From: Ideonella paludis
GTDB lineage: Bacteria; Pseudomonadota; Gammaproteobacteria; Burkholderiales; Burkholderiaceae_C
Assembly (NCBI RefSeq): GCF_018069865.1
Contig: NZ_JAGQDG010000001.1
Coordinates: 186,001-250,000 of the forward strand
Reading direction: 5' to 3'
DNA length: 64,000 bases
A model generated the notes under the pieces. That model had not been told where the DNA came from. It worked only from the letters and a program-made list of their open reading frames with translations, and did not search any database. Positions 1 through 64,000 of this stretch are shown here, in pieces. Made by a program: the position numbers and the translations under genes. Within the stretch, counting starts at the first letter, position 1. The number at the start of each line of letters is the position of its first letter.

Positions 1-423
1 CAGGGCTTGCAGCAGGGGTGTGGTGTGCTGGGCCACCTCGGGCGGGCTGTTCAGCCACAGCGGCCAGTGGGCCGCGCCCACCCAGGCCAGCACGGCGGCG
101 GCGCCGCCCAGCACGGTGGCTGCGCCCATGGAGGCGCGGGCCACCTCGGCCGCTTGGTCGGCCCGCGCTGCGCCCAGGCGCTGGGCCACCACCACGCCCA
201 CGCCCGCACCCACGATGCGGAAGAGCAGGAAGAGCAAGGCCACCACCTGCATGCCCAGAGAAAACGCACCCGCTGCGGCCGGCCCGAGGCGCGCGGCCCA
301 GACCGTGCCCAGCAGGCCCACGCCCAGGCCCAAGAGCAGCTCAGTGAATAGCGGCCACGCGATGGGCCAAAGGCGCGGTGGTGCAGAGGCTGGCGGGGGC
401 AGCGGCTGCTGAGGCCTCGTCAA
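1..423 (-). CDS. MATE-family multidrug/Na+ efflux transporter (N-terminal part, cut by window edge)
   Basis: Partial gene reading leftward off the window; about 140 N-terminal residues are visible. The translated strand gives hydrophobic helices typical of the MATE/MOP fold, with a first helix around PLFTELLLGLGVGLLG and a second around ALLFLLFRIVGAGVGVVVAQ, followed by a basic loop and a third helix. MATE proteins export cationic drugs or metabolites in exchange for H+ or Na+. I place the start at a TTG (423-421) that overlaps the TGA stop of the upstream kinase-like gene (TTGA), implying translational coupling; no in-frame ATG occurs until far into the first helices. It is the last visible member of the leftward mal operon. 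Its substrate is unknown, and it may simply be co-transcribed. Confidence 0.7.
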   Translation of the reverse strand, partial: MTRPQQPLPPPASAPPRLWPIAWPLFTELLLGLGVGLLGTVWAARLGPAAAGAFSLGMQVVALLFLLFRIVGAGVGVVVAQRLGAARADQAAEVARASMGAATVLGGAAAVLAWVGAAHWPLWLNSPPEVAQHTTPLLQAL

Positions 424-1568
424 GATCTGTCCACCCGGCAGCCCGAGGCTTCTTGCACCCATTGCGCCAGTTGGCTGCGCAGGGCTTGGCGGCGGGGCTC
501 GTCGGCCAACGCGGGCACATCCGGGCTCAGCAGCTCGGCATGTTGGCCGCTGGCCTCGCGCAGCCAATCCAAACGGGCCAAGGTGGTGGCCGTGCAACTG
601 CGTCCACTCAAGTCGTCCTGTACGTCGTGCCAATGCGCATGCCAGCTCTGGCGCACATAGAAGGCACGGGCCGCAGCGTCGTCGCGCGTGGCGGCGGCGC
701 GCTGGGCTGCCAGTTGCTGCCAGGCGGCCATCACCGCGGCCTGGCCGCCCTTGGCCACCAGGGCCATGGCGGCATGGGCGTAGGCCTGGGCCACGGCCGC
801 ATTGAAGAGGCGGGCGGCCTCCACCGCAGCGGCCAAGCCCCGGCGTTGTTCCAAATCCAGCCAAGCGCCGGAGAGCCAGCGGGTCTCGATGCGCTCGGCC
901 ACGTGGTGCAGCGGCAGCGCGTTGCCCGCATGCACCCCATCGCCCGCACTGTTGAAGCCCAAACGGGGGTCAAAGCGGTAGCAATAGCCCAGGTCGAAGC
1001 GCCAGACTTGCTGGCCATCGTCCAGCAGGTTGCCGGGGCTGGGGTCCCAGTCAAAAAAGCCGTTCACGGCCAGGGCGCAGCCGCTGGTTAAGACCTGCGT
1101 CAGAACCCGAGGGTCGGTGGCGGTGGGGGCTTGGGCGCGGGCGATCCAGGGCGACACCAAGAGCCCGTGGCGCAGCGAGCCCCACACCGGCAGGTGCACG
1201 CCCGTCAGGCGCGCGCCCTGGGCCTGCAGCGCCCGCAGCTCGCCGTGGCGCAGCAGCTCATTCACAAAGGCCGTCTCTCCGTCGGCATTGCGCACGCGCG
1301 ATTGCGGCCGCGCCTGCTTGATGGCCCAGCGCCGGCCTTGCTCGTCTTGCCAACAGCGCACCACGGCCGTCAGGCCGCCATCACACACCTGTTTGACGCC
1401 GGGGCTGTCGTCTTGCAGGGCGGCCAGTTGGGCCACCGGCGCGGGCAAGGCGCGGGCGTCGCCCAAGAGCAGGTTTTCACCGGCTTGGGCGCGGGCCTGC
1501 CAGGCGCGGGCCTCGGCCAGACGCTGGGCGTCTAAGCCGGGGGAGACAAAAGACTCGGGCGCGTTCAC
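420..1568 (-). CDS. Uncharacterised kinase-like (APH/choline-kinase fold) protein in the maltose operon
   Basis: A 382-residue protein with no family name I can assign firmly. Kinase-fold landmarks are visible in order: an AIK lysine at residue 84, acidic residues E104/E110 for the helix C position, a hinge-like GLLVSPWI at about 135-142, a catalytic-loop-like DWDPSPGN at 173-180 (the D175...N180 spacing equals HGDxxxxN of aminoglycoside phosphotransferases), and a DFG-like DLG at 192-194. The C-terminal half is mostly helical. It overlaps the GH13 gene upstream by 4 bp and the MATE gene downstream, so it is co-translated with maltodextrin genes. Maltokinases (Pep2/Mak) also have an APH-like fold, so a sugar or glycoside substrate is attractive but is inference. 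It could equally phosphorylate a small molecule or be a pseudokinase. Confidence 0.6.
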   Translation of the reverse strand: MNAPESFVSPGLDAQRLAEARAWQARAQAGENLLLGDARALPAPVAQLAALQDDSPGVKQVCDGGLTAVVRCWQDEQGRRWAIKQARPQSRVRNADGETAFVNELLRHGELRALQAQGARLTGVHLPVWGSLRHGLLVSPWIARAQAPTATDPRVLTQVLTSGCALAVNGFFDWDPSPGNLLDDGQQVWRFDLGYCYRFDPRLGFNSAGDGVHAGNALPLHHVAERIETRWLSGAWLDLEQRRGLAAAVEAARLFNAAVAQAYAHAAMALVAKGGQAAVMAAWQQLAAQRAAATRDDAAARAFYVRQSWHAHWHDVQDDLSGRSCTATTLARLDWLREASGQHAELLSPDVPALADEPRRQALRSQLAQWVQEASGCRVDRS

Positions 1569-3103
1569 TGGACCCGCTTATACGTGCTGTAGCCGGTGAT
1601 GGGGGCCACATCGGGTTGCAGCACGCGCACGCCGCCGGGCGGCAGGCTCACCTCCAGCAAGGCGGCCAGCGGGTTGGGCGTGGCGCTGCCGGGGGCCAGC
1701 AGGTCGCGCAAGGGGGCGTTGCTCATGACCTTGGAGTTGGGCAGCAGCAGCACCTCGGTGACGGGCTCGCTGCTGGGGTTGGCGATGACGAAGACCGACT
1801 CGCCGATGCGGTCGGTGTGGCGCTCAAAGGCCAGCAGGCGGGTGGATTCAATCAGCCGGAAGTCCCCCACGCGCAGCGCGCGCTGGGCCTTGCGCAGGGC
1901 GATGAGCTGGCGCGTCCATTGCAGGTCGGGCTGGTCCTCGCGCACCAGGTCCCAGCGCATAGGGGCGCGCATGCCGGGGTCGTCGCCCCCGGTCATGCCC
2001 ACTTCTGAGCCGTAATACAGGTTGGGCGCGCCGGGCAGGGTGAACTGCAGCAGTTGCGTCAAACGGCGCAGCGTGGGGTCGGGCACGGTGGTGGCCAGGC
2101 GCGGGGTGTCGTGGTTGTCCAGCATCAACCAGCTTTTGAGCAGGTTGTCCACGCCGGCATCGGCGATCAGGCGGTTCAACATGCGCGCGGCGGTGGCCAC
2201 CGGCAGCTTGCCCTGGACCATGCGCAAGATGATTTCGCGGGTGCTGAAGTTCATCACCCCGTCCACGCTGGGGAACCACTCTTGCGGATAGGTCCACAGC
2301 TCGCCCACCACCAGCGAACCGGGCTTCTCGTCGTGGGCGTGCTGGGTCAGATCTTCCAGCACATTGAAGCCGATGTCGTGCGCCACATCCAGGCGCCAGC
2401 CGTCAATGCCGTCGCGCAGATAGCTGCGCACCACAGAGTCTGGCCCGGCATACAAATGCTCGCGGGTAGGCGGGTGCTCCATCACCAGCTCGGGCAGGTT
2501 TTGTGCGTTGTACCAGCAGCGCACGCCGCTGGGATAGGCGGGGTTGAAGTCAAACCAGGCACGATACGGGCTGGCCGCATCGGCAGCCGCTTGCTGAAAG
2601 ATCGGCGCGTTGCGGCCCATGTGGTTGAACACGCCGTCGAGCACCAGCTTCATGCCTCGGCCGTGCAGGTCGGCCGCCAGGGCTTTGACGTCCTCGCGCG
2701 TGCCGTACTCGGGTGAGACCTGTTGGTAGTCCAGCGCGTCGTACTTGTGGTTGGTGTAGGCGCTACAGATGGGGTTGAGGTAGAGCACGTCCACGCCCAA
2801 GCCTTGCACATGGTCGAGATGGGCCTGGGTGCTGGCCAGGTCGCCGCCCCAGAAGTCGATCTCGTGGCTCCAGACTTTCACGTCTTCCAGGTACTGGCCC
2901 TGGGTGGGCACTTCGGCCCAATCGCGCAGGCGCTTGGGCGCGGGGTAGAGGTGGCGCTTGGCCTCCAAATGGGCGCTTGGCGCAAAGCGGTCCACCAGCA
3001 CCTGGTAGACGATGGCGCCGTTGCGCCAGTCGGCCTCGCGGGCTTCATAGCGGCCGGCGGCGGCCTGGTCGTGGCGATTGGCGCGGGGGTCTTGCGTGGT
3101 CAT
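1565..3103 (-). CDS. Cytoplasmic GH13 alpha-amylase family hydrolase
   Basis: A 512-residue glycoside hydrolase of family 13 acting on alpha-1,4-glucans or maltodextrins. The four GH13 signature regions are intact: DGVFNH (about 155-160), GWRLDVA with the nucleophile Asp (about 233-239), GELW with the acid/base Glu (about 266), and LDNHD with the transition-state Asp (about 327-331). There is no signal peptide (N-terminus MTTQDPRANRHDQ), so it should act on imported maltodextrin. It is a close paralogue of the exported enzyme encoded immediately upstream; both share the WRNGA..YQV.VDRFAP and EIDFWGGD blocks. It overlaps the downstream kinase-like gene by 4 bp. Exact specificity (alpha-amylase, cyclomaltodextrinase or neopullulanase) cannot be read from sequence alone, and the N-terminal domain typical of neopullulanases is absent. 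Confidence 0.9.
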   Translation of the reverse strand: MTTQDPRANRHDQAAAGRYEAREADWRNGAIVYQVLVDRFAPSAHLEAKRHLYPAPKRLRDWAEVPTQGQYLEDVKVWSHEIDFWGGDLASTQAHLDHVQGLGVDVLYLNPICSAYTNHKYDALDYQQVSPEYGTREDVKALAADLHGRGMKLVLDGVFNHMGRNAPIFQQAAADAASPYRAWFDFNPAYPSGVRCWYNAQNLPELVMEHPPTREHLYAGPDSVVRSYLRDGIDGWRLDVAHDIGFNVLEDLTQHAHDEKPGSLVVGELWTYPQEWFPSVDGVMNFSTREIILRMVQGKLPVATAARMLNRLIADAGVDNLLKSWLMLDNHDTPRLATTVPDPTLRRLTQLLQFTLPGAPNLYYGSEVGMTGGDDPGMRAPMRWDLVREDQPDLQWTRQLIALRKAQRALRVGDFRLIESTRLLAFERHTDRIGESVFVIANPSSEPVTEVLLLPNSKVMSNAPLRDLLAPGSATPNPLAALLEVSLPPGGVRVLQPDVAPITGYSTYKRVQ

Positions 3104-3125
3104 GTTGGATGAGGTGGAGGCGCGC

Positions 3126-4712
3126 TCAAGGCGTGCGCTTGTAGGGCGTGTAGCCGCTCACGGGCTCAAACACCGGGCGCAGCACGCGCACGCTGCCAGC
3201 GGGCACGGTCAAGCGCAGCAAGCCGGCGTCGAGGTGGGGGCGCTCTGCGGGCGGCGGGCCCAGCAGGTCTTGAAAGCCGGTGGCATTCATCAGGGCCGAA
3301 TTGGCCACCATCACCGTCTCGGTCAGGTCTTGCGCGCTGGGGTTGGCCAGCACCAGCACGGTGTCCATGGCGCGGTCGGTGTGGCGCTCAAAGGCCAGCA
3401 GTTGGTCGGCCTCGATGGGCCGCCAGTCGCCCACGCGCAGGGCACGGTGGGCCTTGCGCAGGGCAATGAGTTGCCGCGTGAAGCTGAGCGCGGGGTGGCC
3501 GGCCTCGACCACGTCCCAGCGCATGGGAGCGCGCTGCTCGGGGTCGCCATCGCCCAGGGTGTCGATCTCACTGCCCTGCCACAGGTTGGGTGAGCCCGGC
3601 AGGGTGAACTGCAGCACCTGGGCCAAGCGGCGCTGGCGCTCGTCGGGCAGGCGGCTGGCAATGCGCGGCAGGTCGTGGTTGTCCAGCAGGGTCCAGCTCT
3701 TGAGCAGGGGCTCGATGCCGCTGTCCGCCACCATGCGACTGATCATGCGCTGTGCGGTGGCGGGCTTGAGCTTGCGCTCCACCACATCCAACAAAACACG
3801 GCGCAAGGTGAAGTTCATCACCGCATCGGCAGCGGGCGGCTGCCTGCCTTGCGCGGTGAGCCAACCCGCCGGGTAGTTGACGATCTCGCCCACCAAGAGC
3901 GAGCCGGGCTTCTCGGTGTGCGCGGCCTGGGTCATTTGGCCGAGCATCGTGGTGCCAAACTCAAAAGCGGTATCCAGGCGCCAGCCGTCCACGCCATCGC
4001 GCAGGTAGCTTCTAATGACCGAGTCGCGCGCGGCGAACACATGCTTGCGCACGGCGCGGTTCTCCAGGTTCAGCTCGGGCAGATTGATGGCGCCCCACCA
4101 CACGCGGGCCTGGGCGGTCTTCTCAAACTGCGGGCCGATGTAAAACCAATCCCGATAGGGGCTGCGTGCATCTGCCAGCGCACTTTGGAACTTGGGCGAA
4201 TTGCGGCCCATGTGGTTGAACACGCCGTCGAGCACCAGCTTCATGCCCCGGCCATGCAGGTCAGCGGCCAAGGCCTTCACATCGTCCCGCGTGCCGTACT
4301 CGGGCGAGACGGCCTGGTAGTCCAGCGCGTCGTACTTGTGGTTGGTGTAGGCCAGATGGATGGGATTGAGGTAGAGCACGTCCACGCCCAAGCCCTGCAC
4401 ATAGCCCAGCTTGCCGCGCAGGCTGGCGATGTCGCCGCCCCAAAAGTCGATCTCATGGCTCCAGACCTTGGCCTGGGGCAAAAACTCGCCCTTGGTGGGC
4501 AGCTCATGCCAGGCGCGCAGGCGCTTGGGCGCAGGGTAGAGGTGGCGCTTGGCCTCCAGGTTGGCAGCGGGCGCAAAGCGGTCCACCCACACTTGGTAGA
4601 CCACCGCGCCGTTGCGCCAGTCTTGCTCGCGCTGCTCATAGACCGAAGGCGCGGCAATGGCCGCCACGCCCACCCATGCAGCGGCTACACCTGCCCACAC
4701 TTTGAGGCTCAT
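3126..4712 (-). CDS. Exported (periplasmic) GH13 alpha-amylase family hydrolase
   Basis: A 528-residue GH13 enzyme with an N-terminal signal peptide ([20 protein letters not shown], likely cleaved near AIA-APS), so it should work outside the inner membrane, trimming glucans before uptake by MalEFGK. Catalytic regions DGVFNH, GWRLDTA, GEIV and LDNHD are present. I chose the ATG at 4712 because it overlaps the malG stop (ATGA) and opens with the signal peptide; a longer reading from 4823 would add 37 residues antisense-like in composition and bury the signal. It is paralogous to the cytoplasmic enzyme downstream (22-bp gap), so one ancestral gene was duplicated and one copy gained or lost export. 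Confidence 0.9.
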
Positions 4713-5599
4713 CCCTTGACTCCACCGGCCGTCAGGCCCGAGACAATCCAGCGCTGGGCCAGCAAGAACACGGCGGTAATCGGCAAGCCCGAGAGCACGG
4801 CCGCCGCCGCAAAGTCGCCCCACAAATACTTCTGCTCATAGAGGTAGTACTTGGAGCCCACGGCCAGGGTCAGGTTGGGCTCTTCGCGCAGCAAGACGCT
4901 GGCCACGGGATACTCGATGATGGTGCCGATGAAGGCCAGCACAAAAACCACCATCAAGATGGGCACGGCCATGGGCAGCAGTACCAAGCGGAAGGCCTGC
5001 CAGTGCGTGGCGCCATCGACCTTGGCGTTTTCTTCGATCTCGACAGGGATGGTGTCGAAGTAGCCCTTGATGGTCCAGACATGGGTGGCCACGCCGCCCA
5101 GATAGGCCACGATCAGGCCGGTGTGCGTCTCCACACCCAGCCAGGGCACATGCTGGCCCAGGCCGTCGAAGATGGCGTAGATGGCAATCAGCGCCACCGC
5201 CACCGGGAACATCTGCAGCAGCAGCATGCTGTTGAGCAGGCCCGCCTTAAAGCGGAACTTGAGCCGCGCAAAGGCATAGGCGGCGGTGGTGGAGATGGTG
5301 ACGATCAGCAGCGACGAGATCGTCGCGATCTTGATGCTGTTCCACAGCCACAGCAGCACCGGAAACGGCGGCTGCACCACCACGCCATCGGCGCGCGTCC
5401 AGGGGATGCCCAGCGCCAGCGCCCAGTGCTCCAAGGTGATGTCGCGCGGGATGATGTCGCCCGTCGCGAAATTGCCCGGCCGCAGCGAGATGGACAGCAC
5501 CGCCAGCAGCGGCATCAGGGTCAGCGCAATCAGGGCCCACAGCGCCACATGCGTGGCCCAGACGCGGATGCGTTGTTTCTTGCCAGTGACGATGGCCAT
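4709..5599 (-). CDS. malG: Maltose/maltodextrin ABC transporter permease MalG
   Basis: Inner-membrane permease of the maltodextrin importer, 296 residues like E. coli MalG. It has about six membrane helices, beginning with [20 protein letters not shown]. The cytoplasmic EAA loop that docks on MalK is seen as [21 protein letters not shown]. The C-terminus ends with the MalG-like [10 protein letters not shown]. Its ATG overlaps the malF TAA by one base (TAATG), and its stop overlaps the start of the exported amylase, placing it mid-operon. Confidence 0.97.
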
Positions 5600-7155
5600 T
5601 ACTTTGCCGCCTTGGTCAGTCGCAGGTTGATCAGTGCCATGGCCGCCACGATGATGAAGATCATGGTGGAGATGGCGGCCGCCAGGCCAAAGTTGGCGCC
5701 AGCGTCGGTGAAGGCAATGCGGTAGGTGTAGCTGACGAGGATGTCGTTGGTGCCCGCCGGCAGCTTGGTGTTGAGGTAGTCCGGGCGGCCGTCGGTGAGC
5801 AGCGCGATCAACACAAAGTTGTTGAAGTTGAAGGCAAAGGCCGACACCAACAAAGGCGTGAGCGGCTTGATGACCAAGGGCAGCGTGATCTTGAAGAAGT
5901 TGGTCAGCGGGCCCACACCGGCCAGCGCGCTGGCTTCGTAGAGATCAGCCGGGATGGCTTTGAGCAGGCCGGTGCACAAAATCATGATGTAGGGATAGCC
6001 CAGCCAGGTGTTGACGATGAGCAGCATCACCTTGGCCAAGAAGGGGTCGGAGAACCAAGCCGGGCGGATGCCAAACAGGGCATCGAGCACGGCATTGATC
6101 TCGCCGAAGTTTTGGTTGAACAAACCTTTGAAGACCAAGATGGAAATGAAGCCTGGCACCGCATAGGGCAAGAACAGCAAGGTGCGGTAGAGCGTGCGGT
6201 GGGCCAGGGCTTCCCAGTTCAAGGCCACGGCCAAGGTCATGCCCAAGGCGGTGGCAAACAGCACGGTGAGTGCAGAGAACACCACGGTCCAGATGAAGAT
6301 CTGCACAAAGGGGCCGCGGAAGTCCGGGTCGCCCAACATGCGGCTGTAGTTGGCCCAGCCCACATCGACCTTGAAGGCCGGTGAGAGCCGCTCGCCACTG
6401 GCGGCATGCTCAAAAAAGCCTTCGTCGCGGTTGACGGCAAACTGCACGCCATCAGCTTGGCGGGTCAGGCTGCCATCGGCCCCCGCCACCCACAGCGGAC
6501 GCAGCGGCGCAAACTCGCCCACGCCGGCGTAACGACAGACATCCGCCGCGCCCGGCGCTTGCAGGCTCAGGGCCATCAGCCCCTCGCGCTGGGCGATCAG
6601 CTCGCGCAGCGGCAGGGGCGCGCTGGGCAGGGCGTCGCCTTCGGCACGCGGCTCCAGCGTCACGCTTTGTGCCGCGCCCAGGTTCAAGAGCGGGGTCTGC
6701 CAACGCGCCATCCCATCCGGCCCCGTCAACACCAAGCGGTGCTGCACGCCTTGCACATGCAGGGTGAAGCGCTGCAGTTGCGCTTCGTCCACCTGGGTTT
6801 GGGCCAGCAGATAGGCGCGGGCGCGCTCTTCGCTGAGCAAGTGGGTGGCCGAGTAATTGGTGAAGCCGATGCGCACCGTCAAGACCAGCGGCAGGGCCAC
6901 AAACAGCAGCATGCCGGCCACGCCGGGGAAGAGGTAGCGCGCGGCCAAGGTCTTGGGCGAGAGGTAGATGTAGCCCGTGACCATGCCGCCCACACCGGCG
7001 GCCACGGCCCACAGGGGCTCACCCGCCAGGTGGATGCGAAAGACCAGCCAGGCCCAAGCCAGGGCGCCCAGCGCGGCCAAGGCCCAGCCCAAGAGGCGCG
7101 AGGCTGAGAAGGACGAGGAGGAGGAAGAAGAGACTGCGGTGCGCATGGTGGTCAA
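5599..7155 (-). CDS. malF: Maltose/maltodextrin ABC transporter permease MalF
   Basis: A 518-residue inner-membrane permease, close to the E. coli MalF length of 514. N-terminal helices (about 20-70 and 75-100) precede the large periplasmic P2 domain (about 100-275) that contacts maltose-binding protein. Six further helices follow. The EAA loop reads [22 protein letters not shown] run of serines sits at the N-terminus (residues 9-15). The start may be the TTG at 7155, which overlaps the malE TGA and has a GGAG about 5 nt upstream, or the ATG three codons later at 7146. Partner of MalG, MalE and MalK in maltodextrin uptake. Confidence 0.97.
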
Positions 7156-8323
7156 CGTTTCTCCATGCGGGCGGCCGCGCCCTTGAGCGCGTCAGCCGGG
7201 CTTTGGCGGCCTTGGGTGATGGCCTCCAGCGCGGCGTCCATGGCCGGCCAGAAGCGGCCGGTTTCAGGGATGTTGGGAATGGGCTGGCCCAGGCGCGCAT
7301 TGGCCATGGTGGCGGCAATGGCGGGGTCGCTGGCCAGCTCGGCGTAATAGGCTTTGTTGGCCGGGGTGCCCAGGGGCACATCGGCCGAGACGATCTTCAG
7401 GTTCTCGACCTTGAGCAGGTGGTTCTCCAGGAACTCGCGGGCAATGTCTTTGACCGGGCTGGGCGCGGCAATCATGCAGCCCAGCACGCCGACAAAGGGT
7501 TTGGAGGGCTTGTCCGCCGTGAGGCCCGGAATGGGCGCCACGGCAAAGTTGATGCCCGCCTTGCGGGCGTTGTCCCAGGCCCAGGGGCCGGAGATCATCA
7601 TCGCCACTTGGCCTTTGGCAAAGCCGGCTTCCATCTCGGCATAGCGCGCGCCCCGCGCCATCACCCCGTCGTCAAGCAAACGGCGCAACAAGGTGGCGGC
7701 CTTCAGCGCCCCTTCGTTGGCCACACCCACTTGGCTTGGGTCCAGCTCACCTTTGGCGTTACGTCCAAAAATCTCGCCGCCCGCCCCAGCAAACAGCGGC
7801 CAGCTGAAGAAGCTCTTGTTGTAGTCCCAGAGGATGGCTTTTTTGCCTTGGGCGCTCAGCTGCTTGTCCAGCGCGATGACCTCGTCAAAGCTCTTGGGCG
7901 GCTTGGGCACCAGGGCGGTGTTGTAGATCAGGCCCACGGCCTCAATGGACAAGGGGTAGCCCCACACTTGCCCCTTGAAGGTGAAGGCCTGCCACGCGCC
8001 CTCGTCAATGCCGTCGCGCACCGCCCTGGAGGGGCGCAGCGGCACGATCAGGCCACTGCGGGCCCACTCGCCGGTGCGGTCATGCGGCCAGCACATGATG
8101 TCCGGGCCTTTGCCGGCACCGGCGGCCGCCTGGAATTTGTCGGGCGCGCCTTCGGGGTGTTGCACCACCACCTTCACGCCGCTGAGGGCCGTGAAGGCAT
8201 CGCCCACTTTTTGCAGGCCGTTATAGCCCTTGTCGCCGTTGATCCAGACCAGCAACTCGGGCGGCGCCGCCTGGGCAGCCCCCTGCAGCGCACACAGCGC
8301 CAGCGCCATAGAGAGGCGGCGCA

Positions 8324-8327
<4 letters not shown>
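7152..8327 (-). CDS. malE: Periplasmic maltose/maltodextrin-binding protein MalE
   Basis: A 391-residue solute-binding protein. It has a Sec signal peptide ([20 protein letters not shown], cleavage at AQA-A) followed by the MalE-typical [14 protein letters not shown] block and [21 protein letters not shown] later ISGPWAWDN segment resembles the maltose-site region of E. coli MalE. It delivers maltodextrin to MalFGK2. The start overlaps the malK stop (ATGATG), indicating tight coupling. Confidence 0.96.
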
Positions 8328-9481
<1,154 letters not shown>

Positions 9482-9529
9482 AGAACTTCCTTTCAAGCCC
9501 CGAGAGCCCAGACGGGCGACGGCAGCAAA

Positions 9530-9544
9530 TGTAGACAACGTACA
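9530..9544. promoter_or_regulatory. HexR-like operator in front of malK
   Basis: TGTAGACAACGTACA is an instance of TGTA-N7-TACA, the arm spacing of the HexR palindrome known in proteobacteria. It lies 49 bp upstream of the preferred malK start, a position suited to repression of the leftward mal operon. The inner bases depart from the best match at 9640. No binding evidence is available. Confidence 0.5.
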
Positions 9545-9639
9545 GCGATAGATGGCATTTCACAACGAAACAGCCTAGCAAATCAAGAGGTCATTACCCG
9601 TTGAATCAATAACTTATCAGACACTCCGGGAATACCCGA

Positions 9640-9654
9640 TGTAGTCAAACTACA
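9640..9654. promoter_or_regulatory. HexR-like operator in the malK-glgP divergent region
   Basis: TGTAGTCAAACTACA is a perfect 6-bp inverted repeat with a 3-bp spacer, matching the HexR-type palindrome. It is 69 bp upstream of the glgP start. A further ACTACA half-site follows at about 9659-9664, making a direct repeat of the right arm. A HexR-domain protein is encoded about 10.5 kb downstream, so control of both divergent operons is plausible. Confidence 0.6.
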
Positions 9655-9722
9655 TTTGGACTACACAAAGCGGAGCGAGACACCGATACTTCCGTCTGTC
9701 AAAACAGGAGATCCCCCCTGCC

Positions 9723-12200
9723 ATGTCTACCGTGACCTCGTCTGCCCCCGTCGCCACCCCCGCCAACCCGCTGGTGCCCGCCTTTGAAGCCGCGCTGCGC
9801 CGCGTGCTGGCCCAGCAAGGCGCCGAAGGCAGCGCCACTGCCCCGGCGGCGTTCTCGGCCGCCGCCCTGGCTTGCCGCGAGGTGCTGCTGCAGCGCTGGG
9901 CCGACACCCAGGCCCAAGACGCCCAAGCCGCCGCGCCCGGTGCGGTGAGCACCTCACGCCGCGTGCATTACCTCTCGATGGAGTTCTTGATGGGCCGCGC
10001 CCTGGGCAATGCCCTGGCCGCCTTGGGCCTGGCACCCAGCGTCGAAGCTGCGCTGAACAACGAGTCTCTGAGCCTGGGCGACGCGCTGGAGCGCGAGCCC
10101 GACGCTGCCCTGGGCAATGGCGGCCTGGGCCGTTTGGCCGCTTGCTTCTTGGACAGCTTTGCCGAGCTGGGCTTGCCGGCCTTTGGCTATGGCCTGCGCT
10201 ACCGCTTCGGCATGTTTGCCCAGCGCATTCAAGACGGCCGCCAAGCCGAAGTGCCAGACGACTGGCTGCGCCTGGCCGACCCCTGGGATGTGCCCCGCCC
10301 CGAGCTGCGCTACCACGTGGGCTTTGGCGGCCGCGTGGTGACCGAAGGCGGTGCCCGCCGCTGGGTGCCCGCCGAGCGCGTGGTGGCCGAGGCCCATGAC
10401 TTCATCGTCCCGGCCCACCACAGCCAGCGCGTGGCCACCTTGCGCCTGTGGCAAGCCAGCAGCGCCGAGCCCATCGACCTGCAAGCCTTCTGCCGGGGCG
10501 ACCATGCCGCCGCCGGGCGCCACCAGTTGGCCGCCGACACCCTGAACTGGGTGCTCTACCCCGACGACAGCACCGAAGCCGGCCGCCTGCTGCGCCTGAA
10601 GCAAGAGGCGTTTTTGGTCAGCGCCTCGGTGCAAGACATGGTGGCCCGCCACCTGCGCCAGCATGGCAGCTTGGACAAGCTGGGCCGCTTTGAGGCCATC
10701 CACCTCAACGACACCCACCCGGCCCTGGCCCCGGCCGAGCTGATGCGCGTGCTGCTGGACCACCATGGCCTGAACTGGGACGAGGCCTGGCAGATCACCC
10801 GCGAGGCGGTGTCCTACACCAACCACACCTTGATGCCCGAGGCGCTGGAGACCTGGCCCGTGCGCATGGTGGAGGCCTTGCTGCCGCGCCATCTGGAGCT
10901 GATCTATGAGATCAACCACCGCTATCTGCAAGAAGCCCGCGCGGCCGGTGCCGACGAAGGCATGGTTCAACGCATCTCGCTGATCGACGAGCAGGGCGAG
11001 CGCCGCGTCCGCATGGCCTCGCTGGCCGTGGTGGCCTCGCACCGGGTCAATGGCGTGTCGGCCTTGCACTCTGAGCTGATGGTGCAAACCTTGTTTGCCG
11101 ACTATGCGCGCCTGCACCCCGAACGCTTCCACAACGTGACCAATGGCGTCACGCCACGCCGCTGGCTGGCCCAGGCCAACCCCGACCTGAGCACGGTGCT
11201 GGACAAGCACTTGGGCACGGGCTGGCGCCAAGACCTGGCGCAGCTGCAAAAGCTGGCGCCGCTGGCCAGGAAAGCCAAGGTGGTGGCCGAGGTGCAAGCC
11301 GCCAAGCGCGCCAACAAGCTGCGCCTGGCCGAGCGCATCCGCCGCGACTTAGGCCTGGTGGTCAACCCCGACAGCTTGTTCGATGTGCAGGTCAAGCGCA
11401 TCCATGAATACAAGCGCCAACTGCTCAACCTGCTGCATGTGGTGGCGCGCTACCAAGCCATCATTGCCAACCCAGACGCTGCTTGGGTGCCGCGCACCGT
11501 GGTGCTGGCCGGCAAGGCCGCCTCGGCCTATCACGCAGCCAAGGGCATCATTGCCTTGGCGCATGACATTGCCCGCGTGGTCAACAGCGACCCGCGCGTG
11601 GGCGACAAGCTCAAGCTGGCCTATCTGCCCAACTACGGCGTCAGCCTGGCCGAAATCATCATGCCGGCGGCCGATTTGTCTGAACAAATCTCCACCGCTG
11701 GCACCGAGGCCTCGGGCACCGGCAATATGAAGTTCAGCCTCAACGGCGCGCTGACCATTGGCACCTGGGACGGCGCCAATATCGAGATGGCCCAAGCCGT
11801 GGGCGAAGAGCATTTCTTCATCTTTGGCCTGCGCACCGAAGCCGTGGACCAACTCAAAGCCCTGGGCTACGACCCGCGCCTCTACATCGAGCAAGACCGC
11901 CGCCTGCAGCGCGTGCTGGCCGCCATTGGCGACGGCACCTTCTCGCAGGGCGATGCTGAGCGTTATCGTTGGCTGGTGGACAGCCTGACCCAGCGCGACA
12001 CCTATCTGCTGATGGCCGACTTTGCCGACTATCTCGCCGCCCAAGAGCGCGTGGATGCGCTGTATGCGGACCCCGCCGAGTGGGGCCGCAAGGCCGTGCT
12101 CAACATCGCGGGCATGGGCGGCTTTTCGTCTGACCGCACGGTGGCCGAGTACGTCGAGCGCGTCTGGTCTGCCCAAAGCCTGCCCCCTGCCCCACGCTGA
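9723..12200 (+). CDS. glgP: Glycogen/maltodextrin phosphorylase
   Basis: An 825-residue GT35 phosphorylase that releases glucose-1-phosphate from alpha-1,4-glucan ends using PLP. Family blocks are clear: HYLSMEFLMGRAL, ALGNGGLGRLAACFLDS, AIHLNDTHPALAPAEL, QVKRIHEYKRQLLN, and the PLP-lysine region EASGTGNMKFSLNG with Lys at about 670. The length fits bacterial GlgP/MalP. It heads the rightward glycogen operon and is divergent from malK, so it may serve both imported maltodextrin and stored glycogen. The ATG is preceded by a rather distant CAGGAGA (about 11 bp). Confidence 0.96.
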   Translation: MSTVTSSAPVATPANPLVPAFEAALRRVLAQQGAEGSATAPAAFSAAALACREVLLQRWADTQAQDAQAAAPGAVSTSRRVHYLSMEFLMGRALGNALAALGLAPSVEAALNNESLSLGDALEREPDAALGNGGLGRLAACFLDSFAELGLPAFGYGLRYRFGMFAQRIQDGRQAEVPDDWLRLADPWDVPRPELRYHVGFGGRVVTEGGARRWVPAERVVAEAHDFIVPAHHSQRVATLRLWQASSAEPIDLQAFCRGDHAAAGRHQLAADTLNWVLYPDDSTEAGRLLRLKQEAFLVSASVQDMVARHLRQHGSLDKLGRFEAIHLNDTHPALAPAELMRVLLDHHGLNWDEAWQITREAVSYTNHTLMPEALETWPVRMVEALLPRHLELIYEINHRYLQEARAAGADEGMVQRISLIDEQGERRVRMASLAVVASHRVNGVSALHSELMVQTLFADYARLHPERFHNVTNGVTPRRWLAQANPDLSTVLDKHLGTGWRQDLAQLQKLAPLARKAKVVAEVQAAKRANKLRLAERIRRDLGLVVNPDSLFDVQVKRIHEYKRQLLNLLHVVARYQAIIANPDAAWVPRTVVLAGKAASAYHAAKGIIALAHDIARVVNSDPRVGDKLKLAYLPNYGVSLAEIIMPAADLSEQISTAGTEASGTGNMKFSLNGALTIGTWDGANIEMAQAVGEEHFFIFGLRTEAVDQLKALGYDPRLYIEQDRRLQRVLAAIGDGTFSQGDAERYRWLVDSLTQRDTYLLMADFADYLAAQERVDALYADPAEWGRKAVLNIAGMGGFSSDRTVAEYVERVWSAQSLPPAPR

Positions 12201-12224
12201 TCCTTCGCTGACCCCTGCTGCCTC

Positions 12225-14471
12225 ATGCCCGCCCTCACCGCCGACGCGCTCAACGCCCTGATCCAAGCCCGCCACCCCGACCCCTTCGCGGTGCTGGGCC
12301 TGCATGCGGACGAGCAAGGCGCGCTGTGGGTGCGCACCGTGCAGCCTGGGGCCTTGGGCGTGGAGGTGCTGAATGCAGCGGGCGACAAAGTGCTGGGCAC
12401 ACTGCAGGCCGTGCACCCTGAGGGCGTGTTCGAGGCCAAGCTGCCCAAGACCCGCGCCAAGCTGAGCTCAGCGGGCCACAAGCCCGCCTATCTGCTGCGC
12501 ATCACCTGGCCCAGCGCCAGCGGCCCGCTCACCCAAACACTGCCCGACCCTTATGCCTTTGGCCTGCTGTTGGATGAGGCCGACCTGATCGCATGGCGCG
12601 AAGGCCGCTTGTTGCGACCCTGGCAGATGCTGGGAGCTCACCCCATGAGCCTGGCGCCCTTGCACAGCGAGCAAGCCGTGGACGGCGTGCGCTTTGCGGT
12701 GTGGGCACCGCATGCCCAGCGGGTCAGCGTGGTGGGCGACTTCAACGGCTGGGACGGCCGCCGCCACCCCATGCGCCGCCGCGTGGAGGCGGGTGTGTGG
12801 GAGGTCTTTGTGCCCGATGCGCAGGTGGGCCAAGCCTATAAGTTTGAGATCGTCAGCGCCCAAGGCCACTTGCTGCCCTTGAAGGCCGACCCTTTTGCCC
12901 GCGCGGCCGACCTGCGCCCCGCCAATGCCAGCCGCATCGCCCCCGCCCTCACGCCGCCGGCGCCCCGCTGGCCCCAAGCCGCCATGCGGCAGCGGGCCGA
13001 CGCGCCGATCAGCATCTACGAGGTGCATGTCGGCTCTTGGCGCCGCACCGATGCACAAGGCTTTTTCGACTGGGACCGCCTGGCCGCCGAGCTGCCCGGC
13101 TATGCCGCCAGCCTGGGCTTCACGCATGTGGAGCTGATGCCCATTGCCGAGCACCCTTATGACCCGTCTTGGGGTTATCAATGCCTGGGCTTGTTCGCGC
13201 CCACTGCACGCTTTGGTGATGCGGCGGGCTTTGCGCGCTTTGTGCAGGCCTGCCATGCCGCCGAGCTGGGCGTGATCCTTGATTGGGTGCCCGCCCACTT
13301 CCCCACCGACGCGCACGGCCTGGCGCAGTTTGATGGCGCGCCGCTGTTTGAATACGCCGACCCGCGCGAGGGCTTTCACCGCGACTGGAACACCGCCATC
13401 TACGACTTTGGCCGCAACGAAGTCCGCAACTTCTTGTGCGGCAATGCGCTGTACTGGCTGGAGGTGTTTGGCGTGGACGGGCTGCGGGTGGATGCGGTGG
13501 CGTCCATGCTCTACCGCGACTACTCGCGCAACGCGGGCGAGTGGGTGCCCAACATCTACGGCGGGCGCGAGAACCTGGAGGTGATCTCGCTGCTGCGCCA
13601 CATCAACGGCACGCTGCGCGCCCTGGTGCCCGACGCCATCGTGGTGGCCGAAGAGTCCACCGCCTTCCCCGGTGTCACCGCCCCGCCCGAGCATGGCTTG
13701 GGCTTTCACTTCAAGTGGAATATGGGCTGGATGAACGACACCCTGGCCTACATCCACGAAGACCCGGTGTACCGCCGCTGGCATCACGACAAGATGCGCT
13801 TTGGCCTGACCTACGCCTTCTCTGAAAAATACGCCCTGCCCATCTCGCACGACGAGGTGGTGCATGGCAAAGGCTCGCTGCTGGGCAAGATGCCTGGCGA
13901 CACTTGGCAGCGCTTTGCCAATGTGCGCGCCTACCTCGGCTTTATGTGGGGCCACCCCGGCAAGAAGCTGCTGTTCATGGGCCAGGAGTTTGCGCAAGAC
14001 ACAGAGTGGCGCAGCGACGAAGCCCTGCCTTGGCCGCTGCTACAACAGCGCACGCACAAAGGCGTGCAGCACCTGGTGCGGGACTTGAACCACCTGCTGC
14101 GCCACACACCGGCCCTGCACCAGCGCGACGACAGCCCGCAAGGCTTTGAGTGGCTGGTGGTGGATGACGATGCGCAAAGCGTTTATGTCTGGCTGCGCCG
14201 AGATGCCCAAGGGCAGCCGCTGATGGTGGTGTGCAACTTCACGCCCGTGCCGCGCGTGGGCTACCGCATCGGCGTGCCCGGGCCCGACGAGGGCGGCGCC
14301 AGCGCCTGGGTGGAGGTGCTGAACACCGACGCCAGCCTTTATGGCGGCAGTGACACCGGCAATGCCTCTGCGCCGCAGGTGGTGCAGGCCTTGCCCTCGC
14401 ATGGCCGCTCGGCCTCGCTGGTGCTGACCCTGCCGCCCCTGGCCACCTTGTTCCTGCACCCTGCGGCCTGA
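12225..14471 (+). CDS. glgB: 1,4-alpha-glucan branching enzyme
   Basis: A 748-residue GH13 branching enzyme that cuts alpha-1,4 chains and rejoins them as alpha-1,6 branches. N-terminal branching-enzyme domain and CBM48 region (about 150-245, FAVWAPHAQRVSVVGDFNGW), then the catalytic barrel: GLRVDAVASMLYRDY with the nucleophile Asp at about 421, VVAEES with Glu at about 475, and ISHDEVVHGKGSLLGKMPGD with Asp at about 541. The C-terminal beta domain ends in TLFLHPAA. It follows glgP by 24 bp in the same operon. Confidence 0.97.
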   Translation: MPALTADALNALIQARHPDPFAVLGLHADEQGALWVRTVQPGALGVEVLNAAGDKVLGTLQAVHPEGVFEAKLPKTRAKLSSAGHKPAYLLRITWPSASGPLTQTLPDPYAFGLLLDEADLIAWREGRLLRPWQMLGAHPMSLAPLHSEQAVDGVRFAVWAPHAQRVSVVGDFNGWDGRRHPMRRRVEAGVWEVFVPDAQVGQAYKFEIVSAQGHLLPLKADPFARAADLRPANASRIAPALTPPAPRWPQAAMRQRADAPISIYEVHVGSWRRTDAQGFFDWDRLAAELPGYAASLGFTHVELMPIAEHPYDPSWGYQCLGLFAPTARFGDAAGFARFVQACHAAELGVILDWVPAHFPTDAHGLAQFDGAPLFEYADPREGFHRDWNTAIYDFGRNEVRNFLCGNALYWLEVFGVDGLRVDAVASMLYRDYSRNAGEWVPNIYGGRENLEVISLLRHINGTLRALVPDAIVVAEESTAFPGVTAPPEHGLGFHFKWNMGWMNDTLAYIHEDPVYRRWHHDKMRFGLTYAFSEKYALPISHDEVVHGKGSLLGKMPGDTWQRFANVRAYLGFMWGHPGKKLLFMGQEFAQDTEWRSDEALPWPLLQQRTHKGVQHLVRDLNHLLRHTPALHQRDDSPQGFEWLVVDDDAQSVYVWLRRDAQGQPLMVVCNFTPVPRVGYRIGVPGPDEGGASAWVEVLNTDASLYGGSDTGNASAPQVVQALPSHGRSASLVLTLPPLATLFLHPAA

Positions 14472-14480
14472 GCACAACCG

Positions 14481-16619
14481 ATGTCCGTCGCTTCAGTCTT
14501 CGACCCCTCCGCTGTGCTGGCCGTGCAAACGCTGCAGGAAGGCCACCCCGAGCCGCTGGGCAGCACGCCCATGAACGGCGGGGTGAACTTTGCGGTGTGG
14601 TCGGACCATGCCCAGCGCATCGAGCTGTGCGTCTTCAGCGCGGATGGCCGCAGCGAGCTGGCCCGCTGGCCGCTGCACGGCCCCTTTGCCGGCGTGTTCC
14701 ATGGCTTTTTGCCCGGTGCGGGGCCGGGCCTGGTTTATGGCTTGCGGGCGCAGGGCCCTTGGGCACCGGAGCAAGGCCACCGCTTCAACCCGGCCAAGCT
14801 CTTGCTGGACCCTTGGGGCCGCGAGATCATCGCCCCCACCGAGGGCTTTGCCTGGCGCGACGAGCACCTGGGCCATGCCGCCCACAACCCCCACCAGCGC
14901 GATGAGCGCGACAACGCCGCGCTGGCCCACAAAAGCCGCGTGGCCCCGGCCGCGGCCGACGCCCCCGGCCACCATAACCGGCCGCGTGTGGCCGCCGCGC
15001 AGCGCGTGATGGCCGAGGTGCATGTCAAAGGCTTCAGCGCCCAGCACCCCGAGATCCCCGCCGCCTTGCGCGGCACCTATGCCGGCATGGCCCACCCGGC
15101 CGCCATCGCCCACTGGCAGCGCTTGGGCGTGACCACGCTGTCACTGCTGCCGGTGCAGCAGTGCTTGTCGGAGCCCCATTTACAAGCCCTGGGCCTACCC
15201 AATTACTGGGGCTACAACACCCTGGGCTTTTTCAGCGTGGACCCACGCTGGTCCACCACGCCGAATGATCCACGCGCGGCGGCCAGCGAGTTCCGCGCCA
15301 TGGTGGCCAGCCTGCATGCCGCAGGCCTGGAGGTGGTGCTGGACGTGGTCTACAACCACACGCCGGAAGGCGGCGAGCAAGGCGCCACGCTGTGCTGGCG
15401 CGGGCTGGACAACCGCCACTGGTATGCCCATGAGCCAGACGCCCCGGCGCGGCTGCGCAACCTGACGGGCTGCGGCAATGCCCTGAATGTGGCCCACCCC
15501 CTGGTGAGCCGCTGGGTGCTCGATTCTCTGCGTTACTGGGTGCGGGAGATGGGCGTCGACGGCTTCCGCTTTGATTTGGCCCCGGTGCTGGGCCGCGACC
15601 GCAGCGGCCGCTTCAACCCCGAGGCCGCCTTCTTCACGGCCCTGCGCCAAGACCCCCTGCTGAGCCAGGCGCTGATGGTGGCCGAGCCCTGGGACGCGTC
15701 GGGCGACGGCTATCAGCTCGGGCAGTTTCCGCCGCCCTTCATGGAGTGGAACGACAAGTTCCGAGACACCCAGCGCGGCTGGTGGCTCAACAGCGGCGTG
15801 AACCGGGGCCAGATGGCGCAGCGCTTTTGCGCCAGCAGCACGGTGTTTGGGCCCAGCCAGCGGCGCCCTTCAGCCAGCATCAACTTCATTGCCGTGCACG
15901 ACGGCTTCACCACCCATGATGTGGTGAGCTATGCAGGCAAGCACAACGAAGCCAACGGCGAAGGCAACCGCGACGGCCGCGACGGCGAGCTCTGCCAGCC
16001 CTTTGGCCCCGAAGGCCCGAGCAGCGACCCCGAGGTGCTGTGGCGGCGCGAGCGCACCCGCCGCGCCCTGCTGGCCAGCCTGCTGCTGGCCCATGGCACG
16101 CCCATGCTGTGCGCGGGCGACGAGCTGGCCAACAGCCAAGGCGGCAACAACAATGCCTACAACCAAGACAACCCCACCACCTGGCTGGACTGGGCGCAGG
16201 CCGACACAGGCTTGATGGACTTTGTGGCTGAAGTGCTGGCGCTGCGCCGGCGCCTGCCCGCGCTGCACACCGACCTCTGGCCTCGCCCCTGGCACGCGGC
16301 CGAGGCCGCGCCGCAAGCCGCCAGCCGCGTGCACTGGCGCCACCCCGCCGGCCATGAGCTGAACCTGCACGAGTGGCACCACTCGGCCCATAGCCCCGGT
16401 GCCGCTTTTGCGGGCATCTACACCGCCCCCGGCGCGAGCCAGCCCACCTTGTTGCTGGCCTTTAACCCCGATGACACGCCCTGCACCCTGCACCTGCCCG
16501 ACGACGCGCTGTGGCGCGTGGCCCTGTGCAGCAGCGGCGAGCCCCACCCCAGCCCGGTGCGCGGTACTTTGCAGCTGCCAGCGCGCAGCCTGCGGGTGGC
16601 TGAGCACTGCCCCATCTGA
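14481..16619 (+). CDS. glgX: Glycogen debranching enzyme GlgX
   Basis: A 712-residue isoamylase-type GH13 debranching enzyme acting on phosphorylase-limited glycogen. It opens with the GlgX-like GHPEPLGSTPMNGGVNFAVWSDHA (CBM48), and has the catalytic blocks VVYNHTPEG, DGFRFDLAPVLGRD (nucleophile at about 365), VAEPWD (Glu about 400) and AVHDGFTTHDVVSY (about 470). The GDELANSQGGNNNAYNQDN block is typical. Starts 9 bp after glgB. Releases short maltodextrins that MalQ can use. Confidence 0.95.
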   Translation: MSVASVFDPSAVLAVQTLQEGHPEPLGSTPMNGGVNFAVWSDHAQRIELCVFSADGRSELARWPLHGPFAGVFHGFLPGAGPGLVYGLRAQGPWAPEQGHRFNPAKLLLDPWGREIIAPTEGFAWRDEHLGHAAHNPHQRDERDNAALAHKSRVAPAAADAPGHHNRPRVAAAQRVMAEVHVKGFSAQHPEIPAALRGTYAGMAHPAAIAHWQRLGVTTLSLLPVQQCLSEPHLQALGLPNYWGYNTLGFFSVDPRWSTTPNDPRAAASEFRAMVASLHAAGLEVVLDVVYNHTPEGGEQGATLCWRGLDNRHWYAHEPDAPARLRNLTGCGNALNVAHPLVSRWVLDSLRYWVREMGVDGFRFDLAPVLGRDRSGRFNPEAAFFTALRQDPLLSQALMVAEPWDASGDGYQLGQFPPPFMEWNDKFRDTQRGWWLNSGVNRGQMAQRFCASSTVFGPSQRRPSASINFIAVHDGFTTHDVVSYAGKHNEANGEGNRDGRDGELCQPFGPEGPSSDPEVLWRRERTRRALLASLLLAHGTPMLCAGDELANSQGGNNNAYNQDNPTTWLDWAQADTGLMDFVAEVLALRRRLPALHTDLWPRPWHAAEAAPQAASRVHWRHPAGHELNLHEWHHSAHSPGAAFAGIYTAPGASQPTLLLAFNPDDTPCTLHLPDDALWRVALCSSGEPHPSPVRGTLQLPARSLRVAEHCPI

Positions 16620-16648
16620 CACCCACTCCCTCTTTGCGAGACCCTGCC

Positions 16649-18223
16649 ATGGCATCCTCCGCACCCGCCGCCTCCAAAGCCACCACAGCGCTGCCTGCGC
16701 TTCACACCTCCACCCCCCGCCTGCCCATGAACCTTGCTACACGGCGCTCCGGTGTGCTGCTGCACATCACCTCCCTGCCCGGGCCGCATGGCACGGGTGA
16801 TTTCGGGCCCAGCGCCCTGCACTTTGTCGACTGGCTGGCCAGCGCCAAGCAGACCATTTGGCAGTTGCTGCCCACCACGCCCATTGGCCCTGGCGACAGC
16901 CCTTACCAAAGCGTCTCGGCCTTTGCAGGCAGCCCCTTGATGGTGGCTTTTGAGCCCTTGATGGCTCGGGGCTGGATGTCTGCGCCGGTCTTGCCCGAGG
17001 GCGGCTTTGACGCCCATCGCACCGACTTTGGCAAGGTCGTGCCCTGGCGCATGGCCCACCTGCGCCAAGCGCACGCCGGCTTTGTGGCGGCGGCCAGCGC
17101 GGCCGACCAAGCCAGCTACACCGAGTGGTGCCAAGAGCAGGCCTCTTGGCTGGACGACTACGCCCTCTTCATGGCCCTGGAGACGGCGGCCCAAGGCCAG
17201 CCCTGGTGGACCTGGGCAAAGCCGCTGGCCACCCGCGACGCCAAAGCCCTGGCCAAGGCGCGCAAAGAGCATGCGGCCGAGATCCAGTTCTGGCAGTTTG
17301 TGCAATGGTGTTTTGACTGGCAGTGGGCCGAGGTCAAGGCCTATGCCAACAGCAAGGGCATTGCCATCATGGGCGACCTGCCCATCTTCATTGCCCACCA
17401 CAGCGCCGACTGCTGGGCCCGCCCCGACCTGTATGAGCTGGATGCGCAGTTCCAGCCCCTAGACGTGGCCGGCTGCCCGCCCGATGATATGGGCCCCCTG
17501 GGCCAGCGCTGGGGCAACCCGCTCTACAACTGGGAGAAGATGGCCGAGGAAGACTATGCGTGGTGGTCTGCCCGCATGGCCCGCGCCCTGGGGCAGGCCG
17601 ATGTCTTCCGCATTGACCATTTCCGCGGCTTTGCCGGCTATTACGCTATTCCCGCCAGCTCGCCCGACGCCACCGTGGGCACCTGGCGCACTGGCCCCGG
17701 CAAGGCCTTGTTTGAGGCCATCGAGCGCGCCTTGGGCCCGCTGCCCATCTTGGCCGAAGACCTGGGCTTCATCACCGAGGATGTGATTGCGCTGCGCGAC
17801 GCCTGCGGCTTTCCGGGGATGAAGATTCTGCAGTTCGGCTTTGGGGGTGACGGCACGCATGAGTTCCTGCCGCACAACTACACCCCAGCCAGCGTGGTCT
17901 ACACCGGCACCCACGACAACGACACCGCGCGGGGCTGGTGGGACAACGCGACCGATGCCGAGCGCGACTTTGCCGGCACCTACCTGGCCTGCGGCCCGCA
18001 TGATGTGCACTGGGCCATGATGCGCGCCGCTTGCAACTCGGTGTCGGCCATGGCCATCTTCCCGCTGCAAGACGTGCTGGGCCTGCCCAGCACGCACCGC
18101 ATGAATGTGCCCGGCACCATGGGTTCGCCCAACTGGGCTTGGCGCTTTACCTGGCACATGGTCGGCCCTGAACCTGGCCGCGTCTTGGGCCTGATGGCCA
18201 AGACCAGCGGGCGGCTGGGCTGA
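16649..18223 (+). CDS. malQ: 4-alpha-glucanotransferase (amylomaltase)
   Basis: A 524-residue GH77 enzyme that disproportionates maltodextrins, producing glucose and longer chains for GlgP. Motifs: SPYQSVSAFAGSP, MGDLPIFIAHHSADCWA, VFRIDHFRGF with the nucleophile Asp, ILAEDLGFITEDV with the acid Glu, and YTGTHDNDTARGWW. I use the ATG at 16649; a TTG at 16634 and an ATG at 16727 are alternatives, the last being directly before the conserved RRSGVLLHITSLPG. It is the shorter, N-terminally simple MalQ type (as in Thermus or plant DPE1) rather than the roughly 700-residue E. coli type. Last gene of the glg operon. Confidence 0.96.
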   Translation: MASSAPAASKATTALPALHTSTPRLPMNLATRRSGVLLHITSLPGPHGTGDFGPSALHFVDWLASAKQTIWQLLPTTPIGPGDSPYQSVSAFAGSPLMVAFEPLMARGWMSAPVLPEGGFDAHRTDFGKVVPWRMAHLRQAHAGFVAAASAADQASYTEWCQEQASWLDDYALFMALETAAQGQPWWTWAKPLATRDAKALAKARKEHAAEIQFWQFVQWCFDWQWAEVKAYANSKGIAIMGDLPIFIAHHSADCWARPDLYELDAQFQPLDVAGCPPDDMGPLGQRWGNPLYNWEKMAEEDYAWWSARMARALGQADVFRIDHFRGFAGYYAIPASSPDATVGTWRTGPGKALFEAIERALGPLPILAEDLGFITEDVIALRDACGFPGMKILQFGFGGDGTHEFLPHNYTPASVVYTGTHDNDTARGWWDNATDAERDFAGTYLACGPHDVHWAMMRAACNSVSAMAIFPLQDVLGLPSTHRMNVPGTMGSPNWAWRFTWHMVGPEPGRVLGLMAKTSGRLG

Positions 18224-18256
18224 GCCCCGCCCCACCCCGCACCGCCGCCGGTGACA

Positions 18257-18271
18257 CGTAGTCGAGTTACA
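18257..18271. promoter_or_regulatory. Degenerate HexR-like site upstream of glk
   Basis: CGTAGTCGAGTTACA matches the TGTAGTNAAACTACA-type palindrome at most positions (TGTA-N7-TACA with the first T changed to C). It lies in the 197-bp gap between malQ and glk. Supporting evidence is its co-occurrence with a second degenerate site about 107 bp downstream. Confidence 0.4.
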
Positions 18272-18363
18272 TCACGATTACGGCCACCAAGCCGCCACCT
18301 TGGCCCCCAAGACAGTGCTCTCCCTTATAGAGCGCTGAGCCGGGGCTTTGGTACCATTGCGCG

Positions 18364-18378
18364 CGTACCTAAACTACA
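18364..18378. promoter_or_regulatory. Second degenerate HexR-like site upstream of glk
   Basis: CGTACCTAAACTACA reads TGTAGTTTAGGTACG on the other strand, again TGTA-N7-TAC(A) spacing with one intact arm. It is 42 bp upstream of the glk ATG, a location suitable for repression. Confidence 0.4.
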
Positions 18379-18420
18379 TCGCGTCGCTGGGCCTCTTGCT
18401 GCTGGGCGCCGCTGGATCTC

Positions 18421-19398
18421 ATGAACATGCTCGGCGCTCTGGAGCCTCTCTTTCCGCGACTGGTCGGCGATGTCGGCGGCACCAATGCGCGCTGGGCTTG
18501 GCAGGCTGCGCCTGGCGCGGCGCTGACCCATGTGGCCACCTACCCCTGTGCCGACTACGCCTCTATGGCGGCGGTGATCCAGCACTACTTGGCCGAACAC
18601 CAACACCCCACGCCGGCCGCCGTCTCCTTTGGCATTGCCACCGCCGTCACCGGCGATGAAGTGCGCATGACCAATCACCATTGGGCGTTCTCGACCACCG
18701 CCTTGCAGGCCGAGTTGGGCGTGAAGCGCTTGGTGGTGCTGAACGACTTTGCCGCCCTGGCCGCCAGCCTGGATGTGCTGGGCCCGCAAGACCGCCGCGC
18801 CGTGGGTGGTGGCCAGCCCGTGCTGGGCCAGCCGATTGGCGTGCTGGGCCCCGGCACCGGCCTGGGAGTGGCCGGCTTGGTCTGTGGCCGCGATGGCCAC
18901 TATGTGCCCGTGGCCGGTGAAGGCGGCCACGTGACCTTGGCTGCGACGGATGACCGCGAAGCTGCGGTGCTGGCCGTGCTGCGCCAGCGCTTTGGCCATG
19001 CCTCGGCCGAGCGCGCCGTCTGCGGCCAAGGCCTGGTCAATCTCTACGAAGCCCTGTGCCAATTGGACGGCGCACCTACGCTGCGCCTGAGCCCAGCAGA
19101 TGTGACCGAGGCCGCCCAACTGCGCTCCAACCCGACGTGTGTCGAGGCCGTGCACCTGTTCTGCAGCTTCCTAGGCAATGTGGCCGGCAACCTGGCCCTG
19201 ACCCTGGGCGCACGCGGCGGCATCTATGTGGGCGGCGGCATCGTGCCCCGCCTGGGCGACGCCTTCGAAGCCAGCGCCTTCCGCGAGCGCTTCGAGCAAA
19301 AAGGCCGTTTCACCGACTACCTGCGCCAAATCCCCACCTGGGTCATCACCGCCAACAACCCAGCGCTGATTGGGGCGGGGCATTCCTTGGATGATTGA
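18421..19398 (+). CDS. glk: Glucokinase (first of two)
   Basis: A 325-residue bacterial Glk that phosphorylates the glucose released by MalQ and the amylases. Blocks: VGDVGGTNARWAW (phosphate loop), LNDFAALAAS with the catalytic Asp, VLGPGTGLGVAGL, EGGHVTLAATDDRE (sugar contact), and GGIYVGGGIVPRLGD near the C-terminus. The end, WVITANNPALIGAG, aligns with the glucokinase half of the fusion protein 850 bp downstream. It lies after malQ with its own upstream region containing two HexR-like sites. Confidence 0.95.
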   Translation: MNMLGALEPLFPRLVGDVGGTNARWAWQAAPGAALTHVATYPCADYASMAAVIQHYLAEHQHPTPAAVSFGIATAVTGDEVRMTNHHWAFSTTALQAELGVKRLVVLNDFAALAASLDVLGPQDRRAVGGGQPVLGQPIGVLGPGTGLGVAGLVCGRDGHYVPVAGEGGHVTLAATDDREAAVLAVLRQRFGHASAERAVCGQGLVNLYEALCQLDGAPTLRLSPADVTEAAQLRSNPTCVEAVHLFCSFLGNVAGNLALTLGARGGIYVGGGIVPRLGDAFEASAFRERFEQKGRFTDYLRQIPTWVITANNPALIGAGHSLDD

Positions 19399-19431
19399 GG
19401 AGGCCTCTAAAGCCCAAGGACGCTGCAGGGG

Positions 19432-20155
<724 letters not shown>

Positions 20156-20213
20156 GGTGTCCTTTCAATGAAGCGTCGTTTGTATGCGGCGGCGCGAGCC
20201 CTGGCAAGTGGTA

Positions 20214-20229
20214 GAACTGCGGGCAGTTC
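20214..20229. promoter_or_regulatory. Perfect inverted repeat upstream of glk-hexR
   Basis: GAACTGC-GG-GCAGTTC, a 7-bp perfect inverted repeat with a 2-bp spacer, ends 20 bp before the ATG of the glucokinase-HexR fusion. It does not match the TGTA-N7-TACA pattern, so it could be a different operator or a 5' UTR hairpin. No good Shine-Dalgarno is seen before this ATG. Confidence 0.4.
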
Positions 20230-20249
20230 ACAGCAGCGACAATCCCCCC

Positions 20250-22121
20250 ATGAGCGCCTATGACAGCCCCCGTCTGATTGCCGACATTGGCGGCACCTTT
20301 GCCCGCTTTGCGCTGGAGACCGCGCCGGGCCACCTGGAGCAGGTGGCTTCCTTGCGTTGTGCCGAGCATGCGGATTTTTTGAGCACGGTGCAGGCCTATC
20401 TGGCCACACTGGAGGAGCCGACGGCCATCCGCCATGCGGGCATTGCGATTGCCAACCCGGTGGACGGGGACTTGGTGCGCATGACCAACTACCACTGGCA
20501 GTTCTCGATTGAGCAGACGCGTGAGCAACTGGGTTTTGAGACCCTGGTGGTGGTGAATGACTTCACCGCGCTGGCCATGGCCGTGCCGCGCCTCTCGGCC
20601 GATGAGCGCCGCGCCATTGGCCATGGGGTGCCGCGTGAGCCCAGTGTGGTGGGCGTGCTGGGGGCGGGCACGGGCTTGGGACTGTCGGGCTTGATCCCGG
20701 CCTCGGGCGGCTGGGTGGCGCTGGGCACCGAGGGCGGCCACGGCAGCTTCTCGCCGCGCGATGAGCGCGAGATCGCCATCCTGCGCCATGCCTGGAAGCA
20801 GTACGGCCATGTCTCGTTTGAACGCCTGTGCTCGGGCCCCGGCCTGGAGCTGATTTACCGCGCGCTGGCCGAGCAAGGCGGCCAAGCTCTGCCGCCGCTG
20901 ACAGCACCCGACATCACCCAGCGTGCGCTGAGCGGGGTGGACCCTTTGTGCCGCGACACGGTGGACACCTTCTGCGGCATCTTGGGCACAGCGGCTTCCA
21001 ACCTGGCCGTCACGCTGGGGGCGTTTGGCGGCGTCTACATCGGCGGTGGCATCGTGCCGCGCCTGGGCGATTATTTCGAGCGCTCGCCCTTCCGCGCCCG
21101 CTTTGAAGAGCGCGGCCGCTTCAGCGACTATGTGCGGGCCATCCCCACCTATGTGATCACCGCCAACAACGCCACCTTCATGGGCGTGTCGGCCATTTTG
21201 GATGCGCAACTGCGCACGCTGGAAACGCGGGTGGGCGGTGCCATCTTGGAGCAGATTCGTCGCTCCTTAGACAAGCTCTCCCCGGCCGAGAAGCGCGTGG
21301 CCTCGCATGTGCTGGCCCACCCGCGCGCAGCCCTGAATGCACCCATTGCCGACATTGCCCGCGCGGCCGATGTGAGCCAGCCCACGGTGATCCGCTTTTG
21401 CCGCTCGCTGGGCTGCGAAGGCCTGTCGGACTTCAAGCTGCGCCTGGCCTCGGGCCTGACGGGCACCATCCCCATCACCCACACCCAGGTCACCGGCCAA
21501 GACAGCACGGTGGAGCTGGGCGAGAAAGTCTTGTCCAACACGGCAGCCGCCATCTTGCGGGTGCGCGAGCAGCTCAACCGCGAGGCGATTGAACGCGCCA
21601 TCACCTTGCTGGACGGCGCCCACCGGATCGAGCTGCATGCGCAAGGCCACTTTGCGATGGTGGCGCAGGACGCTCAATTCAAGTTCTTGCGCTTAGGCCT
21701 GCCCACCAGCACCTGCACCGACCCGCGCGTGCAAAGCCTGAGCGCGGCCGTGCTGGAGCCCGGCGATGTGGTGATTGCGATCTCGGGCAGCGGCACGCTG
21801 CAAGACCTGCTGGACATGGTGGAAGTGGCGCACCAACGCGGCGCCAAGGTGATTGCGATCACCTCCAGCCACTCGCCGCTGGCCAAGCGCTCAGACGTGG
21901 TGCTGCCGGTGGACCATGAGGAAGATGTCTCCACGCATCTGCCCATGGTCAGCCGCGTGCTGCAACTGCTGGCCATCGACATCTTGGCCGTGGGCGTGGC
22001 CTTGCGCCGCAGCGGTGAGAACCCGACCTATGACGGCGCGGGCAGCTTGCCAGCCAAGTCGGTCCAGCCGGGCGTGTCGGCCTCTTTGCCGCTGGCGCGG
22101 CTGACCACGCACAGCCGCTGA
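20250..22121 (+). CDS. glk-hexR: Bifunctional glucokinase / HexR (RpiR-family) transcriptional regulator
   Basis: A 623-residue fusion. Residues 1 to about 320 are a complete glucokinase (ADIGGTFARFAL, VNDFTALAMA, VLGAGTGLGLSGL, GVYIGGGIVPRLGD). Residues about 330-410 are an RpiR-type winged helix (LSPAEKRVASHVLAHP, DIARAADVSQPTVIRFCRSLG). Residues about 450-600 are a SIS sugar-phosphate-binding domain (AISGSGTLQDLLDMVEVA). HexR senses 2-keto-3-deoxy-6-phosphogluconate in other proteobacteria and represses central carbon genes; fusions of this kind are known in Burkholderiales. The ATG at 20250 is chosen because it begins just before ADIGGT; an upstream ATG at 20184 lacks homology. It is the likely regulator of the palindromes at 9530, 9640, 18257 and 18364. 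Confidence 0.95.
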   Translation: MSAYDSPRLIADIGGTFARFALETAPGHLEQVASLRCAEHADFLSTVQAYLATLEEPTAIRHAGIAIANPVDGDLVRMTNYHWQFSIEQTREQLGFETLVVVNDFTALAMAVPRLSADERRAIGHGVPREPSVVGVLGAGTGLGLSGLIPASGGWVALGTEGGHGSFSPRDEREIAILRHAWKQYGHVSFERLCSGPGLELIYRALAEQGGQALPPLTAPDITQRALSGVDPLCRDTVDTFCGILGTAASNLAVTLGAFGGVYIGGGIVPRLGDYFERSPFRARFEERGRFSDYVRAIPTYVITANNATFMGVSAILDAQLRTLETRVGGAILEQIRRSLDKLSPAEKRVASHVLAHPRAALNAPIADIARAADVSQPTVIRFCRSLGCEGLSDFKLRLASGLTGTIPITHTQVTGQDSTVELGEKVLSNTAAAILRVREQLNREAIERAITLLDGAHRIELHAQGHFAMVAQDAQFKFLRLGLPTSTCTDPRVQSLSAAVLEPGDVVIAISGSGTLQDLLDMVEVAHQRGAKVIAITSSHSPLAKRSDVVLPVDHEEDVSTHLPMVSRVLQLLAIDILAVGVALRRSGENPTYDGAGSLPAKSVQPGVSASLPLARLTTHSR

Positions 22122-22146
22122 AGCCTGGGCGGCAGAGGCAAAAGGC

Positions 22147-22512
22147 TCAGCGCTTTTCGTAGCTGAGCGTGCCCAGCTCGTCGGCGTAGATCACGCGGGT
22201 CTGAGGCGTGAAGCTCTCGATGCGAAACTTCACCAACATGTGCTCCACCTTGACGGTCAGCGTCTTGTTGTCGGGTGACAGCGCCCAGGTGCCACGCGCT
22301 CGCTGATCGCCCACCACGCCTTCAAAACCATTGGGCGCCGCGAAGACTTGAAACACCTGCTTGGTGCCGAAGGCTTCTTCGATGTTCAAGGTCTTGCCCT
22401 TGGGGTCTTTGAGGCCCACCAGTTGCCAAGTGCCCACCAGCTCGGTGGCGGTTTGAGCCCAGCCCGTGCTGGCCACGGCGCACAGCGCCAGCGTTGTCAG
22501 GAGTTTTCTCAT
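22147..22512 (-). CDS. Exported lipocalin-like small protein
   Basis: A 121-residue protein with a Sec signal peptide (MRKLLTTLALCAVASTGWAQ, cleavage after WA or AQ). The mature part starts TATELVGTWQLVGL, a G-x-W motif typical of lipocalin-like or DUF4488-like small beta-barrels, and is rich in alternating beta strands. It converges on glk-hexR and has its own start region. Ligand and role unknown. Confidence 0.65.
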   Translation of the reverse strand: MRKLLTTLALCAVASTGWAQTATELVGTWQLVGLKDPKGKTLNIEEAFGTKQVFQVFAAPNGFEGVVGDQRARGTWALSPDNKTLTVKVEHMLVKFRIESFTPQTRVIYADELGTLSYEKR

Positions 22513-22624
22513 CGACGTCTTCTCTCGTTTGAATGTGGCACAGAGTAGCCTTGCACTCGCAAGGCGCTGAGGCCAGTGTTTCAGAGACGTCGGCCGCTCG
22601 GCTCAAGAAAGCCTCAAGGCGGAC

Positions 22625-22981
22625 TCAAGCTGCGCTGAGCAAATCGGCGAAAAGAGCGGGCGTAAAGCCCACGCTGACTTGGCCCTGGGGCCACTCCACC
22701 ACCGGGCGCTTGATGACGCTGGGCTGCTCTTGCATCAACGCCATGGCCGAGTCGGCATCCACTACCCGGGCTTGCACCTCGGGCGGCAGCTTACGCCAGG
22801 TGGTGCCCTGGCGGTTCAGCAGCTTCTCCCAGCCCACCGCAGCCACCCAGGCGGGCAGGCGCTCAGCGGGCACGCCGGCCTTCTTGAAGTCATGAAAGCT
22901 GTGGGCATGCCCCTGCTCGGTCAAAAAGGCGCGGGCCTTTTTGACGGTGTCGCAGTTGGGGATGCCGTAGAGCGTGGTCAT
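22625..22981 (-). CDS. ArsC/Spx-family thioredoxin-fold reductase (YffB-like)
   Basis: A 118-residue protein starting MTTLYGIPNCDTVKKAR; Cys10 sits at the ArsC-family position but the second active-site Cys of classical redox proteins is absent. RPVVEW and the C-terminal helix fit the YffB/ArsC-like branch, which is usually of unknown function and not a true arsenate reductase. The ATG at 22981 overlaps the stop of the zinc-finger gene by one base (TGATG), which fixes the start. Confidence 0.85.
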   Translation of the reverse strand: MTTLYGIPNCDTVKKARAFLTEQGHAHSFHDFKKAGVPAERLPAWVAAVGWEKLLNRQGTTWRKLPPEVQARVVDADSAMALMQEQPSVIKRPVVEWPQGQVSVGFTPALFADLLSAA

Positions 22982-23184
22982 CAATGACCGTGGGCGATCT
23001 TCTCGCCCGCCTTCAGGCGATAAACCGTGCCGCAATAAGGGCACTTACCCTCGCCGTTATGCGAGAGGTCCACAAAGACGCGCGGGTGGGTGCTCCACAG
23101 GGCCATTTTGGGGTTGGGGCAGGCGATCACGCCGGGGCCTTGCAGCTCGGCGGCGGTGACTTCAACAACAGCTTGTTCGCTCAT
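22981..23184 (-). CDS. CHCC-type zinc-finger domain protein
   Basis: A 67-residue protein with Zn ligands in the order C22, H33, C48, C51 (CPNP...STHPRVF...CPYCGTVYRL), the NDUFS6/zf-CHCC pattern. Small proteins like this commonly follow ilvE in Burkholderiales. Role is unknown; the mitochondrial homologue is a complex I subunit. It is 27 bp downstream of ilvE and overlaps the ArsC-like gene by a base, giving a three-gene operon. Confidence 0.9.
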   Translation of the reverse strand: MSEQAVVEVTAAELQGPGVIACPNPKMALWSTHPRVFVDLSHNGEGKCPYCGTVYRLKAGEKIAHGH

Positions 23185-23211
23185 GGCAGCTTCTCTTGAG
23201 TGGGGTTGATC

Positions 23212-24138
23212 TCAGGCGACCAAGGTCAGCCAGTGGGCGTATTTGTCGTTACGGCCATTGACGATGTCAAAGAAGGCCGCTTGGATTTTCTCGGTGATGG
23301 GGCCGCGTGAGCCGCTGCCGATCTCGATGCGGTCCAGCTCGCGGATGGGCGTGACTTCAGCGGCGGTGCCGGTGAAGAAGGCCTCATCGGCGATATAGAC
23401 CTCGTCGCGGGTGATGCGCTTTTCCACCAGCTTCAGGCCCAAGTCTTGGCAGATGTGGAAGATGGTGTTGCGGGTGATGCCGTTGAGCGCACCGGCCGAC
23501 AGATCAGGCGTGTAGACCACGCCGTTCTTGATGACAAACAGGTTCTCGCCCGCACCTTCAGAGACAAAACCGGCCGAGTCCAGCAGCATGGCTTCGTCAT
23601 AGCCATCGTCGGTAGCCTCCATGTTCGCCAGGATGGAGTTGGTGTAGTTGGACACCGCCTTGGCTTGGGTCATGGTGATGTTCACATGGTGGCGGGTGTA
23701 GCTGCTGATCTTGACGCGGATGCCGCGCTTCAGACCTTCCTCACCCAGGTACGCACCCCAGGCCCAGGCCGCGACCATGCAGTGGATCTTGTTGCCCTTG
23801 GGGCTGACGCCCAGCTTTTCAGAGCCGATCCAGGTCAGAGGGCGCAAGTAGCAGGTCTCCAGGCCGTTTTCACGCACCACGGCTTTTTGGGCTTCTTCGA
23901 GCTGCTCCACCGTGAAGGGGATCTTCATGCGCAGGATCTTGGCCGAGTTGATCAGCCGCTCGGTGTGCTCGCGCAGGCGGAAGATGGCCGTGCCCTTGGG
24001 CGTCTTGTAGGCCCGCACGCCTTCAAAGGCGCCGCAGCCATAGTGCAGCGTGTGGCTCAGCACGTGGATCTTGGCGTCGCGCCAGTCCACCATCTGCCCG
24101 TCCATCCAGATCTTGCCGTCGCGGTCGTCCATGCCCAT
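23212..24138 (-). CDS. ilvE: Branched-chain amino acid aminotransferase
   Basis: A 308-residue fold-type IV PLP aminotransferase transferring amino groups between glutamate and Val, Leu or Ile keto acids. Start region KIWMDGQMVDWRDAKIHVLSHTLHYG is typical. YLRPLTWIGSEKLGV, the PLP-lysine region TMTQAKAVSNYTNS, SEGAGENLFV and FFTGTAAEVTPI are all present. It leads the ilvE / zinc-finger / ArsC-like operon. Confidence 0.96.
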   Translation of the reverse strand: MGMDDRDGKIWMDGQMVDWRDAKIHVLSHTLHYGCGAFEGVRAYKTPKGTAIFRLREHTERLINSAKILRMKIPFTVEQLEEAQKAVVRENGLETCYLRPLTWIGSEKLGVSPKGNKIHCMVAAWAWGAYLGEEGLKRGIRVKISSYTRHHVNITMTQAKAVSNYTNSILANMEATDDGYDEAMLLDSAGFVSEGAGENLFVIKNGVVYTPDLSAGALNGITRNTIFHICQDLGLKLVEKRITRDEVYIADEAFFTGTAAEVTPIRELDRIEIGSGSRGPITEKIQAAFFDIVNGRNDKYAHWLTLVA

Positions 24139-24206
24139 GGTGCGTCTGCCCCTTGAAGAAGTTTGAAAAAGAATAAATCGGTTCGGTTGGCCCGAAACCG
24201 CCGATT

Positions 24207-24647
24207 TTAGGCGCCGGGCTGAGCCGGAGCTTGCGCCGCGTCGGCCCCCGCCGCAGCCTCCGCCTCAGGCGCTGCCGCCCGGATCAGCTGCCACTGGGTC
24301 AAGCGGCCATGGACCAGCGTCACTTCCACCCGGTCACCGTTGGCGTCCGTCCAGGCAAAGGCCTCATTGGGCGGGTCACTCAGCTTCTGCCCCAGGCTGC
24401 GCGTGTGCGGCAGGATCTCCAGCAAGGTCATGCCGGTGTTCAGCCGCGCATGCAGCATCACCGCATTGGCCACATGGCCCACCGGTGCGGCGCCCGCCGC
24501 CTGCATCACCCGCAGCGCGCGGTAGAACTGCAGCAGCAGCCAAAACACCACCACCGTCAGCGCCAACACCACACCATAGCCGCCCCATTGCCACCAGCCC
24601 ACAAACACCGCCAACACGGCCAGGGCCCAACCTACTCGCTTGTCCAT
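24207..24647 (-). CDS. Conserved membrane protein of unknown function
   Basis: A 146-residue protein with one or two N-terminal membrane segments (WALAVLAVFVGWWQWGG and VVLALTVVVFWLLLQFY) and a small soluble domain whose second half (AFAWTDANGDRVEVTLVHGRLTQWQL) looks beta-rich. The tail is Ala/Glu-rich. I do not recognise the family. The start is supported by AGGAAAG upstream. It is preceded by about 70 bp of unusually CA-rich leader (low complexity) on its own strand. Confidence 0.6.
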   Translation of the reverse strand: MDKRVGWALAVLAVFVGWWQWGGYGVVLALTVVVFWLLLQFYRALRVMQAAGAAPVGHVANAVMLHARLNTGMTLLEILPHTRSLGQKLSDPPNEAFAWTDANGDRVEVTLVHGRLTQWQLIRAAAPEAEAAAGADAAQAPAQPGA

Positions 24648-24751
24648 CGCTTGTTCTTTCCTGCTGTCGTGCTGTGTTCTGTGCGTGCTGTGCTGCGTAC
24701 TCTGCTGCGCGTTTTGCTGAGATTAGGCCGTGCGTGCATCGGCCCGCAGCC

Positions 24752-25108
24752 TCAATCTGGCCGAGAGGCTTCGGCAGGCGCCTGCCCCGAGGCCGCGTCC
24801 CAAGCATAGGCCCGCTCCACCTTGGTGATGCGGGTTTCGTAATGGCTGTACCAACGCGCCCGGCCATCATTGCGCGCGTCGGTATGCTCGGCGTGTTTGC
24901 GCCAGGCCGCAATGTCTTCCAAGCTGCGCCAATAGGAGACCGTGATCCCCAGCCCATCCGCCCCCCGCGCGCTCTGCACGCCTAAGTAGCCCGGCTGCTG
25001 GGCCGCCAGCGCCACCATGCGCTCTGCGGTGTCGCCATAGCCGTCATCGACGGCGGTACGCTGGCTGGTGAAGATGACGGCGTAGTAGGGTGGGGCGGGG
25101 GTTTGCAT
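24752..25108 (-). CDS. Antibiotic biosynthesis monooxygenase (ABM) domain protein
   Basis: A 118-residue protein starting MQTPAPPYYAVIFTSQR. An ABM-like ferredoxin fold is suggested by YAVIFTSQR, MVALAAQQPGYLG and ITVSYWRSLEDIAAWRKHAEH, the last being very typical. ABM proteins act in quinone or haem-type chemistry, but many are uncharacterised. The ATG at 25108 is chosen over one at 25159, whose extra 17 residues have no family match. Confidence 0.85.
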   Translation of the reverse strand: MQTPAPPYYAVIFTSQRTAVDDGYGDTAERMVALAAQQPGYLGVQSARGADGLGITVSYWRSLEDIAAWRKHAEHTDARNDGRARWYSHYETRITKVERAYAWDAASGQAPAEASRPD

Positions 25109-25133
25109 GGCGCAATTGTCGCTGCAGCGGCCC

Positions 25134-25745
25134 TCACCGCCGCGTCTTTGGGGCCCCACCCGCCGCCGCGCGCCCCTGCTGCCCCTCCAGCCACATCAGC
25201 GTTTCGGTGTGGGTCAAGAAGCGGCGCAGGTAGTCGGGGGAGAGGTCGCGCAGCAGACCCAGGGTGTGCAGCACCAGCCTGTGGGCGTTCAGTGGCCCGG
25301 CGTTTTGTGGGGCTTGGGTGGAGGCTTGGTCGACCACCTCTTCGGCACACAGCACGGCCCAGCTTTCGCGAAAGCGCTGGGCGCTTTTCAGTTCGGGCCT
25401 GGCTTGGGTCGCGCTAGGCCCGCCCGGCAGACCCCCAGCAGCGGCTTGGGCCACGGCTTGGTTGAGTTGGGCCAGGGCACTGGGCGGGCGCTTGGGCTTG
25501 GCGCCGGGTTGTGCAGTTGGCGGGCGTTGCGCCAGGCGCGCTTGGCAATCGGCTAGGCCTTGCGCCAGCTTGGCTTGCAGCAAGGCCTGCTGGCCCAGTG
25601 GAGCCGCCTGCAGGCGCTCGGCCAGTGAGGCGACATACTGCCAGCGCAGCGGCTCCCAGCGCGGGGCACCGGCTTGGCGCAAGGCCTGCAGTGCCGCCTG
25701 CACGTCCGGTAATGCCTGAGGGGACGATGGCGCAGCGGTGCTCAT
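25134..25745 (-). CDS. DUF2894-type protein, last gene of the MotA/OmpA-like operon
   Basis: A 203-residue, Ala/Gln-rich, cytoplasmic-looking helical protein. The conserved end (NAHRLVLHTLGLLRDLSPDYLRRFL then LMWLEG) is what I associate with DUF2894, which regularly accompanies DUF3348, DUF802 and OmpA-like genes. A central Pro/Ala-rich linker separates an N-terminal helical part (WEPLRWQYVASLAERLQ) from the C-terminal domain. The start overlaps the OmpA-like gene stop by 4 bp. Activity unknown. Confidence 0.75.
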   Translation of the reverse strand: MSTAAPSSPQALPDVQAALQALRQAGAPRWEPLRWQYVASLAERLQAAPLGQQALLQAKLAQGLADCQARLAQRPPTAQPGAKPKRPPSALAQLNQAVAQAAAGGLPGGPSATQARPELKSAQRFRESWAVLCAEEVVDQASTQAPQNAGPLNAHRLVLHTLGLLRDLSPDYLRRFLTHTETLMWLEGQQGRAAAGGAPKTRR

Positions 25746-26449
25746 GGCGCAGAGGCTGCGGAAGCGGTTGGCGTGGTTGAGGCCGAGGCAGCCGCCGCAG
25801 GCTTGCGCGCCACCCGTGGCACTGGCGCCATCTCCACCCGGCGGTTGAGGGCGCGGCCTTGCGGGTCGGCGTTGGAGGCCACTGGCTGCTCGGCGCCAAA
25901 GGCAGCGCTGAACACTTGCGAAGGCGGCATGCCTTCCTCAATCAACGCGCGGGTCACCGTCAAGGCCCGCTGGGCCGACAGCTCCCAGTTGTCGGCAAAC
26001 TTTTTGCTGCCCTGCTGCACGGCTTTGTCGTCGGTAAAGCCGCTGACCATCAGCATCTCGTCGCGCTCGGCCAAGTACACCTTGAGCGGCGGCACCAGGC
26101 TTTGCAGCACCTGGCGGCCTTCCGGCCGCAGCTCGTCCGAGCCCAGGGCAAACAGCACGGCGCCGCTGATGCCGATGCGGCCATCGTTCAGGGTGACGCG
26201 GCCGCTTTGCAGAGGACCGGCCAAGGCCTTTTCCAGGGCCATGCGGCGGGCCTCTTCTTGCTCGCGCTTGTGCACCTCGGCTTGCAGGCTGGCCACCAGG
26301 TCCATCTGCACCACCATCACGCCCACCAGCACCAGCACAAACACGCCGAGCAGGCCCGACATCAGGTCGCCAAACACGGCCCAAATGGGCGCGTTGGTGG
26401 CGTCGCCGCTGTCGTCGTCGGCGTCGTCCAGCCCCACCCCGCCCATCAC
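25742..26449 (-). CDS. MotB/ZorB-like inner-membrane protein with OmpA peptidoglycan-binding domain
   Basis: A 235-residue protein. A short acidic N-terminus leads into one membrane helix (PIWAVFGDLMSGLLGVFVLV) in which an Asp (FGDLMS) sits where MotB, ExbD and ZorB carry the proton- or ion-binding Asp. After a short coiled linker an OmpA-like domain (about 95-205) includes VLFALGSDEL, VSGFTDD and DNWELSAQRALTVTRAL, the peptidoglycan-binding helix. The tail is Ala/Ser/Thr-rich. It overlaps the MotA-like gene by 4 bp, so they are a stator-type pair. Confidence 0.85.
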   Translation of the reverse strand: MMGGVGLDDADDDSGDATNAPIWAVFGDLMSGLLGVFVLVLVGVMVVQMDLVASLQAEVHKREQEEARRMALEKALAGPLQSGRVTLNDGRIGISGAVLFALGSDELRPEGRQVLQSLVPPLKVYLAERDEMLMVSGFTDDKAVQQGSKKFADNWELSAQRALTVTRALIEEGMPPSQVFSAAFGAEQPVASNADPQGRALNRRVEMAPVPRVARKPAAAASASTTPTASAASAP

Positions 26450-28935
26450 CCTTCAACCCCCAGAGGCAGCGGCGCTTGAGTGCCCCGGGCCGGGCGCAGT
26501 TGGCGCAGGTCTTCGACGATGCTTTGCTGGGCGCTGAGGCTGAGGTCGATGACCTCGCGCGCCTGGGCCACGTAGTAGGCCAGTTGCTCGTCGCTGCGCG
26601 ACATGGATTGCGCCAAGGCGCTCTCCACCCGCTGCAGGCTGGCCATGAGTTGCTCATTGCTGCTGCCGAACAGCATCACGCCTTGGTGGAAGGCATCGCC
26701 CAGCGCCGCCAACTCCGCAGCACTGGCGCCCACTTGTGCGGCCAGCGCTTCACTGCGTTCGGCCTGAGCCCCCAGGGTTTGGGTGAACTGCTGGCTGGTT
26801 TGCTGCAGGGTGGCAGAGGCCGCGCTCACCAGGGTTTCAATGGCGTCACGCTGCTGGGCGGTGGTGTGCTGCACGCTGCTGAGCAGCTCGCTGATCTGGG
26901 CCACCAGGCTGTGGCGCTCTTGCAAGGTGTGGTTGTCGCGCTCGGCCAACTGGCTCATCTCCTGGCGCAGTTGGGCAATCACTTCGGCGGCCGCCTTGGG
27001 CGCTTCAGAGGCGGTGTGCATCAGGCGCGTCATCGGGGCTTCCAGCGCGGCGCCCAGCGTGGCGAGCTGGGTGGACACATGGCTGGCCAGCTCAGCCTGC
27101 AAGGTGCCCAGGCGTTGCACTGCGGCTTGGCCGCGCTGGTCTTCTTGCTCGCGCAGGGCGGAGAGCTCGCTGCGCCATAGCGTGGCCAGCTCGTCCATCT
27201 GCTGCCGCTGGCCTTGCTCCCACTGGGCCTCCGAGGCGGTGCGCGCCTGCACCAAACCTTCAGACTGCTGAAGGAGCTGGGTGACCTGCGCCAGCAGCTG
27301 CTGCGACTGCGCTTGCGCCTGCTCGCTGAGCTGCTGCGCCGTCTGCGCGACGGCCTGGCTGGCCTGCTGCTGCTGGGCCAGAGTGTGCGCGCTGAGTTGC
27401 TGCCACTCAGCTTTCAGCGCCTGGGTCAGGGCCTGCAGGCTGTTCGTCCAGGCCTGCTGCTGCTGCGCTTGGGCTTGGACCTGCTCGGTTTGGACCTGGG
27501 CCCCTGCGGCCTGCAATTGGGCCAATAGCGCCGTGGCGCGCTCATCAAAGTGCGCAGCCCAGCGGGCTTGAGCGCCCTCCAGCCCCGCCAGCAAGCTGCT
27601 GCTGCCGCGTTCTTGCTGAGACTGAGCTTGAGCCCAGGCCTGCTGCAGCGCTTCCAAGCGGGCGTGCTGCTCTGCCTGGGCCTCGGTGGTCGAGCTGTGC
27701 AGATGGGCCATCAGCGCTTGGGCGCGCTCCTCAAAGCTGCCGGCAAAACGGGCCAACGCCGCCTCCCAAGCCTGCTGCATCTGGGCACTGCTGTGCTGAT
27801 GTTGGGTCAGCGTTTGGGCCAGGGTCTGGTGGGTCTGGGCGGTGCTGTGGCTGAACTGCTGGGCCAAGCCGTCCAACTGGGCTTGCACCACAGCGCTGAC
27901 CCGCTCGTGCAAGCGCTGCGACTCGGCGGCCATCTGAGCCAAGGTCTCTTGCAGCATGGGCTGCAAGGTCTGGGTGGCGGCTTGGGCCGTGGCCTGCAGG
28001 CTCTCGTGGGCCGCTTTGGCGGCGGTGTCGATGCTGTGGCTCAAGCTGTGCTGTACGCTCTGGGCCAAGCTGCTGTAGGCGGTGGTGGCCTCTTGGTGGA
28101 ACTGGGCTTGGCGAGCCAGCAGTTGCTCGTCCATCTGTTGGCTGCGCGCGGCCAGTTGGCTCATCAGCGCCTCCACCTGCTGCGCCACTTGGGGCAAGGC
28201 CTGCAGGTGCAGGGCCAGCTCCGGCAGGGCTTGCATCTGGCGCGCCATGTCCGGCAGAGCTTGGGCTTGCTGCTGCAGGGCCAAGAAGGTGGCCTCGCGC
28301 TGCTGGGCCAGTGAGAAGGGTCGCAGCGTGGTGGCGGCCGCATCGTCCAAGGCGCGCAGGGCGTGCGCGCGGTCGCGCCGTGCCAAGGTGGTCATCACAC
28401 CCAACAGCGCCGAGCCCGCCACGCCCGCCACCGAGCAGCCAAACGCCAGGCCCAAGCCCTTGATGGGCTCGGCCAGCGCGGCGCGCATGGCGGCCAAATC
28501 GGCCGAGCCTTCCAGCGCAAACACCGTGCCCTTGAAGGTGAAGACCAGGCCCAAAAAGGTGCCGAGCATGCCCAGCATCACCAAGAGGCCAATCAGGTAA
28601 GGCGTGAGCGCCAAGCCCGGGAGCTGGCCGCGCTCTTGGGTGACGCGCTGGCGCACCGCCGCTTGCAACGCGGGGGGCACCCGCCCCAGCCACTCCTCCA
28701 GGCGGGCGAGGGAGGGCGGCATGTCTTGCAGCGCCTGGCTCAAGCCCTGAGTGGCTTGGGCAAAGCGTCGGACCTCCATGGCACCCAGCACATACACACC
28801 GGCAATCACCAGCGTCATCACCAGTCCCAGCGGGCTGGAGCCGGCCAGCGCCGCCGCCACACCCAAAATGGCCAGCAGACCCACGGCGAACAGCAGGGCA
28901 AGAAGGGGTCGATTCATCGAAGAAGAAGCATGCAT
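26446..28935 (-). CDS. MotA/TolQ/ExbB-like channel protein with long coiled-coil tail (DUF802, ZorA-like)
   Basis: An 829-residue protein. Two N-terminal helices (about 10-50), then a MotA/TolQ-type pair: YLIGLLVMLGMLGTFLGLVFTF and PIKGLGLAFGCSVAGVAGSALLG with the typical small-residue and Gly pattern. From about 200 to 790 it is almost uninterrupted Gln/Ala/Leu-rich coiled coil, far longer than the MotA cytoplasmic domain (E. coli MotA is about 295 residues in total). The C-terminal part ends EVIDLSLSAQQSIVEDLRQLR. I associate this with DUF802. Such a tail is the hallmark of ZorA in Zorya defence systems. ATG 28935 or 28917 are possible starts. Confidence 0.8.
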   Translation of the reverse strand: MHASSSMNRPLLALLFAVGLLAILGVAAALAGSSPLGLVMTLVIAGVYVLGAMEVRRFAQATQGLSQALQDMPPSLARLEEWLGRVPPALQAAVRQRVTQERGQLPGLALTPYLIGLLVMLGMLGTFLGLVFTFKGTVFALEGSADLAAMRAALAEPIKGLGLAFGCSVAGVAGSALLGVMTTLARRDRAHALRALDDAAATTLRPFSLAQQREATFLALQQQAQALPDMARQMQALPELALHLQALPQVAQQVEALMSQLAARSQQMDEQLLARQAQFHQEATTAYSSLAQSVQHSLSHSIDTAAKAAHESLQATAQAATQTLQPMLQETLAQMAAESQRLHERVSAVVQAQLDGLAQQFSHSTAQTHQTLAQTLTQHQHSSAQMQQAWEAALARFAGSFEERAQALMAHLHSSTTEAQAEQHARLEALQQAWAQAQSQQERGSSSLLAGLEGAQARWAAHFDERATALLAQLQAAGAQVQTEQVQAQAQQQQAWTNSLQALTQALKAEWQQLSAHTLAQQQQASQAVAQTAQQLSEQAQAQSQQLLAQVTQLLQQSEGLVQARTASEAQWEQGQRQQMDELATLWRSELSALREQEDQRGQAAVQRLGTLQAELASHVSTQLATLGAALEAPMTRLMHTASEAPKAAAEVIAQLRQEMSQLAERDNHTLQERHSLVAQISELLSSVQHTTAQQRDAIETLVSAASATLQQTSQQFTQTLGAQAERSEALAAQVGASAAELAALGDAFHQGVMLFGSSNEQLMASLQRVESALAQSMSRSDEQLAYYVAQAREVIDLSLSAQQSIVEDLRQLRPARGTQAPLPLGVEG

Positions 28936-28960
28936 ATCAGGTCAGGTCGGGTGTCGCCAC

Positions 28961-29647
28961 TCACTCTTGGGCAAGGGCTTCGAGCAAACCGAGGATGGGC
29001 TGCAGACGCAGGTCCAACTCGGCGAGCAGGGTCTGCTCAAACTCGTTGACAAATTGAGCCAGCCAAGCGGCCTGCGGGTGCACGGGCACCAGGGCTTGGG
29101 CAGGGCCATCGGCAGCGGCGGGCTGATGTTGAGTGCGCAGTTGCTGATAACGTGTTTTTAAGAAGCTGGGCACACCAGCGAGCAGCCGCTGCTCGCGCGC
29201 AGCCAGCATCTGGCCCAGCAGGGTGTCCATGGCCACCAACTGCGCCAAGCGCGGCGAGGATTGTGCAAGAAGGCCTTGGCGCACATGCTCGCGCAAGGCC
29301 TGCACGCTCATCTCCATGCGGCGTTGCTCGTCTTGGTAGCGCTGGTGGTAGAGCGGGTACTCAGTGTCCAGCGTCTTTTCGCGGCGGGTGATGCTGGCGC
29401 GCAGGGTGTGGCGCGTGCGCTCCAACGCCTGCTGCAAGTCTGCGGCCGCAACCTTGCCCTGCTGGGCCTTGGGCAGCGTCGGCGTCTGGGCCACACTTTG
29501 CTGCGCCGCATGCAAGGTGATGGCGTCCGCCACATTCAGCCACTGCGCCATGCGCTGCGCCACGCCGGGGTCGGCAGGGGCAGGGGCCGGCACTCCAGGG
29601 GCCAAGCTCGCCAAATGGCGCACCAGTAGAGAGTCATTGAAGCGCAA
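28961..29647 (-). CDS. DUF3348-type protein, first gene of the MotA/OmpA-like operon
   Basis: A 228-residue helical protein. The N-terminus (FNDSLLVRHLASL...AQRMAQWLNVADAITLHAA) matches what I know of DUF3348. The middle is basic and coiled (RRMEMSVQALREHVRQGLL). The start is a TTG with AGGA six bases upstream; the next gene begins 26 bp after its stop. It precedes the channel gene and probably acts with it, but no catalytic motif is visible. Confidence 0.75.
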   Translation of the reverse strand: MRFNDSLLVRHLASLAPGVPAPAPADPGVAQRMAQWLNVADAITLHAAQQSVAQTPTLPKAQQGKVAAADLQQALERTRHTLRASITRREKTLDTEYPLYHQRYQDEQRRMEMSVQALREHVRQGLLAQSSPRLAQLVAMDTLLGQMLAAREQRLLAGVPSFLKTRYQQLRTQHQPAAADGPAQALVPVHPQAAWLAQFVNEFEQTLLAELDLRLQPILGLLEALAQE

Positions 29648-29681
29648 AAGTCATCCTTCGCTCTGCGGCTGCAGAGCCCTT

Positions 29682-29919
29682 AGCCTAGAAACGGCAGTTG
29701 GACACGGTCGAAAGTGCCGTGATGCGGTGCGCCAGCAAGGCGCGACGACGCAGCGGGCCTGTGCCCGCAAGGAGGAGCAACGCCGCTGGCGCGTCGCAGC
29801 GCGGGGCTGGCGACCGTGTAGCGCCCTCACCCAAGCGGTGAGCATGGTCGTGAACACATTTTGCAGTAGTGAGAAGGACTTGCATGCGGAGCAAAGCGGT
29901 CAACTGCCGTTTCTAGGCT
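29682..29919. repeat. 238-bp element bounded by 19-bp perfect inverted repeats
   Basis: AGCCTAGAAACGGCAGTTG at 29682-29700 recurs exactly inverted at 29901-29919. Inside, ACACGGTCG (29702-29710) pairs with CGACCGTGT (29811-29819), and GC-rich hairpin blocks lie between. No convincing gene is inside; short open frames here look spurious. The structure suggests a MITE-like or interspersed palindromic element, or a strongly folded RNA, inserted between the DUF3348 promoter side and the nitronate monooxygenase 3' end. Confidence 0.6.
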
Positions 29920-29934
29920 TAGGGGTCATGTTCT

Positions 29935-30978
29935 TCACAGCGGGTTGAGGCGCTGGGTCAGCGCGGCGGCGCTGAGGGGCTGGCCCGTGCGCAAGAGGGC
30001 TGCATTTTGCCCGGCCCACAAGGGCGTGAAGTCACAGCGCCCTTGGGCCTCGGCCGCCGCCCGCAAGGGGGCCAGGGCTGCCGTGGCCAAAGGGAAGGCC
30101 GGGGCCAGCGGGCTCATGGGCTCCTCTGCCATGAAGGCATTGACGATGCCCCGCGCAGGCCGGCCGGTAAAGCGGTTGGTCAGTGCAGTCTGCTGGGCAG
30201 CCGGGCTTTGCAAGGCCTCTCGGTGCAGGGCCGAGGTGGTGGCTTCCGGGCACAACAGATAGGCCGTGCCAACCTGCGCGGCCACCGCGCCCAGGGATAG
30301 CACAGCCGCCACCCCAGCAGCGTCGGCAATGCCCCCGGCGGCCACCACCGGCACGCTGACCGCCGCCCGCACCTGGGGCAGCAGCGCCAGGGTGTCGCCT
30401 TGCAGGCTCAAGTCCTCGCTCAAGAAGTGGCCTCGGTGGCCTCCGGCTTCCAGGCCTTGGGCAATCACGACATCGGCGCCCTGGGCTTGCAGCCAGCGTG
30501 CTTCGTCCACCGTGGTGGCCGAAGACATCACCACCGCGCCGGTGGCCTTGACGCGGGCCAGCAAATCCGCAGGCGGCAAGCCGAAATGAAAGCTGACCAC
30601 AGGCGGGCGCAAGGCCTCGACCAAGGCGGCAGACTCCGCACTGAAAGGCTGGCGCGCAGCACTGAGCGGCAGCGCGGGCGCCGCCACCCCCCAGGCCGCA
30701 TAGTGCGGTGCCAGGTGCGCCAGCCAAGCCGCTTCCCGCGCAGGCTCATGCACCGGGGGCGTGTGGCAGAAGAAGTTGACCGCCCACGGGCGGCCGCGCG
30801 CGCCATCGGCCAGGGCATGCATTTGTACAGCCAAGGCCTCGGGCGCCAACATCGCGGCTGGCAGCGAGCCCAAGCCGCCACCGTCCATCACCGCGAGGGC
30901 CAAGCGTGCGTCTTGCACGCCGGCCATCGGCGCTTGGATGATGGGCGTGGGCAGGGCCACGCGGCCGAGCTGGATCAC
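29935..30978 (-). CDS. Nitronate monooxygenase (2-nitropropane dioxygenase family)
   Basis: A 347-residue FMN-dependent TIM-barrel enzyme that oxidises alkyl nitronates such as propionate-3-nitronate. Family blocks: PIIQAPMAGVQD at the N-terminus, VVSFHFGLP, the catalytic-loop QGLEAGGHRGHF with its His, PVVAAGGIADAAGVAAVL, VGTAYLLCPEA and FTGRPARGIVN. The start is a GTG overlapping the radA stop (GTGA), so it is expressed with radA. The physiological role is usually protective or unknown. Confidence 0.92.
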   Translation of the reverse strand: MIQLGRVALPTPIIQAPMAGVQDARLALAVMDGGGLGSLPAAMLAPEALAVQMHALADGARGRPWAVNFFCHTPPVHEPAREAAWLAHLAPHYAAWGVAAPALPLSAARQPFSAESAALVEALRPPVVSFHFGLPPADLLARVKATGAVVMSSATTVDEARWLQAQGADVVIAQGLEAGGHRGHFLSEDLSLQGDTLALLPQVRAAVSVPVVAAGGIADAAGVAAVLSLGAVAAQVGTAYLLCPEATTSALHREALQSPAAQQTALTNRFTGRPARGIVNAFMAEEPMSPLAPAFPLATAALAPLRAAAEAQGRCDFTPLWAGQNAALLRTGQPLSAAALTQRLNPL

Positions 30979-32342
30979 AGCAGCCCCCGCAAGACATCAA
31001 TCGCTTGCTCGATGCGGTCGACTGGATGAATGGTGAGCCCCTCAATAGGCTTTTTGGGCGCATTGGCGCGCGGCACCACGGCCACCGAGAAGCCCAGCTT
31101 GGCGGCTTCTTTGAGGCGCTCTTGGCCGCGTGGCGCGGGCCGCACCTCGCCCGCCAAGCCGACCTCGCCAAAGGCGATGAAGCCGCGCGGCAGGGGCTTG
31201 CCGCGCAAGCTGCTTTGGATGGCCAGCATCACGGCCAGGTCAGCCGCCGGCTCGGTGATGCGCACGCCGCCCACAGCGTTGACAAACACGTCTTGATCGG
31301 CGCAAGAGACACCCGCATGGCGGTGCAACACCGCCAGCAGCATGGCCAGGCGGTCGCGGTCCAGGCCCACGCTCAGGCGGCGCGGGCTGGGGCCGCCGCT
31401 GTCCACCAAGGCCTGGATCTCCACCAACAAGGGCCGCGTGCCTTCAAGCGTCACCAAGACGCAAGAGCCGGGCACTGGCTCGTCATGCGTGGACAAAAAG
31501 ATGGCGCTGGGGTTGGAGACGCCTTTGAGCCCGCGCTCGGTCATCGCAAACACGCCGATCTCATTGACGGCGCCAAAGCGGTTCTTGATGGCTCGTACTA
31601 AGCGGAAGCTGCTGTGGGTGTCGCCCTCGAAATAGAGCACGGTGTCGACGATGTGCTCCAGCACGCGTGGGCCGGCCAGCGCGCCTTCTTTGGTGACATG
31701 GCCGACCAGCACCATGGCGCAGTTGCGCGCCTTGGCCACGCGGGTGAGCTGGGCCGCGCACTCGCGCACCTGGGCCACCGAGCCCGGCGCGCTGGAGAGC
31801 TGGTCGGAGTAGAGCGTTTGGATGGAGTCGATGACGCAAAAGCTGGGGCGCTCCGCCTCAATGGTGGCGAGGATTTTTTCCAGGTGGATCTCGGCCACCA
31901 CGCGCACCTGCTGGCCGGATAAATCCATGCGCCGCGCCCGCATCGCTACTTGCGCGGCCGACTCTTCGCCCGTGACATAGAGCACAGGAATGCGGGCACT
32001 CAAGGCCTCTACGGCCTGCAGCAGCAAGGTGGATTTGCCAATGCCGGGGTCGCCACCGATCAGCACCACACCGCCCTCCACAATGCCGCCGCCCAAGACG
32101 CGGTCCAGCTCATCCAGCCCCGTGGGCGTGCGCTCCACATCCGAGGCCTCAATGGCCGCCAAGGTGGTGACAGGCTGCGAGCTGGCCAGCGCGGTGAAAC
32201 GGTTTTTGGACGGCCCCGCTGCAGGCTCAGCCACCCCTTCTTCCAGCGTGTTCCAGGCCTTGCAGTGCGGGCATTGGCCGAGCCACTTGGGGCTGGTGCC
32301 GCCGCACTCGTTGCAGGTGTAGAGGGTCTTGACGCGGGACAT
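30975..32342 (-). CDS. radA: DNA repair protein RadA
   Basis: A 455-residue branch-migration helicase-like RecA paralogue. It has an N-terminal C4 zinc finger (CNECGG...CPHC), Walker A GGDPGIGKST, the RadA-specific IKNRFGAVNEIGVF block, and a C-terminal Lon-protease-like domain (RRLSVGLDRDRLAMLLAVL...VFVNAVGGVRI). The ATG at 32342 opens directly into the zinc-finger region; a farther upstream start at 32396 adds residues without homology. Divergent from a beta-helix lipoprotein gene. Confidence 0.96.
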   Translation of the reverse strand: MSRVKTLYTCNECGGTSPKWLGQCPHCKAWNTLEEGVAEPAAGPSKNRFTALASSQPVTTLAAIEASDVERTPTGLDELDRVLGGGIVEGGVVLIGGDPGIGKSTLLLQAVEALSARIPVLYVTGEESAAQVAMRARRMDLSGQQVRVVAEIHLEKILATIEAERPSFCVIDSIQTLYSDQLSSAPGSVAQVRECAAQLTRVAKARNCAMVLVGHVTKEGALAGPRVLEHIVDTVLYFEGDTHSSFRLVRAIKNRFGAVNEIGVFAMTERGLKGVSNPSAIFLSTHDEPVPGSCVLVTLEGTRPLLVEIQALVDSGGPSPRRLSVGLDRDRLAMLLAVLHRHAGVSCADQDVFVNAVGGVRITEPAADLAVMLAIQSSLRGKPLPRGFIAFGEVGLAGEVRPAPRGQERLKEAAKLGFSVAVVPRANAPKKPIEGLTIHPVDRIEQAIDVLRGLL

Positions 32343-32515
32343 TGGAAAGGTAAGCAGGTGTGAAGCTGGCGAGAAGCCGGGCAAAGTCCGCGCCATTCTC
32401 GCAGCAGTGGGCAGCGTTCTCTGTCAGAGTACAGGCTCAGCACTTTGCCGGTTTGGCGGCCGCCCCTTTGGCGCACCTGACACGCCGTACATTGGCTCAC
32501 CTGCCCTGTTGTCTC

Positions 32516-34078
32516 ATGCCACACACTCGACTCGTCACGCCACGACGCACGCCCTCTTCCACCACACGGTGGTCTCGCTTGGCTTGGCTGATGCTGTGCG
32601 TGAGCTTTTTGGGCCTGCAAGCCTGTGGCGGCGGCGGCGGCGGCAGCCCGGACCCCAATGCCGGAGGCCCAAGCCCTGCACCGGCCCCCTCGCCGGCACC
32701 AGCGCCTGCGCCGGCGCCCTCCCCCGCACCAACACCCGCACCCGCCCCTGCACCCACACCGGCCCCCACACCGCCGCCCACGGCCGTGGTGTGGGTCGGG
32801 CCGGCCAGCAGTGCACCGGCTGGCGCCACCGTGCGGGCCAGCCTGCAGGCCGTGCCTTGGGCCACCTTGCCCGCTGGCGCCTTGATCGTGGTCGGGCCTG
32901 GTGCACAGGCAGGCCCCATCACCATCACCAGCCAAGGCACAGCGGCACAGCCCATTGAAGTGCGCGCGGCCGACACCAGCAACCCACCGGTGGTGAACAG
33001 CTCCTTTGATTTCCAAGGCGCGGCCCATGTCAAGCTCAAAGGCTTTGTGGTCAGCGGCTCGCCGTGGGGCGCGGTCGTGATCCGGCGCGGCAGCCACCAC
33101 ATCACCATTGAGGGCAACACGCTCAAGCAGTCCTATATGGGCGTGAACATCAGCGATGGCGCGGGCGAAGGCCTGCAGATCGTCGACAACTTGATTGAGG
33201 ACAACGAAACCCACGGCGTAGCCATTGCGGTAGAGAACACCGCGCAGGCCGCCACCTCACGCGTGGCGGGCAACACCATCCGCCGCAACGGCCACCACGG
33301 CATCGAGATCCAAACCTCGCATTACGTGATTGAGCGCAATGTGGTGAGCGAAAGCGGTCGCGGCATTGGTGGGGCCTCGGGCATCCACCTCTTCAGCCGC
33401 AATGCGGCCGAGAACACCGGTGACAACAACGTCATCCGCTACAACTTCAGCTTCAACAATGTGGACCAGTTGCTGCACTGGGACGGCAATGGCATCCAAG
33501 CCGACCAATGGTGCGATGGCAATGTGATTGCCTACAACGTGGCCTGGGGCAATGATGGCGCGGGCCTGATCTTGTTTGACGCCGTCAACAACGAAGCGCA
33601 CAACAACACCTTGATCGGCAATGCCCGAGACCAAGGCCGCGCGGCCAGCGCAGCGGGCGACCTGATTCTCAGCAGCTCCGCCGCCGGCAGCTTGCGCAAT
33701 GCCAACAACCGGGTCTACAACAACCTGATCGTGCCGACGCGCAGTGGCGCCGCAGGCCTGACGATTGATGCGGCCACCGCAGCCAATCCCAACAGCATCG
33801 GGCCGAATCTGTGGGTGCCCCACCCAGAGGCCACCGCCGTGGTGCGCAAGGGCAGCAGCACAGCCCGCAGCGCCAGTGAGGTGGATGCCTTGCTGGGCAG
33901 CAGCGGCAACGGCGTGGAGGCCTTGTCCTTCAGTGACCTCAATGCCCCGCTGAGCCACGGCCTGAAGCTCACCCGCAAGCCCAGCCGCAATGGCCTCACA
34001 CCCACCGGCAATGACCTGCAGGGGACGGCCCCGCAGGCGGGCTACAGCTTCTTCGGCGCCTACTACACGGCGCCTTGA
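32516..34078 (+). CDS. Right-handed beta-helix lipoprotein (paralogue A)
   Basis: A 520-residue surface-type protein. Signal segment (RLAWLMLCVSFLGLQAC) ends in a lipobox, LGLQ-AC, so it should be lipid-anchored. A GGGGGG and a roughly 40-residue Pro/Ala repeat linker follow. The rest consists of parallel beta-helix rungs with repeated N-x-I/V-x-x-N-x motifs (HHITIEGN, GLQIVDNLIEDN, YVIERNVVSE), as in pectate lyases, NosD or C5-epimerases. Conserved blocks FDFQGAAHVKLKGFVVSGSP and WDGNGIQADQWCDGNVIAYN are shared with the paralogue at 34895. A polysaccharide lyase or epimerase role is plausible but the substrate is not readable. Confidence 0.8.
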   Translation: MPHTRLVTPRRTPSSTTRWSRLAWLMLCVSFLGLQACGGGGGGSPDPNAGGPSPAPAPSPAPAPAPAPSPAPTPAPAPAPTPAPTPPPTAVVWVGPASSAPAGATVRASLQAVPWATLPAGALIVVGPGAQAGPITITSQGTAAQPIEVRAADTSNPPVVNSSFDFQGAAHVKLKGFVVSGSPWGAVVIRRGSHHITIEGNTLKQSYMGVNISDGAGEGLQIVDNLIEDNETHGVAIAVENTAQAATSRVAGNTIRRNGHHGIEIQTSHYVIERNVVSESGRGIGGASGIHLFSRNAAENTGDNNVIRYNFSFNNVDQLLHWDGNGIQADQWCDGNVIAYNVAWGNDGAGLILFDAVNNEAHNNTLIGNARDQGRAASAAGDLILSSSAAGSLRNANNRVYNNLIVPTRSGAAGLTIDAATAANPNSIGPNLWVPHPEATAVVRKGSSTARSASEVDALLGSSGNGVEALSFSDLNAPLSHGLKLTRKPSRNGLTPTGNDLQGTAPQAGYSFFGAYYTAP

Positions 34079-34127
34079 GCCGCGCCCACTACACTCGCAA
34101 CACTCTTGTTGTTGATGTGAGTGTCCG

Positions 34128-34751
34128 ATGAGCTTTGAGGCATGGTGGCCCTTCTTTGTGGCCACAGTTTTGATCAGTCTCTCCCCTGGTCCCGGCGCCA
34201 TTGCGGCCATGGGTGCGGGGCTCAACCACGGCTTTGCCAAAGGCCAGCGCATTGCGCTGGGCCTGATGTTGGGAGTGTGGACGCAACTCTTGGTGGTGGG
34301 AGTGGGCCTGGGTGCGCTCTTGGCCACGTCCAGCCTGGCCTTCAATGCCGTCAAGTGGCTGGGGGTGGCTTACTTGGTGTGGCTGGGCATTCAGCAGTGG
34401 CGCGCCCCCGCAAAGCCCTTGGTCGAGGCGGCACCGGGCGCCACGCCCAGCGGTGGCTTGATCTTGCGCGGTTGGTCCGTCAATGCCATCAACCCCAAGG
34501 GCACGGTGTTCTTGCTGGCCGTGATGCCGCAGTTCCTGGACACCCAAGCCCCCCTGTTGGCGCAGTACCTCACGATTGGCGCCACCTTCGGCGCGGTGGA
34601 GTTTGCGGTGATGACGGGCTATGTGGCGCTGGCCTCCAAGCTGCTGGGCCTGTTGCGCTCGCCCCGGCAGATGCAATGGATGAACCGCATTTTCGGCAGC
34701 CTCTTTGTGCTGGCCGGTGTGGCCCTGGCGCGCTTTCATCGGCACACCTGA
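34128..34751 (+). CDS. LysE/RhtB-family amino acid exporter
   Basis: A 207-residue, about six-helix transporter. It starts MSFEAWWPFFVATVLISLSPGPGAIAAM, where LSPGPG is the LysE-family motif, followed by KGQRIALGLMLG and AVKWLGVAYLVWLG. It exports amino acids such as homoserine, threonine or lysine, or other small molecules; specificity is not inferable. It separates the two beta-helix paralogues. A GC-rich imperfect hairpin (CCCACCCGGG...CCCGGTGGGG, about 34768-34803) after its stop may be its terminator. Confidence 0.92.
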   Translation: MSFEAWWPFFVATVLISLSPGPGAIAAMGAGLNHGFAKGQRIALGLMLGVWTQLLVVGVGLGALLATSSLAFNAVKWLGVAYLVWLGIQQWRAPAKPLVEAAPGATPSGGLILRGWSVNAINPKGTVFLLAVMPQFLDTQAPLLAQYLTIGATFGAVEFAVMTGYVALASKLLGLLRSPRQMQWMNRIFGSLFVLAGVALARFHRHT

Positions 34752-34894
34752 AAGCAAACGTAAGGCCCACCCGGGGCGTGAATTACGACTACCCGGTGGG
34801 GTTTGTGCGCGGGCATAGTCCAGCGCACTCGACGACTCATGTTTTGGGAGGCTGGGCGACGAGCTGATCACTCTGCTTTTATTGGGAGTTCGTC

Positions 34895-36397
34895 GTGTGC
34901 CCTGCCTCATCCCTGGCGGCCCCTCGGGCCGCTGCCGCCCCATGGGCGCGCCGCCGCTGGCCCTTGGCGGGGCTGCTGGCCTTGTTGACCACCGCACTGG
35001 CGGCCTGCGGCGGCGGCGACCCCCCCGACACCTCAGCCGCGCTGCTGCAAAGTGAGCGAACCCAAGCCCAAGCGGCCGACCTCGCGCCCCTGGCCACCCC
35101 GCTGGTGTGGGTGGGGCCAGCGAGCGGTGCTCCAGCCGGCGCCAAGGTCTACAGCAGTCTTCAGGGCGTGCCTTGGGCCAGCTTGGCCGCAGGGACGTTG
35201 GTGCAGGTGGCTGCGGGCACCTATGCCGGCCCGGTGACCATCACCAGCCAAGGCACGGCCAGCGCGCCCATTGAGATTCAAGCCGCCAACGCCGCCACAC
35301 CGCCCCTGGTGACGAGCGCCTTTGACTTTCAAGGCGCTGCGCACGTTCGGCTCAAGGGCTTTGTGGTTGAGGGCTCGCCCTGGGGCGCCGTGGTGCTGCG
35401 CAGAGGCAGCCACCACATCACGGTGCAAGGCAACAGCCTGCGCCGCTCTTACATGGGCGTGGACGTCAGCGATGGCGCCGGCGAGGCCCTCAACATTGAG
35501 GGCAATGTGATCGAAGACAACCAGACGCATGGCCTCTCGGTGGCACAGATCACCACGCCCACAGCCGTGCCCTCACGCATCAGCGCCAATACCATTCGGC
35601 GTAACGGCCATCATGGGGTGGAGCTGCGCAGCTCACGCTGGGTGGTCGAGCACAACATCGTCAGCGACCATGGCAGCGGCATTGGCGGCGCCACCGGCAT
35701 CCACCTCTTCAGCGCCAGCCCCACCGAGGACAGCGGCGATGACAACCTCATCCGCTACAACTTCAGCTTTGCCAACCGCGACCGCATCCTGCACTGGGAC
35801 GGCAACGGCATTCAGGCCGACCAGTGGTGCGACCGCAATGTGATCGCCTACAACGTGGTGTGGGCCAATGATGGCGCGGGCATTGCGCTGTTCGATGCCA
35901 GCAGCAATGAGGTCTATGGCAACACCGCCCATGACAACGCCCAAGACACCGCTCGCCCGGCCAGCGCCAGCGGTGAGATCACCCTGAGCAAGGCGGCCAG
36001 CACCGCGACCAACCGCACCACGCTTAACAAGGTCTACAACAACACCTTGTCGGTCAAGCGCAGCGGCGCGACGGCCCTCACGGTGGACAACGCGGCTGCG
36101 GCGGGCAACAACACGCTGGGCCCCAACCTCTATGCACCGCACCCTTTTGGCACGGCCGTGCTGCGCAAGGGCACGCAATATGCCAAGACCACCAAGGAGG
36201 TCAACAGCGTCACGGGCCTCAGCGGCAATGCGGTCGAGGCCTTGAGCTGGCGAGACGCCAGCAACCCGCTGGGCCACGGCTTGGCCCTGAGCCGAGCCCC
36301 GTCCAAAGCAGGGCTCAAGCCCACCCCACCCGACATGCTGGGCGTGTGGCCCGCCGCTGGCCTGCGCTACTTCGGGGCCTACTACACGCCCCGCTGA
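34895..36397 (+). CDS. Right-handed beta-helix lipoprotein (paralogue B)
   Basis: A 500-residue protein starting with a GTG that has GGGAG six bases upstream. The signal (WPLAGLLALLTTALAAC) carries a lipobox, ALA-AC. Its mature half shares long conserved stretches with paralogue A (VWVGPAS.APAGA, TITSQGTA, FDFQGAAHV.LKGFVV, WDGNGIQADQWCD, ending FGAYYT). It lacks the long Pro/Ala linker of A. Tandem copies around a transporter suggest duplication plus divergence. Likely extracellular polysaccharide-active, by fold only. Confidence 0.8.
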   Translation: MCPASSLAAPRAAAAPWARRRWPLAGLLALLTTALAACGGGDPPDTSAALLQSERTQAQAADLAPLATPLVWVGPASGAPAGAKVYSSLQGVPWASLAAGTLVQVAAGTYAGPVTITSQGTASAPIEIQAANAATPPLVTSAFDFQGAAHVRLKGFVVEGSPWGAVVLRRGSHHITVQGNSLRRSYMGVDVSDGAGEALNIEGNVIEDNQTHGLSVAQITTPTAVPSRISANTIRRNGHHGVELRSSRWVVEHNIVSDHGSGIGGATGIHLFSASPTEDSGDDNLIRYNFSFANRDRILHWDGNGIQADQWCDRNVIAYNVVWANDGAGIALFDASSNEVYGNTAHDNAQDTARPASASGEITLSKAASTATNRTTLNKVYNNTLSVKRSGATALTVDNAAAAGNNTLGPNLYAPHPFGTAVLRKGTQYAKTTKEVNSVTGLSGNAVEALSWRDASNPLGHGLALSRAPSKAGLKPTPPDMLGVWPAAGLRYFGAYYTPR

Positions 36398-36406
36398 AGC
36401 GCGCGC

Positions 36407-37600
36407 TCAGCCCTCCATGCCTCCGCTGGGCACGAGTTGATCGTCAGCTGCGCTGGCCACCAGGGCGGGGCGCCCCACGATCAGCGGGTCTGCCGGGCCG
36501 ATGGTGGCCAGGTCGCGCTGGGTATAGGGCAGGCGGTGCAGCACAAAGCGCATCGCGTTCAGGCGAGCGCGTTTTTTGCAGTTGGACTTGATCACCATCC
36601 ACGGCGCGTCGGGCGTGTCGGTGTGCAAGAACATGGCCTCTTTGGCGCGGGTGTAGTCGTCCCACTTGTCCAGCGAGGCCATGTCGATGGGGCTGAGCTT
36701 CCACTGCTTGAGCGGGTGGGTCTTGCGCTCTTTGAAACGGCGACGCTGCTCTTCGCGGCTGACCGAGAACCAGAACTTGAAGAGGTGGATGCCCGAGCGC
36801 ACCAGTTGCCGCTCAAACTCGGGCGCCTGGCGCAAGAACTCGTCGTACTCGGCATCGGTGCAAAAGCCCATCACGCGCTCCACACCGGCGCGGTTGTACC
36901 AACTGCGATCGAACATCACGATCTCGCCCTTGGACGGCAGGTGCTGGATGTAGCGCTGGAAGTACCACTGGCCCTTCTCGGCATCGCTGGGCTTTTCCAG
37001 CGCCACCACGCGCGCACCGCGAGGGTTCAAATGCTCCATGAAGCGCTTGATGGTGCCGCCCTTGCCCGCCGCATCGCGGCCCTCAAACAAGATCACCACG
37101 CGCTGGCCCGTCTCTTTGACCCAAGCCTGCAGCTTCAGCAGCTCCACCTGCAGGCGGTACTTTTGCTTCTCATAGCTGCGGCGCGAGAGCAAGTGTTTGT
37201 AGGGGTAAGCGCCATCGCGCCAGCCAGGGGCCAGCTCAGTATCAGGGTCGCTGCCCTGCGCCTTGGCTTGGGGGTCGGCCACGGTTTGCAGCGCGCGGCG
37301 CAAGGCGCGCTGCTCATCGGGCGAAGCCCCCTCCAGCAAGGCCTGGACTCGGCTCATCAACACACTGGCATCCTCACCCTTGGGCCGCGCTTGAACCGCA
37401 TCCTTCAAGGCCTCGGCGCGCACGATGGAAGCGGCGGTGGCAGCTTTGGCCACGGCATGTCCTTCCTGACGCTTGGCGCGCGGGCGCCGCGCCGGTGACG
37501 GCGATGCCGCTGCGGAGGCCGCGCCACGCGGCTGCCGGCTGGCGGAAGAATCTGCGGCGGCCTGACGGGCGGCGGAGGCGGTGGTTTTTCGAGTGGCCAT
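36407..37600 (-). CDS. ppk2: Polyphosphate kinase 2 (class I) with long basic N-terminal extension
   Basis: A 397-residue PPK2 transferring phosphate between polyphosphate and nucleoside diphosphates. Walker A GRDAAGKGGTIKRF, Walker B-lid MFDRSWYNRAGVERVMGFC, and KFWFSVSREEQRRRF are diagnostic. About 120 residues precede the catalytic core; the first 70 are Ala/Lys/Arg/Ser-rich and disordered (histone-like), whereas PPK2 class I enzymes are usually about 270-300 residues. It is convergent with the beta-helix gene, 9 bp apart. Confidence 0.93.
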   Translation of the reverse strand: MATRKTTASAARQAAADSSASRQPRGAASAAASPSPARRPRAKRQEGHAVAKAATAASIVRAEALKDAVQARPKGEDASVLMSRVQALLEGASPDEQRALRRALQTVADPQAKAQGSDPDTELAPGWRDGAYPYKHLLSRRSYEKQKYRLQVELLKLQAWVKETGQRVVILFEGRDAAGKGGTIKRFMEHLNPRGARVVALEKPSDAEKGQWYFQRYIQHLPSKGEIVMFDRSWYNRAGVERVMGFCTDAEYDEFLRQAPEFERQLVRSGIHLFKFWFSVSREEQRRRFKERKTHPLKQWKLSPIDMASLDKWDDYTRAKEAMFLHTDTPDAPWMVIKSNCKKRARLNAMRFVLHRLPYTQRDLATIGPADPLIVGRPALVASAADDQLVPSGGMEG

Positions 37601-37715
37601 GGTGGTTGGTTCTCCGGTTCAAGCAACCATTGATGATGAAACGATGCCCGCGGACCGTCTTGAGCAAGATCAAGAAACCTCAGGCCACGCAGTGCCTATG
37701 GGACACTCCCCCGCC

Positions 37716-38525
37716 ATGAGCGCTGCTTCACCCCAAGACTGGGCCCAAGTCCCGGCCCTCGCCTTGCGCGCCCTGCGCGGCGTGCTGACCGACATCGACG
37801 ACACCTTGACGCGCGACGGCGCCATCGAACCCGCCGCGCTGAGCGCGCTGCAGCAGCTCGCCGCAGCAGGCCTGCCCGTGATCGCCATCACCGGCCGCCC
37901 GGCCGGCTGGAGCGAAACCTTTGCTCAAACCTGGCCGGTGCGCAGCATCGTCGCCGAAAACGGCGCCGTGCTGCTGACGTGCACCCAAGGCACGCTGCAG
38001 CACCACTTCACCCAAGACGCGGCCACGCGCGCCGCGAATGCCCTGCTCCTGCAAGCCTGCGCCGCTGACGTGCTGCGCCAGGTGCCCGGCAGCCACCTAG
38101 CCACCGACAGCGCCGGGCGCCTGACCGACATTGCCGTGGACCACAGCGAGCACCACCACCTGAGCGCCGAGCAGATCGCCCAGGTGGTGGCCGTGATGCG
38201 CGCCCACGGCCTGACCGCCACCGTCAGCTCCATCCACATCAATGGCTGGATCGGCACCCACAACAAATGGACCGCCGCACAGTGGGCTGTGCCGCTGCTC
38301 TGTGGTGTGGCATTTGCCCCTGAAGAATGGCTGTACGTGGGCGACTCCAGCAACGACCAAATCATGTTCCAGCACATGCCCCTGAGCGTGGGCGTGGCCA
38401 ACATCGAGCGCTTCATGCCGCAGCTACAGCACAAGCCCACTTATGTGACGCAGGCTGAGCGTGGGCAAGGGTTTGCGGAGGTGGCGGCGGCGGTGCTGGC
38501 GGCGAAGGGCAGTGAAGGGGCCTGA
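37716..38525 (+). CDS. HAD-superfamily (Cof/IIB) sugar-phosphatase-like hydrolase
   Basis: A 269-residue hydrolase. HAD motif I is DIDDTLTRDG with the nucleophile and acid Asp, motif II ITGRP, and motif IV YVGDSSNDQIMF. The IIB cap lies between. Relatives include mannosyl-3-phosphoglycerate phosphatase and trehalose/sucrose phosphatases. The ATG at 37716 is chosen; ATG 37698 is possible. Divergent from ppk2 with 115 bp between. Confidence 0.85.
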   Translation: MSAASPQDWAQVPALALRALRGVLTDIDDTLTRDGAIEPAALSALQQLAAAGLPVIAITGRPAGWSETFAQTWPVRSIVAENGAVLLTCTQGTLQHHFTQDAATRAANALLLQACAADVLRQVPGSHLATDSAGRLTDIAVDHSEHHHLSAEQIAQVVAVMRAHGLTATVSSIHINGWIGTHNKWTAAQWAVPLLCGVAFAPEEWLYVGDSSNDQIMFQHMPLSVGVANIERFMPQLQHKPTYVTQAERGQGFAEVAAAVLAAKGSEGA

Positions 38526-38529
38526 GCGC

Positions 38530-39084
38530 TCAACGAGCGTGATGCACTGAAGCATTCACGGGCCAGGCCAGCACCATGACCGACTCATCGGACTCATCAC
38601 GATGCTGCGCTGCGAGTGCCTCGGAGGCCGGCTCGAAGCCCAGCTTCTGCAGCAACCCGAGTGAGCGAAAGTTGCGTGTCTTCAGGACGGCCAGGAAAGT
38701 GCAGACGCCATAACTGTCGCGCAGCTCCTGCATCATGGCGCGCACCGCGTTGCTCCCGATGCCTTGACGCCAATACCGGCTGGAAAGCTCATAAGCCACG
38801 TAGGCCGTTCGGTCAGCGTTGACGGTGGCCTGCACGTAGCCGGCCAGGGCACCTGACTCAAGGCGAATGACCCAGTTCAACCAGTGTTCGCTGCCATCCG
38901 GCGACGTGCGCCTCTCCAGGCGCTCAAACCGCGTGGTCAACCACTCCACATTGACGGGGGGCTGGTTCTCGAACTCATAGATGGCGGGATCGCTGAGCAC
39001 CGAGAACATTTCTGGCGCGTGCACGGCGAGCTGCGGTTCAAGCGTGAGGGAGGGGGTGGCGATGGTTTTCATGCGGGTTGGCAT
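38530..39084 (-). CDS. GNAT-family N-acetyltransferase
   Basis: A 184-residue acetyltransferase of the RimJ/RimL-like type. AYELSSRYWRQGIGSNAVRAMM contains the acetyl-CoA binding motif (Q/R-x-x-G-x-G/A as RQGIGS), and LKTRNFRSLGLLQKLGF the conserved C-terminal motif. ATG 39084 or 39072. It is convergent with the HAD gene, with a gap of 4 bases. It begins a run of leftward small genes in AT-richer DNA. Confidence 0.85.
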   Translation of the reverse strand: MPTRMKTIATPSLTLEPQLAVHAPEMFSVLSDPAIYEFENQPPVNVEWLTTRFERLERRTSPDGSEHWLNWVIRLESGALAGYVQATVNADRTAYVAYELSSRYWRQGIGSNAVRAMMQELRDSYGVCTFLAVLKTRNFRSLGLLQKLGFEPASEALAAQHRDESDESVMVLAWPVNASVHHAR

Positions 39085-39158
39085 TGTCGGTCAGGGTTCT
39101 GCGCGACGGGCAATCACTGAGTACCCAGCAGTCGGAGGCAGCGGCATTGCCCGCGGTG

Positions 39159-39608
39159 TTAGCCCACTGCTTCGAGAACTGCTTCATCCGCACCGCCAAT
39201 TGCCAGACGCTCTAAGGACCGAGCAAATGCACCAAGTTGTTCATAGTTGGTGAGCAACTCAACCGTCAAAGACGATTGCCCTTCAGCCCTGTCGTGTTCT
39301 TGAACCGGAGTGTTGAGCTTGACGCGGCAACCGACTTGGCCGGTGGAACCAACAGGGTAGAACGTAATGCCAACATGCTCTTGTTCGATGCCACCCCCGG
39401 ACTTACTCCAGAATCCACCGTGCATTCCAAGCGGTGCATCGTCAGGCAATGGAAATGCAACGGCAAGTTTCTTCGCCAACTCGAGGAGTTCCGTTTCCAG
39501 GAACCAAGCAGACCCTGAACCGGCAAAGCCGCTGGAGTGGATTCCGGCAAACAACTCGCCCGTACCATCGGTATCGCGCTCGAACTGGAGACGGAGAGCG
39601 TCTGGCAT
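39159..39608 (-). CDS. Conserved hypothetical protein (149 aa)
   Basis: A small soluble protein with no known catalytic motif. The visible repeated theme is beta-strands plus GFAGSGSAWF and LPDDAPLGMHGGFWSKSGGG; related sequences are, as I recall, scattered in bacteria as hypothetical proteins, sometimes near toxin-immunity loci. No signal peptide. It lies in the AT-richer leftward block and after its stop there is a CTAAC plus a broken CGGGCAAT/ATTGCCCG inverted repeat. Confidence 0.6.
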   Translation of the reverse strand: MPDALRLQFERDTDGTGELFAGIHSSGFAGSGSAWFLETELLELAKKLAVAFPLPDDAPLGMHGGFWSKSGGGIEQEHVGITFYPVGSTGQVGCRVKLNTPVQEHDRAEGQSSLTVELLTNYEQLGAFARSLERLAIGGADEAVLEAVG

Positions 39609-39703
39609 GTTGTAGGACTAGTGTTGGACGTAGAGAGCGGCAGCGCACAGCGAAGGGACCCAAAGTGCCTGACCAGTTAGCTTCCCGCGCGATTCCTTGG
39701 GAT

Positions 39704-40309
39704 CTATGCCCATTGATCAAACCCCAGACGTTCATGGGCATCCGACACTCTCTTCGCTGCATCAGACGACCGGCAAGCTGCTGCAACCATAAATGCCGCG
39801 ACGTATGCTGCGTACTGACAAGACTTGAGGATGTGCTTGACCTCGGAATCCGTTGTTTGGCCTGCCAGATTGCCTTGTTGAAAACGACGCAAGACTTGGG
39901 CGCTGCCACCATGGGTAAATGAATTCATGGCGGTCCACTCACGTGCGTGCACGGTTGACAAAGCGCCTGAGACAAATGGGGGCATCTGTTCTAGTCGTTC
40001 AATCATCTTTTTGATCTTTGGGGGATCGTTGCCCTCAATGAAGCTCTTGGCTTCTGCGTCGCTGGCAACGTGCCAGAAGTACAAGCCTCTAATCAAGGCT
40101 TCATATTGAAGGCGCACTAAAGCTGCAGCACTTCCACCCAAGTTGCGCTCCAGCAGAACCGTTACTGCATTGAAGTGTTCGATGGTCAATTGAAACAACG
40201 CCGTGGCAATGCATTCGCGTGTCTCATTGGGAAGGGGCAACCCATCGAGTTGAGAATTTATTGTGGCAGCGAATAGCTGTGCATCAACAAGTCTCTCGGT
40301 GACTTTCAT
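39704..40309 (-). CDS. Conserved helical hypothetical protein (DUF6988-like)
   Basis: A 201-residue, all-alpha, soluble-looking protein without recognised catalytic residues. ETRECIATALFQLTIEHFNAV, LVRLQYEALIRGLYFWHVASD and NSFTHGGSAQV recall DUF5677/DUF6988-type helical bundles. The start is an ATG at 40309. Located in the low-GC block; base composition is clearly different from flanking operons, suggesting acquisition. Confidence 0.6.
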   Translation of the reverse strand: MKVTERLVDAQLFAATINSQLDGLPLPNETRECIATALFQLTIEHFNAVTVLLERNLGGSAAALVRLQYEALIRGLYFWHVASDAEAKSFIEGNDPPKIKKMIERLEQMPPFVSGALSTVHAREWTAMNSFTHGGSAQVLRRFQQGNLAGQTTDSEVKHILKSCQYAAYVAAFMVAAACRSSDAAKRVSDAHERLGFDQWA

Positions 40310-40460
40310 GCTACTAAATAACGTTCTAATGAAGTGGATGATCCACTGCAGGGGATCGCTTGGGCGGAGAGATCACAGCCGTGCTGCTCCATGAGCCCCA
40401 TTTGGCAAAGACCAAGCTGCTCAAGCTTTTGTCTACAAGCCTCTTCGCTGCCGCAGATTC

Positions 40461-40745
40461 CTATAGTCTCGCCATTATGAAAGGGCACTGGTCCTTTCCC
40501 AACAGCCCGTTCGAGGAGTACCAAAAGACCGACGTTTGAATGCTTCGACCAGTGTAGTAACGGCACACTAGGCTGGCATTGTTGGCAGCCCCAAGATCAC
40601 CATGCTCCGGAACGGCGTAATGATCGCCCGGAAGGACTCTCACCTCCCAGATCAAGACCCTGCGGCCAGACAGCAACAGGGCCAAGCTTGCTAGCAAGAC
40701 CACCACAACTGCGATCAGAATGACTCGGAGCGCTCGAACTCTCAT
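40461..40745 (-). CDS. Small membrane-anchored/exported hypothetical protein
   Basis: A 94-residue protein with one N-terminal hydrophobic helix (VILIAVVVVLLASLALLLSG) followed by a short extracytoplasmic domain with two Cys (VCRYYTG and DQCPFI) and a FWYSSNG block. I recall similar small proteins in Xanthomonadales and Burkholderiales but with no function. The sequence immediately before its ATG is GTTAGGCCC, which looks like an integron attC right-hand core (GTTRRRY). Confidence 0.55.
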   Translation of the reverse strand: MRVRALRVILIAVVVVLLASLALLLSGRRVLIWEVRVLPGDHYAVPEHGDLGAANNASLVCRYYTGRSIQTSVFWYSSNGLLGKDQCPFIMARL

Positions 40746-40968
40746 GGGCCTAACTTTCGTGTCAAAAACGCCAGTCGCCCGAAAGCCCTCTCGACCGCAA
40801 CAGGCTACTGAGCCTCTGCTTAGGTCAGCGTCAGCGTTGGCGCAACATGCATTTCACTGAACTGCCTTGTGCAGTTACGGGAGGGTACCTTTGCTCCGAG
40901 CCCAATGACTATAGCGCTGTGTCGGCGCCTCGTAACGCCTATTGATGGGTGCATGCTTTGTGGAGGAC
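40746..40968. other. 223-bp spacer without a supported gene
   Basis: It lies between the PAP2-like gene and the small membrane-protein gene. It contains a GCCTAAC core at 40748-40754 (GTTAGGC on the minus strand). Short open frames crossing it on the minus strand have Arg/Cys/Trp-rich shadow composition. I could not find an unambiguous partner core to complete an attC site. Confidence 0.4.
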
Positions 40969-41541
40969 TCATTGAAGCCCAGGCAGAACCCCGTGCACCA
41001 GCAGCGCGGCCAAGCTTCCCACCGCCGCCCCCACCCAAAGGTCTCTGGGCACATGCCTCTGCAGCACCAAACGCGACCACGCCACCCCACCGGCCAGCAG
41101 TGCACCGAAACCGAGGGCCACAGCGTTGGGCCACATCAAACCCGCTGCAAAGCACGCAAAGCCCACATGCAACGACAGCTTGCACCAGCGCTGTAGGGCC
41201 AGGGCCACTAGCACCAGTCCGCCACTGGCGGCAAGGCCCACGCCCAAGGCGAGCGCGCCGTTCAGCCAAGCCAAGGCCGACGAGCCCAGCAAGACCGCCG
41301 CGACAAAACGATTGAGCTGCAGACGCTCTGGCCGCTGTGAGGCGTCCACATGCGCCCAGGCGCCGCGCCTCACCTGCCACAGGCTGTAGAGCACCACCAG
41401 CGCCGTGATGCCTACCGCCACCCCCAAAGCGGCCTGCGCTGCAGCCCCCATTTGGCGTGACAACACCATCAGCGCCAGAGGCATCACCACGCCGGGGTGG
41501 CCGATGAGGGACAGTGCGCGGGCTAACGCGATTCGGCTCAT
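40969..41541 (-). CDS. PAP2-superfamily membrane phosphatase-like protein
   Basis: A 190-residue, about six-helix membrane protein. The PAP2 third motif is intact (SRLVLQRHVPRD: SR-x5-H-x3-D) and the second is reduced (LSLHVGF, with its His). The first motif K-x6-RP is only partly visible (DASQRPERLQ). Members dephosphorylate lipid phosphates such as undecaprenyl-PP or PA. ATG 41541 overlaps the GNAT stop (ATGA), fixing the start. It ends an operon ycaQ-GNAT-PAP2. Confidence 0.75.
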   Translation of the reverse strand: MSRIALARALSLIGHPGVVMPLALMVLSRQMGAAAQAALGVAVGITALVVLYSLWQVRRGAWAHVDASQRPERLQLNRFVAAVLLGSSALAWLNGALALGVGLAASGGLVLVALALQRWCKLSLHVGFACFAAGLMWPNAVALGFGALLAGGVAWSRLVLQRHVPRDLWVGAAVGSLAALLVHGVLPGLQ

Positions 41542-41993
41542 GTCAGCAGGTAGCGCACATCGGGGCAATGCTCTTCGTTGGCAGCCCCATCGCTGAAGGC
41601 CACGGCCTGAAAACCGTGCCGCTCGTAGAAGGCTCTGGCCCCCACATTAGCTTGGAAGCAGTACAGGTGGACAGGCCGTGGCAACTGCTTCAGCGCATGC
41701 TGCAACAAATGAGAGCCCGCGCCCCGGCGCAGCAGGTGGGGCTGCACGTAGAGCTGGTCGATCCACGCTTCGCCGTTCTGCAAGCTGCTGGCCACAAAGC
41801 CCAGAACCTGCTCGCCGTCGCTCAACACGCTCACGCCACCGGCGGGCAGCAAGACCTCGCGCACCCAGTGGCGCACGTCGTCATCCTCGTGGGCCAGTTG
41901 CGCATAAGGCATGCAGGCCTTTCGCGTGGCGAGGAAGAGCGTCGCAATATCTGTGGCGTCTTCAGCGCGCGCTGGGCGAATGGTGCAGCTCAT
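41538..41993 (-). CDS. GNAT-family N-acetyltransferase
   Basis: A 151-residue acetyltransferase. IDQLYVQPHLLRRGAGSHLLQHAL carries the acetyl-CoA loop (RRGAGS), and NVGARAFYERHGFQ the conserved C-terminal motif. Substrate unknown. It overlaps ycaQ upstream and the PAP2-like gene downstream by 4 bp each. Confidence 0.9.
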   Translation of the reverse strand: MSCTIRPARAEDATDIATLFLATRKACMPYAQLAHEDDDVRHWVREVLLPAGGVSVLSDGEQVLGFVASSLQNGEAWIDQLYVQPHLLRRGAGSHLLQHALKQLPRPVHLYCFQANVGARAFYERHGFQAVAFSDGAANEEHCPDVRYLLT

Positions 41994-43081
41994 TCACCCA
42001 AGCCCAAAAAGACGGCCATGCGCTGCAACTCATCCTCCAAGGCCAGCTTGAAGGCTTTGTCTTTAGGCGCCGCCGCCACAAAACCCACATCAGGCTGCAG
42101 CACGCCGCCTTTGGCACTAACGTTGGCCCAGCCGATGACCTGGTCGCGCCACAGCAGCGGCAGGGCGTAATGCCCGCGCACGCGCTTGGCGGCGGGGGTG
42201 TAGGCCTCAAAACGGTAGGCCCAGCCCCAGAGCAGTTCAAAGCGGCGGCGGTCCCAGACCACGGGGTCAAAAGGGGCCAGGAGCCTGACCTGCTCATCTG
42301 CGCTATATTTTCTGGCGGCGGGGTTTTCGCCTTCTGGCCAGAACCAGGTGATGCCGTCCACCACCGCGCTGGGCAGGCGCGCGCGGGCGCGTTGCAAGGC
42401 GGCTTTGCGGTGGTCGCGCCATTGCGGCACGCCGCCCGAGAGGTGGCTGACCAACTGGCCCAGGCTGGCGGCGGGCAGCGGGGCGTATTTGGCGACGATG
42501 ACATCGACCAGGGCGTCCATGATGGCGTCGCGGCTCATGGGGCTGGGCTGGTGCTCGCGCGCGGCATAGAGGCGCTGGCCGCCCTCGCGGCGCGCCACAC
42601 GCAGCAGGCCGCGGTAGTGCATGCCTTCCAGCAACTGGGTGCTGGCCTTGCTGTTGCCGCCAAACCAGTTGGTGACGCTGCCGTGGTCAAAGTGCGCGTC
42701 CACCTCGGCGGGCCGGACGACGCCGCGCTCGCGCACAAAGGCCAGCACCTCTTGAGCTTGCTGGACCTGTCTGGGGAGCCAGACGGTGCGCGGCGTGCGC
42801 GGGTGCATCAGGTGGTGCAGCTCGCGCGCCACAAAGCCGTAGTTGACGAAAAAGTCTTCTTCAATCGGCAGCTTGGGGTAGCGGGCTTCCAAGTCGCCCG
42901 CGCGGTAGCCCACCACACGGTGGCGCAGGGTCAGGTCTTGGGCCCGGGCAGGGGCGCGCAGCGGGTCGGCCTGCACAAAGCCTAAGCGGGCCAAGGCCTT
43001 GGGCAAAGTGGTGGGCGTGAAAAGACTGCGCGCCACAGCATAGCGGCGCAAGGTATCCAAGGTGAGCACAGATGAAGCCAT
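41990..43081 (-). CDS. ycaQ: YcaQ-type (AlkX) interstrand-crosslink DNA glycosylase
   Basis: A 363-residue winged-helix protein of the former DUF1006 family. E. coli YcaQ unhooks DNA interstrand crosslinks caused by nitrogen mustards. The catalytic QxD motif appears as Q37-A-D39 in [23 protein letters not shown], where the Streptomyces AlkZ branch has Qx[17 protein letters not shown] and [12 protein letters not shown] (winged helix) follow. The ATG at 43081 is preferred over a TTG 45 bases upstream. Divergent from purT. Confidence 0.88.
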
Positions 43082-43161
43082 GGATGGATGATGCCGCAAG
43101 CTTTGCGTGGGCAGACGCAGCGACAATCAGGGCTTGCCCTCAACCTTTGCTCTACCCGCCC

Positions 43162-44364
43162 ATGACAACGCTAGGAACCCCGCTCTCGCCCTCTGCCACC
43201 CGTGTGATGTTGCTGGGCTCAGGCGAGCTGGGCAAAGAAGTGCTGATTGCGCTGCAGCGCCTGGGCGTGGAGACCATTGCGGTGGACCGCTATGAGCACG
43301 CACCCGGCCAGCAGGTGGCCCACCATGCCCGCACCATCACCATGAGCGACCCGGCGCAACTGCGGGCGCTGATCGAGGCCGAAAAGCCCGCGCTGGTGGT
43401 GCCGGAGATCGAGGCCATCGCCACGCCGGTGCTCGAAGCCCTGGAAGCCGAAGGCCTGGTGCGCTGCATCCCCACCGCCCGAGCCGCCCGCCTGACCATG
43501 GACCGCGAAGGCATTCGCCGCCTGGCCGCCGAAACCTTGAAGCTGCCGACCAGCCCCTATCAGTTTTGCGACTCGCTGGCCGAGCTGCAAGCCGCCATCG
43601 ACGCCGGCATTGGCTACCCCTGCATCGTCAAGCCGGTGATGAGCAGTTCGGGCAAGGGCCAAAGCAAGATTGACGGCCCCGCCGATGTGCAGAAGGCTTG
43701 GGACTATGCGATGGCCGGTGGCCGGGTCAGCCACGGCCGGGTGATCGTCGAAGGCTTTATCGACTTTGACTACGAGATCACCCAGCTCACGGTGCGCGCC
43801 TTGGGCGCTGAGGGCCAAGTCGAGACGCATTTCTGCGAACCCATCGGCCATGTGCAGGTCAGCGGCGACTATGTCGAGAGCTGGCAGCCCCACCCCATGA
43901 GCCCCACTGCGCTGGCCCGCTCGCGCGAGATCGCCCGCACCATCACTGAGAACCTGGGCGGCCAAGGCCTGTTTGGGGTGGAGTTGTTTGTGAAGGGCGA
44001 CGAGGTGTGGTTCAGCGAGGTCTCGCCCCGCCCCCACGACACCGGCATGGTGACCCTGACCACCCAGTGGCAAAACGAGTTTGAGCTGCATGCCCGCGCC
44101 ATCTTGGGCTTGCCCGTCGACACTTCACTGAAGAGCCCTGGCGCCAGCGCCGTGATCTACGGCGGCGTCGAGGCCACCGGCATTGTGTTCGACGGTGTGG
44201 CCGACGCCCTGCGGGTGCCCAACAGCGACATCCGCCTGTTCGGCAAGCCGGAGAGCTTTGTCAAACGCCGCATGGGTGTGGCCCTGGTGCATGACGCCGA
44301 TGTGGAGGTGGCCCGCACCCAAGCCAAGCGCGCCGCCGCCTTGGTCAAACCCCGCAAAGCCTGA
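43162..44364 (+). CDS. purT: Formate-dependent phosphoribosylglycinamide formyltransferase PurT
   Basis: A 400-residue ATP-grasp enzyme making formyl-GAR from formate, ATP and GAR in purine synthesis. [23 protein letters not shown]-type region ([11 protein letters not shown]), [13 protein letters not shown], and [16 protein letters not shown] are diagnostic. The ATG at 43162 is used; an upstream one adds residues without homology. Followed after 12 bp by rfbC. Confidence 0.97.
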
Positions 44365-44376
44365 AGGAGCAAAGAG

Positions 44377-44925
44377 ATGAATGTGCTGAAGACCGCGATT
44401 GAGAGCGTGCTGATTTTTGAGCCCAAGCTGTTTGGCGACGCCCGGGGCTTTTTCATGGAGAGCTTCAACCAGAAGATCTTTGATGACGCCGTGGGTGGCC
44501 ACACGGCCTTTGTGCAAGACAACCACTCGCGCTCGGCCAAGGGCGTGCTGCGCGGCCTGCACTTTCAGCGCGCACCGCACGCCCAGGGCAAGCTGGTGCG
44601 CTGCGCCGCCGGTGCGGTGTTTGATGTGTCGGTGGACATTCGCCGCGACAGCCCCACCTTTGGCCAGTGGGTCGGTGTGGAGTTGAACGCCGAGAACCAG
44701 CGCCAGCTGTGGATCCCTGCGGGCTTGGCGCACGGTTTTTTGGTGCTGAGCGAGTCGGCCGACTTTCTCTACAAGACCACCGACTACTACGCCCCGCAAG
44801 CCGAAGGCGCGGTGCGCTGGGACGACCCCGACTTGGCCATTGCCTGGCCTAACGTGGGCATGGCGCCGCTGCTCTCCGGCAAGGACGCAGCCGCGCCCTT
44901 GCTGAGAGACGCCGTGCTGGGTTAA
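44377..44925 (+). CDS. rfbC: dTDP-4-dehydrorhamnose 3,5-epimerase
   Basis: A 182-residue RmlC cupin in the dTDP-rhamnose pathway. PKLFGDARGFFMESF, FVQDNHSRSAKGVLRGLHFQ with the catalytic His, and WIPAGLAHGFLVLSE are intact. The catalytic Tyr lies in DYYAPQAEGAVRWDDP. rmlA, rmlB and rmlD are not next to it; it follows purT, so it is an orphan copy. A GGAG precedes the ATG. Its TAA and the TAA of the convergent DUF1501 gene share the sequence TTAA. Confidence 0.96.
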   Translation: MNVLKTAIESVLIFEPKLFGDARGFFMESFNQKIFDDAVGGHTAFVQDNHSRSAKGVLRGLHFQRAPHAQGKLVRCAAGAVFDVSVDIRRDSPTFGQWVGVELNAENQRQLWIPAGLAHGFLVLSESADFLYKTTDYYAPQAEGAVRWDDPDLAIAWPNVGMAPLLSGKDAAAPLLRDAVLG

Positions 44926-46439
44926 ACGAAGCCCAACTGGCGGCTCGACGCCGACCAGTTGTTGAGCCCCGGCAGGATGGTGGACAACTCGGCATCCCCC
45001 ACGCCAAACCAGCGGCCCAGCGTGGCGGCGTATTGATCAACACTGGTGGTGGGCAGGATGACGCCCGAGGGCAGCAGGTCGGGGCTGTCGTAGCCGCCCT
45101 TGCCGTCGGCCGCACCCAAGATGGGCATGCGGCCATAGAGCGCACCGCCGCGCACGGCGCCCCCCATGACCAAGTGATGACCGCCCCAGCCGTGGTCGGT
45201 GCCATCGCCATTGCTGGTGAAGGTGCGGCCAAAGTCGCTGGCGGTGAAGGTGGTGACGGATTGGTCCACACCCATGCTGCTCAAGGTGCGGTCAAAGTAG
45301 GCCAGGGCATGCGCCAGCTTGGCCATGTTGCGGGCCTGCGCGATGGGCTGGTTGTCATGCGAGTCAAAGCCACCCATGCTGACGAAGAAGACCTGGCGCG
45401 TCATGCCCAAGGTGTCGCGCGCAGCGATGGTGCGCGCCACCGCTTGCAACTGGTAGGCCAAGGGGTTGAGCACCGACTTGCCCGTGTCGGGCTCCACATA
45501 CTGCAGCAGCGGGTCGGTGGTGGCGGTTTGGCCGGTGGTGCCCCAAGGGCCGTTGACGGGCAGGCCACTGGACAGCACGGCCTCGGCATCTTGCCCACGG
45601 GCCATCACGGCCGCGTGCTCGCGCTCCAACAACTGCGGGTTGGCAGCGCTGCGCGTGATGGCTTGGAGTTTTTGCTGCACCACGGTGGAGCCAAACACCT
45701 TGCCGCTGGTGCCGCCCAAGCGGACCGGGCCGGCTGGGCCCATTTGGTAGCCGCGCACGGTGGCCCCGTTGAGCCACACCGCATTGCCAGCGACCGACAC
45801 ACCACTGAACATGGCGCGTTGGTTGCCGGACATCAGCAGGTCCGCAAACTGGCCGCCCCAGCCCTTGGTGCTGCCCTCGACGCCGAAGGCTTGCCACATG
45901 GTCTGTTGGTCGTTGTGCGAGAACAGCTTGGCCGGGCGTGCGCCCACACCGCTGAGGTAGTTGGCCTTGGTCAGTGGCCCAATCATGGGGCCGACATTGG
46001 CCATCACAGCCATGCGTTTGGCATTGAAGAGGTCACGCACGCCGCCCATCACCGGGTGGAAGGCCAAGCCCTCGCCGCCCACGGCGGTCACACCCAAAGC
46101 ACCGCCCAAGCGCTCATGCAGCACCGTGCTGCTGGCTTTGGCGGGCGTGCCCGGCGCGGCCAGCGCGATCTCGGCCACACCGCCGCGCACGCTGTCATAG
46201 CGCTGCCAGGTGGCTGCGTCGGTGCTCAGCACCATGTTCATGGCGTCATTGCCGCCGGTCATGAAGACACACACCAGCGCTTTGTAGCCCGTGGCACCCG
46301 CAGCGGCGGCATTGCCCATGGCCGCCAAGCCCAGGCCCAAACCCGTGGCAGCCGGGGCCACCAGGCCCAGCGCTGAAGCGCGGCGCAGGACCTCGCGGCG
46401 CGAAAGAAGATCAGAGCGTTGCGTCATGATGGGGTTCAC
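44922..46439 (-). CDS. DUF1501 protein with Tat signal
   Basis: A 505-residue secreted protein of the DUF1501 (sulfatase-like/alkaline-phosphatase fold) family. The N-terminus carries a twin-arginine signal (SRREVLRRASALGLVA ... AAAAGA). CVFMTGGNDAMNMV is the conserved Asn/Asp-rich start, then FFVSMGGFDSHDNQ and TASDFGRTFTSNGDGTDHGWGG with metal-site-like residues. The start may be the GTG overlapping the DUF1800 stop (46439) or the ATG at 46427. It is always paired with DUF1800 in my experience, and has no proven enzymology. Confidence 0.92.
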   Translation of the reverse strand: MNPIMTQRSDLLSRREVLRRASALGLVAPAATGLGLGLAAMGNAAAAGATGYKALVCVFMTGGNDAMNMVLSTDAATWQRYDSVRGGVAEIALAAPGTPAKASSTVLHERLGGALGVTAVGGEGLAFHPVMGGVRDLFNAKRMAVMANVGPMIGPLTKANYLSGVGARPAKLFSHNDQQTMWQAFGVEGSTKGWGGQFADLLMSGNQRAMFSGVSVAGNAVWLNGATVRGYQMGPAGPVRLGGTSGKVFGSTVVQQKLQAITRSAANPQLLEREHAAVMARGQDAEAVLSSGLPVNGPWGTTGQTATTDPLLQYVEPDTGKSVLNPLAYQLQAVARTIAARDTLGMTRQVFFVSMGGFDSHDNQPIAQARNMAKLAHALAYFDRTLSSMGVDQSVTTFTASDFGRTFTSNGDGTDHGWGGHHLVMGGAVRGGALYGRMPILGAADGKGGYDSPDLLPSGVILPTTSVDQYAATLGRWFGVGDAELSTILPGLNNWSASSRQLGFV

Positions 46440-48322
46440 TTCTGGACGATGAATTCAGGGCTGACCAAGGTCAGGGCCAAAGCGGTCAGCGCACGGTTGC
46501 GCTTGGCGCTTTCAATGGCGGCGGTGTTGTTGTTCTTGGGCGCGGGGATGGTCACCGAGTTGATGGCGGCCAAGGTCTCGTTGCTCAAGGTGGCCGAGGC
46601 GCCCCCAGGCAGCAAGCGCGAGTGAACATGGGCCAGCAGGGCTTCGGGCCGGTCGGCCAGCGCGATCGCCGCTGAGATGTCGGCCTGCAGGTCGGGCCGT
46701 GTGGCCTTGCCGTCTGCCCCCTTGAGGCCCACGCCACGCTCCAGCGCCAAGAGCATGTAGTTCACATAGCCGGCGGTGCTGCCCTCCGAGGTGATCTGCA
46801 TCTCTGGCAGCGTCAGGCCCAAGGCGGCGGCTTCACCCCCTGGCGGCACATAGCCTGGGCGATAGAAGTTGAACACGCTGGGCGAGCGCCAGGGCGTCTG
46901 CGACAACTGGGTGGTGACGTCGTCGGTGTTGCCCATGAGGACGACGCCGCTGTCGGACTTGGCGCCGAAGGCGCGCAGATAGGCGGTGAGGCGCAGCACG
47001 GGCTCGCGCAGCTTGCCGTAACGCTCATCTTGGGCCACCGTGGCGCTGCGGGCTTCTTCATCCAGCAGCACGGCCCTGAAGACGGCCTTCATGTCGCCAC
47101 GCACGCCCAGGCCATTGTTGTCGAACACGCCCGCCACGCGGCTCACATAGGCCGGGCTGGGGTGGCTGGTGACCAAACGCTGGATGAGCTGGCGCCCGAT
47201 GAAAGGCCCAACATTAGGGTGGTTGAACAAGGTGTCCATGGCCACCTTGAGGCTGGCCGCTGGGTCGGCTACGCCCTGCGCCGCCACACCGGTGCCCAAG
47301 AAGGACTTGGCACCTTGCTCATGGAAGCGCGAGTAGCCTTGCATGGGCATCGCATAGCGGTTGGCATCCAGATAGCCTGGGGAGCCCCAGAAACGTTGGT
47401 TCTGCTGGTCCGGACCGCCCCAGCTGAAGCCGGTGAAGACCTGGGACAGCCCCACGATGTCATCGGCGCTGTAGCTCTCAACAGGCTTGCCCGCCCCGTC
47501 CAGCACCACGCTGCCATCGGGCCGCAGTTGGTACAGGCCAATGGAGAACAGTTGCATCACTTCGCGGGCGAAGTTTTGGTCGGGCTGGCGGCCGGTCAAG
47601 GGGTCGCCTTTGCGGTTCTTGATGTGCGAGAGGTAGAGGCCCATCGCCGGGTGCATGGACACGTCTTGCAGCAGCGTGCGGAAGTTGCCAAAGGCATTGC
47701 GGGCCAGCATGTCCTGGTAATCCGCCAAAGCCTCGGCGCGCTCTTCACCGAGCTCGGCCTGTGACACCACAAAAATCTGCGAGAGCGCAAACGCAGCCCG
47801 CTGACGCAGCTGATCGTCGGCGTTCAGCGCGCGCTCGTAAAACGACGAGATCAACTCATTGGAGGAGGCCACGGCCTTGGCATCCAGCAGCTTGGCCTTG
47901 GCGGTGGCCGCGCGCCAACGCGGCAAGTGCGTGGTCGTGGCTGGCAAGGCCAGTTGAGCGTCCACCCAGGCCGGTGCGCCCACCGTCTGGATCTGCGCGA
48001 TCACGGGCTCGGTGGGGCCGAAAGTGGCTTGTGTGGCCAAGCGAAATGCGTCGGCACGGGTGGGCAGCGTCGGGCTGGGCGCAGGTGCTACCGGCGCGGG
48101 TGCGGGTGCGGGCTGGGGCGCTGGCGCCGGGTTGGTGGGGGTGGGAGCCGGCGCGGGCGCAGGCTTGCTGCCTTGTGGCGTTTCGTTGGAGCCGGCGGCG
48201 GGCTCAGCGCCGCCACCGCCCCCACATGCAGCCAGGGATAGCAAGACCGCTGCACTGAAGGCCTGCGCCAGACGGCGCGGAATGACTGCACGCGCCAGCA
48301 GCGCGGGGGACCGATTGCCCAT
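46436..48322 (-). CDS. DUF1800 lipoprotein
   Basis: A 628-residue protein. Signal peptide with lipobox (LLSLAAC), then GGGGG and a Pro/Ala linker (about residues 45-85), then the DUF1800 domain: FRLATQATFGPT, FYERALNADDQLRQRAAFALSQIFVVS, QNFAREVMQLFSIGLYQL, and SPSVFNFYRPGY. The ATG at 48322 has AAGGTGG five to six bases upstream. Paired with the DUF1501 gene by a 4-base overlap; both are exported. Function unknown. Confidence 0.92.
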   Translation of the reverse strand: MGNRSPALLARAVIPRRLAQAFSAAVLLSLAACGGGGGAEPAAGSNETPQGSKPAPAPAPTPTNPAPAPQPAPAPAPVAPAPSPTLPTRADAFRLATQATFGPTEPVIAQIQTVGAPAWVDAQLALPATTTHLPRWRAATAKAKLLDAKAVASSNELISSFYERALNADDQLRQRAAFALSQIFVVSQAELGEERAEALADYQDMLARNAFGNFRTLLQDVSMHPAMGLYLSHIKNRKGDPLTGRQPDQNFAREVMQLFSIGLYQLRPDGSVVLDGAGKPVESYSADDIVGLSQVFTGFSWGGPDQQNQRFWGSPGYLDANRYAMPMQGYSRFHEQGAKSFLGTGVAAQGVADPAASLKVAMDTLFNHPNVGPFIGRQLIQRLVTSHPSPAYVSRVAGVFDNNGLGVRGDMKAVFRAVLLDEEARSATVAQDERYGKLREPVLRLTAYLRAFGAKSDSGVVLMGNTDDVTTQLSQTPWRSPSVFNFYRPGYVPPGGEAAALGLTLPEMQITSEGSTAGYVNYMLLALERGVGLKGADGKATRPDLQADISAAIALADRPEALLAHVHSRLLPGGASATLSNETLAAINSVTIPAPKNNNTAAIESAKRNRALTALALTLVSPEFIVQK

Positions 48323-48420
48323 GATGACCACCTTGTTCCGAAGACACCGTCCACACGGCGTCGATCAGACAGGGGTATCGGCCCTCGGCCCAGGCTGCTG
48401 TAGCAGGCCGTAACGCTTGC

Positions 48421-50154
48421 TTACTTGAAGGGGAAAAACACCGGAATTGCCACTAAAGCCACGGCCAAAAAGGCGATCGCGACCGGCAAACCTGTGCGCA
48501 CAAAGTCGCCCATGGTGTAGCGGCCAGGGGCCATGATCATCAGATTGGTCTGGTAGCCATAAGGCGTGATGAAGCTGCAACTGGCGCCATACAAGACCGC
48601 CATCACAAAAGGCATGGGAGACAGGCCCAATTGCTCAGCCACACCCACCGCCACCGGAAAGGCCAGCGCTGCTGCGGCGTTATTGCTCATCAGCTCAGTC
48701 AAGATCCAGGTGACGACCAAGAGCACCGCCAAGGCCCAATAAGGCCCTGCATCTTGGGCCCCGGCCAGCAAGCCCGAGGCCATCATCGTGGCTGCGCCGG
48801 TGTTGACCATCACCTCGGAGATGACCAGCGAGGAGGCGATGATCATGATCAGCTCCCAAGGCACATTGCGCCGCAAGTCATCGACCCGCGCAAAGCCCAA
48901 GAGCAGGAACACGGCGAGCAGCGCCAGCATGCCCTTCAGAAAATCGAAGACGCCAAATGCCGACAGGCCGATGACCGCCACAAAGCCGATCAGCGAGAAC
49001 CAGCTCTTGCGCGGGTCCACGAACTTCTGCACTTCGCGCTGAGAGACGATGACGAAGTTGCGGCTGAGGTTGTTGCGCTTCTCAAAGTCTTGCCCCACCA
49101 CCAGCACCAAGGCGTCACCCACCTCCAGGCGCATGTTGCCGATGGAGCCGCCCAGGCGTTCACTGCCACGTCGCACGGCGATGACGGCGGCATCAAAGTG
49201 GGCGCGGAAGTCGACTTCACGAATGGTGCGTCGCGCCAGCATGGAGCCGGCCGCCACCACCACTTCCACCAAATTGGCCAGCGGCAAATGGTCGTCATGC
49301 GCATGGGTGCGCAAGCCCGGGAAGCGGGCCAGCAGATCCACCCGCGTCACATCGCCCGTGAAGACCAGGACGTCACCGGCATTCACAAAGCGATCAGGCT
49401 CCACCGGGGCAATCACATACTCGCCCCGCAGAATTTCGGTCAGGAAGAGATGCCCCAGATTGCGCAGCCCCGCTTCTTCAATGGTCTTGCCGATCAAGGG
49501 GCAGTCGGGCAGTACCTCGGCCTCTAGGAAATAGTCGCTGGCAGACTCTTCGGCGGGCGGTTGTGCCTTGAGCAGCTTGGGATAGACCAAGACCATCACC
49601 AAGCCGCAAGCCACCACGATCAGAATGCCCACAGGAAACAAGTCCAAGAGCTTGAGTTCCGGCATGCTGCGCCCGACCAACAAGCTGTTGACCAGCAAAT
49701 TGGTGCTGGTGCCCACCAGCGTCAAGATGCCGCCCAGAGATGCGGCAAAGCACATGGGCATCAGCAAGCGCGACGCGCTGTGCTCGCGGTTGGACTTGAG
49801 CGGCCCCAGCAGCGAAGCCACCACAGCCGTGTTGTTCAGGAAGGCCGAGTACAGCGCGGTGGCGCCATAGAGCTTGACCAAGGCCCAGCGATAAGGGCCG
49901 CGCACCAAGCGGTCGGCAATCAGCTCCAGCATGCGGCTCTTGTCCAGCACGATGGACAGCAGCAACAAGACCACCACCGTGATCAGCCCGTTGTTGGTGA
50001 ACTGCTTGAGGGTGTCTTTGATGCTGATGTAGTCCAGCATCACATACAAAAAGGCCACACAGGCAAACACAATGCCCGGCGATTTTTTGTCGCGCACCAA
50101 CTCCACCACCAGCCAAGCGAGGCTGGCGAAGACAAGGCCTTGATCAAACGTCAT
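48421..50154 (-). CDS. SLC13-type permease with TrkA-C (RCK_C) domains, likely sulfate
   Basis: A 577-residue transporter. Two halves of membrane helices (about 1-205 and 390-577) flank two soluble RCK_C/TrkA-C domains (about 210-375: LRGEYVIAPVEPDRFVNAGDVLVFTG and GNMRLEVGDALVLVVG). Signature segments SAFLNNTAVVASL and TLVGTSTNLLVNS match the Na+/anion SLC13/DASS family, repeated as ELMSNNAAAALAFP and TPYGYQTNLMIM in the second half. Its position directly after cysD-cysNC makes sulfate the best substrate guess. The ATG at 50154 is used. Confidence 0.88.
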   Translation of the reverse strand: MTFDQGLVFASLAWLVVELVRDKKSPGIVFACVAFLYVMLDYISIKDTLKQFTNNGLITVVVLLLLSIVLDKSRMLELIADRLVRGPYRWALVKLYGATALYSAFLNNTAVVASLLGPLKSNREHSASRLLMPMCFAASLGGILTLVGTSTNLLVNSLLVGRSMPELKLLDLFPVGILIVVACGLVMVLVYPKLLKAQPPAEESASDYFLEAEVLPDCPLIGKTIEEAGLRNLGHLFLTEILRGEYVIAPVEPDRFVNAGDVLVFTGDVTRVDLLARFPGLRTHAHDDHLPLANLVEVVVAAGSMLARRTIREVDFRAHFDAAVIAVRRGSERLGGSIGNMRLEVGDALVLVVGQDFEKRNNLSRNFVIVSQREVQKFVDPRKSWFSLIGFVAVIGLSAFGVFDFLKGMLALLAVFLLLGFARVDDLRRNVPWELIMIIASSLVISEVMVNTGAATMMASGLLAGAQDAGPYWALAVLLVVTWILTELMSNNAAAALAFPVAVGVAEQLGLSPMPFVMAVLYGASCSFITPYGYQTNLMIMAPGRYTMGDFVRTGLPVAIAFLAVALVAIPVFFPFK

Positions 50155-50229
50155 GGGGGGGCTCACGGTAGAGGGCGCCGACAGCAAGGCGCCTGCCTCT
50201 CAACAAAACGCCAGGACGTCCCAGCCTGT

Positions 50230-50255
50230 CTGAGCCCCCCCGCAGGGGCGCTCAG
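50230..50255 (-). terminator. GC-rich hairpin after cysNC
   Basis: On the minus strand CTGAGCGCCCC-TGC-GGGG..GCTCAG forms a near-perfect stem in the 135-bp gap between cysNC and the permease gene. There is no clear U tract, so it may be a partial terminator, an mRNA-stabilising stem, or a copy of the interspersed GCCCC/GGGGC repeat seen at 52306. Confidence 0.4.
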
Positions 50256-50289
50256 AAGGCGGACGTCAAGGCGACGAGGCCTGAGGGCT

Positions 50290-52194
50290 TCAGTCGATCA
50301 AGCCCAGCGCCTTCAAGCGCAGGATCACTTGGTCGGCCGCTTGCTCGGGCGATTGCGTCGTGGTGTTGACGCGCAGCTCGGGGTTCTCAGGCGGCTCGTA
50401 GGGGCTGGAGATGCCGGTGAAGTTGGCGATCTCGCCGCGTCGGGCCTTCTTGTAGAGACCCTTCACATCACGCTCTTCGGCCACCGCCAGCGGGGTGTCC
50501 ACATGCACCTCGATGAACTCGCCTTCGCCCATCAGGCCACGCGCCATCGCCCGCTCAGAGCGGAAGGGCGAGATGAAGGCCGTCAGCACGATCAAGCCCG
50601 AATCCACCATCAGGCGAGCCACTTCGGAGATGCGGCGGATGTTCTCCACGCGGTCTGCCTCGGTGAAGCCCAGGTCCTTGTTCAGGCCGTGGCGGATGTT
50701 GTCACCGTCCAGCAAATAGGTGTGGCGGCCCATGGCGTGCAGCTTCTTCTCCACCAAGTTGGCGATGGTGGATTTGCCCGCCCCCGAGAGGCCGGTGAAC
50801 CACAACACGCCAGGGCGCTGACCCTTGGCCTTGGCGCGAGCCGCCTTGTCCACATCCACATGCTGCATGTGGATGTTGTGCGAGCGGCGCAGCGCAAAGT
50901 GCATCATGCCCGCGCCCACGGTGTTGTTGGTCAGGCGGTTGATGAGGATGAAGCCGCCGGTGTCGCGGTTGGCGGTGTAGGGGTCAAACGCAATCGGGCG
51001 GTCCAGCGCCAGGTTGACCACACCAATTTCATTCAGCGCCAACTGCTTGGCTGCCAAGTGCTCCATGGTGTTGACGTTGACCTTGTACTTGGGCTCGGTC
51101 ACCGTGGCGGGCACCGTCTGAGTACCGATCTTCAGCAGGTAGGGGCGGCCCGGCAGCATGGGCTCGTCGTGCATCCACACCAGCGTGGCTTCAAACTGGT
51201 CGGCCACTTCAGCGGGCGACTCGGCCGAGGAGATGACGTCGCCGCGCGAGATGTCGATTTCATCCGCCAGCGTGATGGTCACGCTTTGGCCGGCCACAGC
51301 CAGCGGCAAGTCGCCATTGAGCGTGACGATGCGCGACACGGTGCTTTCGCGGCCCGAGGGCTGCGCGCGGATGCGGTCGCCCGGCTTGATTTGGCCGGAG
51401 GTGATGACGCCGCAGAAGCCACGGAAGTCGAGGTTGGGGCGGTTGACCCACTGCACCGGCAGGCGGAAGGCTTCCTTCTGCAGGCGGGTCTCGTCGATCT
51501 CGCAGGTCTCCAAGAAGCCCATCAGCGTGGGACCGTGGTACCAGGGCGTCTTCTCGCTGGGCGAGGTCATGTTGTCGCCCTTCAAGCCCGACAGCGGGAT
51601 AGAGGTGATGTCGCCCAGGCCGATCTGCTTGGCAAACTCGCGGTACTCCTCATTGATCTGGTTAAAGACCTTTTCCGAGTAGTCGACCAAGTCCATCTTG
51701 TTGATCGCCAGCACCACTTTGCGAATGCCGATCAGGCTGACCAGATAGCTGTGGCGACGCGTTTGCGTCAGCACGCCCTTGCGCGCATCGATCAGGATCA
51801 CCGCCACATCGGCCGTGGAGGCGCCGGTGATCATGTTGCGGGTGTACTGCTCGTGGCCCGGGGTGTCGGCCACGATGAACTTGCGGCGGTCGGTGCTGAA
51901 GAAGCGGTAGGCCACGTCGATGGTGATGCCCTGCTCGCGCTCTGCGGCCAAGCCGTCGACGAGCAAGGCAAAGTCGATGTCGCCACCTTGCGTGCCCCAT
52001 TTCTTGGAGTCGTTCTCAATCGCGGCCAGTTGGTCTTCGAAGAGCATCTTCGACTCATACAACAGCCGGCCAATGACGGTGGACTTGCCGTCGTCGACCG
52101 ACCCGCAAGTGATGAAACGCAGCAAGCTCTTCTTCTCGTGCTGCTTGAGGTACTGCTCAATGTCGGTGGAGATCAGGTCCGAAACGTGGGCCAT
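50290..52194 (-). CDS. cysNC: Bifunctional sulfate adenylyltransferase subunit 1 / APS kinase (CysNC, NodQ-type)
   Basis: A 634-residue fusion. Residues 1 to about 440 are the CysN GTPase: GSVDDGKST at 31-39, [14 protein letters not shown], and [10 protein letters not shown]. Residues about 455-634 are APS kinase Cys[10 protein letters not shown] at about 466-474 and [15 protein letters not shown]. CysN with CysD makes APS from sulfate and ATP, and the CysC domain phosphorylates it to PAPS. Transcribed after cysD. Confidence 0.96.
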
Positions 52195-52272
52195 GGTGAT
52201 TCCTTGATACGTGTGTCCGTTGACGTGCGCGTGCTTGTGAAATTGCTCCGCGCGTCGAAGTGCCTGTCTGGC

Positions 52273-52347
52273 CTCGGGAAGCGAGGGTTTCCCTCAGCAA
52301 CCCGAGCGCCCCCTCGGGGGGCAGCGACCGGCAGGGAGCGTGGGGGC
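52273..52347. repeat. Nested hairpins including an interspersed GCCCCCTCGGGGGGC-type repeat
   Basis: In the gap between cysD and cysNC, CTCGGG (52273-52278) pairs with CCCGAG (52301-52306) around an inner GAGGG-TTT-CCCTC stem. The following block begins GCGCCCCCTCGGGGGGCAGC and ends GAGCGTGGGGGC (52306-52347). I recall this second block as a common interspersed element in Burkholderiales intergenic regions. It could modulate cysD/cysNC ratio as an attenuator or stabiliser. Confidence 0.5.
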
Positions 52348-52361
52348 ACTATCCCGGGGGG

Positions 52362-53261
52362 TTAGAAATACCCCTCCTGTTTCTTCTTCTCCATCGACGC
52401 CGCCGCATCGTGGTCAATCATGCGGCCCTGACGCTCCGAGGTCTTGGTCAGCAGCATTTCTTGAATGATGGCAGGCAGGGTGTCGGCCTCGGACTCCACC
52501 GCGCCTGACAGCGGGTAGCACCCCAAGGTGCGGAAGCGCACGTTTTTCATCATCGGGACTTCGCCTTCGCGCAAGGGGAAGCGCTCGTCGTCCACCATGA
52601 TCAAAGTGCCGTCGCGGTCCACCACCGGGCGCTTGGCCGCGAAGTACAGCGGCACGATGGGCACGTTTTCCAGGTAGATGTATTGCCAGATGTCCAGCTC
52701 AGTCCAGTTGGAGATCGGGAAGACGCGGATCGACTCACCCTTTTGCTTGCGGCCGTTGTAGAGGCGCCAGAGTTCAGGGCGCTGGTTCTTCGGGTCCCAA
52801 CGGTGCTGGGCCGAGCGGAAGGAGAAGATGCGCTCTTTGGCGCGGCTCTTTTCTTCGTCGCGACGCGCGCCACCAAAGGCCGCATCAAAGTTGTACTTGT
52901 CCAGCGCCTGCTTCAAGCCCTGGGTCTTCCACATGTCGGTGTGGATTTGCGAGCCATGCGTGAAGGGGTTGATGCCCAACTCTTTGGCTTCAGGGTTGTG
53001 GTGCACCAGCAGGTCCATGCCCAACTCCTTGGCCATGCGGTCCCGCATTTCGTACATCGCCCGGAACTTCCAGGTGGTGTCCACGTGCAGCAGTGGGAAA
53101 GGAGGCGGCGAAGGGAAGAAGGCCTTCTTGGCCAGGTGCAGCATCACGGCCGAATCTTTGCCGATGGAATACAGCATCACCGGGTTTTCGGCCTCGGCGA
53201 CAACCTCGCGCATGATGTGGATGCTCTCGGCCTCCAGTCGCTGCAAATGGGTCAAGCTCAT
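52362..53261 (-). CDS. cysD: Sulfate adenylyltransferase subunit 2
   Basis: A 299-residue PP-loop ATPase subunit of ATP sulfurylase, working with CysN. The PP-loop SIGKDS is at 32-37. [38 protein letters not shown], and [15 protein letters not shown] follow. ATG 53261 has AAAGGGA about 8 bases upstream and gives the conserved start [16 protein letters not shown]. The frame stays open upstream through a 320-codon helix-turn-helix protein, so a fused product is possible. Confidence 0.95.
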
Positions 53262-54221
53262 GGGATGGTCCCTTTCTTCGGGCGGATGAACAGGCTGGGG
53301 GGTAGAAAAAAAAGAACGCGCCACGCGCTGCGGCATGGCGGGGGCTGACGCCCTGGCCGGCGGCGCAGCGGGCAGCAAGGCCACCGGGGCCTTGAGGCTG
53401 GGCTCGGGCTGCGGCTCAGCCAGCGCGCGGGATTGCGGCTGCACCGGGCAAGGCTCGACACGCAGATGGGCCTGGGCCGACATCCAAGCGGTCAGTTCGG
53501 GCGCTCGGCTGAGGTCAGGCCCAGCCAAAAACACGTGCCAGTTGCCGGCGCGCAGCGCAGGCAGGCGCGCCAGAAAATCTTGATAGGCGGTGGCGCGGGC
53601 CATCTGCGCCACCGGCAGCCAGCGCAGCGTGCCGCGCGGGCAGACCGCCACCAACAAGCCCGCAGGGGCGGGGCGCTGCGGGTGGGCCAAGGCCCCCATC
53701 CACAGCAGACGCTCGGCGGTCTTAGGGCGAGAGGCCAGCCCTTGAGCGGGCATCCAGACCTCTTGCCACCAGCGCTGGGCGTCTGGGTCTTGCTGCGCAG
53801 TCTCACGCAAGGGCTGCACGCTCAAGCCCCAGCGCGCCAGCAAGCGCGAGACGGATCGCGCCTCCAGCGCCACTTGCCAGCGGCGCAGGCTGAAGGCTTG
53901 AATGGCGGCGGCATCCCACAAACCGGCCGGCAGGCCAACGGCTTCGGGCGGGCCTTGCAAAACGGCCTCGCGCAGTGCGGCCTCAGCCTCAGGCGCCAAC
54001 ACTCGGCCCTCGCCCTTGGGCCGGCCCCGGGCCGCCACCTCAATGGCAGACCAGCCGCCGCCCTCAAAAGCCTTGTAGGCCTTGATGATGGTGGGGACGG
54101 ACAAACCCGTCTCAGCCTGGATGCGGGTCAGGCTCAGCCCATCCACGCGCAACTGCACCGCCCGCTTGCGGCGGGCATTGAGTGCGTTGACATCGAGTGC
54201 GGAGGCGTCTGCGTGATCCAA
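53262..54221 (-). CDS. IS630-transposase-derived helix-turn-helix protein, in frame with cysD
   Basis: About 320 residues starting at a TTG ([20 protein letters not shown]). Residues about 15-75 form an HTH ([30 protein letters not shown]) followed by RGRPKGEG and a second winged helix ([28 protein letters not shown]), the N-terminal architecture of IS630 transposases. The second half resembles a DDE domain in outline ([24 protein letters not shown]) but the catalytic acids are not evident, suggesting domestication as a regulator. No stop separates it from cysD. A T8 tract on its strand (53306-53313) lies near the 3' end; a 1-nt shift there would end the protein at the TGA overlapping the cysD ATG (53258). 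Confidence 0.7.
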
Positions 54222-54308
54222 GGGAAACCCGGACAGTAAATGTTTTAGGGGTCGAATTCTTGCACGCGATAGGCACAATGCCCCATCCCTTGTTTGAAAG
54301 CCCACACG

Positions 54309-55085
54309 ATGAGCCACCCTGTCGCCCACGATTTGCCTGGCCTGCTGCAGCGCCTGACGCCCCTGATCCGGGACGCGGGTCAAGTCATCATGGACATCTA
54401 TGCCACCGACTTCGACGTGACCCAAAAGGGCGATGACTCCCCCGTCACCGTGGCCGACCAAAAGGCCGAAGCCGTCATCTTGGCAGGCCTGGACAAGCTG
54501 GCGCCCGGCATTCCGGTGGTGGCCGAAGAAGCCGTCGCAGCAGGGCACATTCCGGAAGTGAGCGACTGCTTCTTTTTGGTAGACCCACTGGACGGCACCA
54601 AGGAATTCATCAGCCGCAACGGCGAGTTCACCGTCAATATCGCGCTGATCCAGCAAGGCCGCCCGGTGCTTGGGCTGGTCTATGCACCCGCCATTGGCCG
54701 CCTGTTCGGGGGTGCCGAGGGCCACGGCGCATGGCTGGAAGACGCCCAAGGCCGCCGCAGCATCGCCTGCCGCAGCGTGCCTGCCGAGGGCCTGACCGTG
54801 GTGGCCAGCCGCTCGCACGGCGATGAAACCGCGCTCGACGCCTTCCTGAACGGCCGCACCGTGGCCTCGCGCACCAACGCTGGCTCGTCGCTCAAGCTCT
54901 GCTTGGTGGCCGCCGGCGAAGCCGACCTCTATCCGCGCCTGGGCCGCACCATGGAATGGGACATTGCCGCGGGTGATGCCGTGCTGCGCGCCGCCGGCGG
55001 CAAGGTCTGCACGCTGGACGGCGCCTTGCTGGGCTATGGCAAGCCCGGCTGGGACAACCCCCACTTCGCGGCCTCAGGGCTCTGA
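54309..55085 (+). CDS. cysQ: 3'(2'),5'-bisphosphate nucleotidase CysQ
   Basis: A 258-residue Li+-sensitive phosphatase that hydrolyses PAP and PAPS, protecting the cell when the sulfate pathway runs. [13 protein letters not shown] (first metal site), [26 protein letters not shown], and [18 protein letters not shown] are diagnostic. The ATG at 54309 is preferred; a TTG at 54294 is an alternative. Divergent from the HTH-cysD operon with about 87 bp between, which probably holds both promoters. Confidence 0.96.
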
Positions 55086-55126
55086 TACCGTCTGCGGGTG
55101 CCGACACCCGCCTGTGTGAGCCCTTG

Positions 55127-57193
55127 ATGTCTGAGTTGGATGCCGCAGACCCGCTGCACGGCCTGAGCGCCGTGCTGGCGCACGGGCGTTTGCTGGCCAG
55201 CAACGAGACCCTGGCGGACTTGCTGGCGCCGGTGCGGGTCATTCCCGCCCGCCCGCGCTTTGTGGGCGACGCCCAAGCCGTGCTGGCCTGGGGCCGCAAG
55301 CCCAGCGCCGAACGCGCCGAAGCCTGGGCCCAAGAACAAGGCCTGCCGATTTTGCGGCTGGAAGACGGTTTTTTGCGCTCGATGGCGCTGGGGCCGGACA
55401 GCCCGGCGCTCTCCCTGGTAGTGGATGACCAAGGCATCTACTACGACGCCAGCCAGCCTTCGCGCTTGGAGACCTTGATCCGCCAGCCGCTTTCGGCGGA
55501 AGAGGCCGCTCGGGGCCAAGCCCTGGTCAACGCCTGGCGCGAGGCCCGCGCCTCCAAGTACAACCATGCCCGCGAGCACCCGGAATGGGCCCGCGACGGC
55601 GATGTGCTGGTGGTGGACCAAACCTTTGGCGACGCGTCGATCGCCTACGGCCAGGCCAGGGCCGCCAGCTTCACCCAGATGCTGCAGGCAGCCCTGGACG
55701 AACACCCCCAGGCGCGGATCCTGCTGAAGGTGCACCCCGATGTGTTGGCCGGGCGCAAGCGTGGGCACTTCAGCCAAATCAGTCAAACCCTGAGCCCAGC
55801 CGCCCGTCAGCGCCTGCAATGGCTGGCCACCGATGCCCACCCACCCGGCTTGCTGGAGCATGTGGCGGCGGTCTACACCGTCACCTCTCAAATGGGCTTT
55901 GAGGCCCTGCTCTGGGGCAAGCCGGTGCGCTGCTTTGGCATGCCGTTTTACGCCGGCTGGGGCCTGACGCAGGATGAACTTCCCGCCCCAGCGCGCCGCG
56001 AGGCCCGCTCCCTGGCGGCCCTGACCCATGCCGCTCTGGCGCGCTACCCGCGCTACATCAGCCCGGAAACGGGCCAGGCCTGCACGGTGGAAGACCTGCT
56101 GAGCTGGGTCGGCCTGCAGCGCCGCTGCCGCGAGCGTTTTGCGCCCAGCGTGGTGGCGGTGGGCTTTTCGGCCTGGAAACGGCCCATCGTGGAGGACTTT
56201 TTCGCCGGCAGCGAGGTGCGTTTCCAAGGGCCACGCAAGCCCATTGCGCCCGGCAGCACCTTGGTGCTGTGGGGCCAGCGTGAACTGCCCCCCGCCGCGC
56301 AAGGCTTGACCCCGCCCGTGCAGGTGGTGCGGCTGGAAGACGGTTTTTTGCGCTCGGTGGGCCTGGGCGCCGACCTGGTGCGCCCGCTGTCGTGGGTGAT
56401 GGACCGCAGCGGGCTTTATTACAACGCCAGCCAGCCCTCCGACCTGGAACACCTGCTGCTGAACACCGACTTCAGCCCCGCCCTGAAGGCCCGCGCCGCG
56501 CAACTGCGAGCGCGCATCTTGGCGCTGGGGGTGACCAAGTACAACGTCGGCCAAACCGCCTGGAGCCGCCCCGACACCCCCCGGCCGGTGGTGCTGGTGG
56601 TCGGCCAGGTGGAAGATGACGCCGCCCTGCGCTGGGGCGCGCCCGGCATCAACACCAACCTGGGCTTGCTCAAGGCGGTGCGTGCCGAACGCCCCGACGC
56701 CTACCTGATCTACAAGCCTCATCCGGACGTCGTGGCACAGCTCAGGGAGCCGGGCGCCAAAGAGGCCCGTGCCGTCCATTTCTGCGATGAAATCATCACG
56801 GACACGCCCATGGACAAGCTGCTGCGCCTGGTAGATCAGGTGCACGTACTCACATCGCTGGCTGGTTTTGAGGCCCTGTTGCGCGGCACACCCGTGGTGG
56901 TATGGGGCTGCCCCTTCTATGCGGGCTGGGGCCTGACGGACGACCGCCAGCCTTTGATGCGCCCCCGCCGCCCCCTAGATTTAGACAGCCTGACGGCGGC
57001 CACCCTGGTGCTCTATCCCAGCTACGTCAGCCGACACAGCGGCCACTTCTGCACACCCGAGCGCGCGGTGGATGAATTGCAGCACTGGCGAGACACCGAA
57101 GGCCCGACCTCCACCACCTTGCCGCGGCAGGCCTGGCGCATGGCCTTGCGCTGGGGCAAACGGCTGCGAGATAGTGCCAACCCGTCCAACTGA
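55127..57193 (+). CDS. kpsC: Capsule polysaccharide beta-Kdo transferase KpsC (two GT domains)
   Basis: A 688-residue protein with two homologous halves. Each has the block RLEDGFLRS (residues 77-85 and about 402-410), then SLVVDDQGIYYDASQPS / SWVMDRSGLYYNASQPS, and later FYAGWGLT. The halves are the two Kdo transferases that extend the poly-Kdo linker on phosphatidylglycerol for group 2-type capsules, started by KpsS. A cytoplasmic, membrane-peripheral enzyme. The ATG at 55127 is used (a TTG precedes it). Confidence 0.95.
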   Translation: MSELDAADPLHGLSAVLAHGRLLASNETLADLLAPVRVIPARPRFVGDAQAVLAWGRKPSAERAEAWAQEQGLPILRLEDGFLRSMALGPDSPALSLVVDDQGIYYDASQPSRLETLIRQPLSAEEAARGQALVNAWREARASKYNHAREHPEWARDGDVLVVDQTFGDASIAYGQARAASFTQMLQAALDEHPQARILLKVHPDVLAGRKRGHFSQISQTLSPAARQRLQWLATDAHPPGLLEHVAAVYTVTSQMGFEALLWGKPVRCFGMPFYAGWGLTQDELPAPARREARSLAALTHAALARYPRYISPETGQACTVEDLLSWVGLQRRCRERFAPSVVAVGFSAWKRPIVEDFFAGSEVRFQGPRKPIAPGSTLVLWGQRELPPAAQGLTPPVQVVRLEDGFLRSVGLGADLVRPLSWVMDRSGLYYNASQPSDLEHLLLNTDFSPALKARAAQLRARILALGVTKYNVGQTAWSRPDTPRPVVLVVGQVEDDAALRWGAPGINTNLGLLKAVRAERPDAYLIYKPHPDVVAQLREPGAKEARAVHFCDEIITDTPMDKLLRLVDQVHVLTSLAGFEALLRGTPVVVWGCPFYAGWGLTDDRQPLMRPRRPLDLDSLTAATLVLYPSYVSRHSGHFCTPERAVDELQHWRDTEGPTSTTLPRQAWRMALRWGKRLRDSANPSN

Positions 57194-57365
57194 ACCCCTC
57201 AGAGACATCCAAATTGGGGGTCTGCTTTTGGCGGCATTGCCGCTAGACTGATGCAAAGCACAGGGGGATCGTTGGCCCGGGCACAGTTTGTCTAAGGCGG
57301 CATGAGCCGCTACGGAGCCACTGCGCCCGGCAATGGCCTTCCTGTGATCACCTCAGATCACCGCC
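57194..57365. other. 172-bp kpsC-kpsS spacer with two small hairpins
   Basis: Contains GCGGC-ATT-GCCGC at 57231-57243 and GCGGC-ATGA-GCCGC at 57297-57310, two similar stems 66 bp apart. TAGACT after the first resembles a -10 box. It suggests that kpsS may have its own promoter rather than being tightly coupled to kpsC. Confidence 0.35.
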
Positions 57366-58631
57366 ATGCCTCCCCGGTCTCTCCACCTCCTCTTGAGCCA
57401 CCAGCGCACCTTGCTGCTGCAAGGCCCGATGGGGCCGTTCTTTGAACGGCTGGCCGGGGTGCTGCGCGCGCAGGGGCAGGCCGTCTGGAAGGTGAACTTC
57501 AACGGCGGCGACGATCAAGACTTCAACGGCCCCGGTGTCATTCGCTTCCAGGCACCGCTGGCCGCTTGGCCTCATCGCATTCGCGAGCTGCTGGCGGAGT
57601 TGAATATTGACGCCTTGGTGCTGTTCGGGCAATCCCGGCATTTGCATGCCCAGGCGATTGAAGCCGCCGAAGAGGCCGGCATCAGCGTCTATGTGTTCGA
57701 AGAAGGCTATATTCGGCCGGACTACGTCACGCTGGAGCGTGGCGGCGTCAATGCCCAGTCCTCTTTGCCGACCGAGGCTGAGTTTTATCGCCAGCTCGAC
57801 CTAGAGCCCACTCCCGCGCCCCTGCCCACCGGCCAGAGCTTTGCCACGATGGCCCGATGTGCCGCCCGCTACGGCTGGGCCATGCACAAAGCCCGGGCCC
57901 AGTACCCGCACTACAGCCACCACCGCAGCCTCTCACCCGTGCCGGAAGGTTTGCTGTGGCTGCGAGGCGACTGGCGCAAATGGAAGTACCGCTTTCTGGA
58001 GCGAGGCACGTGGGCAGCACTGACCGCCCCCGAGCGACACAAGCGCTTTTTCTTGGTGCCGCTTCAAGTGCAGAACGACAGCCAGATCGTGCACCACTCG
58101 CGCTACGAGTCCATGCTGCCCTTCATCGATGATGTGATGGAGTCCTTTGCCGCCCGTGCGGACCACGGTGACTGGCTGGTCTTCAAGCATCACCCGATGG
58201 ACCGGCCCTACAACGACTTCACCCGGCAGATTGCGGTGGCGGCGGCCAAGTTCGGCCTCAGCGATCGGGTGCGCTACGTGCACGACCTGCACCTGCCCAC
58301 CTTGCTCAAGGCCGCCAAAGGCGTGGTCACCGTCAATAGCACCACGGGCTTGCAGTCTTTGTTCCACGGCACGCCGGTGGCCACCTTGGGGGACGCCTTC
58401 TACAATGTGCCCGGCATGGTGCAGGTGGGCAATCTCGACCACTTCTGGACCCACGCCGGCGAGGTCGATGCCGACCTCTTCCAGCGCTATCGGGCCTTCG
58501 TGATCCGCGAGACCCAGCTCAATGCCAGCTTTTATGCCGACGCGCCCGGCTTGTCGTCCAGCACGGTGATCAAGCGGCGCGAGGCCGTCGTGGCATCCAC
58601 CCCCAGCGAAGCGGCCCAGGCCTCGGCCTGA
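57366..58631 (+). CDS. kpsS: Capsule polysaccharide Kdo transferase KpsS
   Basis: A 421-residue protein that adds the first Kdo to phosphatidylglycerol for the capsule linker. [20 protein letters not shown] is the KpsS hallmark; [19 protein letters not shown] and [16 protein letters not shown] follow. Its last 100 bp are antisense to the 3' end of metH. The rest of the capsule locus (kpsMTED) is not in this window. Confidence 0.94.
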
Positions 58632-61282
58632 TCGCCGCCGATCCGGCCCACATTGAAGTAAGCCGCCTGTGGGTGGGCGAGGTAAAAGCCGCTGACGCTG
58701 GCCGCCGGTGTCATGGCCAGGCTCTCGGTCAGGCCCATGCCGATCTCGTCGCAGGCCAGCACACTGAACATCTCGGCCTTGACCCCATGGTCCGGGCAAG
58801 CCGGGTAGCCCGGTGCGGGGCGAATGCCCTGGTACTGCTCGGCAATGAGTTGCTCGTTCGTGAGCTGCTCATCGGGCGCATAGGCCCACAGCTCGGTGCG
58901 CACACGCTGATGCAGGCGCTCAGCAAAGGCCTCGGCCAGGCGGTCGGCCAGAGCCTTGAGCATGATGGCGGAGTAGTCGTCATGCGCAGCTTCAAAGGCT
59001 GCGGCTCGGGCCTCGGCGCCCAGGCCGGCAGTCACCGCAAACAGGCCGATGTAGTCGGGCTGCGTGCCCTTGGGCGCAATGAAGTCGGCGAGTGAGCGAT
59101 TGGGGCGCTTGACGCCGTCCACCACCGGCCGCTCGGTCTGCATGCGCAGCGGCGCCCAGCGCAGCAGCACCTGCTGGCGGGTCTCATCGGCATAGACCTC
59201 AATCACATCGTCGTCCACCGTGTTGGCCGGGTAGAAGCCCATCACGCCATGCGCCTGCAGCCAGCGGCCATCGATGATCTTCTTGAGCAGGGCCTGGCCG
59301 TCGGCCAGCACCTTGCGGGCCGCGTCGCCCACCACCTCGTCTTGCAGGATGGCCGGGTAGGGCCCGGCCAAGTCCCAGGTCTGGAAGAAAGGGCCCCAGT
59401 CAATGCAGGCGGCCAGCTCGGCGAGGTCGTACTGCTTGAACACGCGGCGACCCAAAAAGCGCGGCTTAGACGGCGCCACGGTCCAATCCATCTGCGCCTT
59501 GTTGGCCCGGGCCTGGGCCAGGCTGACCAAGGGTGTGGCCTTGCGGTTGGCGTGCTGCTGACGCACCCGCTCATAATCTGCGTTGATTTCAGCCACGTAG
59601 TCGCTTGAGCGCTCGGGCGAGAGCAGGTCGGAGCACACGCCCACGGCGCGGGATGCATCGGGCACATAGACCACCGGCGCGCTGTAGTGCGGCGAAATCT
59701 TGACGGCCGTGTGCACGCGGCTGGTGGTGGCGCCCCCGATCAGCAAGGGCATGGCTCGCTCGCGGAAGTAGGGGTCGCGCTCCATCTCGGCGGCCACATG
59801 CTGCATTTCTTCGAGGCTGGGGGTGATGAGGCCGGAGAGGCCAATGATGTCGGCGCCCTCTTCTTTGGCCTTGGCCAAGATGGCCTGGGCCGGCACCATC
59901 ACGCCCATGTTCACCACATCGAAGTTATTGCACTGCAAGACCACCGAGACGATGTTCTTGCCGATGTCGTGCACATCGCCCTTGACGGTGGCAATCACGA
60001 TCTTGCCCTTGGCTTGTGCCGAGCCGCCGGCGTCAATCAGCGCGGCCTTCTCGGCCTCGATGTAGGGCAGCAAGTGGGCCACGGCCTGCTTCATCACCCG
60101 CGCGCTCTTGACCACCTGCGGCAAGAACATCTTGCCCGCCCCAAAGAGGTCGCCCACCACATTCATGCCGGCCATCAGCGGGCCTTCGATCACATGCAAG
60201 GGGCGCCCCCCCTCGGCTTTGATCTGCTGCCAGACCTCCTCGGTGTCGACCTCAATGAACTCGGTGATGCCGTGCACCAGCGCGTGAGAGAGCCTCTCTT
60301 TGACGGGCGCTGCGCGCCAGGCGAGACGGGCGGTGTCGTCCTTGGCCACGCCCTTCACATGCTCGGCCACTTCCAGCAGGCGCTCCGTGGCATCGGGCCT
60401 GCGGTTCAGCACCACGTCTTCGACCCGCTCGCGCAGGTCGGCGTCCAGCTCGTCATACACGCCCACCATGCCGGCGTTGACGATGCCCATGTCCATGCCC
60501 GCCTTGATGGCGTGGTAGAGGAAGACGGTGTGGATGGCCTCACGCACCGGCTCGTTGCCACGGAAGCTGAAGCTGACGTTAGACACGCCGCCCGAGACCT
60601 TGGCGCCAGGCAGGTGCTGCTTGATCCAGCGCGTGGCCTCGATGAAATCTACAGCGTAGTTGTTGTGCTCTTCGATGCCCGTGGCAATGGCAAAGATATT
60701 GGGGTCAAAAATGATGTCTTCGGCGGGGAAGCCCACCTTGTCCACCAGCACCCGGTAGGCGCGCTCGCAGATTTCGGTCTTGCGTGCAAAGGTGTCGGCT
60801 TGGCCTTGCTCGTCAAAGGCCATCACCACGGCGGCGGCGCCATAGCGGCGCACCAGCGTGGCTTGGCGGATGAACTCGGCCTCGCCCTCTTTGAGCGAAA
60901 TGCTGTTGACGATGCCCTTGCCTTGGATGCACTTCAGGCCCGCCTCGATCACGCTCCACTTGGACGAGTCGATCATCACGGGCACACGAGCAATGTCAGG
61001 CTCCGAGGCGATCAGGTTCAAAAAGCGCACCATGGCCGCCTGGCTGTCCAGCATGGCCTCGTCCATATTGACGTCGATGACCTGGGCACCGTTCTCGACT
61101 TGCTGGCGGGCCACCGAGAGCGCGTCTTCAAAGCGCCCTTCCAGAATCATGCGGGCAAAGACTTTGGAGCCCGTGACATTGGTGCGCTCACCGATGTTCA
61201 GGAACAAAGAGTTGTCGTCGAGAACGACAGGCTCCAAGCCAGACAGGCGCATGGGAGAGGGAGCTGCAAAGGAGTTGGGCAT
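58532..61282 (-). CDS. metH: Cobalamin-dependent methionine synthase, C-terminal (folate/B12/AdoMet) part
   Basis: A 916-residue protein lacking the homocysteine-binding domain, which is a separate gene at 62226. The folate domain ([18 protein letters not shown], about 28-45), the B12 domain with the cobalt-ligand motif DVHDIGKN (about 434-441), and the AdoMet reactivation domain ([15 protein letters not shown]) are in order. It joins the N-terminal partner to methylate homocysteine. An SAH riboswitch lies in its leader. Confidence 0.96.
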
Positions 61283-61341
61283 GGCAATTCAGGCGGGATG
61301 GCTCAAAATGCCCCAGGAAGCCGCGGCTGCACAAGACGCAC

Positions 61342-61357
61342 CTCACCCGGGGGTGAG
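61342..61357 (-). promoter_or_regulatory. Perfect hairpin overlapping the 3' end of the SAH riboswitch
   Basis: CTCACCC-CC-GGGTGAG on the minus strand. Its 5' arm contains the conserved CTCACC that forms the riboswitch pseudoknot, so the stem and the ligand-bound fold are mutually exclusive. SAH riboswitches turn expression on, so this stem is a good candidate for the off-state structure. No U tract follows, which argues against a simple intrinsic terminator. Confidence 0.5.
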
Positions 61358-61436
61358 CGTGGTTATCGTCCGCATGACCGGATGGCCCAAGCCTGACAGT
61401 GACGCATTCCGCACTGCTGCAACGCTCCTTGGAACC
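61352..61436 (-). ncRNA. SAH (S-adenosylhomocysteine) riboswitch upstream of metH
   Basis: The minus-strand leader of metH holds CCAAGGAGCGTTGCAG, CAGGCTTGG and AACCACGCTCACC in the order of the known SAH riboswitch. P1 pairs CCAAG with CTTGG, P2 pairs CAGTG with CACTG, and the pseudoknot pairs GAGCG with CGCTC. A GTCATGCGGAC insert sits at the optional P3. The start of metH is about 70 nt downstream. It links synthesis of methionine synthase to SAH build-up. Confidence 0.9.
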
Positions 61437-61486
61437 CCCCATTTTACCTAGGCCGCAAGGGCCGCTGAAGCGGTTATCGTTCGACC

Positions 61487-62191
61487 ATGGATTCCACCGC
61501 CTCCGAGCACGGCGCATTGGCGCCCCGCTCCATCCTCGAAGAGCCCACCTTGGCGGCCAAGGCCGAGGCCTTGCTGCGCACACCCACTGCACTCTCAGAG
61601 CTGACAGCCGCCGAGGCCCGCTGCGTGGTCAGCTATATGCGCTTGGTGTCTTACGACGACGGTGCGCTCTTGTTCCGCGAGGGCGACCAAGAGCAAACCG
61701 GCTACATGCTGCTGATCTTGCACGGCGATGTGACCGTGGAGAGCACCGTGGTCAGCCGCACCGAGCCCATCGTGATGTCGGTGCTGGGCCCTGGCAATTT
61801 GATTGGTGAGATGGGCCTGCTGGATGGCGCGCCGCGTGCGGCCTCTTGTGTCGCGAGCTCGCCCGTCACAGGGGCTGCGCTGTCACGCCGCTCCTTGCGT
61901 CGCCTGATGGATGACGCCCCGGAAGTGGCCACCAAGCTGCTGATCGCCGTCTCCCAGCGCTTGGCCGAGCGTCTGCGCGAGAGCGGCCGCCAGCAGCGCA
62001 TTTACTGCCAACTGGTGCGCGCCATGCAAGACGAGATCGACGCCCTGGAGCGCAAGCTGCTGCAGGTCATCCACGGCTCGGCGGCGCGGGCGCAGGCCCA
62101 GACAGTCGCGGCGCAACAGCCGCGCCAAGCCCCGGACGAAGACTCGGCCATGACCCGGCCCATGGTCGGCGGCGATTTCGGCCCTTACTGA
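61487..62191 (+). CDS. Cyclic-nucleotide-binding domain protein without a DNA-binding domain
   Basis: A 234-residue protein. A Crp-type beta-roll occupies about 40-155 (DGALLFREGDQEQTGYMLLIL, GPGNLIGEMGLLDGAPRAASCVA). The phosphate-binding cassette PRAAS resembles the RxA(S/T) pattern, so cAMP or cGMP could bind. A helix and a probable coiled coil follow (MQDEIDALERKLLQVI), but no helix-turn-helix. It sits between the two metH halves, on the opposite strand. Confidence 0.85.
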   Translation: MDSTASEHGALAPRSILEEPTLAAKAEALLRTPTALSELTAAEARCVVSYMRLVSYDDGALLFREGDQEQTGYMLLILHGDVTVESTVVSRTEPIVMSVLGPGNLIGEMGLLDGAPRAASCVASSPVTGAALSRRSLRRLMDDAPEVATKLLIAVSQRLAERLRESGRQQRIYCQLVRAMQDEIDALERKLLQVIHGSAARAQAQTVAAQQPRQAPDEDSAMTRPMVGGDFGPY

Positions 62192-62225
62192 CGCGCCCGC
62201 CTGCGAGTGCGTCTGCCCGGCAGGC

Positions 62226-63281
62226 TTAAGCGGCCAAGCTGCTGAACAGCGGGTCGTGGCGGCTGCGCGGCCGGTAGGTCTTGACGCTGGCCGCGATGGC
62301 GGCGATGTGATCCGGCGTGGTGCCGCAGCAGCCGCCCACAATGTTCAAGAAACCCGACTTGGCAAACTCGCCCATCAGCCGGCCCGTCACCTCCGGCGTC
62401 TCGTCAAAGCCGGTGTCACTCATGGGGTTGGGCAGGCCCGCATTGGGGTAGCAGCTGATGAAGGTGTCGCCCGCGACGCGGCTCAGCTCCTCGATGTAGG
62501 GCCGCATCACGGTGGCGCCCAGGGCGCAGTTCAGGCCCACAGCCAGCGGCCGGGCGTGGCGCACCGAGTGCCAGAACGCGGCCACGGTTTGGCCCGAAAG
62601 AATGCGCCCAGACGCGTCGGTCACGGTGCCGGAGATGATGACGGGCAGACGCTCGCCCGTTTCTTCCATCAGCTCGTCCAGCGCAAAGATCGCGGCCTTG
62701 GCATTGAGGGTGTCAAAAATGGTTTCGACCAAGAACACATCCACGCCGCCGTCCAGCAGGGCTTGGGCTTGCTCTTTGTAGGCGTCCTTGAGCTGGTCAA
62801 AGCTGACATTGCGCGCGCCCGGGTCGTTGACCTCGGGGCTGATGCTGGCGGTGCGCGGCGTGGGGCCTAAGGCGCCCGCCACATAGCGCGGGTGATCCGG
62901 CGTGCTGTAAGCATCCGCCGCCGCGCGGGCAATGCGGGCAGCGGCCAGGTTCATGTCGCGCACCAGGGGCGCCAGGTCGTAGTCGTCCTGGGCGATGGAG
63001 GTGGCGCCAAAGGTGTTGGTCTCGATCAGGTCGGCCCCAGCCGCCAGATACTGCTCGTGGATCTCGCGGATCACATCGGGCCGGGTCAGCACCAACAAAT
63101 CGTTGTTGCCCTTGAGGTCCTTGGGGTGGCTTTGCAAGGCCGCGTTGCGGAAGTCCGCCTCGCCCAGCTTGTAGCGCTGGATCATGGTGCCCATGGCGCC
63201 ATCAATGATGGCAATGCGGGACGCCAGAAGTGCGGGCAAGGCCGCTGCGCGGGTGTAGGGCGAGGTGGAGGTGTTCATCAC
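62226..63281 (-). CDS. metH: Methionine synthase homocysteine-binding (N-terminal) subunit
   Basis: A 351-residue homocysteine S-methyltransferase domain. [16 protein letters not shown] at the start, [17 protein letters not shown], and the Zn-binding cysteines in VGLNCALGA and [10 protein letters not shown] are conserved. It is the missing first domain of the MetH at 58532-61282. Such a split is common in Burkholderiales. Confidence 0.95.
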
Positions 63282-63324
63282 GAGATTGTAGAAAACTCGT
63301 CAAGCCCCCACGGGCGCGGCGTGC

Positions 63325-63579
63325 TCAGCCCTGGCCGCGCGCCAAACGCCCCACCACAAACAGCAGCGCCAGCGCGCCCAGCACCGAGGCGATCCAGCCC
63401 GCCGCTTGGCCCGGCGCATACCAGCCCATGGCCTGCCCGGCCGTGCTGGCCAAGAAGGACCCCGCCACGCCCAGCACACAGGTCAGGATCCAACCGATTT
63501 TCTGATCGCCCGGCATCAAGAGCCGAGCCACAGCACCCACGATCAAGCCCACAAACAAGGTGGCCAATGCGCTTCCCAT
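63325..63579 (-). CDS. GlsB/YeaQ/YmgE-family stress-associated membrane protein
   Basis: An 84-residue protein with three hydrophobic helices. GLIVGAVARLLMPGDQKIGWILTCVLGVAGSFLA is the transglycosylase-associated (GlsB/YeaQ) motif. AGAGGA is placed six bases before the ATG at 63579. Members are induced under stress; the name is historical and no transglycosylase activity is established. Confidence 0.92.
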   Translation of the reverse strand: MGSALATLFVGLIVGAVARLLMPGDQKIGWILTCVLGVAGSFLASTAGQAMGWYAPGQAAGWIASVLGALALLFVVGRLARGQG

Positions 63580-63729
63580 ACGACGTCCTCTGGTAATGAT
63601 GGTGTGAACAATGCGCGCACCGTACCCCAGAGGGTGCCGCAAGACGAGCGGCAAACGAGTCCTAGCGTGAGGCCTTGTCGCTGGGCGTGGGTTGCACCCC
63701 ACAGCCCGCGCCAAGCCCTTCACACCTGC

Positions 63730-64000
63730 TCAGCCCTCGTCCACCCGCACCGGCACCCGCTGCGCCAGCGCGCACATCAGCTCATAGCCGATGGTGCCGC
63801 CCGCACGGGCCACCTCGTCGATGGACAGCGCCGAGCCCTGGGGGCCTTGGCCCCACAGTGTCACCTCGCTGCCCAGGCGGGCGGCGGGCAGGTGGGTGAT
63901 GTCCACGGTGAGCATGTCCATGGACACGCGGCCCACGGTGCGAGTGCGCACACCGTCCACCAGCACCGGGGTGCCGGTGGGGCAGTGGCGCGGGTAGCCA
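63730..64000 (-). CDS. alr: Alanine racemase (C-terminal part, cut by window edge)
   Basis: About 89 C-terminal residues of the PLP enzyme that makes D-alanine for peptidoglycan. [30 protein letters not shown] (catalytic-tyrosine-domain neighbourhood and active-site region), [26 protein letters not shown] are typical of Alr/DadX. The 5' part lies beyond position 64000. Confidence 0.9.

What the first reader, a model, noticed from the sequence alone, without database searches (positions are those of the whole stretch)
25134..29647. Four-gene ion-driven-motor-like operon resembling Zorya anti-phage defence
DUF3348, a MotA/TolQ-type protein with an unusually long (about 600-residue) Gln/Ala-rich coiled-coil tail, a MotB/OmpA-type protein with a membrane Asp, and DUF2894 are joined by 4-bp overlaps or a 25-bp gap. 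The ZorA/ZorB pair of Zorya has the same design: a stator with a long intracellular tail plus a peptidoglycan-anchored partner. I recall a type III Zorya with two further genes (ZorF, ZorG), which may correspond to the DUF3348 and DUF2894 genes, but I am not certain of that mapping. The alternative is a conserved housekeeping motor of beta- and gammaproteobacteria of unknown role.
Basis: partly seen in the sequence, partly recalled or inferred. Interest (0 to 1): 0.82.

Follow-up and report, generated by a model that had tools for sequence, protein, structure and literature searches.

The report
A type III Zorya anti-phage operon
These four genes are a member of an already described bacterial phage-defence system, Zorya type III, built around an ion-driven membrane motor; what is odd is its inheritance, since one related genus almost always keeps exactly one copy but often in a different place on the chromosome.

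Summary
Four minus-strand genes at 25134-29647 match all four PADLOC type III Zorya protein families (ZorA3 3e-221, ZorB3 1e-106, DUF3348 1e-53, DUF2894 3e-51). Payne et al. 2021 defined this set as Zorya type III and reported phage protection in E. coli (passages): a new member of a known kind. ZorB Asp28 aligns with Asp24 of solved ZorB 8VVN and is invariant in 81 of 81. For the window, a fixed housekeeping locus is not supported: the genus has ZorB3 in 11 of 16 genomes, five genus-mates show the radA site without the operon, and ZorB's tree contradicts RadA's (AU p 0.003). Two points look new to me. DUF3348 and DUF2894 are predicted all-helical without a nuclease or helicase match, so the published 'motor recruits a nuclease' model lacks a visible nuclease here. 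And in one related genus 87 of 89 genomes have ZorB3, once each, yet 20 of them show 12 different neighbourhoods against one for radA: neither patchy defence nor fixed housekeeping. Mechanism beyond homology is inferred.

The parts
28961..29647 (-). DUF3348 gene (ZorF of Payne et al.; ZorG3 in PADLOC-DB), first gene of the operon
   Evidence: Pfam PF11828 6.8e-50; PADLOC PDLC00658 1.3e-53; AF2 model all-helical, pLDDT 86.9, pTM 0.83
26446..28935 (-). zorA3: MotA/TolQ-like stator with long cytoplasmic tail, 829 aa
   Evidence: PADLOC PDLC00648 3.3e-221; hydrophobic stretches 6-56, 105-136, 160-182
26449..28290 (-). ZorA tail, residues 216-829, Gln/Ala-rich, hydrophobic periodicity 3.65 residues
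   Evidence: total ZorA length 564-1011 aa over 76 sequences (5 shorter rows left out), some possibly shortened by contig ends
28558..28560 (-). ZorA Thr126, polar residue of the predicted ion path (role inferred)
   Evidence: 76 of 77 sequences
28432..28434 (-). ZorA Ser168, polar residue of the predicted ion path (role inferred)
   Evidence: 76 of 77 sequences
25742..26449 (-). zorB3: MotB-like, one membrane helix plus OmpA domain, 235 aa
   Evidence: PADLOC PDLC00651 1.2e-106; Pfam OmpA 2.4e-18
26366..26368 (-). ZorB Asp28 codon, the predicted ion-binding membrane aspartate
   Evidence: aligned to Asp24 of 8VVN_B, the critical Asp of type I ZorB; invariant 81 of 81
25841..26155 (-). ZorB OmpA-like peptidoglycan-binding domain, residues 99-203
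   Evidence: D140, N154, L157, S158, R161, R199 and N202-E206 invariant in 81 of 81
25134..25745 (-). DUF2894 gene (ZorG of Payne et al.; ZorF3 in PADLOC-DB), last gene of the operon, basic protein
   Evidence: Pfam PF11445 1.5e-39; PADLOC PDLC00652 3.4e-51; pI 10.6, family median 10.8 over 63 sequences; AF2 all-helical, pLDDT 80.4, pTM 0.46
29935..30978 (-). nitronate monooxygenase-like gene next to the operon, also not found at the radA site of the 11 genus-mates read apart from G011; not part of the system

Best explanation
A complete type III Zorya anti-phage operon with all four frames open, acquired at this site. Shown by homology: ZorA3 and ZorB3 are an ion-driven stator pair of the MotA/MotB kind with the conserved Asp, a peptidoglycan-binding OmpA domain outside and a roughly 600-residue, probably helical tail inside. 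Inferred from solved type I and II relatives: five ZorA surround two ZorB; phage injury to the cell wall lets ZorB grip peptidoglycan; ion flow turns ZorA and its tail; the tail passes the signal inward. Inferred here: the two helical proteins without membrane segments (near-neutral DUF3348, strongly basic DUF2894) work at the acidic tail, DUF2894 by contact with the tail or with nucleic acid, and either act themselves or bring in a host nuclease, because no nuclease or helicase is recognisable in the operon and no fifth gene travels with it.
For: All four PADLOC type III families; the published definition with phage protection for the same gene set (passages of PMC8565338). Asp28 = Asp24 of 8VVN_B, invariant 81 of 81. 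Obligate unit: in 300 genomes of the family, ZorB3, DUF3348 and DUF2894 over their cut-offs occur in the same 96 genomes. No fixed fifth gene: commonest upstream neighbour 6 of 67, downstream 4 of 77. Accessory and transferred in this lineage: 11 of 16 in genus; radA-site comparison; ZorB tree splits the genus, AU p 0.0033, RadA tree unites it. No nuclease-like match for DUF3348 or DUF2894. No hydrophobic segment in either.
Against: No defence island: of 129 neighbour proteins scanned, PADLOC hits are few. In one genus it is near-universal (87 of 89) and in another 6 of 6, unusual for a defence system. The sister genome G011 has a broken copy. DUF2894 also rang, over its cut-off, in a control genome (Corynebacterium glutamicum) in which ZorB3 and DUF3348 did not (not followed up), so that family may not be confined to Zorya. 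In one of 20 loci of genus g10 (L231) DUF2894 was not matched. Phage activity, complex formation and tail signalling are not shown for this copy.
Confidence: 0.85

Rival explanations
1. A conserved cellular motor (for example envelope maintenance or stress sensing) whose phage protection on a plasmid is a side effect. It would be selected for a daily function in genera where nearly every species has it.
For: 87 of 89 genomes of one genus and 6 of 6 of another, always one ZorB3; few defence neighbours; type III Zorya is shown as a highly conserved system (at least 90% of genomes of the species by that paper's definition) in R. solanacearum (PMC13064858, passages).
Against: DUF3348 in 31 of 399 genomes of the order, ZorB3 in 96 of 300 of the family and 11 of 16 in the window's genus. 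Location changes: 12 neighbourhood groups in 20 genomes against 1 for radA. Operon and RadA trees reject each other. Published plaque reduction.
Confidence: 0.2
2. Abortive ion leak: phage-triggered opening of the ZorAB channel itself kills or stalls the cell, and DUF3348 and DUF2894 are only sensors or regulators. No nuclease is needed.
For: No nuclease, helicase or known enzyme fold found in either extra protein; Payne et al. propose ZorF/ZorG as regulators of ZorAB.
Against: In types I and II the effector acts on DNA (ZorE nickase; ZorD reported to target DNA; passages of PMC11890865). DUF2894 is basic, which fits nucleic acid or tail binding. Not tested here.
Confidence: 0.3
3. A paralogue of TolQR, ExbBD or flagellar MotAB, named Zorya only by distant resemblance.
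For: ZorB's best solved match by sequence is a putative MotB, 3KHN (3.2e-16).
Against: Type III profiles exceed all other PADLOC profiles by far; Pfam MotA_ExbB does not match this ZorA; co-occurrence with DUF3348 and DUF2894.
Confidence: 0.02

Closest known systems
Zorya type III (Payne et al. 2021, PMC8565338)
   Same: Same four genes (zorAB plus DUF3348 and DUF2894); all four profile families match.
   Different: No experimental test of this copy; tail length and sequence are its own. The names ZorF and ZorG are swapped between the paper and PADLOC-DB 2.0.0.
Zorya types I and II (PMC11890865, passages)
   Same: ZorAB stator, membrane Asp, peptidoglycan domain, long ZorA tail.
   Different: No ZorC/ZorD helicase pair and no ZorE nuclease in the operon; ZorA1 and ZorA2 profiles only weakly matched (best 3.7e-7 and 5.7e-5).
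MotAB / ExbBD / TolQR motors
   Same: Ion-driven stator design; MotB-type OmpA domain.
   Different: Long Gln/Ala tail, two extra cytoplasmic proteins, no Pfam MotA_ExbB match.

Membership tests
Zorya type III | ZorA: MotA/TolQ-type protein with long cytoplasmic tail | tested here: met
   PDLC00648 3.3e-221; 614-residue tail
Zorya type III | ZorB: MotB-type protein with membrane Asp and OmpA domain | tested here: met
   PDLC00651 1.2e-106; Asp28 aligned to Asp24 of 8VVN_B; OmpA 2.4e-18
Zorya type III | DUF3348 protein in the operon | tested here: met
Zorya type III | DUF2894 protein in the operon | tested here: met
Zorya type III | The four genes adjacent on one strand | tested here: met
   same order in 73 of 81 loci, 7 of the other 8 cut by a contig end. 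PADLOC's own system rules and cut-offs were not run
Zorya type III | Protects against phage | not testable with these tools
   shown in print for the S. nitritireducens system (passages)
Zorya (all types) | ZorA5:ZorB2 complex with ion flow | not testable with these tools
   no complex prediction was available; solved for types I and II (passages)
Zorya type I | ZorC and ZorD (helicase) genes in the operon | tested here: not met
   none among the four genes or, by Pfam alone, six neighbouring proteins; the rest of the genome was not searched for them
Zorya type II | ZorE HNH nuclease gene in the operon | tested here: not met
   none among the four genes or, by Pfam alone, six neighbouring proteins; the rest of the genome was not searched for it
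Fixed-locus housekeeping motor | Universal in the clade with fixed neighbours | tested here: not met
   11 of 16 in genus, 96 of 300 in family; neighbours vary. Near-universal only in some genera

The most novel reading that the evidence does not exclude
Type III Zorya is a copy-controlled, self-contained four-gene module: some genera retain it in nearly all species, always as one copy, while it is repeatedly moved or replaced at new chromosomal sites. That would mean second copies are harmful (for instance motors poisoned by mixed subunits) and that the module defends by a route without its own nuclease, with two helical proteins of no known fold coupling a rotary motor to the effector step.
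Probability: 0.35. Interest if true: 0.65.

Novelty: new member of a known kind. Interest (0 to 1): 0.42.

Why it matters
The system is known, so the find itself is ordinary. It sharpens two open questions. First, the general model in which Zorya motors recruit a nuclease has no visible nuclease in type III, and since no fifth gene travels with the operon the effector must be ZorAB itself, one of two uncharacterised helical proteins, or something of the host. Second, a defence module kept by nearly every sampled species of a genus, always in one copy but often at a different place, fits neither the patchy-defence nor the housekeeping picture and suggests that copies exclude one another, which a two-copy strain could test directly.

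Tried and rejected
Fixed-locus housekeeping motor: rejected for the window's lineage by presence, site and tree tests, kept open as a function in other genera. Defence-island context: not seen among 129 neighbour proteins. A fifth co-travelling gene: not found. Known fold for DUF3348 or DUF2894: no Foldseek PDB match at E 0.001 or better (best 0.47 and 2.5); the only PDB sequence-profile hit below 0.1 was PscE over 46 residues for DUF2894 (0.0029), judged chance on a short helical stretch. Remote kinship of DUF3348 and DUF2894 to each other: none. Target-site duplication at the two ends of the insert: the longest shared word was 9 bp, judged chance. Rfam: nothing at gathering score in 22000-33000. 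Sigma-70-type promoter scan of 24700-30000: none found.

Weak points. Alignments for folding held 72 rows each, the window plus 71 of 72 DUF3348 and 71 of 79 DUF2894 genes; I left out the shortest. ORFs in flanks were chosen by a GC-position rule of my own, not by a gene finder. The 129 neighbours scanned are those of the nearest genes (67 upstream, 77 downstream, window included) that were uncut, 90 to 700 residues long and not the window's own. Of 30 genomes asked for RadA, L062's was not held and L038's gave no match, so the trees have 28 named rows. The ZorB tree has long end branches (G008, G012, L094, L102); the RadA tree is a quick one with a long-branch warning for L102. The relocation control is one gene, radA, and the 20 genomes were picked by me out of 87 for long contigs. 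The number of site groups depends on my threshold of two shared genes out of about eight. In one search only part of the first-look candidates was scored per genome, so a second copy could be missed there; all were scored except in genomes with more than 29. In one search one RadA row (G790) was a 9-residue piece that spoils the first tree test; it was dropped and the test repeated with 19 genomes. The distance correlation contains that bad row, so one search is the one to use. Absences in G003 (1220 contigs) and G013 (80% complete) are weak.

Full report
What is there. Pfam confirms DUF3348 (6.8e-50), DUF2894 (1.5e-39) and the OmpA domain (2.4e-18) but gives the stator no MotA_ExbB match; a search of the window's own genome with that Pfam model gives seven matches, none of them this gene.

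Identity. PADLOC's type III Zorya models match all four: ZorA3 3.3e-221, ZorB3 1.2e-106, DUF3348 1.3e-53, DUF2894 3.4e-51; type I and II ZorA models match only weakly (best 3.7e-7 and 5.7e-5). Payne et al. 2021 (PMC8565338; passages read) reported 6,401 zor gene pairs flanked by DUF3348 (their ZorF) and DUF2894 (their ZorG), named them Zorya type III, and saw reduced plaquing of at least one phage in E. coli with the Stenotrophomonas nitritireducens system. PADLOC-DB 2.0.0 labels DUF3348 as ZorG3 and DUF2894 as ZorF3, the reverse of the paper. A full-text search for DUF2894 or DUF3348 found two papers in all, this one and PMC11890865; in the passages I saw, nothing goes beyond Payne's proposal that the two proteins regulate ZorAB.

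Motor anatomy. ZorB has one hydrophobic segment (20-57) and ZorA three stretches (6-56, 105-136, 160-182), the first long enough for two helices, as in a four-helix MotA-like stator; DUF3348 and DUF2894 have none. ZorB Asp28 aligns without gaps to Asp24 of 8VVN_B, which PMC11890865 names as the critical aspartate of type I ZorB (passages); it is invariant in 81 of 81 sequences, and ZorA Thr126 and Ser168 are kept in 76 of 77. The match of the ZorA head to solved ZorA 8VVN_C is weak (E 0.0044). In the OmpA domain D140, N154, R161, R199 and N202 to E206 are invariant. The tail, residues 216-829, is 39% Gln plus Ala, has 9 prolines and a hydrophobic periodicity of 3.65 residues. ZorA length in relatives runs from 564 to 1011 residues over 76 sequences, some possibly shortened by contig ends; 5 shorter rows were left out.

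The two extra proteins. AlphaFold2 on 72-row alignments gives all-helical models: DUF3348 pLDDT 86.9, pTM 0.83; DUF2894 pLDDT 80.4, pTM 0.46, so its overall arrangement is unsure. Foldseek against the PDB gives no match at E 0.001 or better for either. Profile searches of PDB sequences give nothing for DUF3348 up to E 1 and for DUF2894 three hits, the best PscE at 0.0029 over 46 residues. They are not related to each other. DUF2894 is basic (pI 10.6; median 10.8 over 63), DUF3348 near neutral as a family (median 7.0 over 72, though 9.2 in the window), and the ZorA tail is acidic (net -26). So the nuclease that the general Zorya model calls for (ZorD, ZorE; passages) is not visible in type III. 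Absence of a match does not prove absence of activity.

A four-gene unit. In 300 genomes of the window's family, ZorB3 is found in 96, DUF3348 in 97 and DUF2894 in 97; the two extras are one below-cut-off match each, so the sets over the cut-off are the same 96 genomes. Against this: DUF2894 rang over its cut-off in one of 14 control genomes, Corynebacterium glutamicum, where ZorB3 and DUF3348 did not; I did not follow that up. Among 80 named loci plus the window, 73 of 81 show the order DUF3348-ZorA-ZorB-DUF2894; in 7 of the other 8 a contig end cuts the locus, L069 is not explained. No other gene travels along: the commonest upstream neighbour is shared by 6 of 67 loci and the commonest downstream one by 4 of 77. 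Of 129 neighbour proteins scanned with PADLOC at 1e-10, the hits are up to three each to UvrD-helicase, mads and reverse-transcriptase-associated models, one CARF regulator and one DUF3348 piece. I see no defence island.

Acquired, in the window. ZorB3 is present in 11 of 16 genomes of the genus (E below 1e-70); G003 and G013 are fragmented or incomplete, so absence is firm for G006, G007 and G015. I read the radA region of 12 genus-mates. In G011 the NMO gene and the operon lie about 2 kb from radA. In none of the other 11 is there a zor gene. In five of these (G004, G005, G009, G010, G012) radA is followed within about 75 bp by the ABM-domain gene that flanks the operon here, then ilvE, with neither NMO nor operon between; G008 has the same genes with a 1.5-kb gap, G007 lacks the ABM match, and in G006, G002, G001 and G015 the ABM-ilvE order was not found beside radA. 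All of the five carry ZorB3 elsewhere. The operons of ten genus members (window included; G002 cut at a contig end, G012 not read) fall into at least five places. RadA puts the 11 genus members together (quick tree, SH-aLRT 94). ZorB splits them: window and G011 lie among Comamonadaceae, nearest to Hydrogenophaga, the other nine beside Zoogloea, Thauera, Azoarcus and Aromatoleum; one clade is rejected with AU p 0.0033. In G011 the operon is broken: DUF3348 lacks residues 28-91 and ZorA residues 70-312, with shifted frames; an assembly error cannot be excluded.

Near-core, single and restless elsewhere. In the order, DUF3348 is in 31 of 399 genomes, 30 over the cut-off. But in one genus of the family (g10, not named by the tool) 87 of 89 genomes, one per species and at least 95% complete, have ZorB3, each exactly once, and in another 6 of 6. 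If copies came and went independently at the rate needed for 87 of 89 presence, about 79 of the 87 would be multi-copy. I fetched 20 of the 87, picked for long contigs; 19 show all four genes in order and one (L231) shows no DUF2894 match. In these 20 the operon falls into 12 neighbourhood groups (one of six genomes, three of two, eight single), with 18 of 190 pairs sharing two or more of about eight neighbour genes; radA in the same genomes gives one group and 150 of 190 pairs. Operon and RadA distances correlate (rho 0.63, 0 of 2000 permutations as high, 19 genomes), yet each data set rejects the other's tree (AU 2e-4 and 6e-7). I read this as mostly kept within the genus, often moved, sometimes exchanged. 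RadA alone is a thin species marker.

Related reports. A 2026 paper shows type III Zorya as a highly conserved system in R. solanacearum (PMC13064858, passages), so conservation within a species was known; that paper counted presence irrespective of genomic position. In B. cenocepacia K56-2 the first one or two genes of the Zorya I and III operons changed expression on infection (PMC12584637, passages). A Variovorax strain is listed with Zorya type III (PMC11953036, passage). I made no search aimed at relocation or single-copy behaviour in print; my five searches asked for Zorya types and gene names, so 'new' here means new to me.

Conclusion. A member of a known system with a correct first reading. 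The unsolved parts are the effector step of type III and the inheritance pattern.

Noticed in passing
window 29674-29927: A 254-nt segment in the gap between the NMO gene and DUF3348, bounded by 27-bp inverted repeats (93% complementary) and predicted to fold into a long hairpin (z -7.5). Its ends occur nowhere else in this genome at up to 3 mismatches, and a 15-base core of them occurs exactly in no other locus of the 251 held at the time but L118, this genome's own radA locus; the gap is about 50 bp in G011. Possibly a solitary miniature element inserted just before the operon.
   Followed up: partly
L164 (G011) 0.5-15.5 kb: The radA-ABM junction looks like an insertion spot: G011 has an AlbA_2/Schlafen-like gene between radA and NMO, and a sigma-factor-like gene, a serine/threonine-kinase-like gene and others between the operon and ABM (ORFs; these names are my own reading of the translations, not searched).
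   Followed up: no
L164 8.9-12.6 kb: The sister genome's copy of the operon is broken in DUF3348 and ZorA while ZorB and DUF2894 are matched in one open frame each.
   Followed up: partly
PADLOC-DB 2.0.0 against PMC8565338: The names ZorF and ZorG are swapped between the defining paper (DUF3348 = ZorF) and the profile library (DUF3348 = ZorG3).
   Followed up: yes
control genome: The DUF2894 profile rings over its cut-off in Corynebacterium glutamicum, where ZorB3 and DUF3348 do not: a DUF2894 outside Zorya, or a chance match.
   Followed up: no
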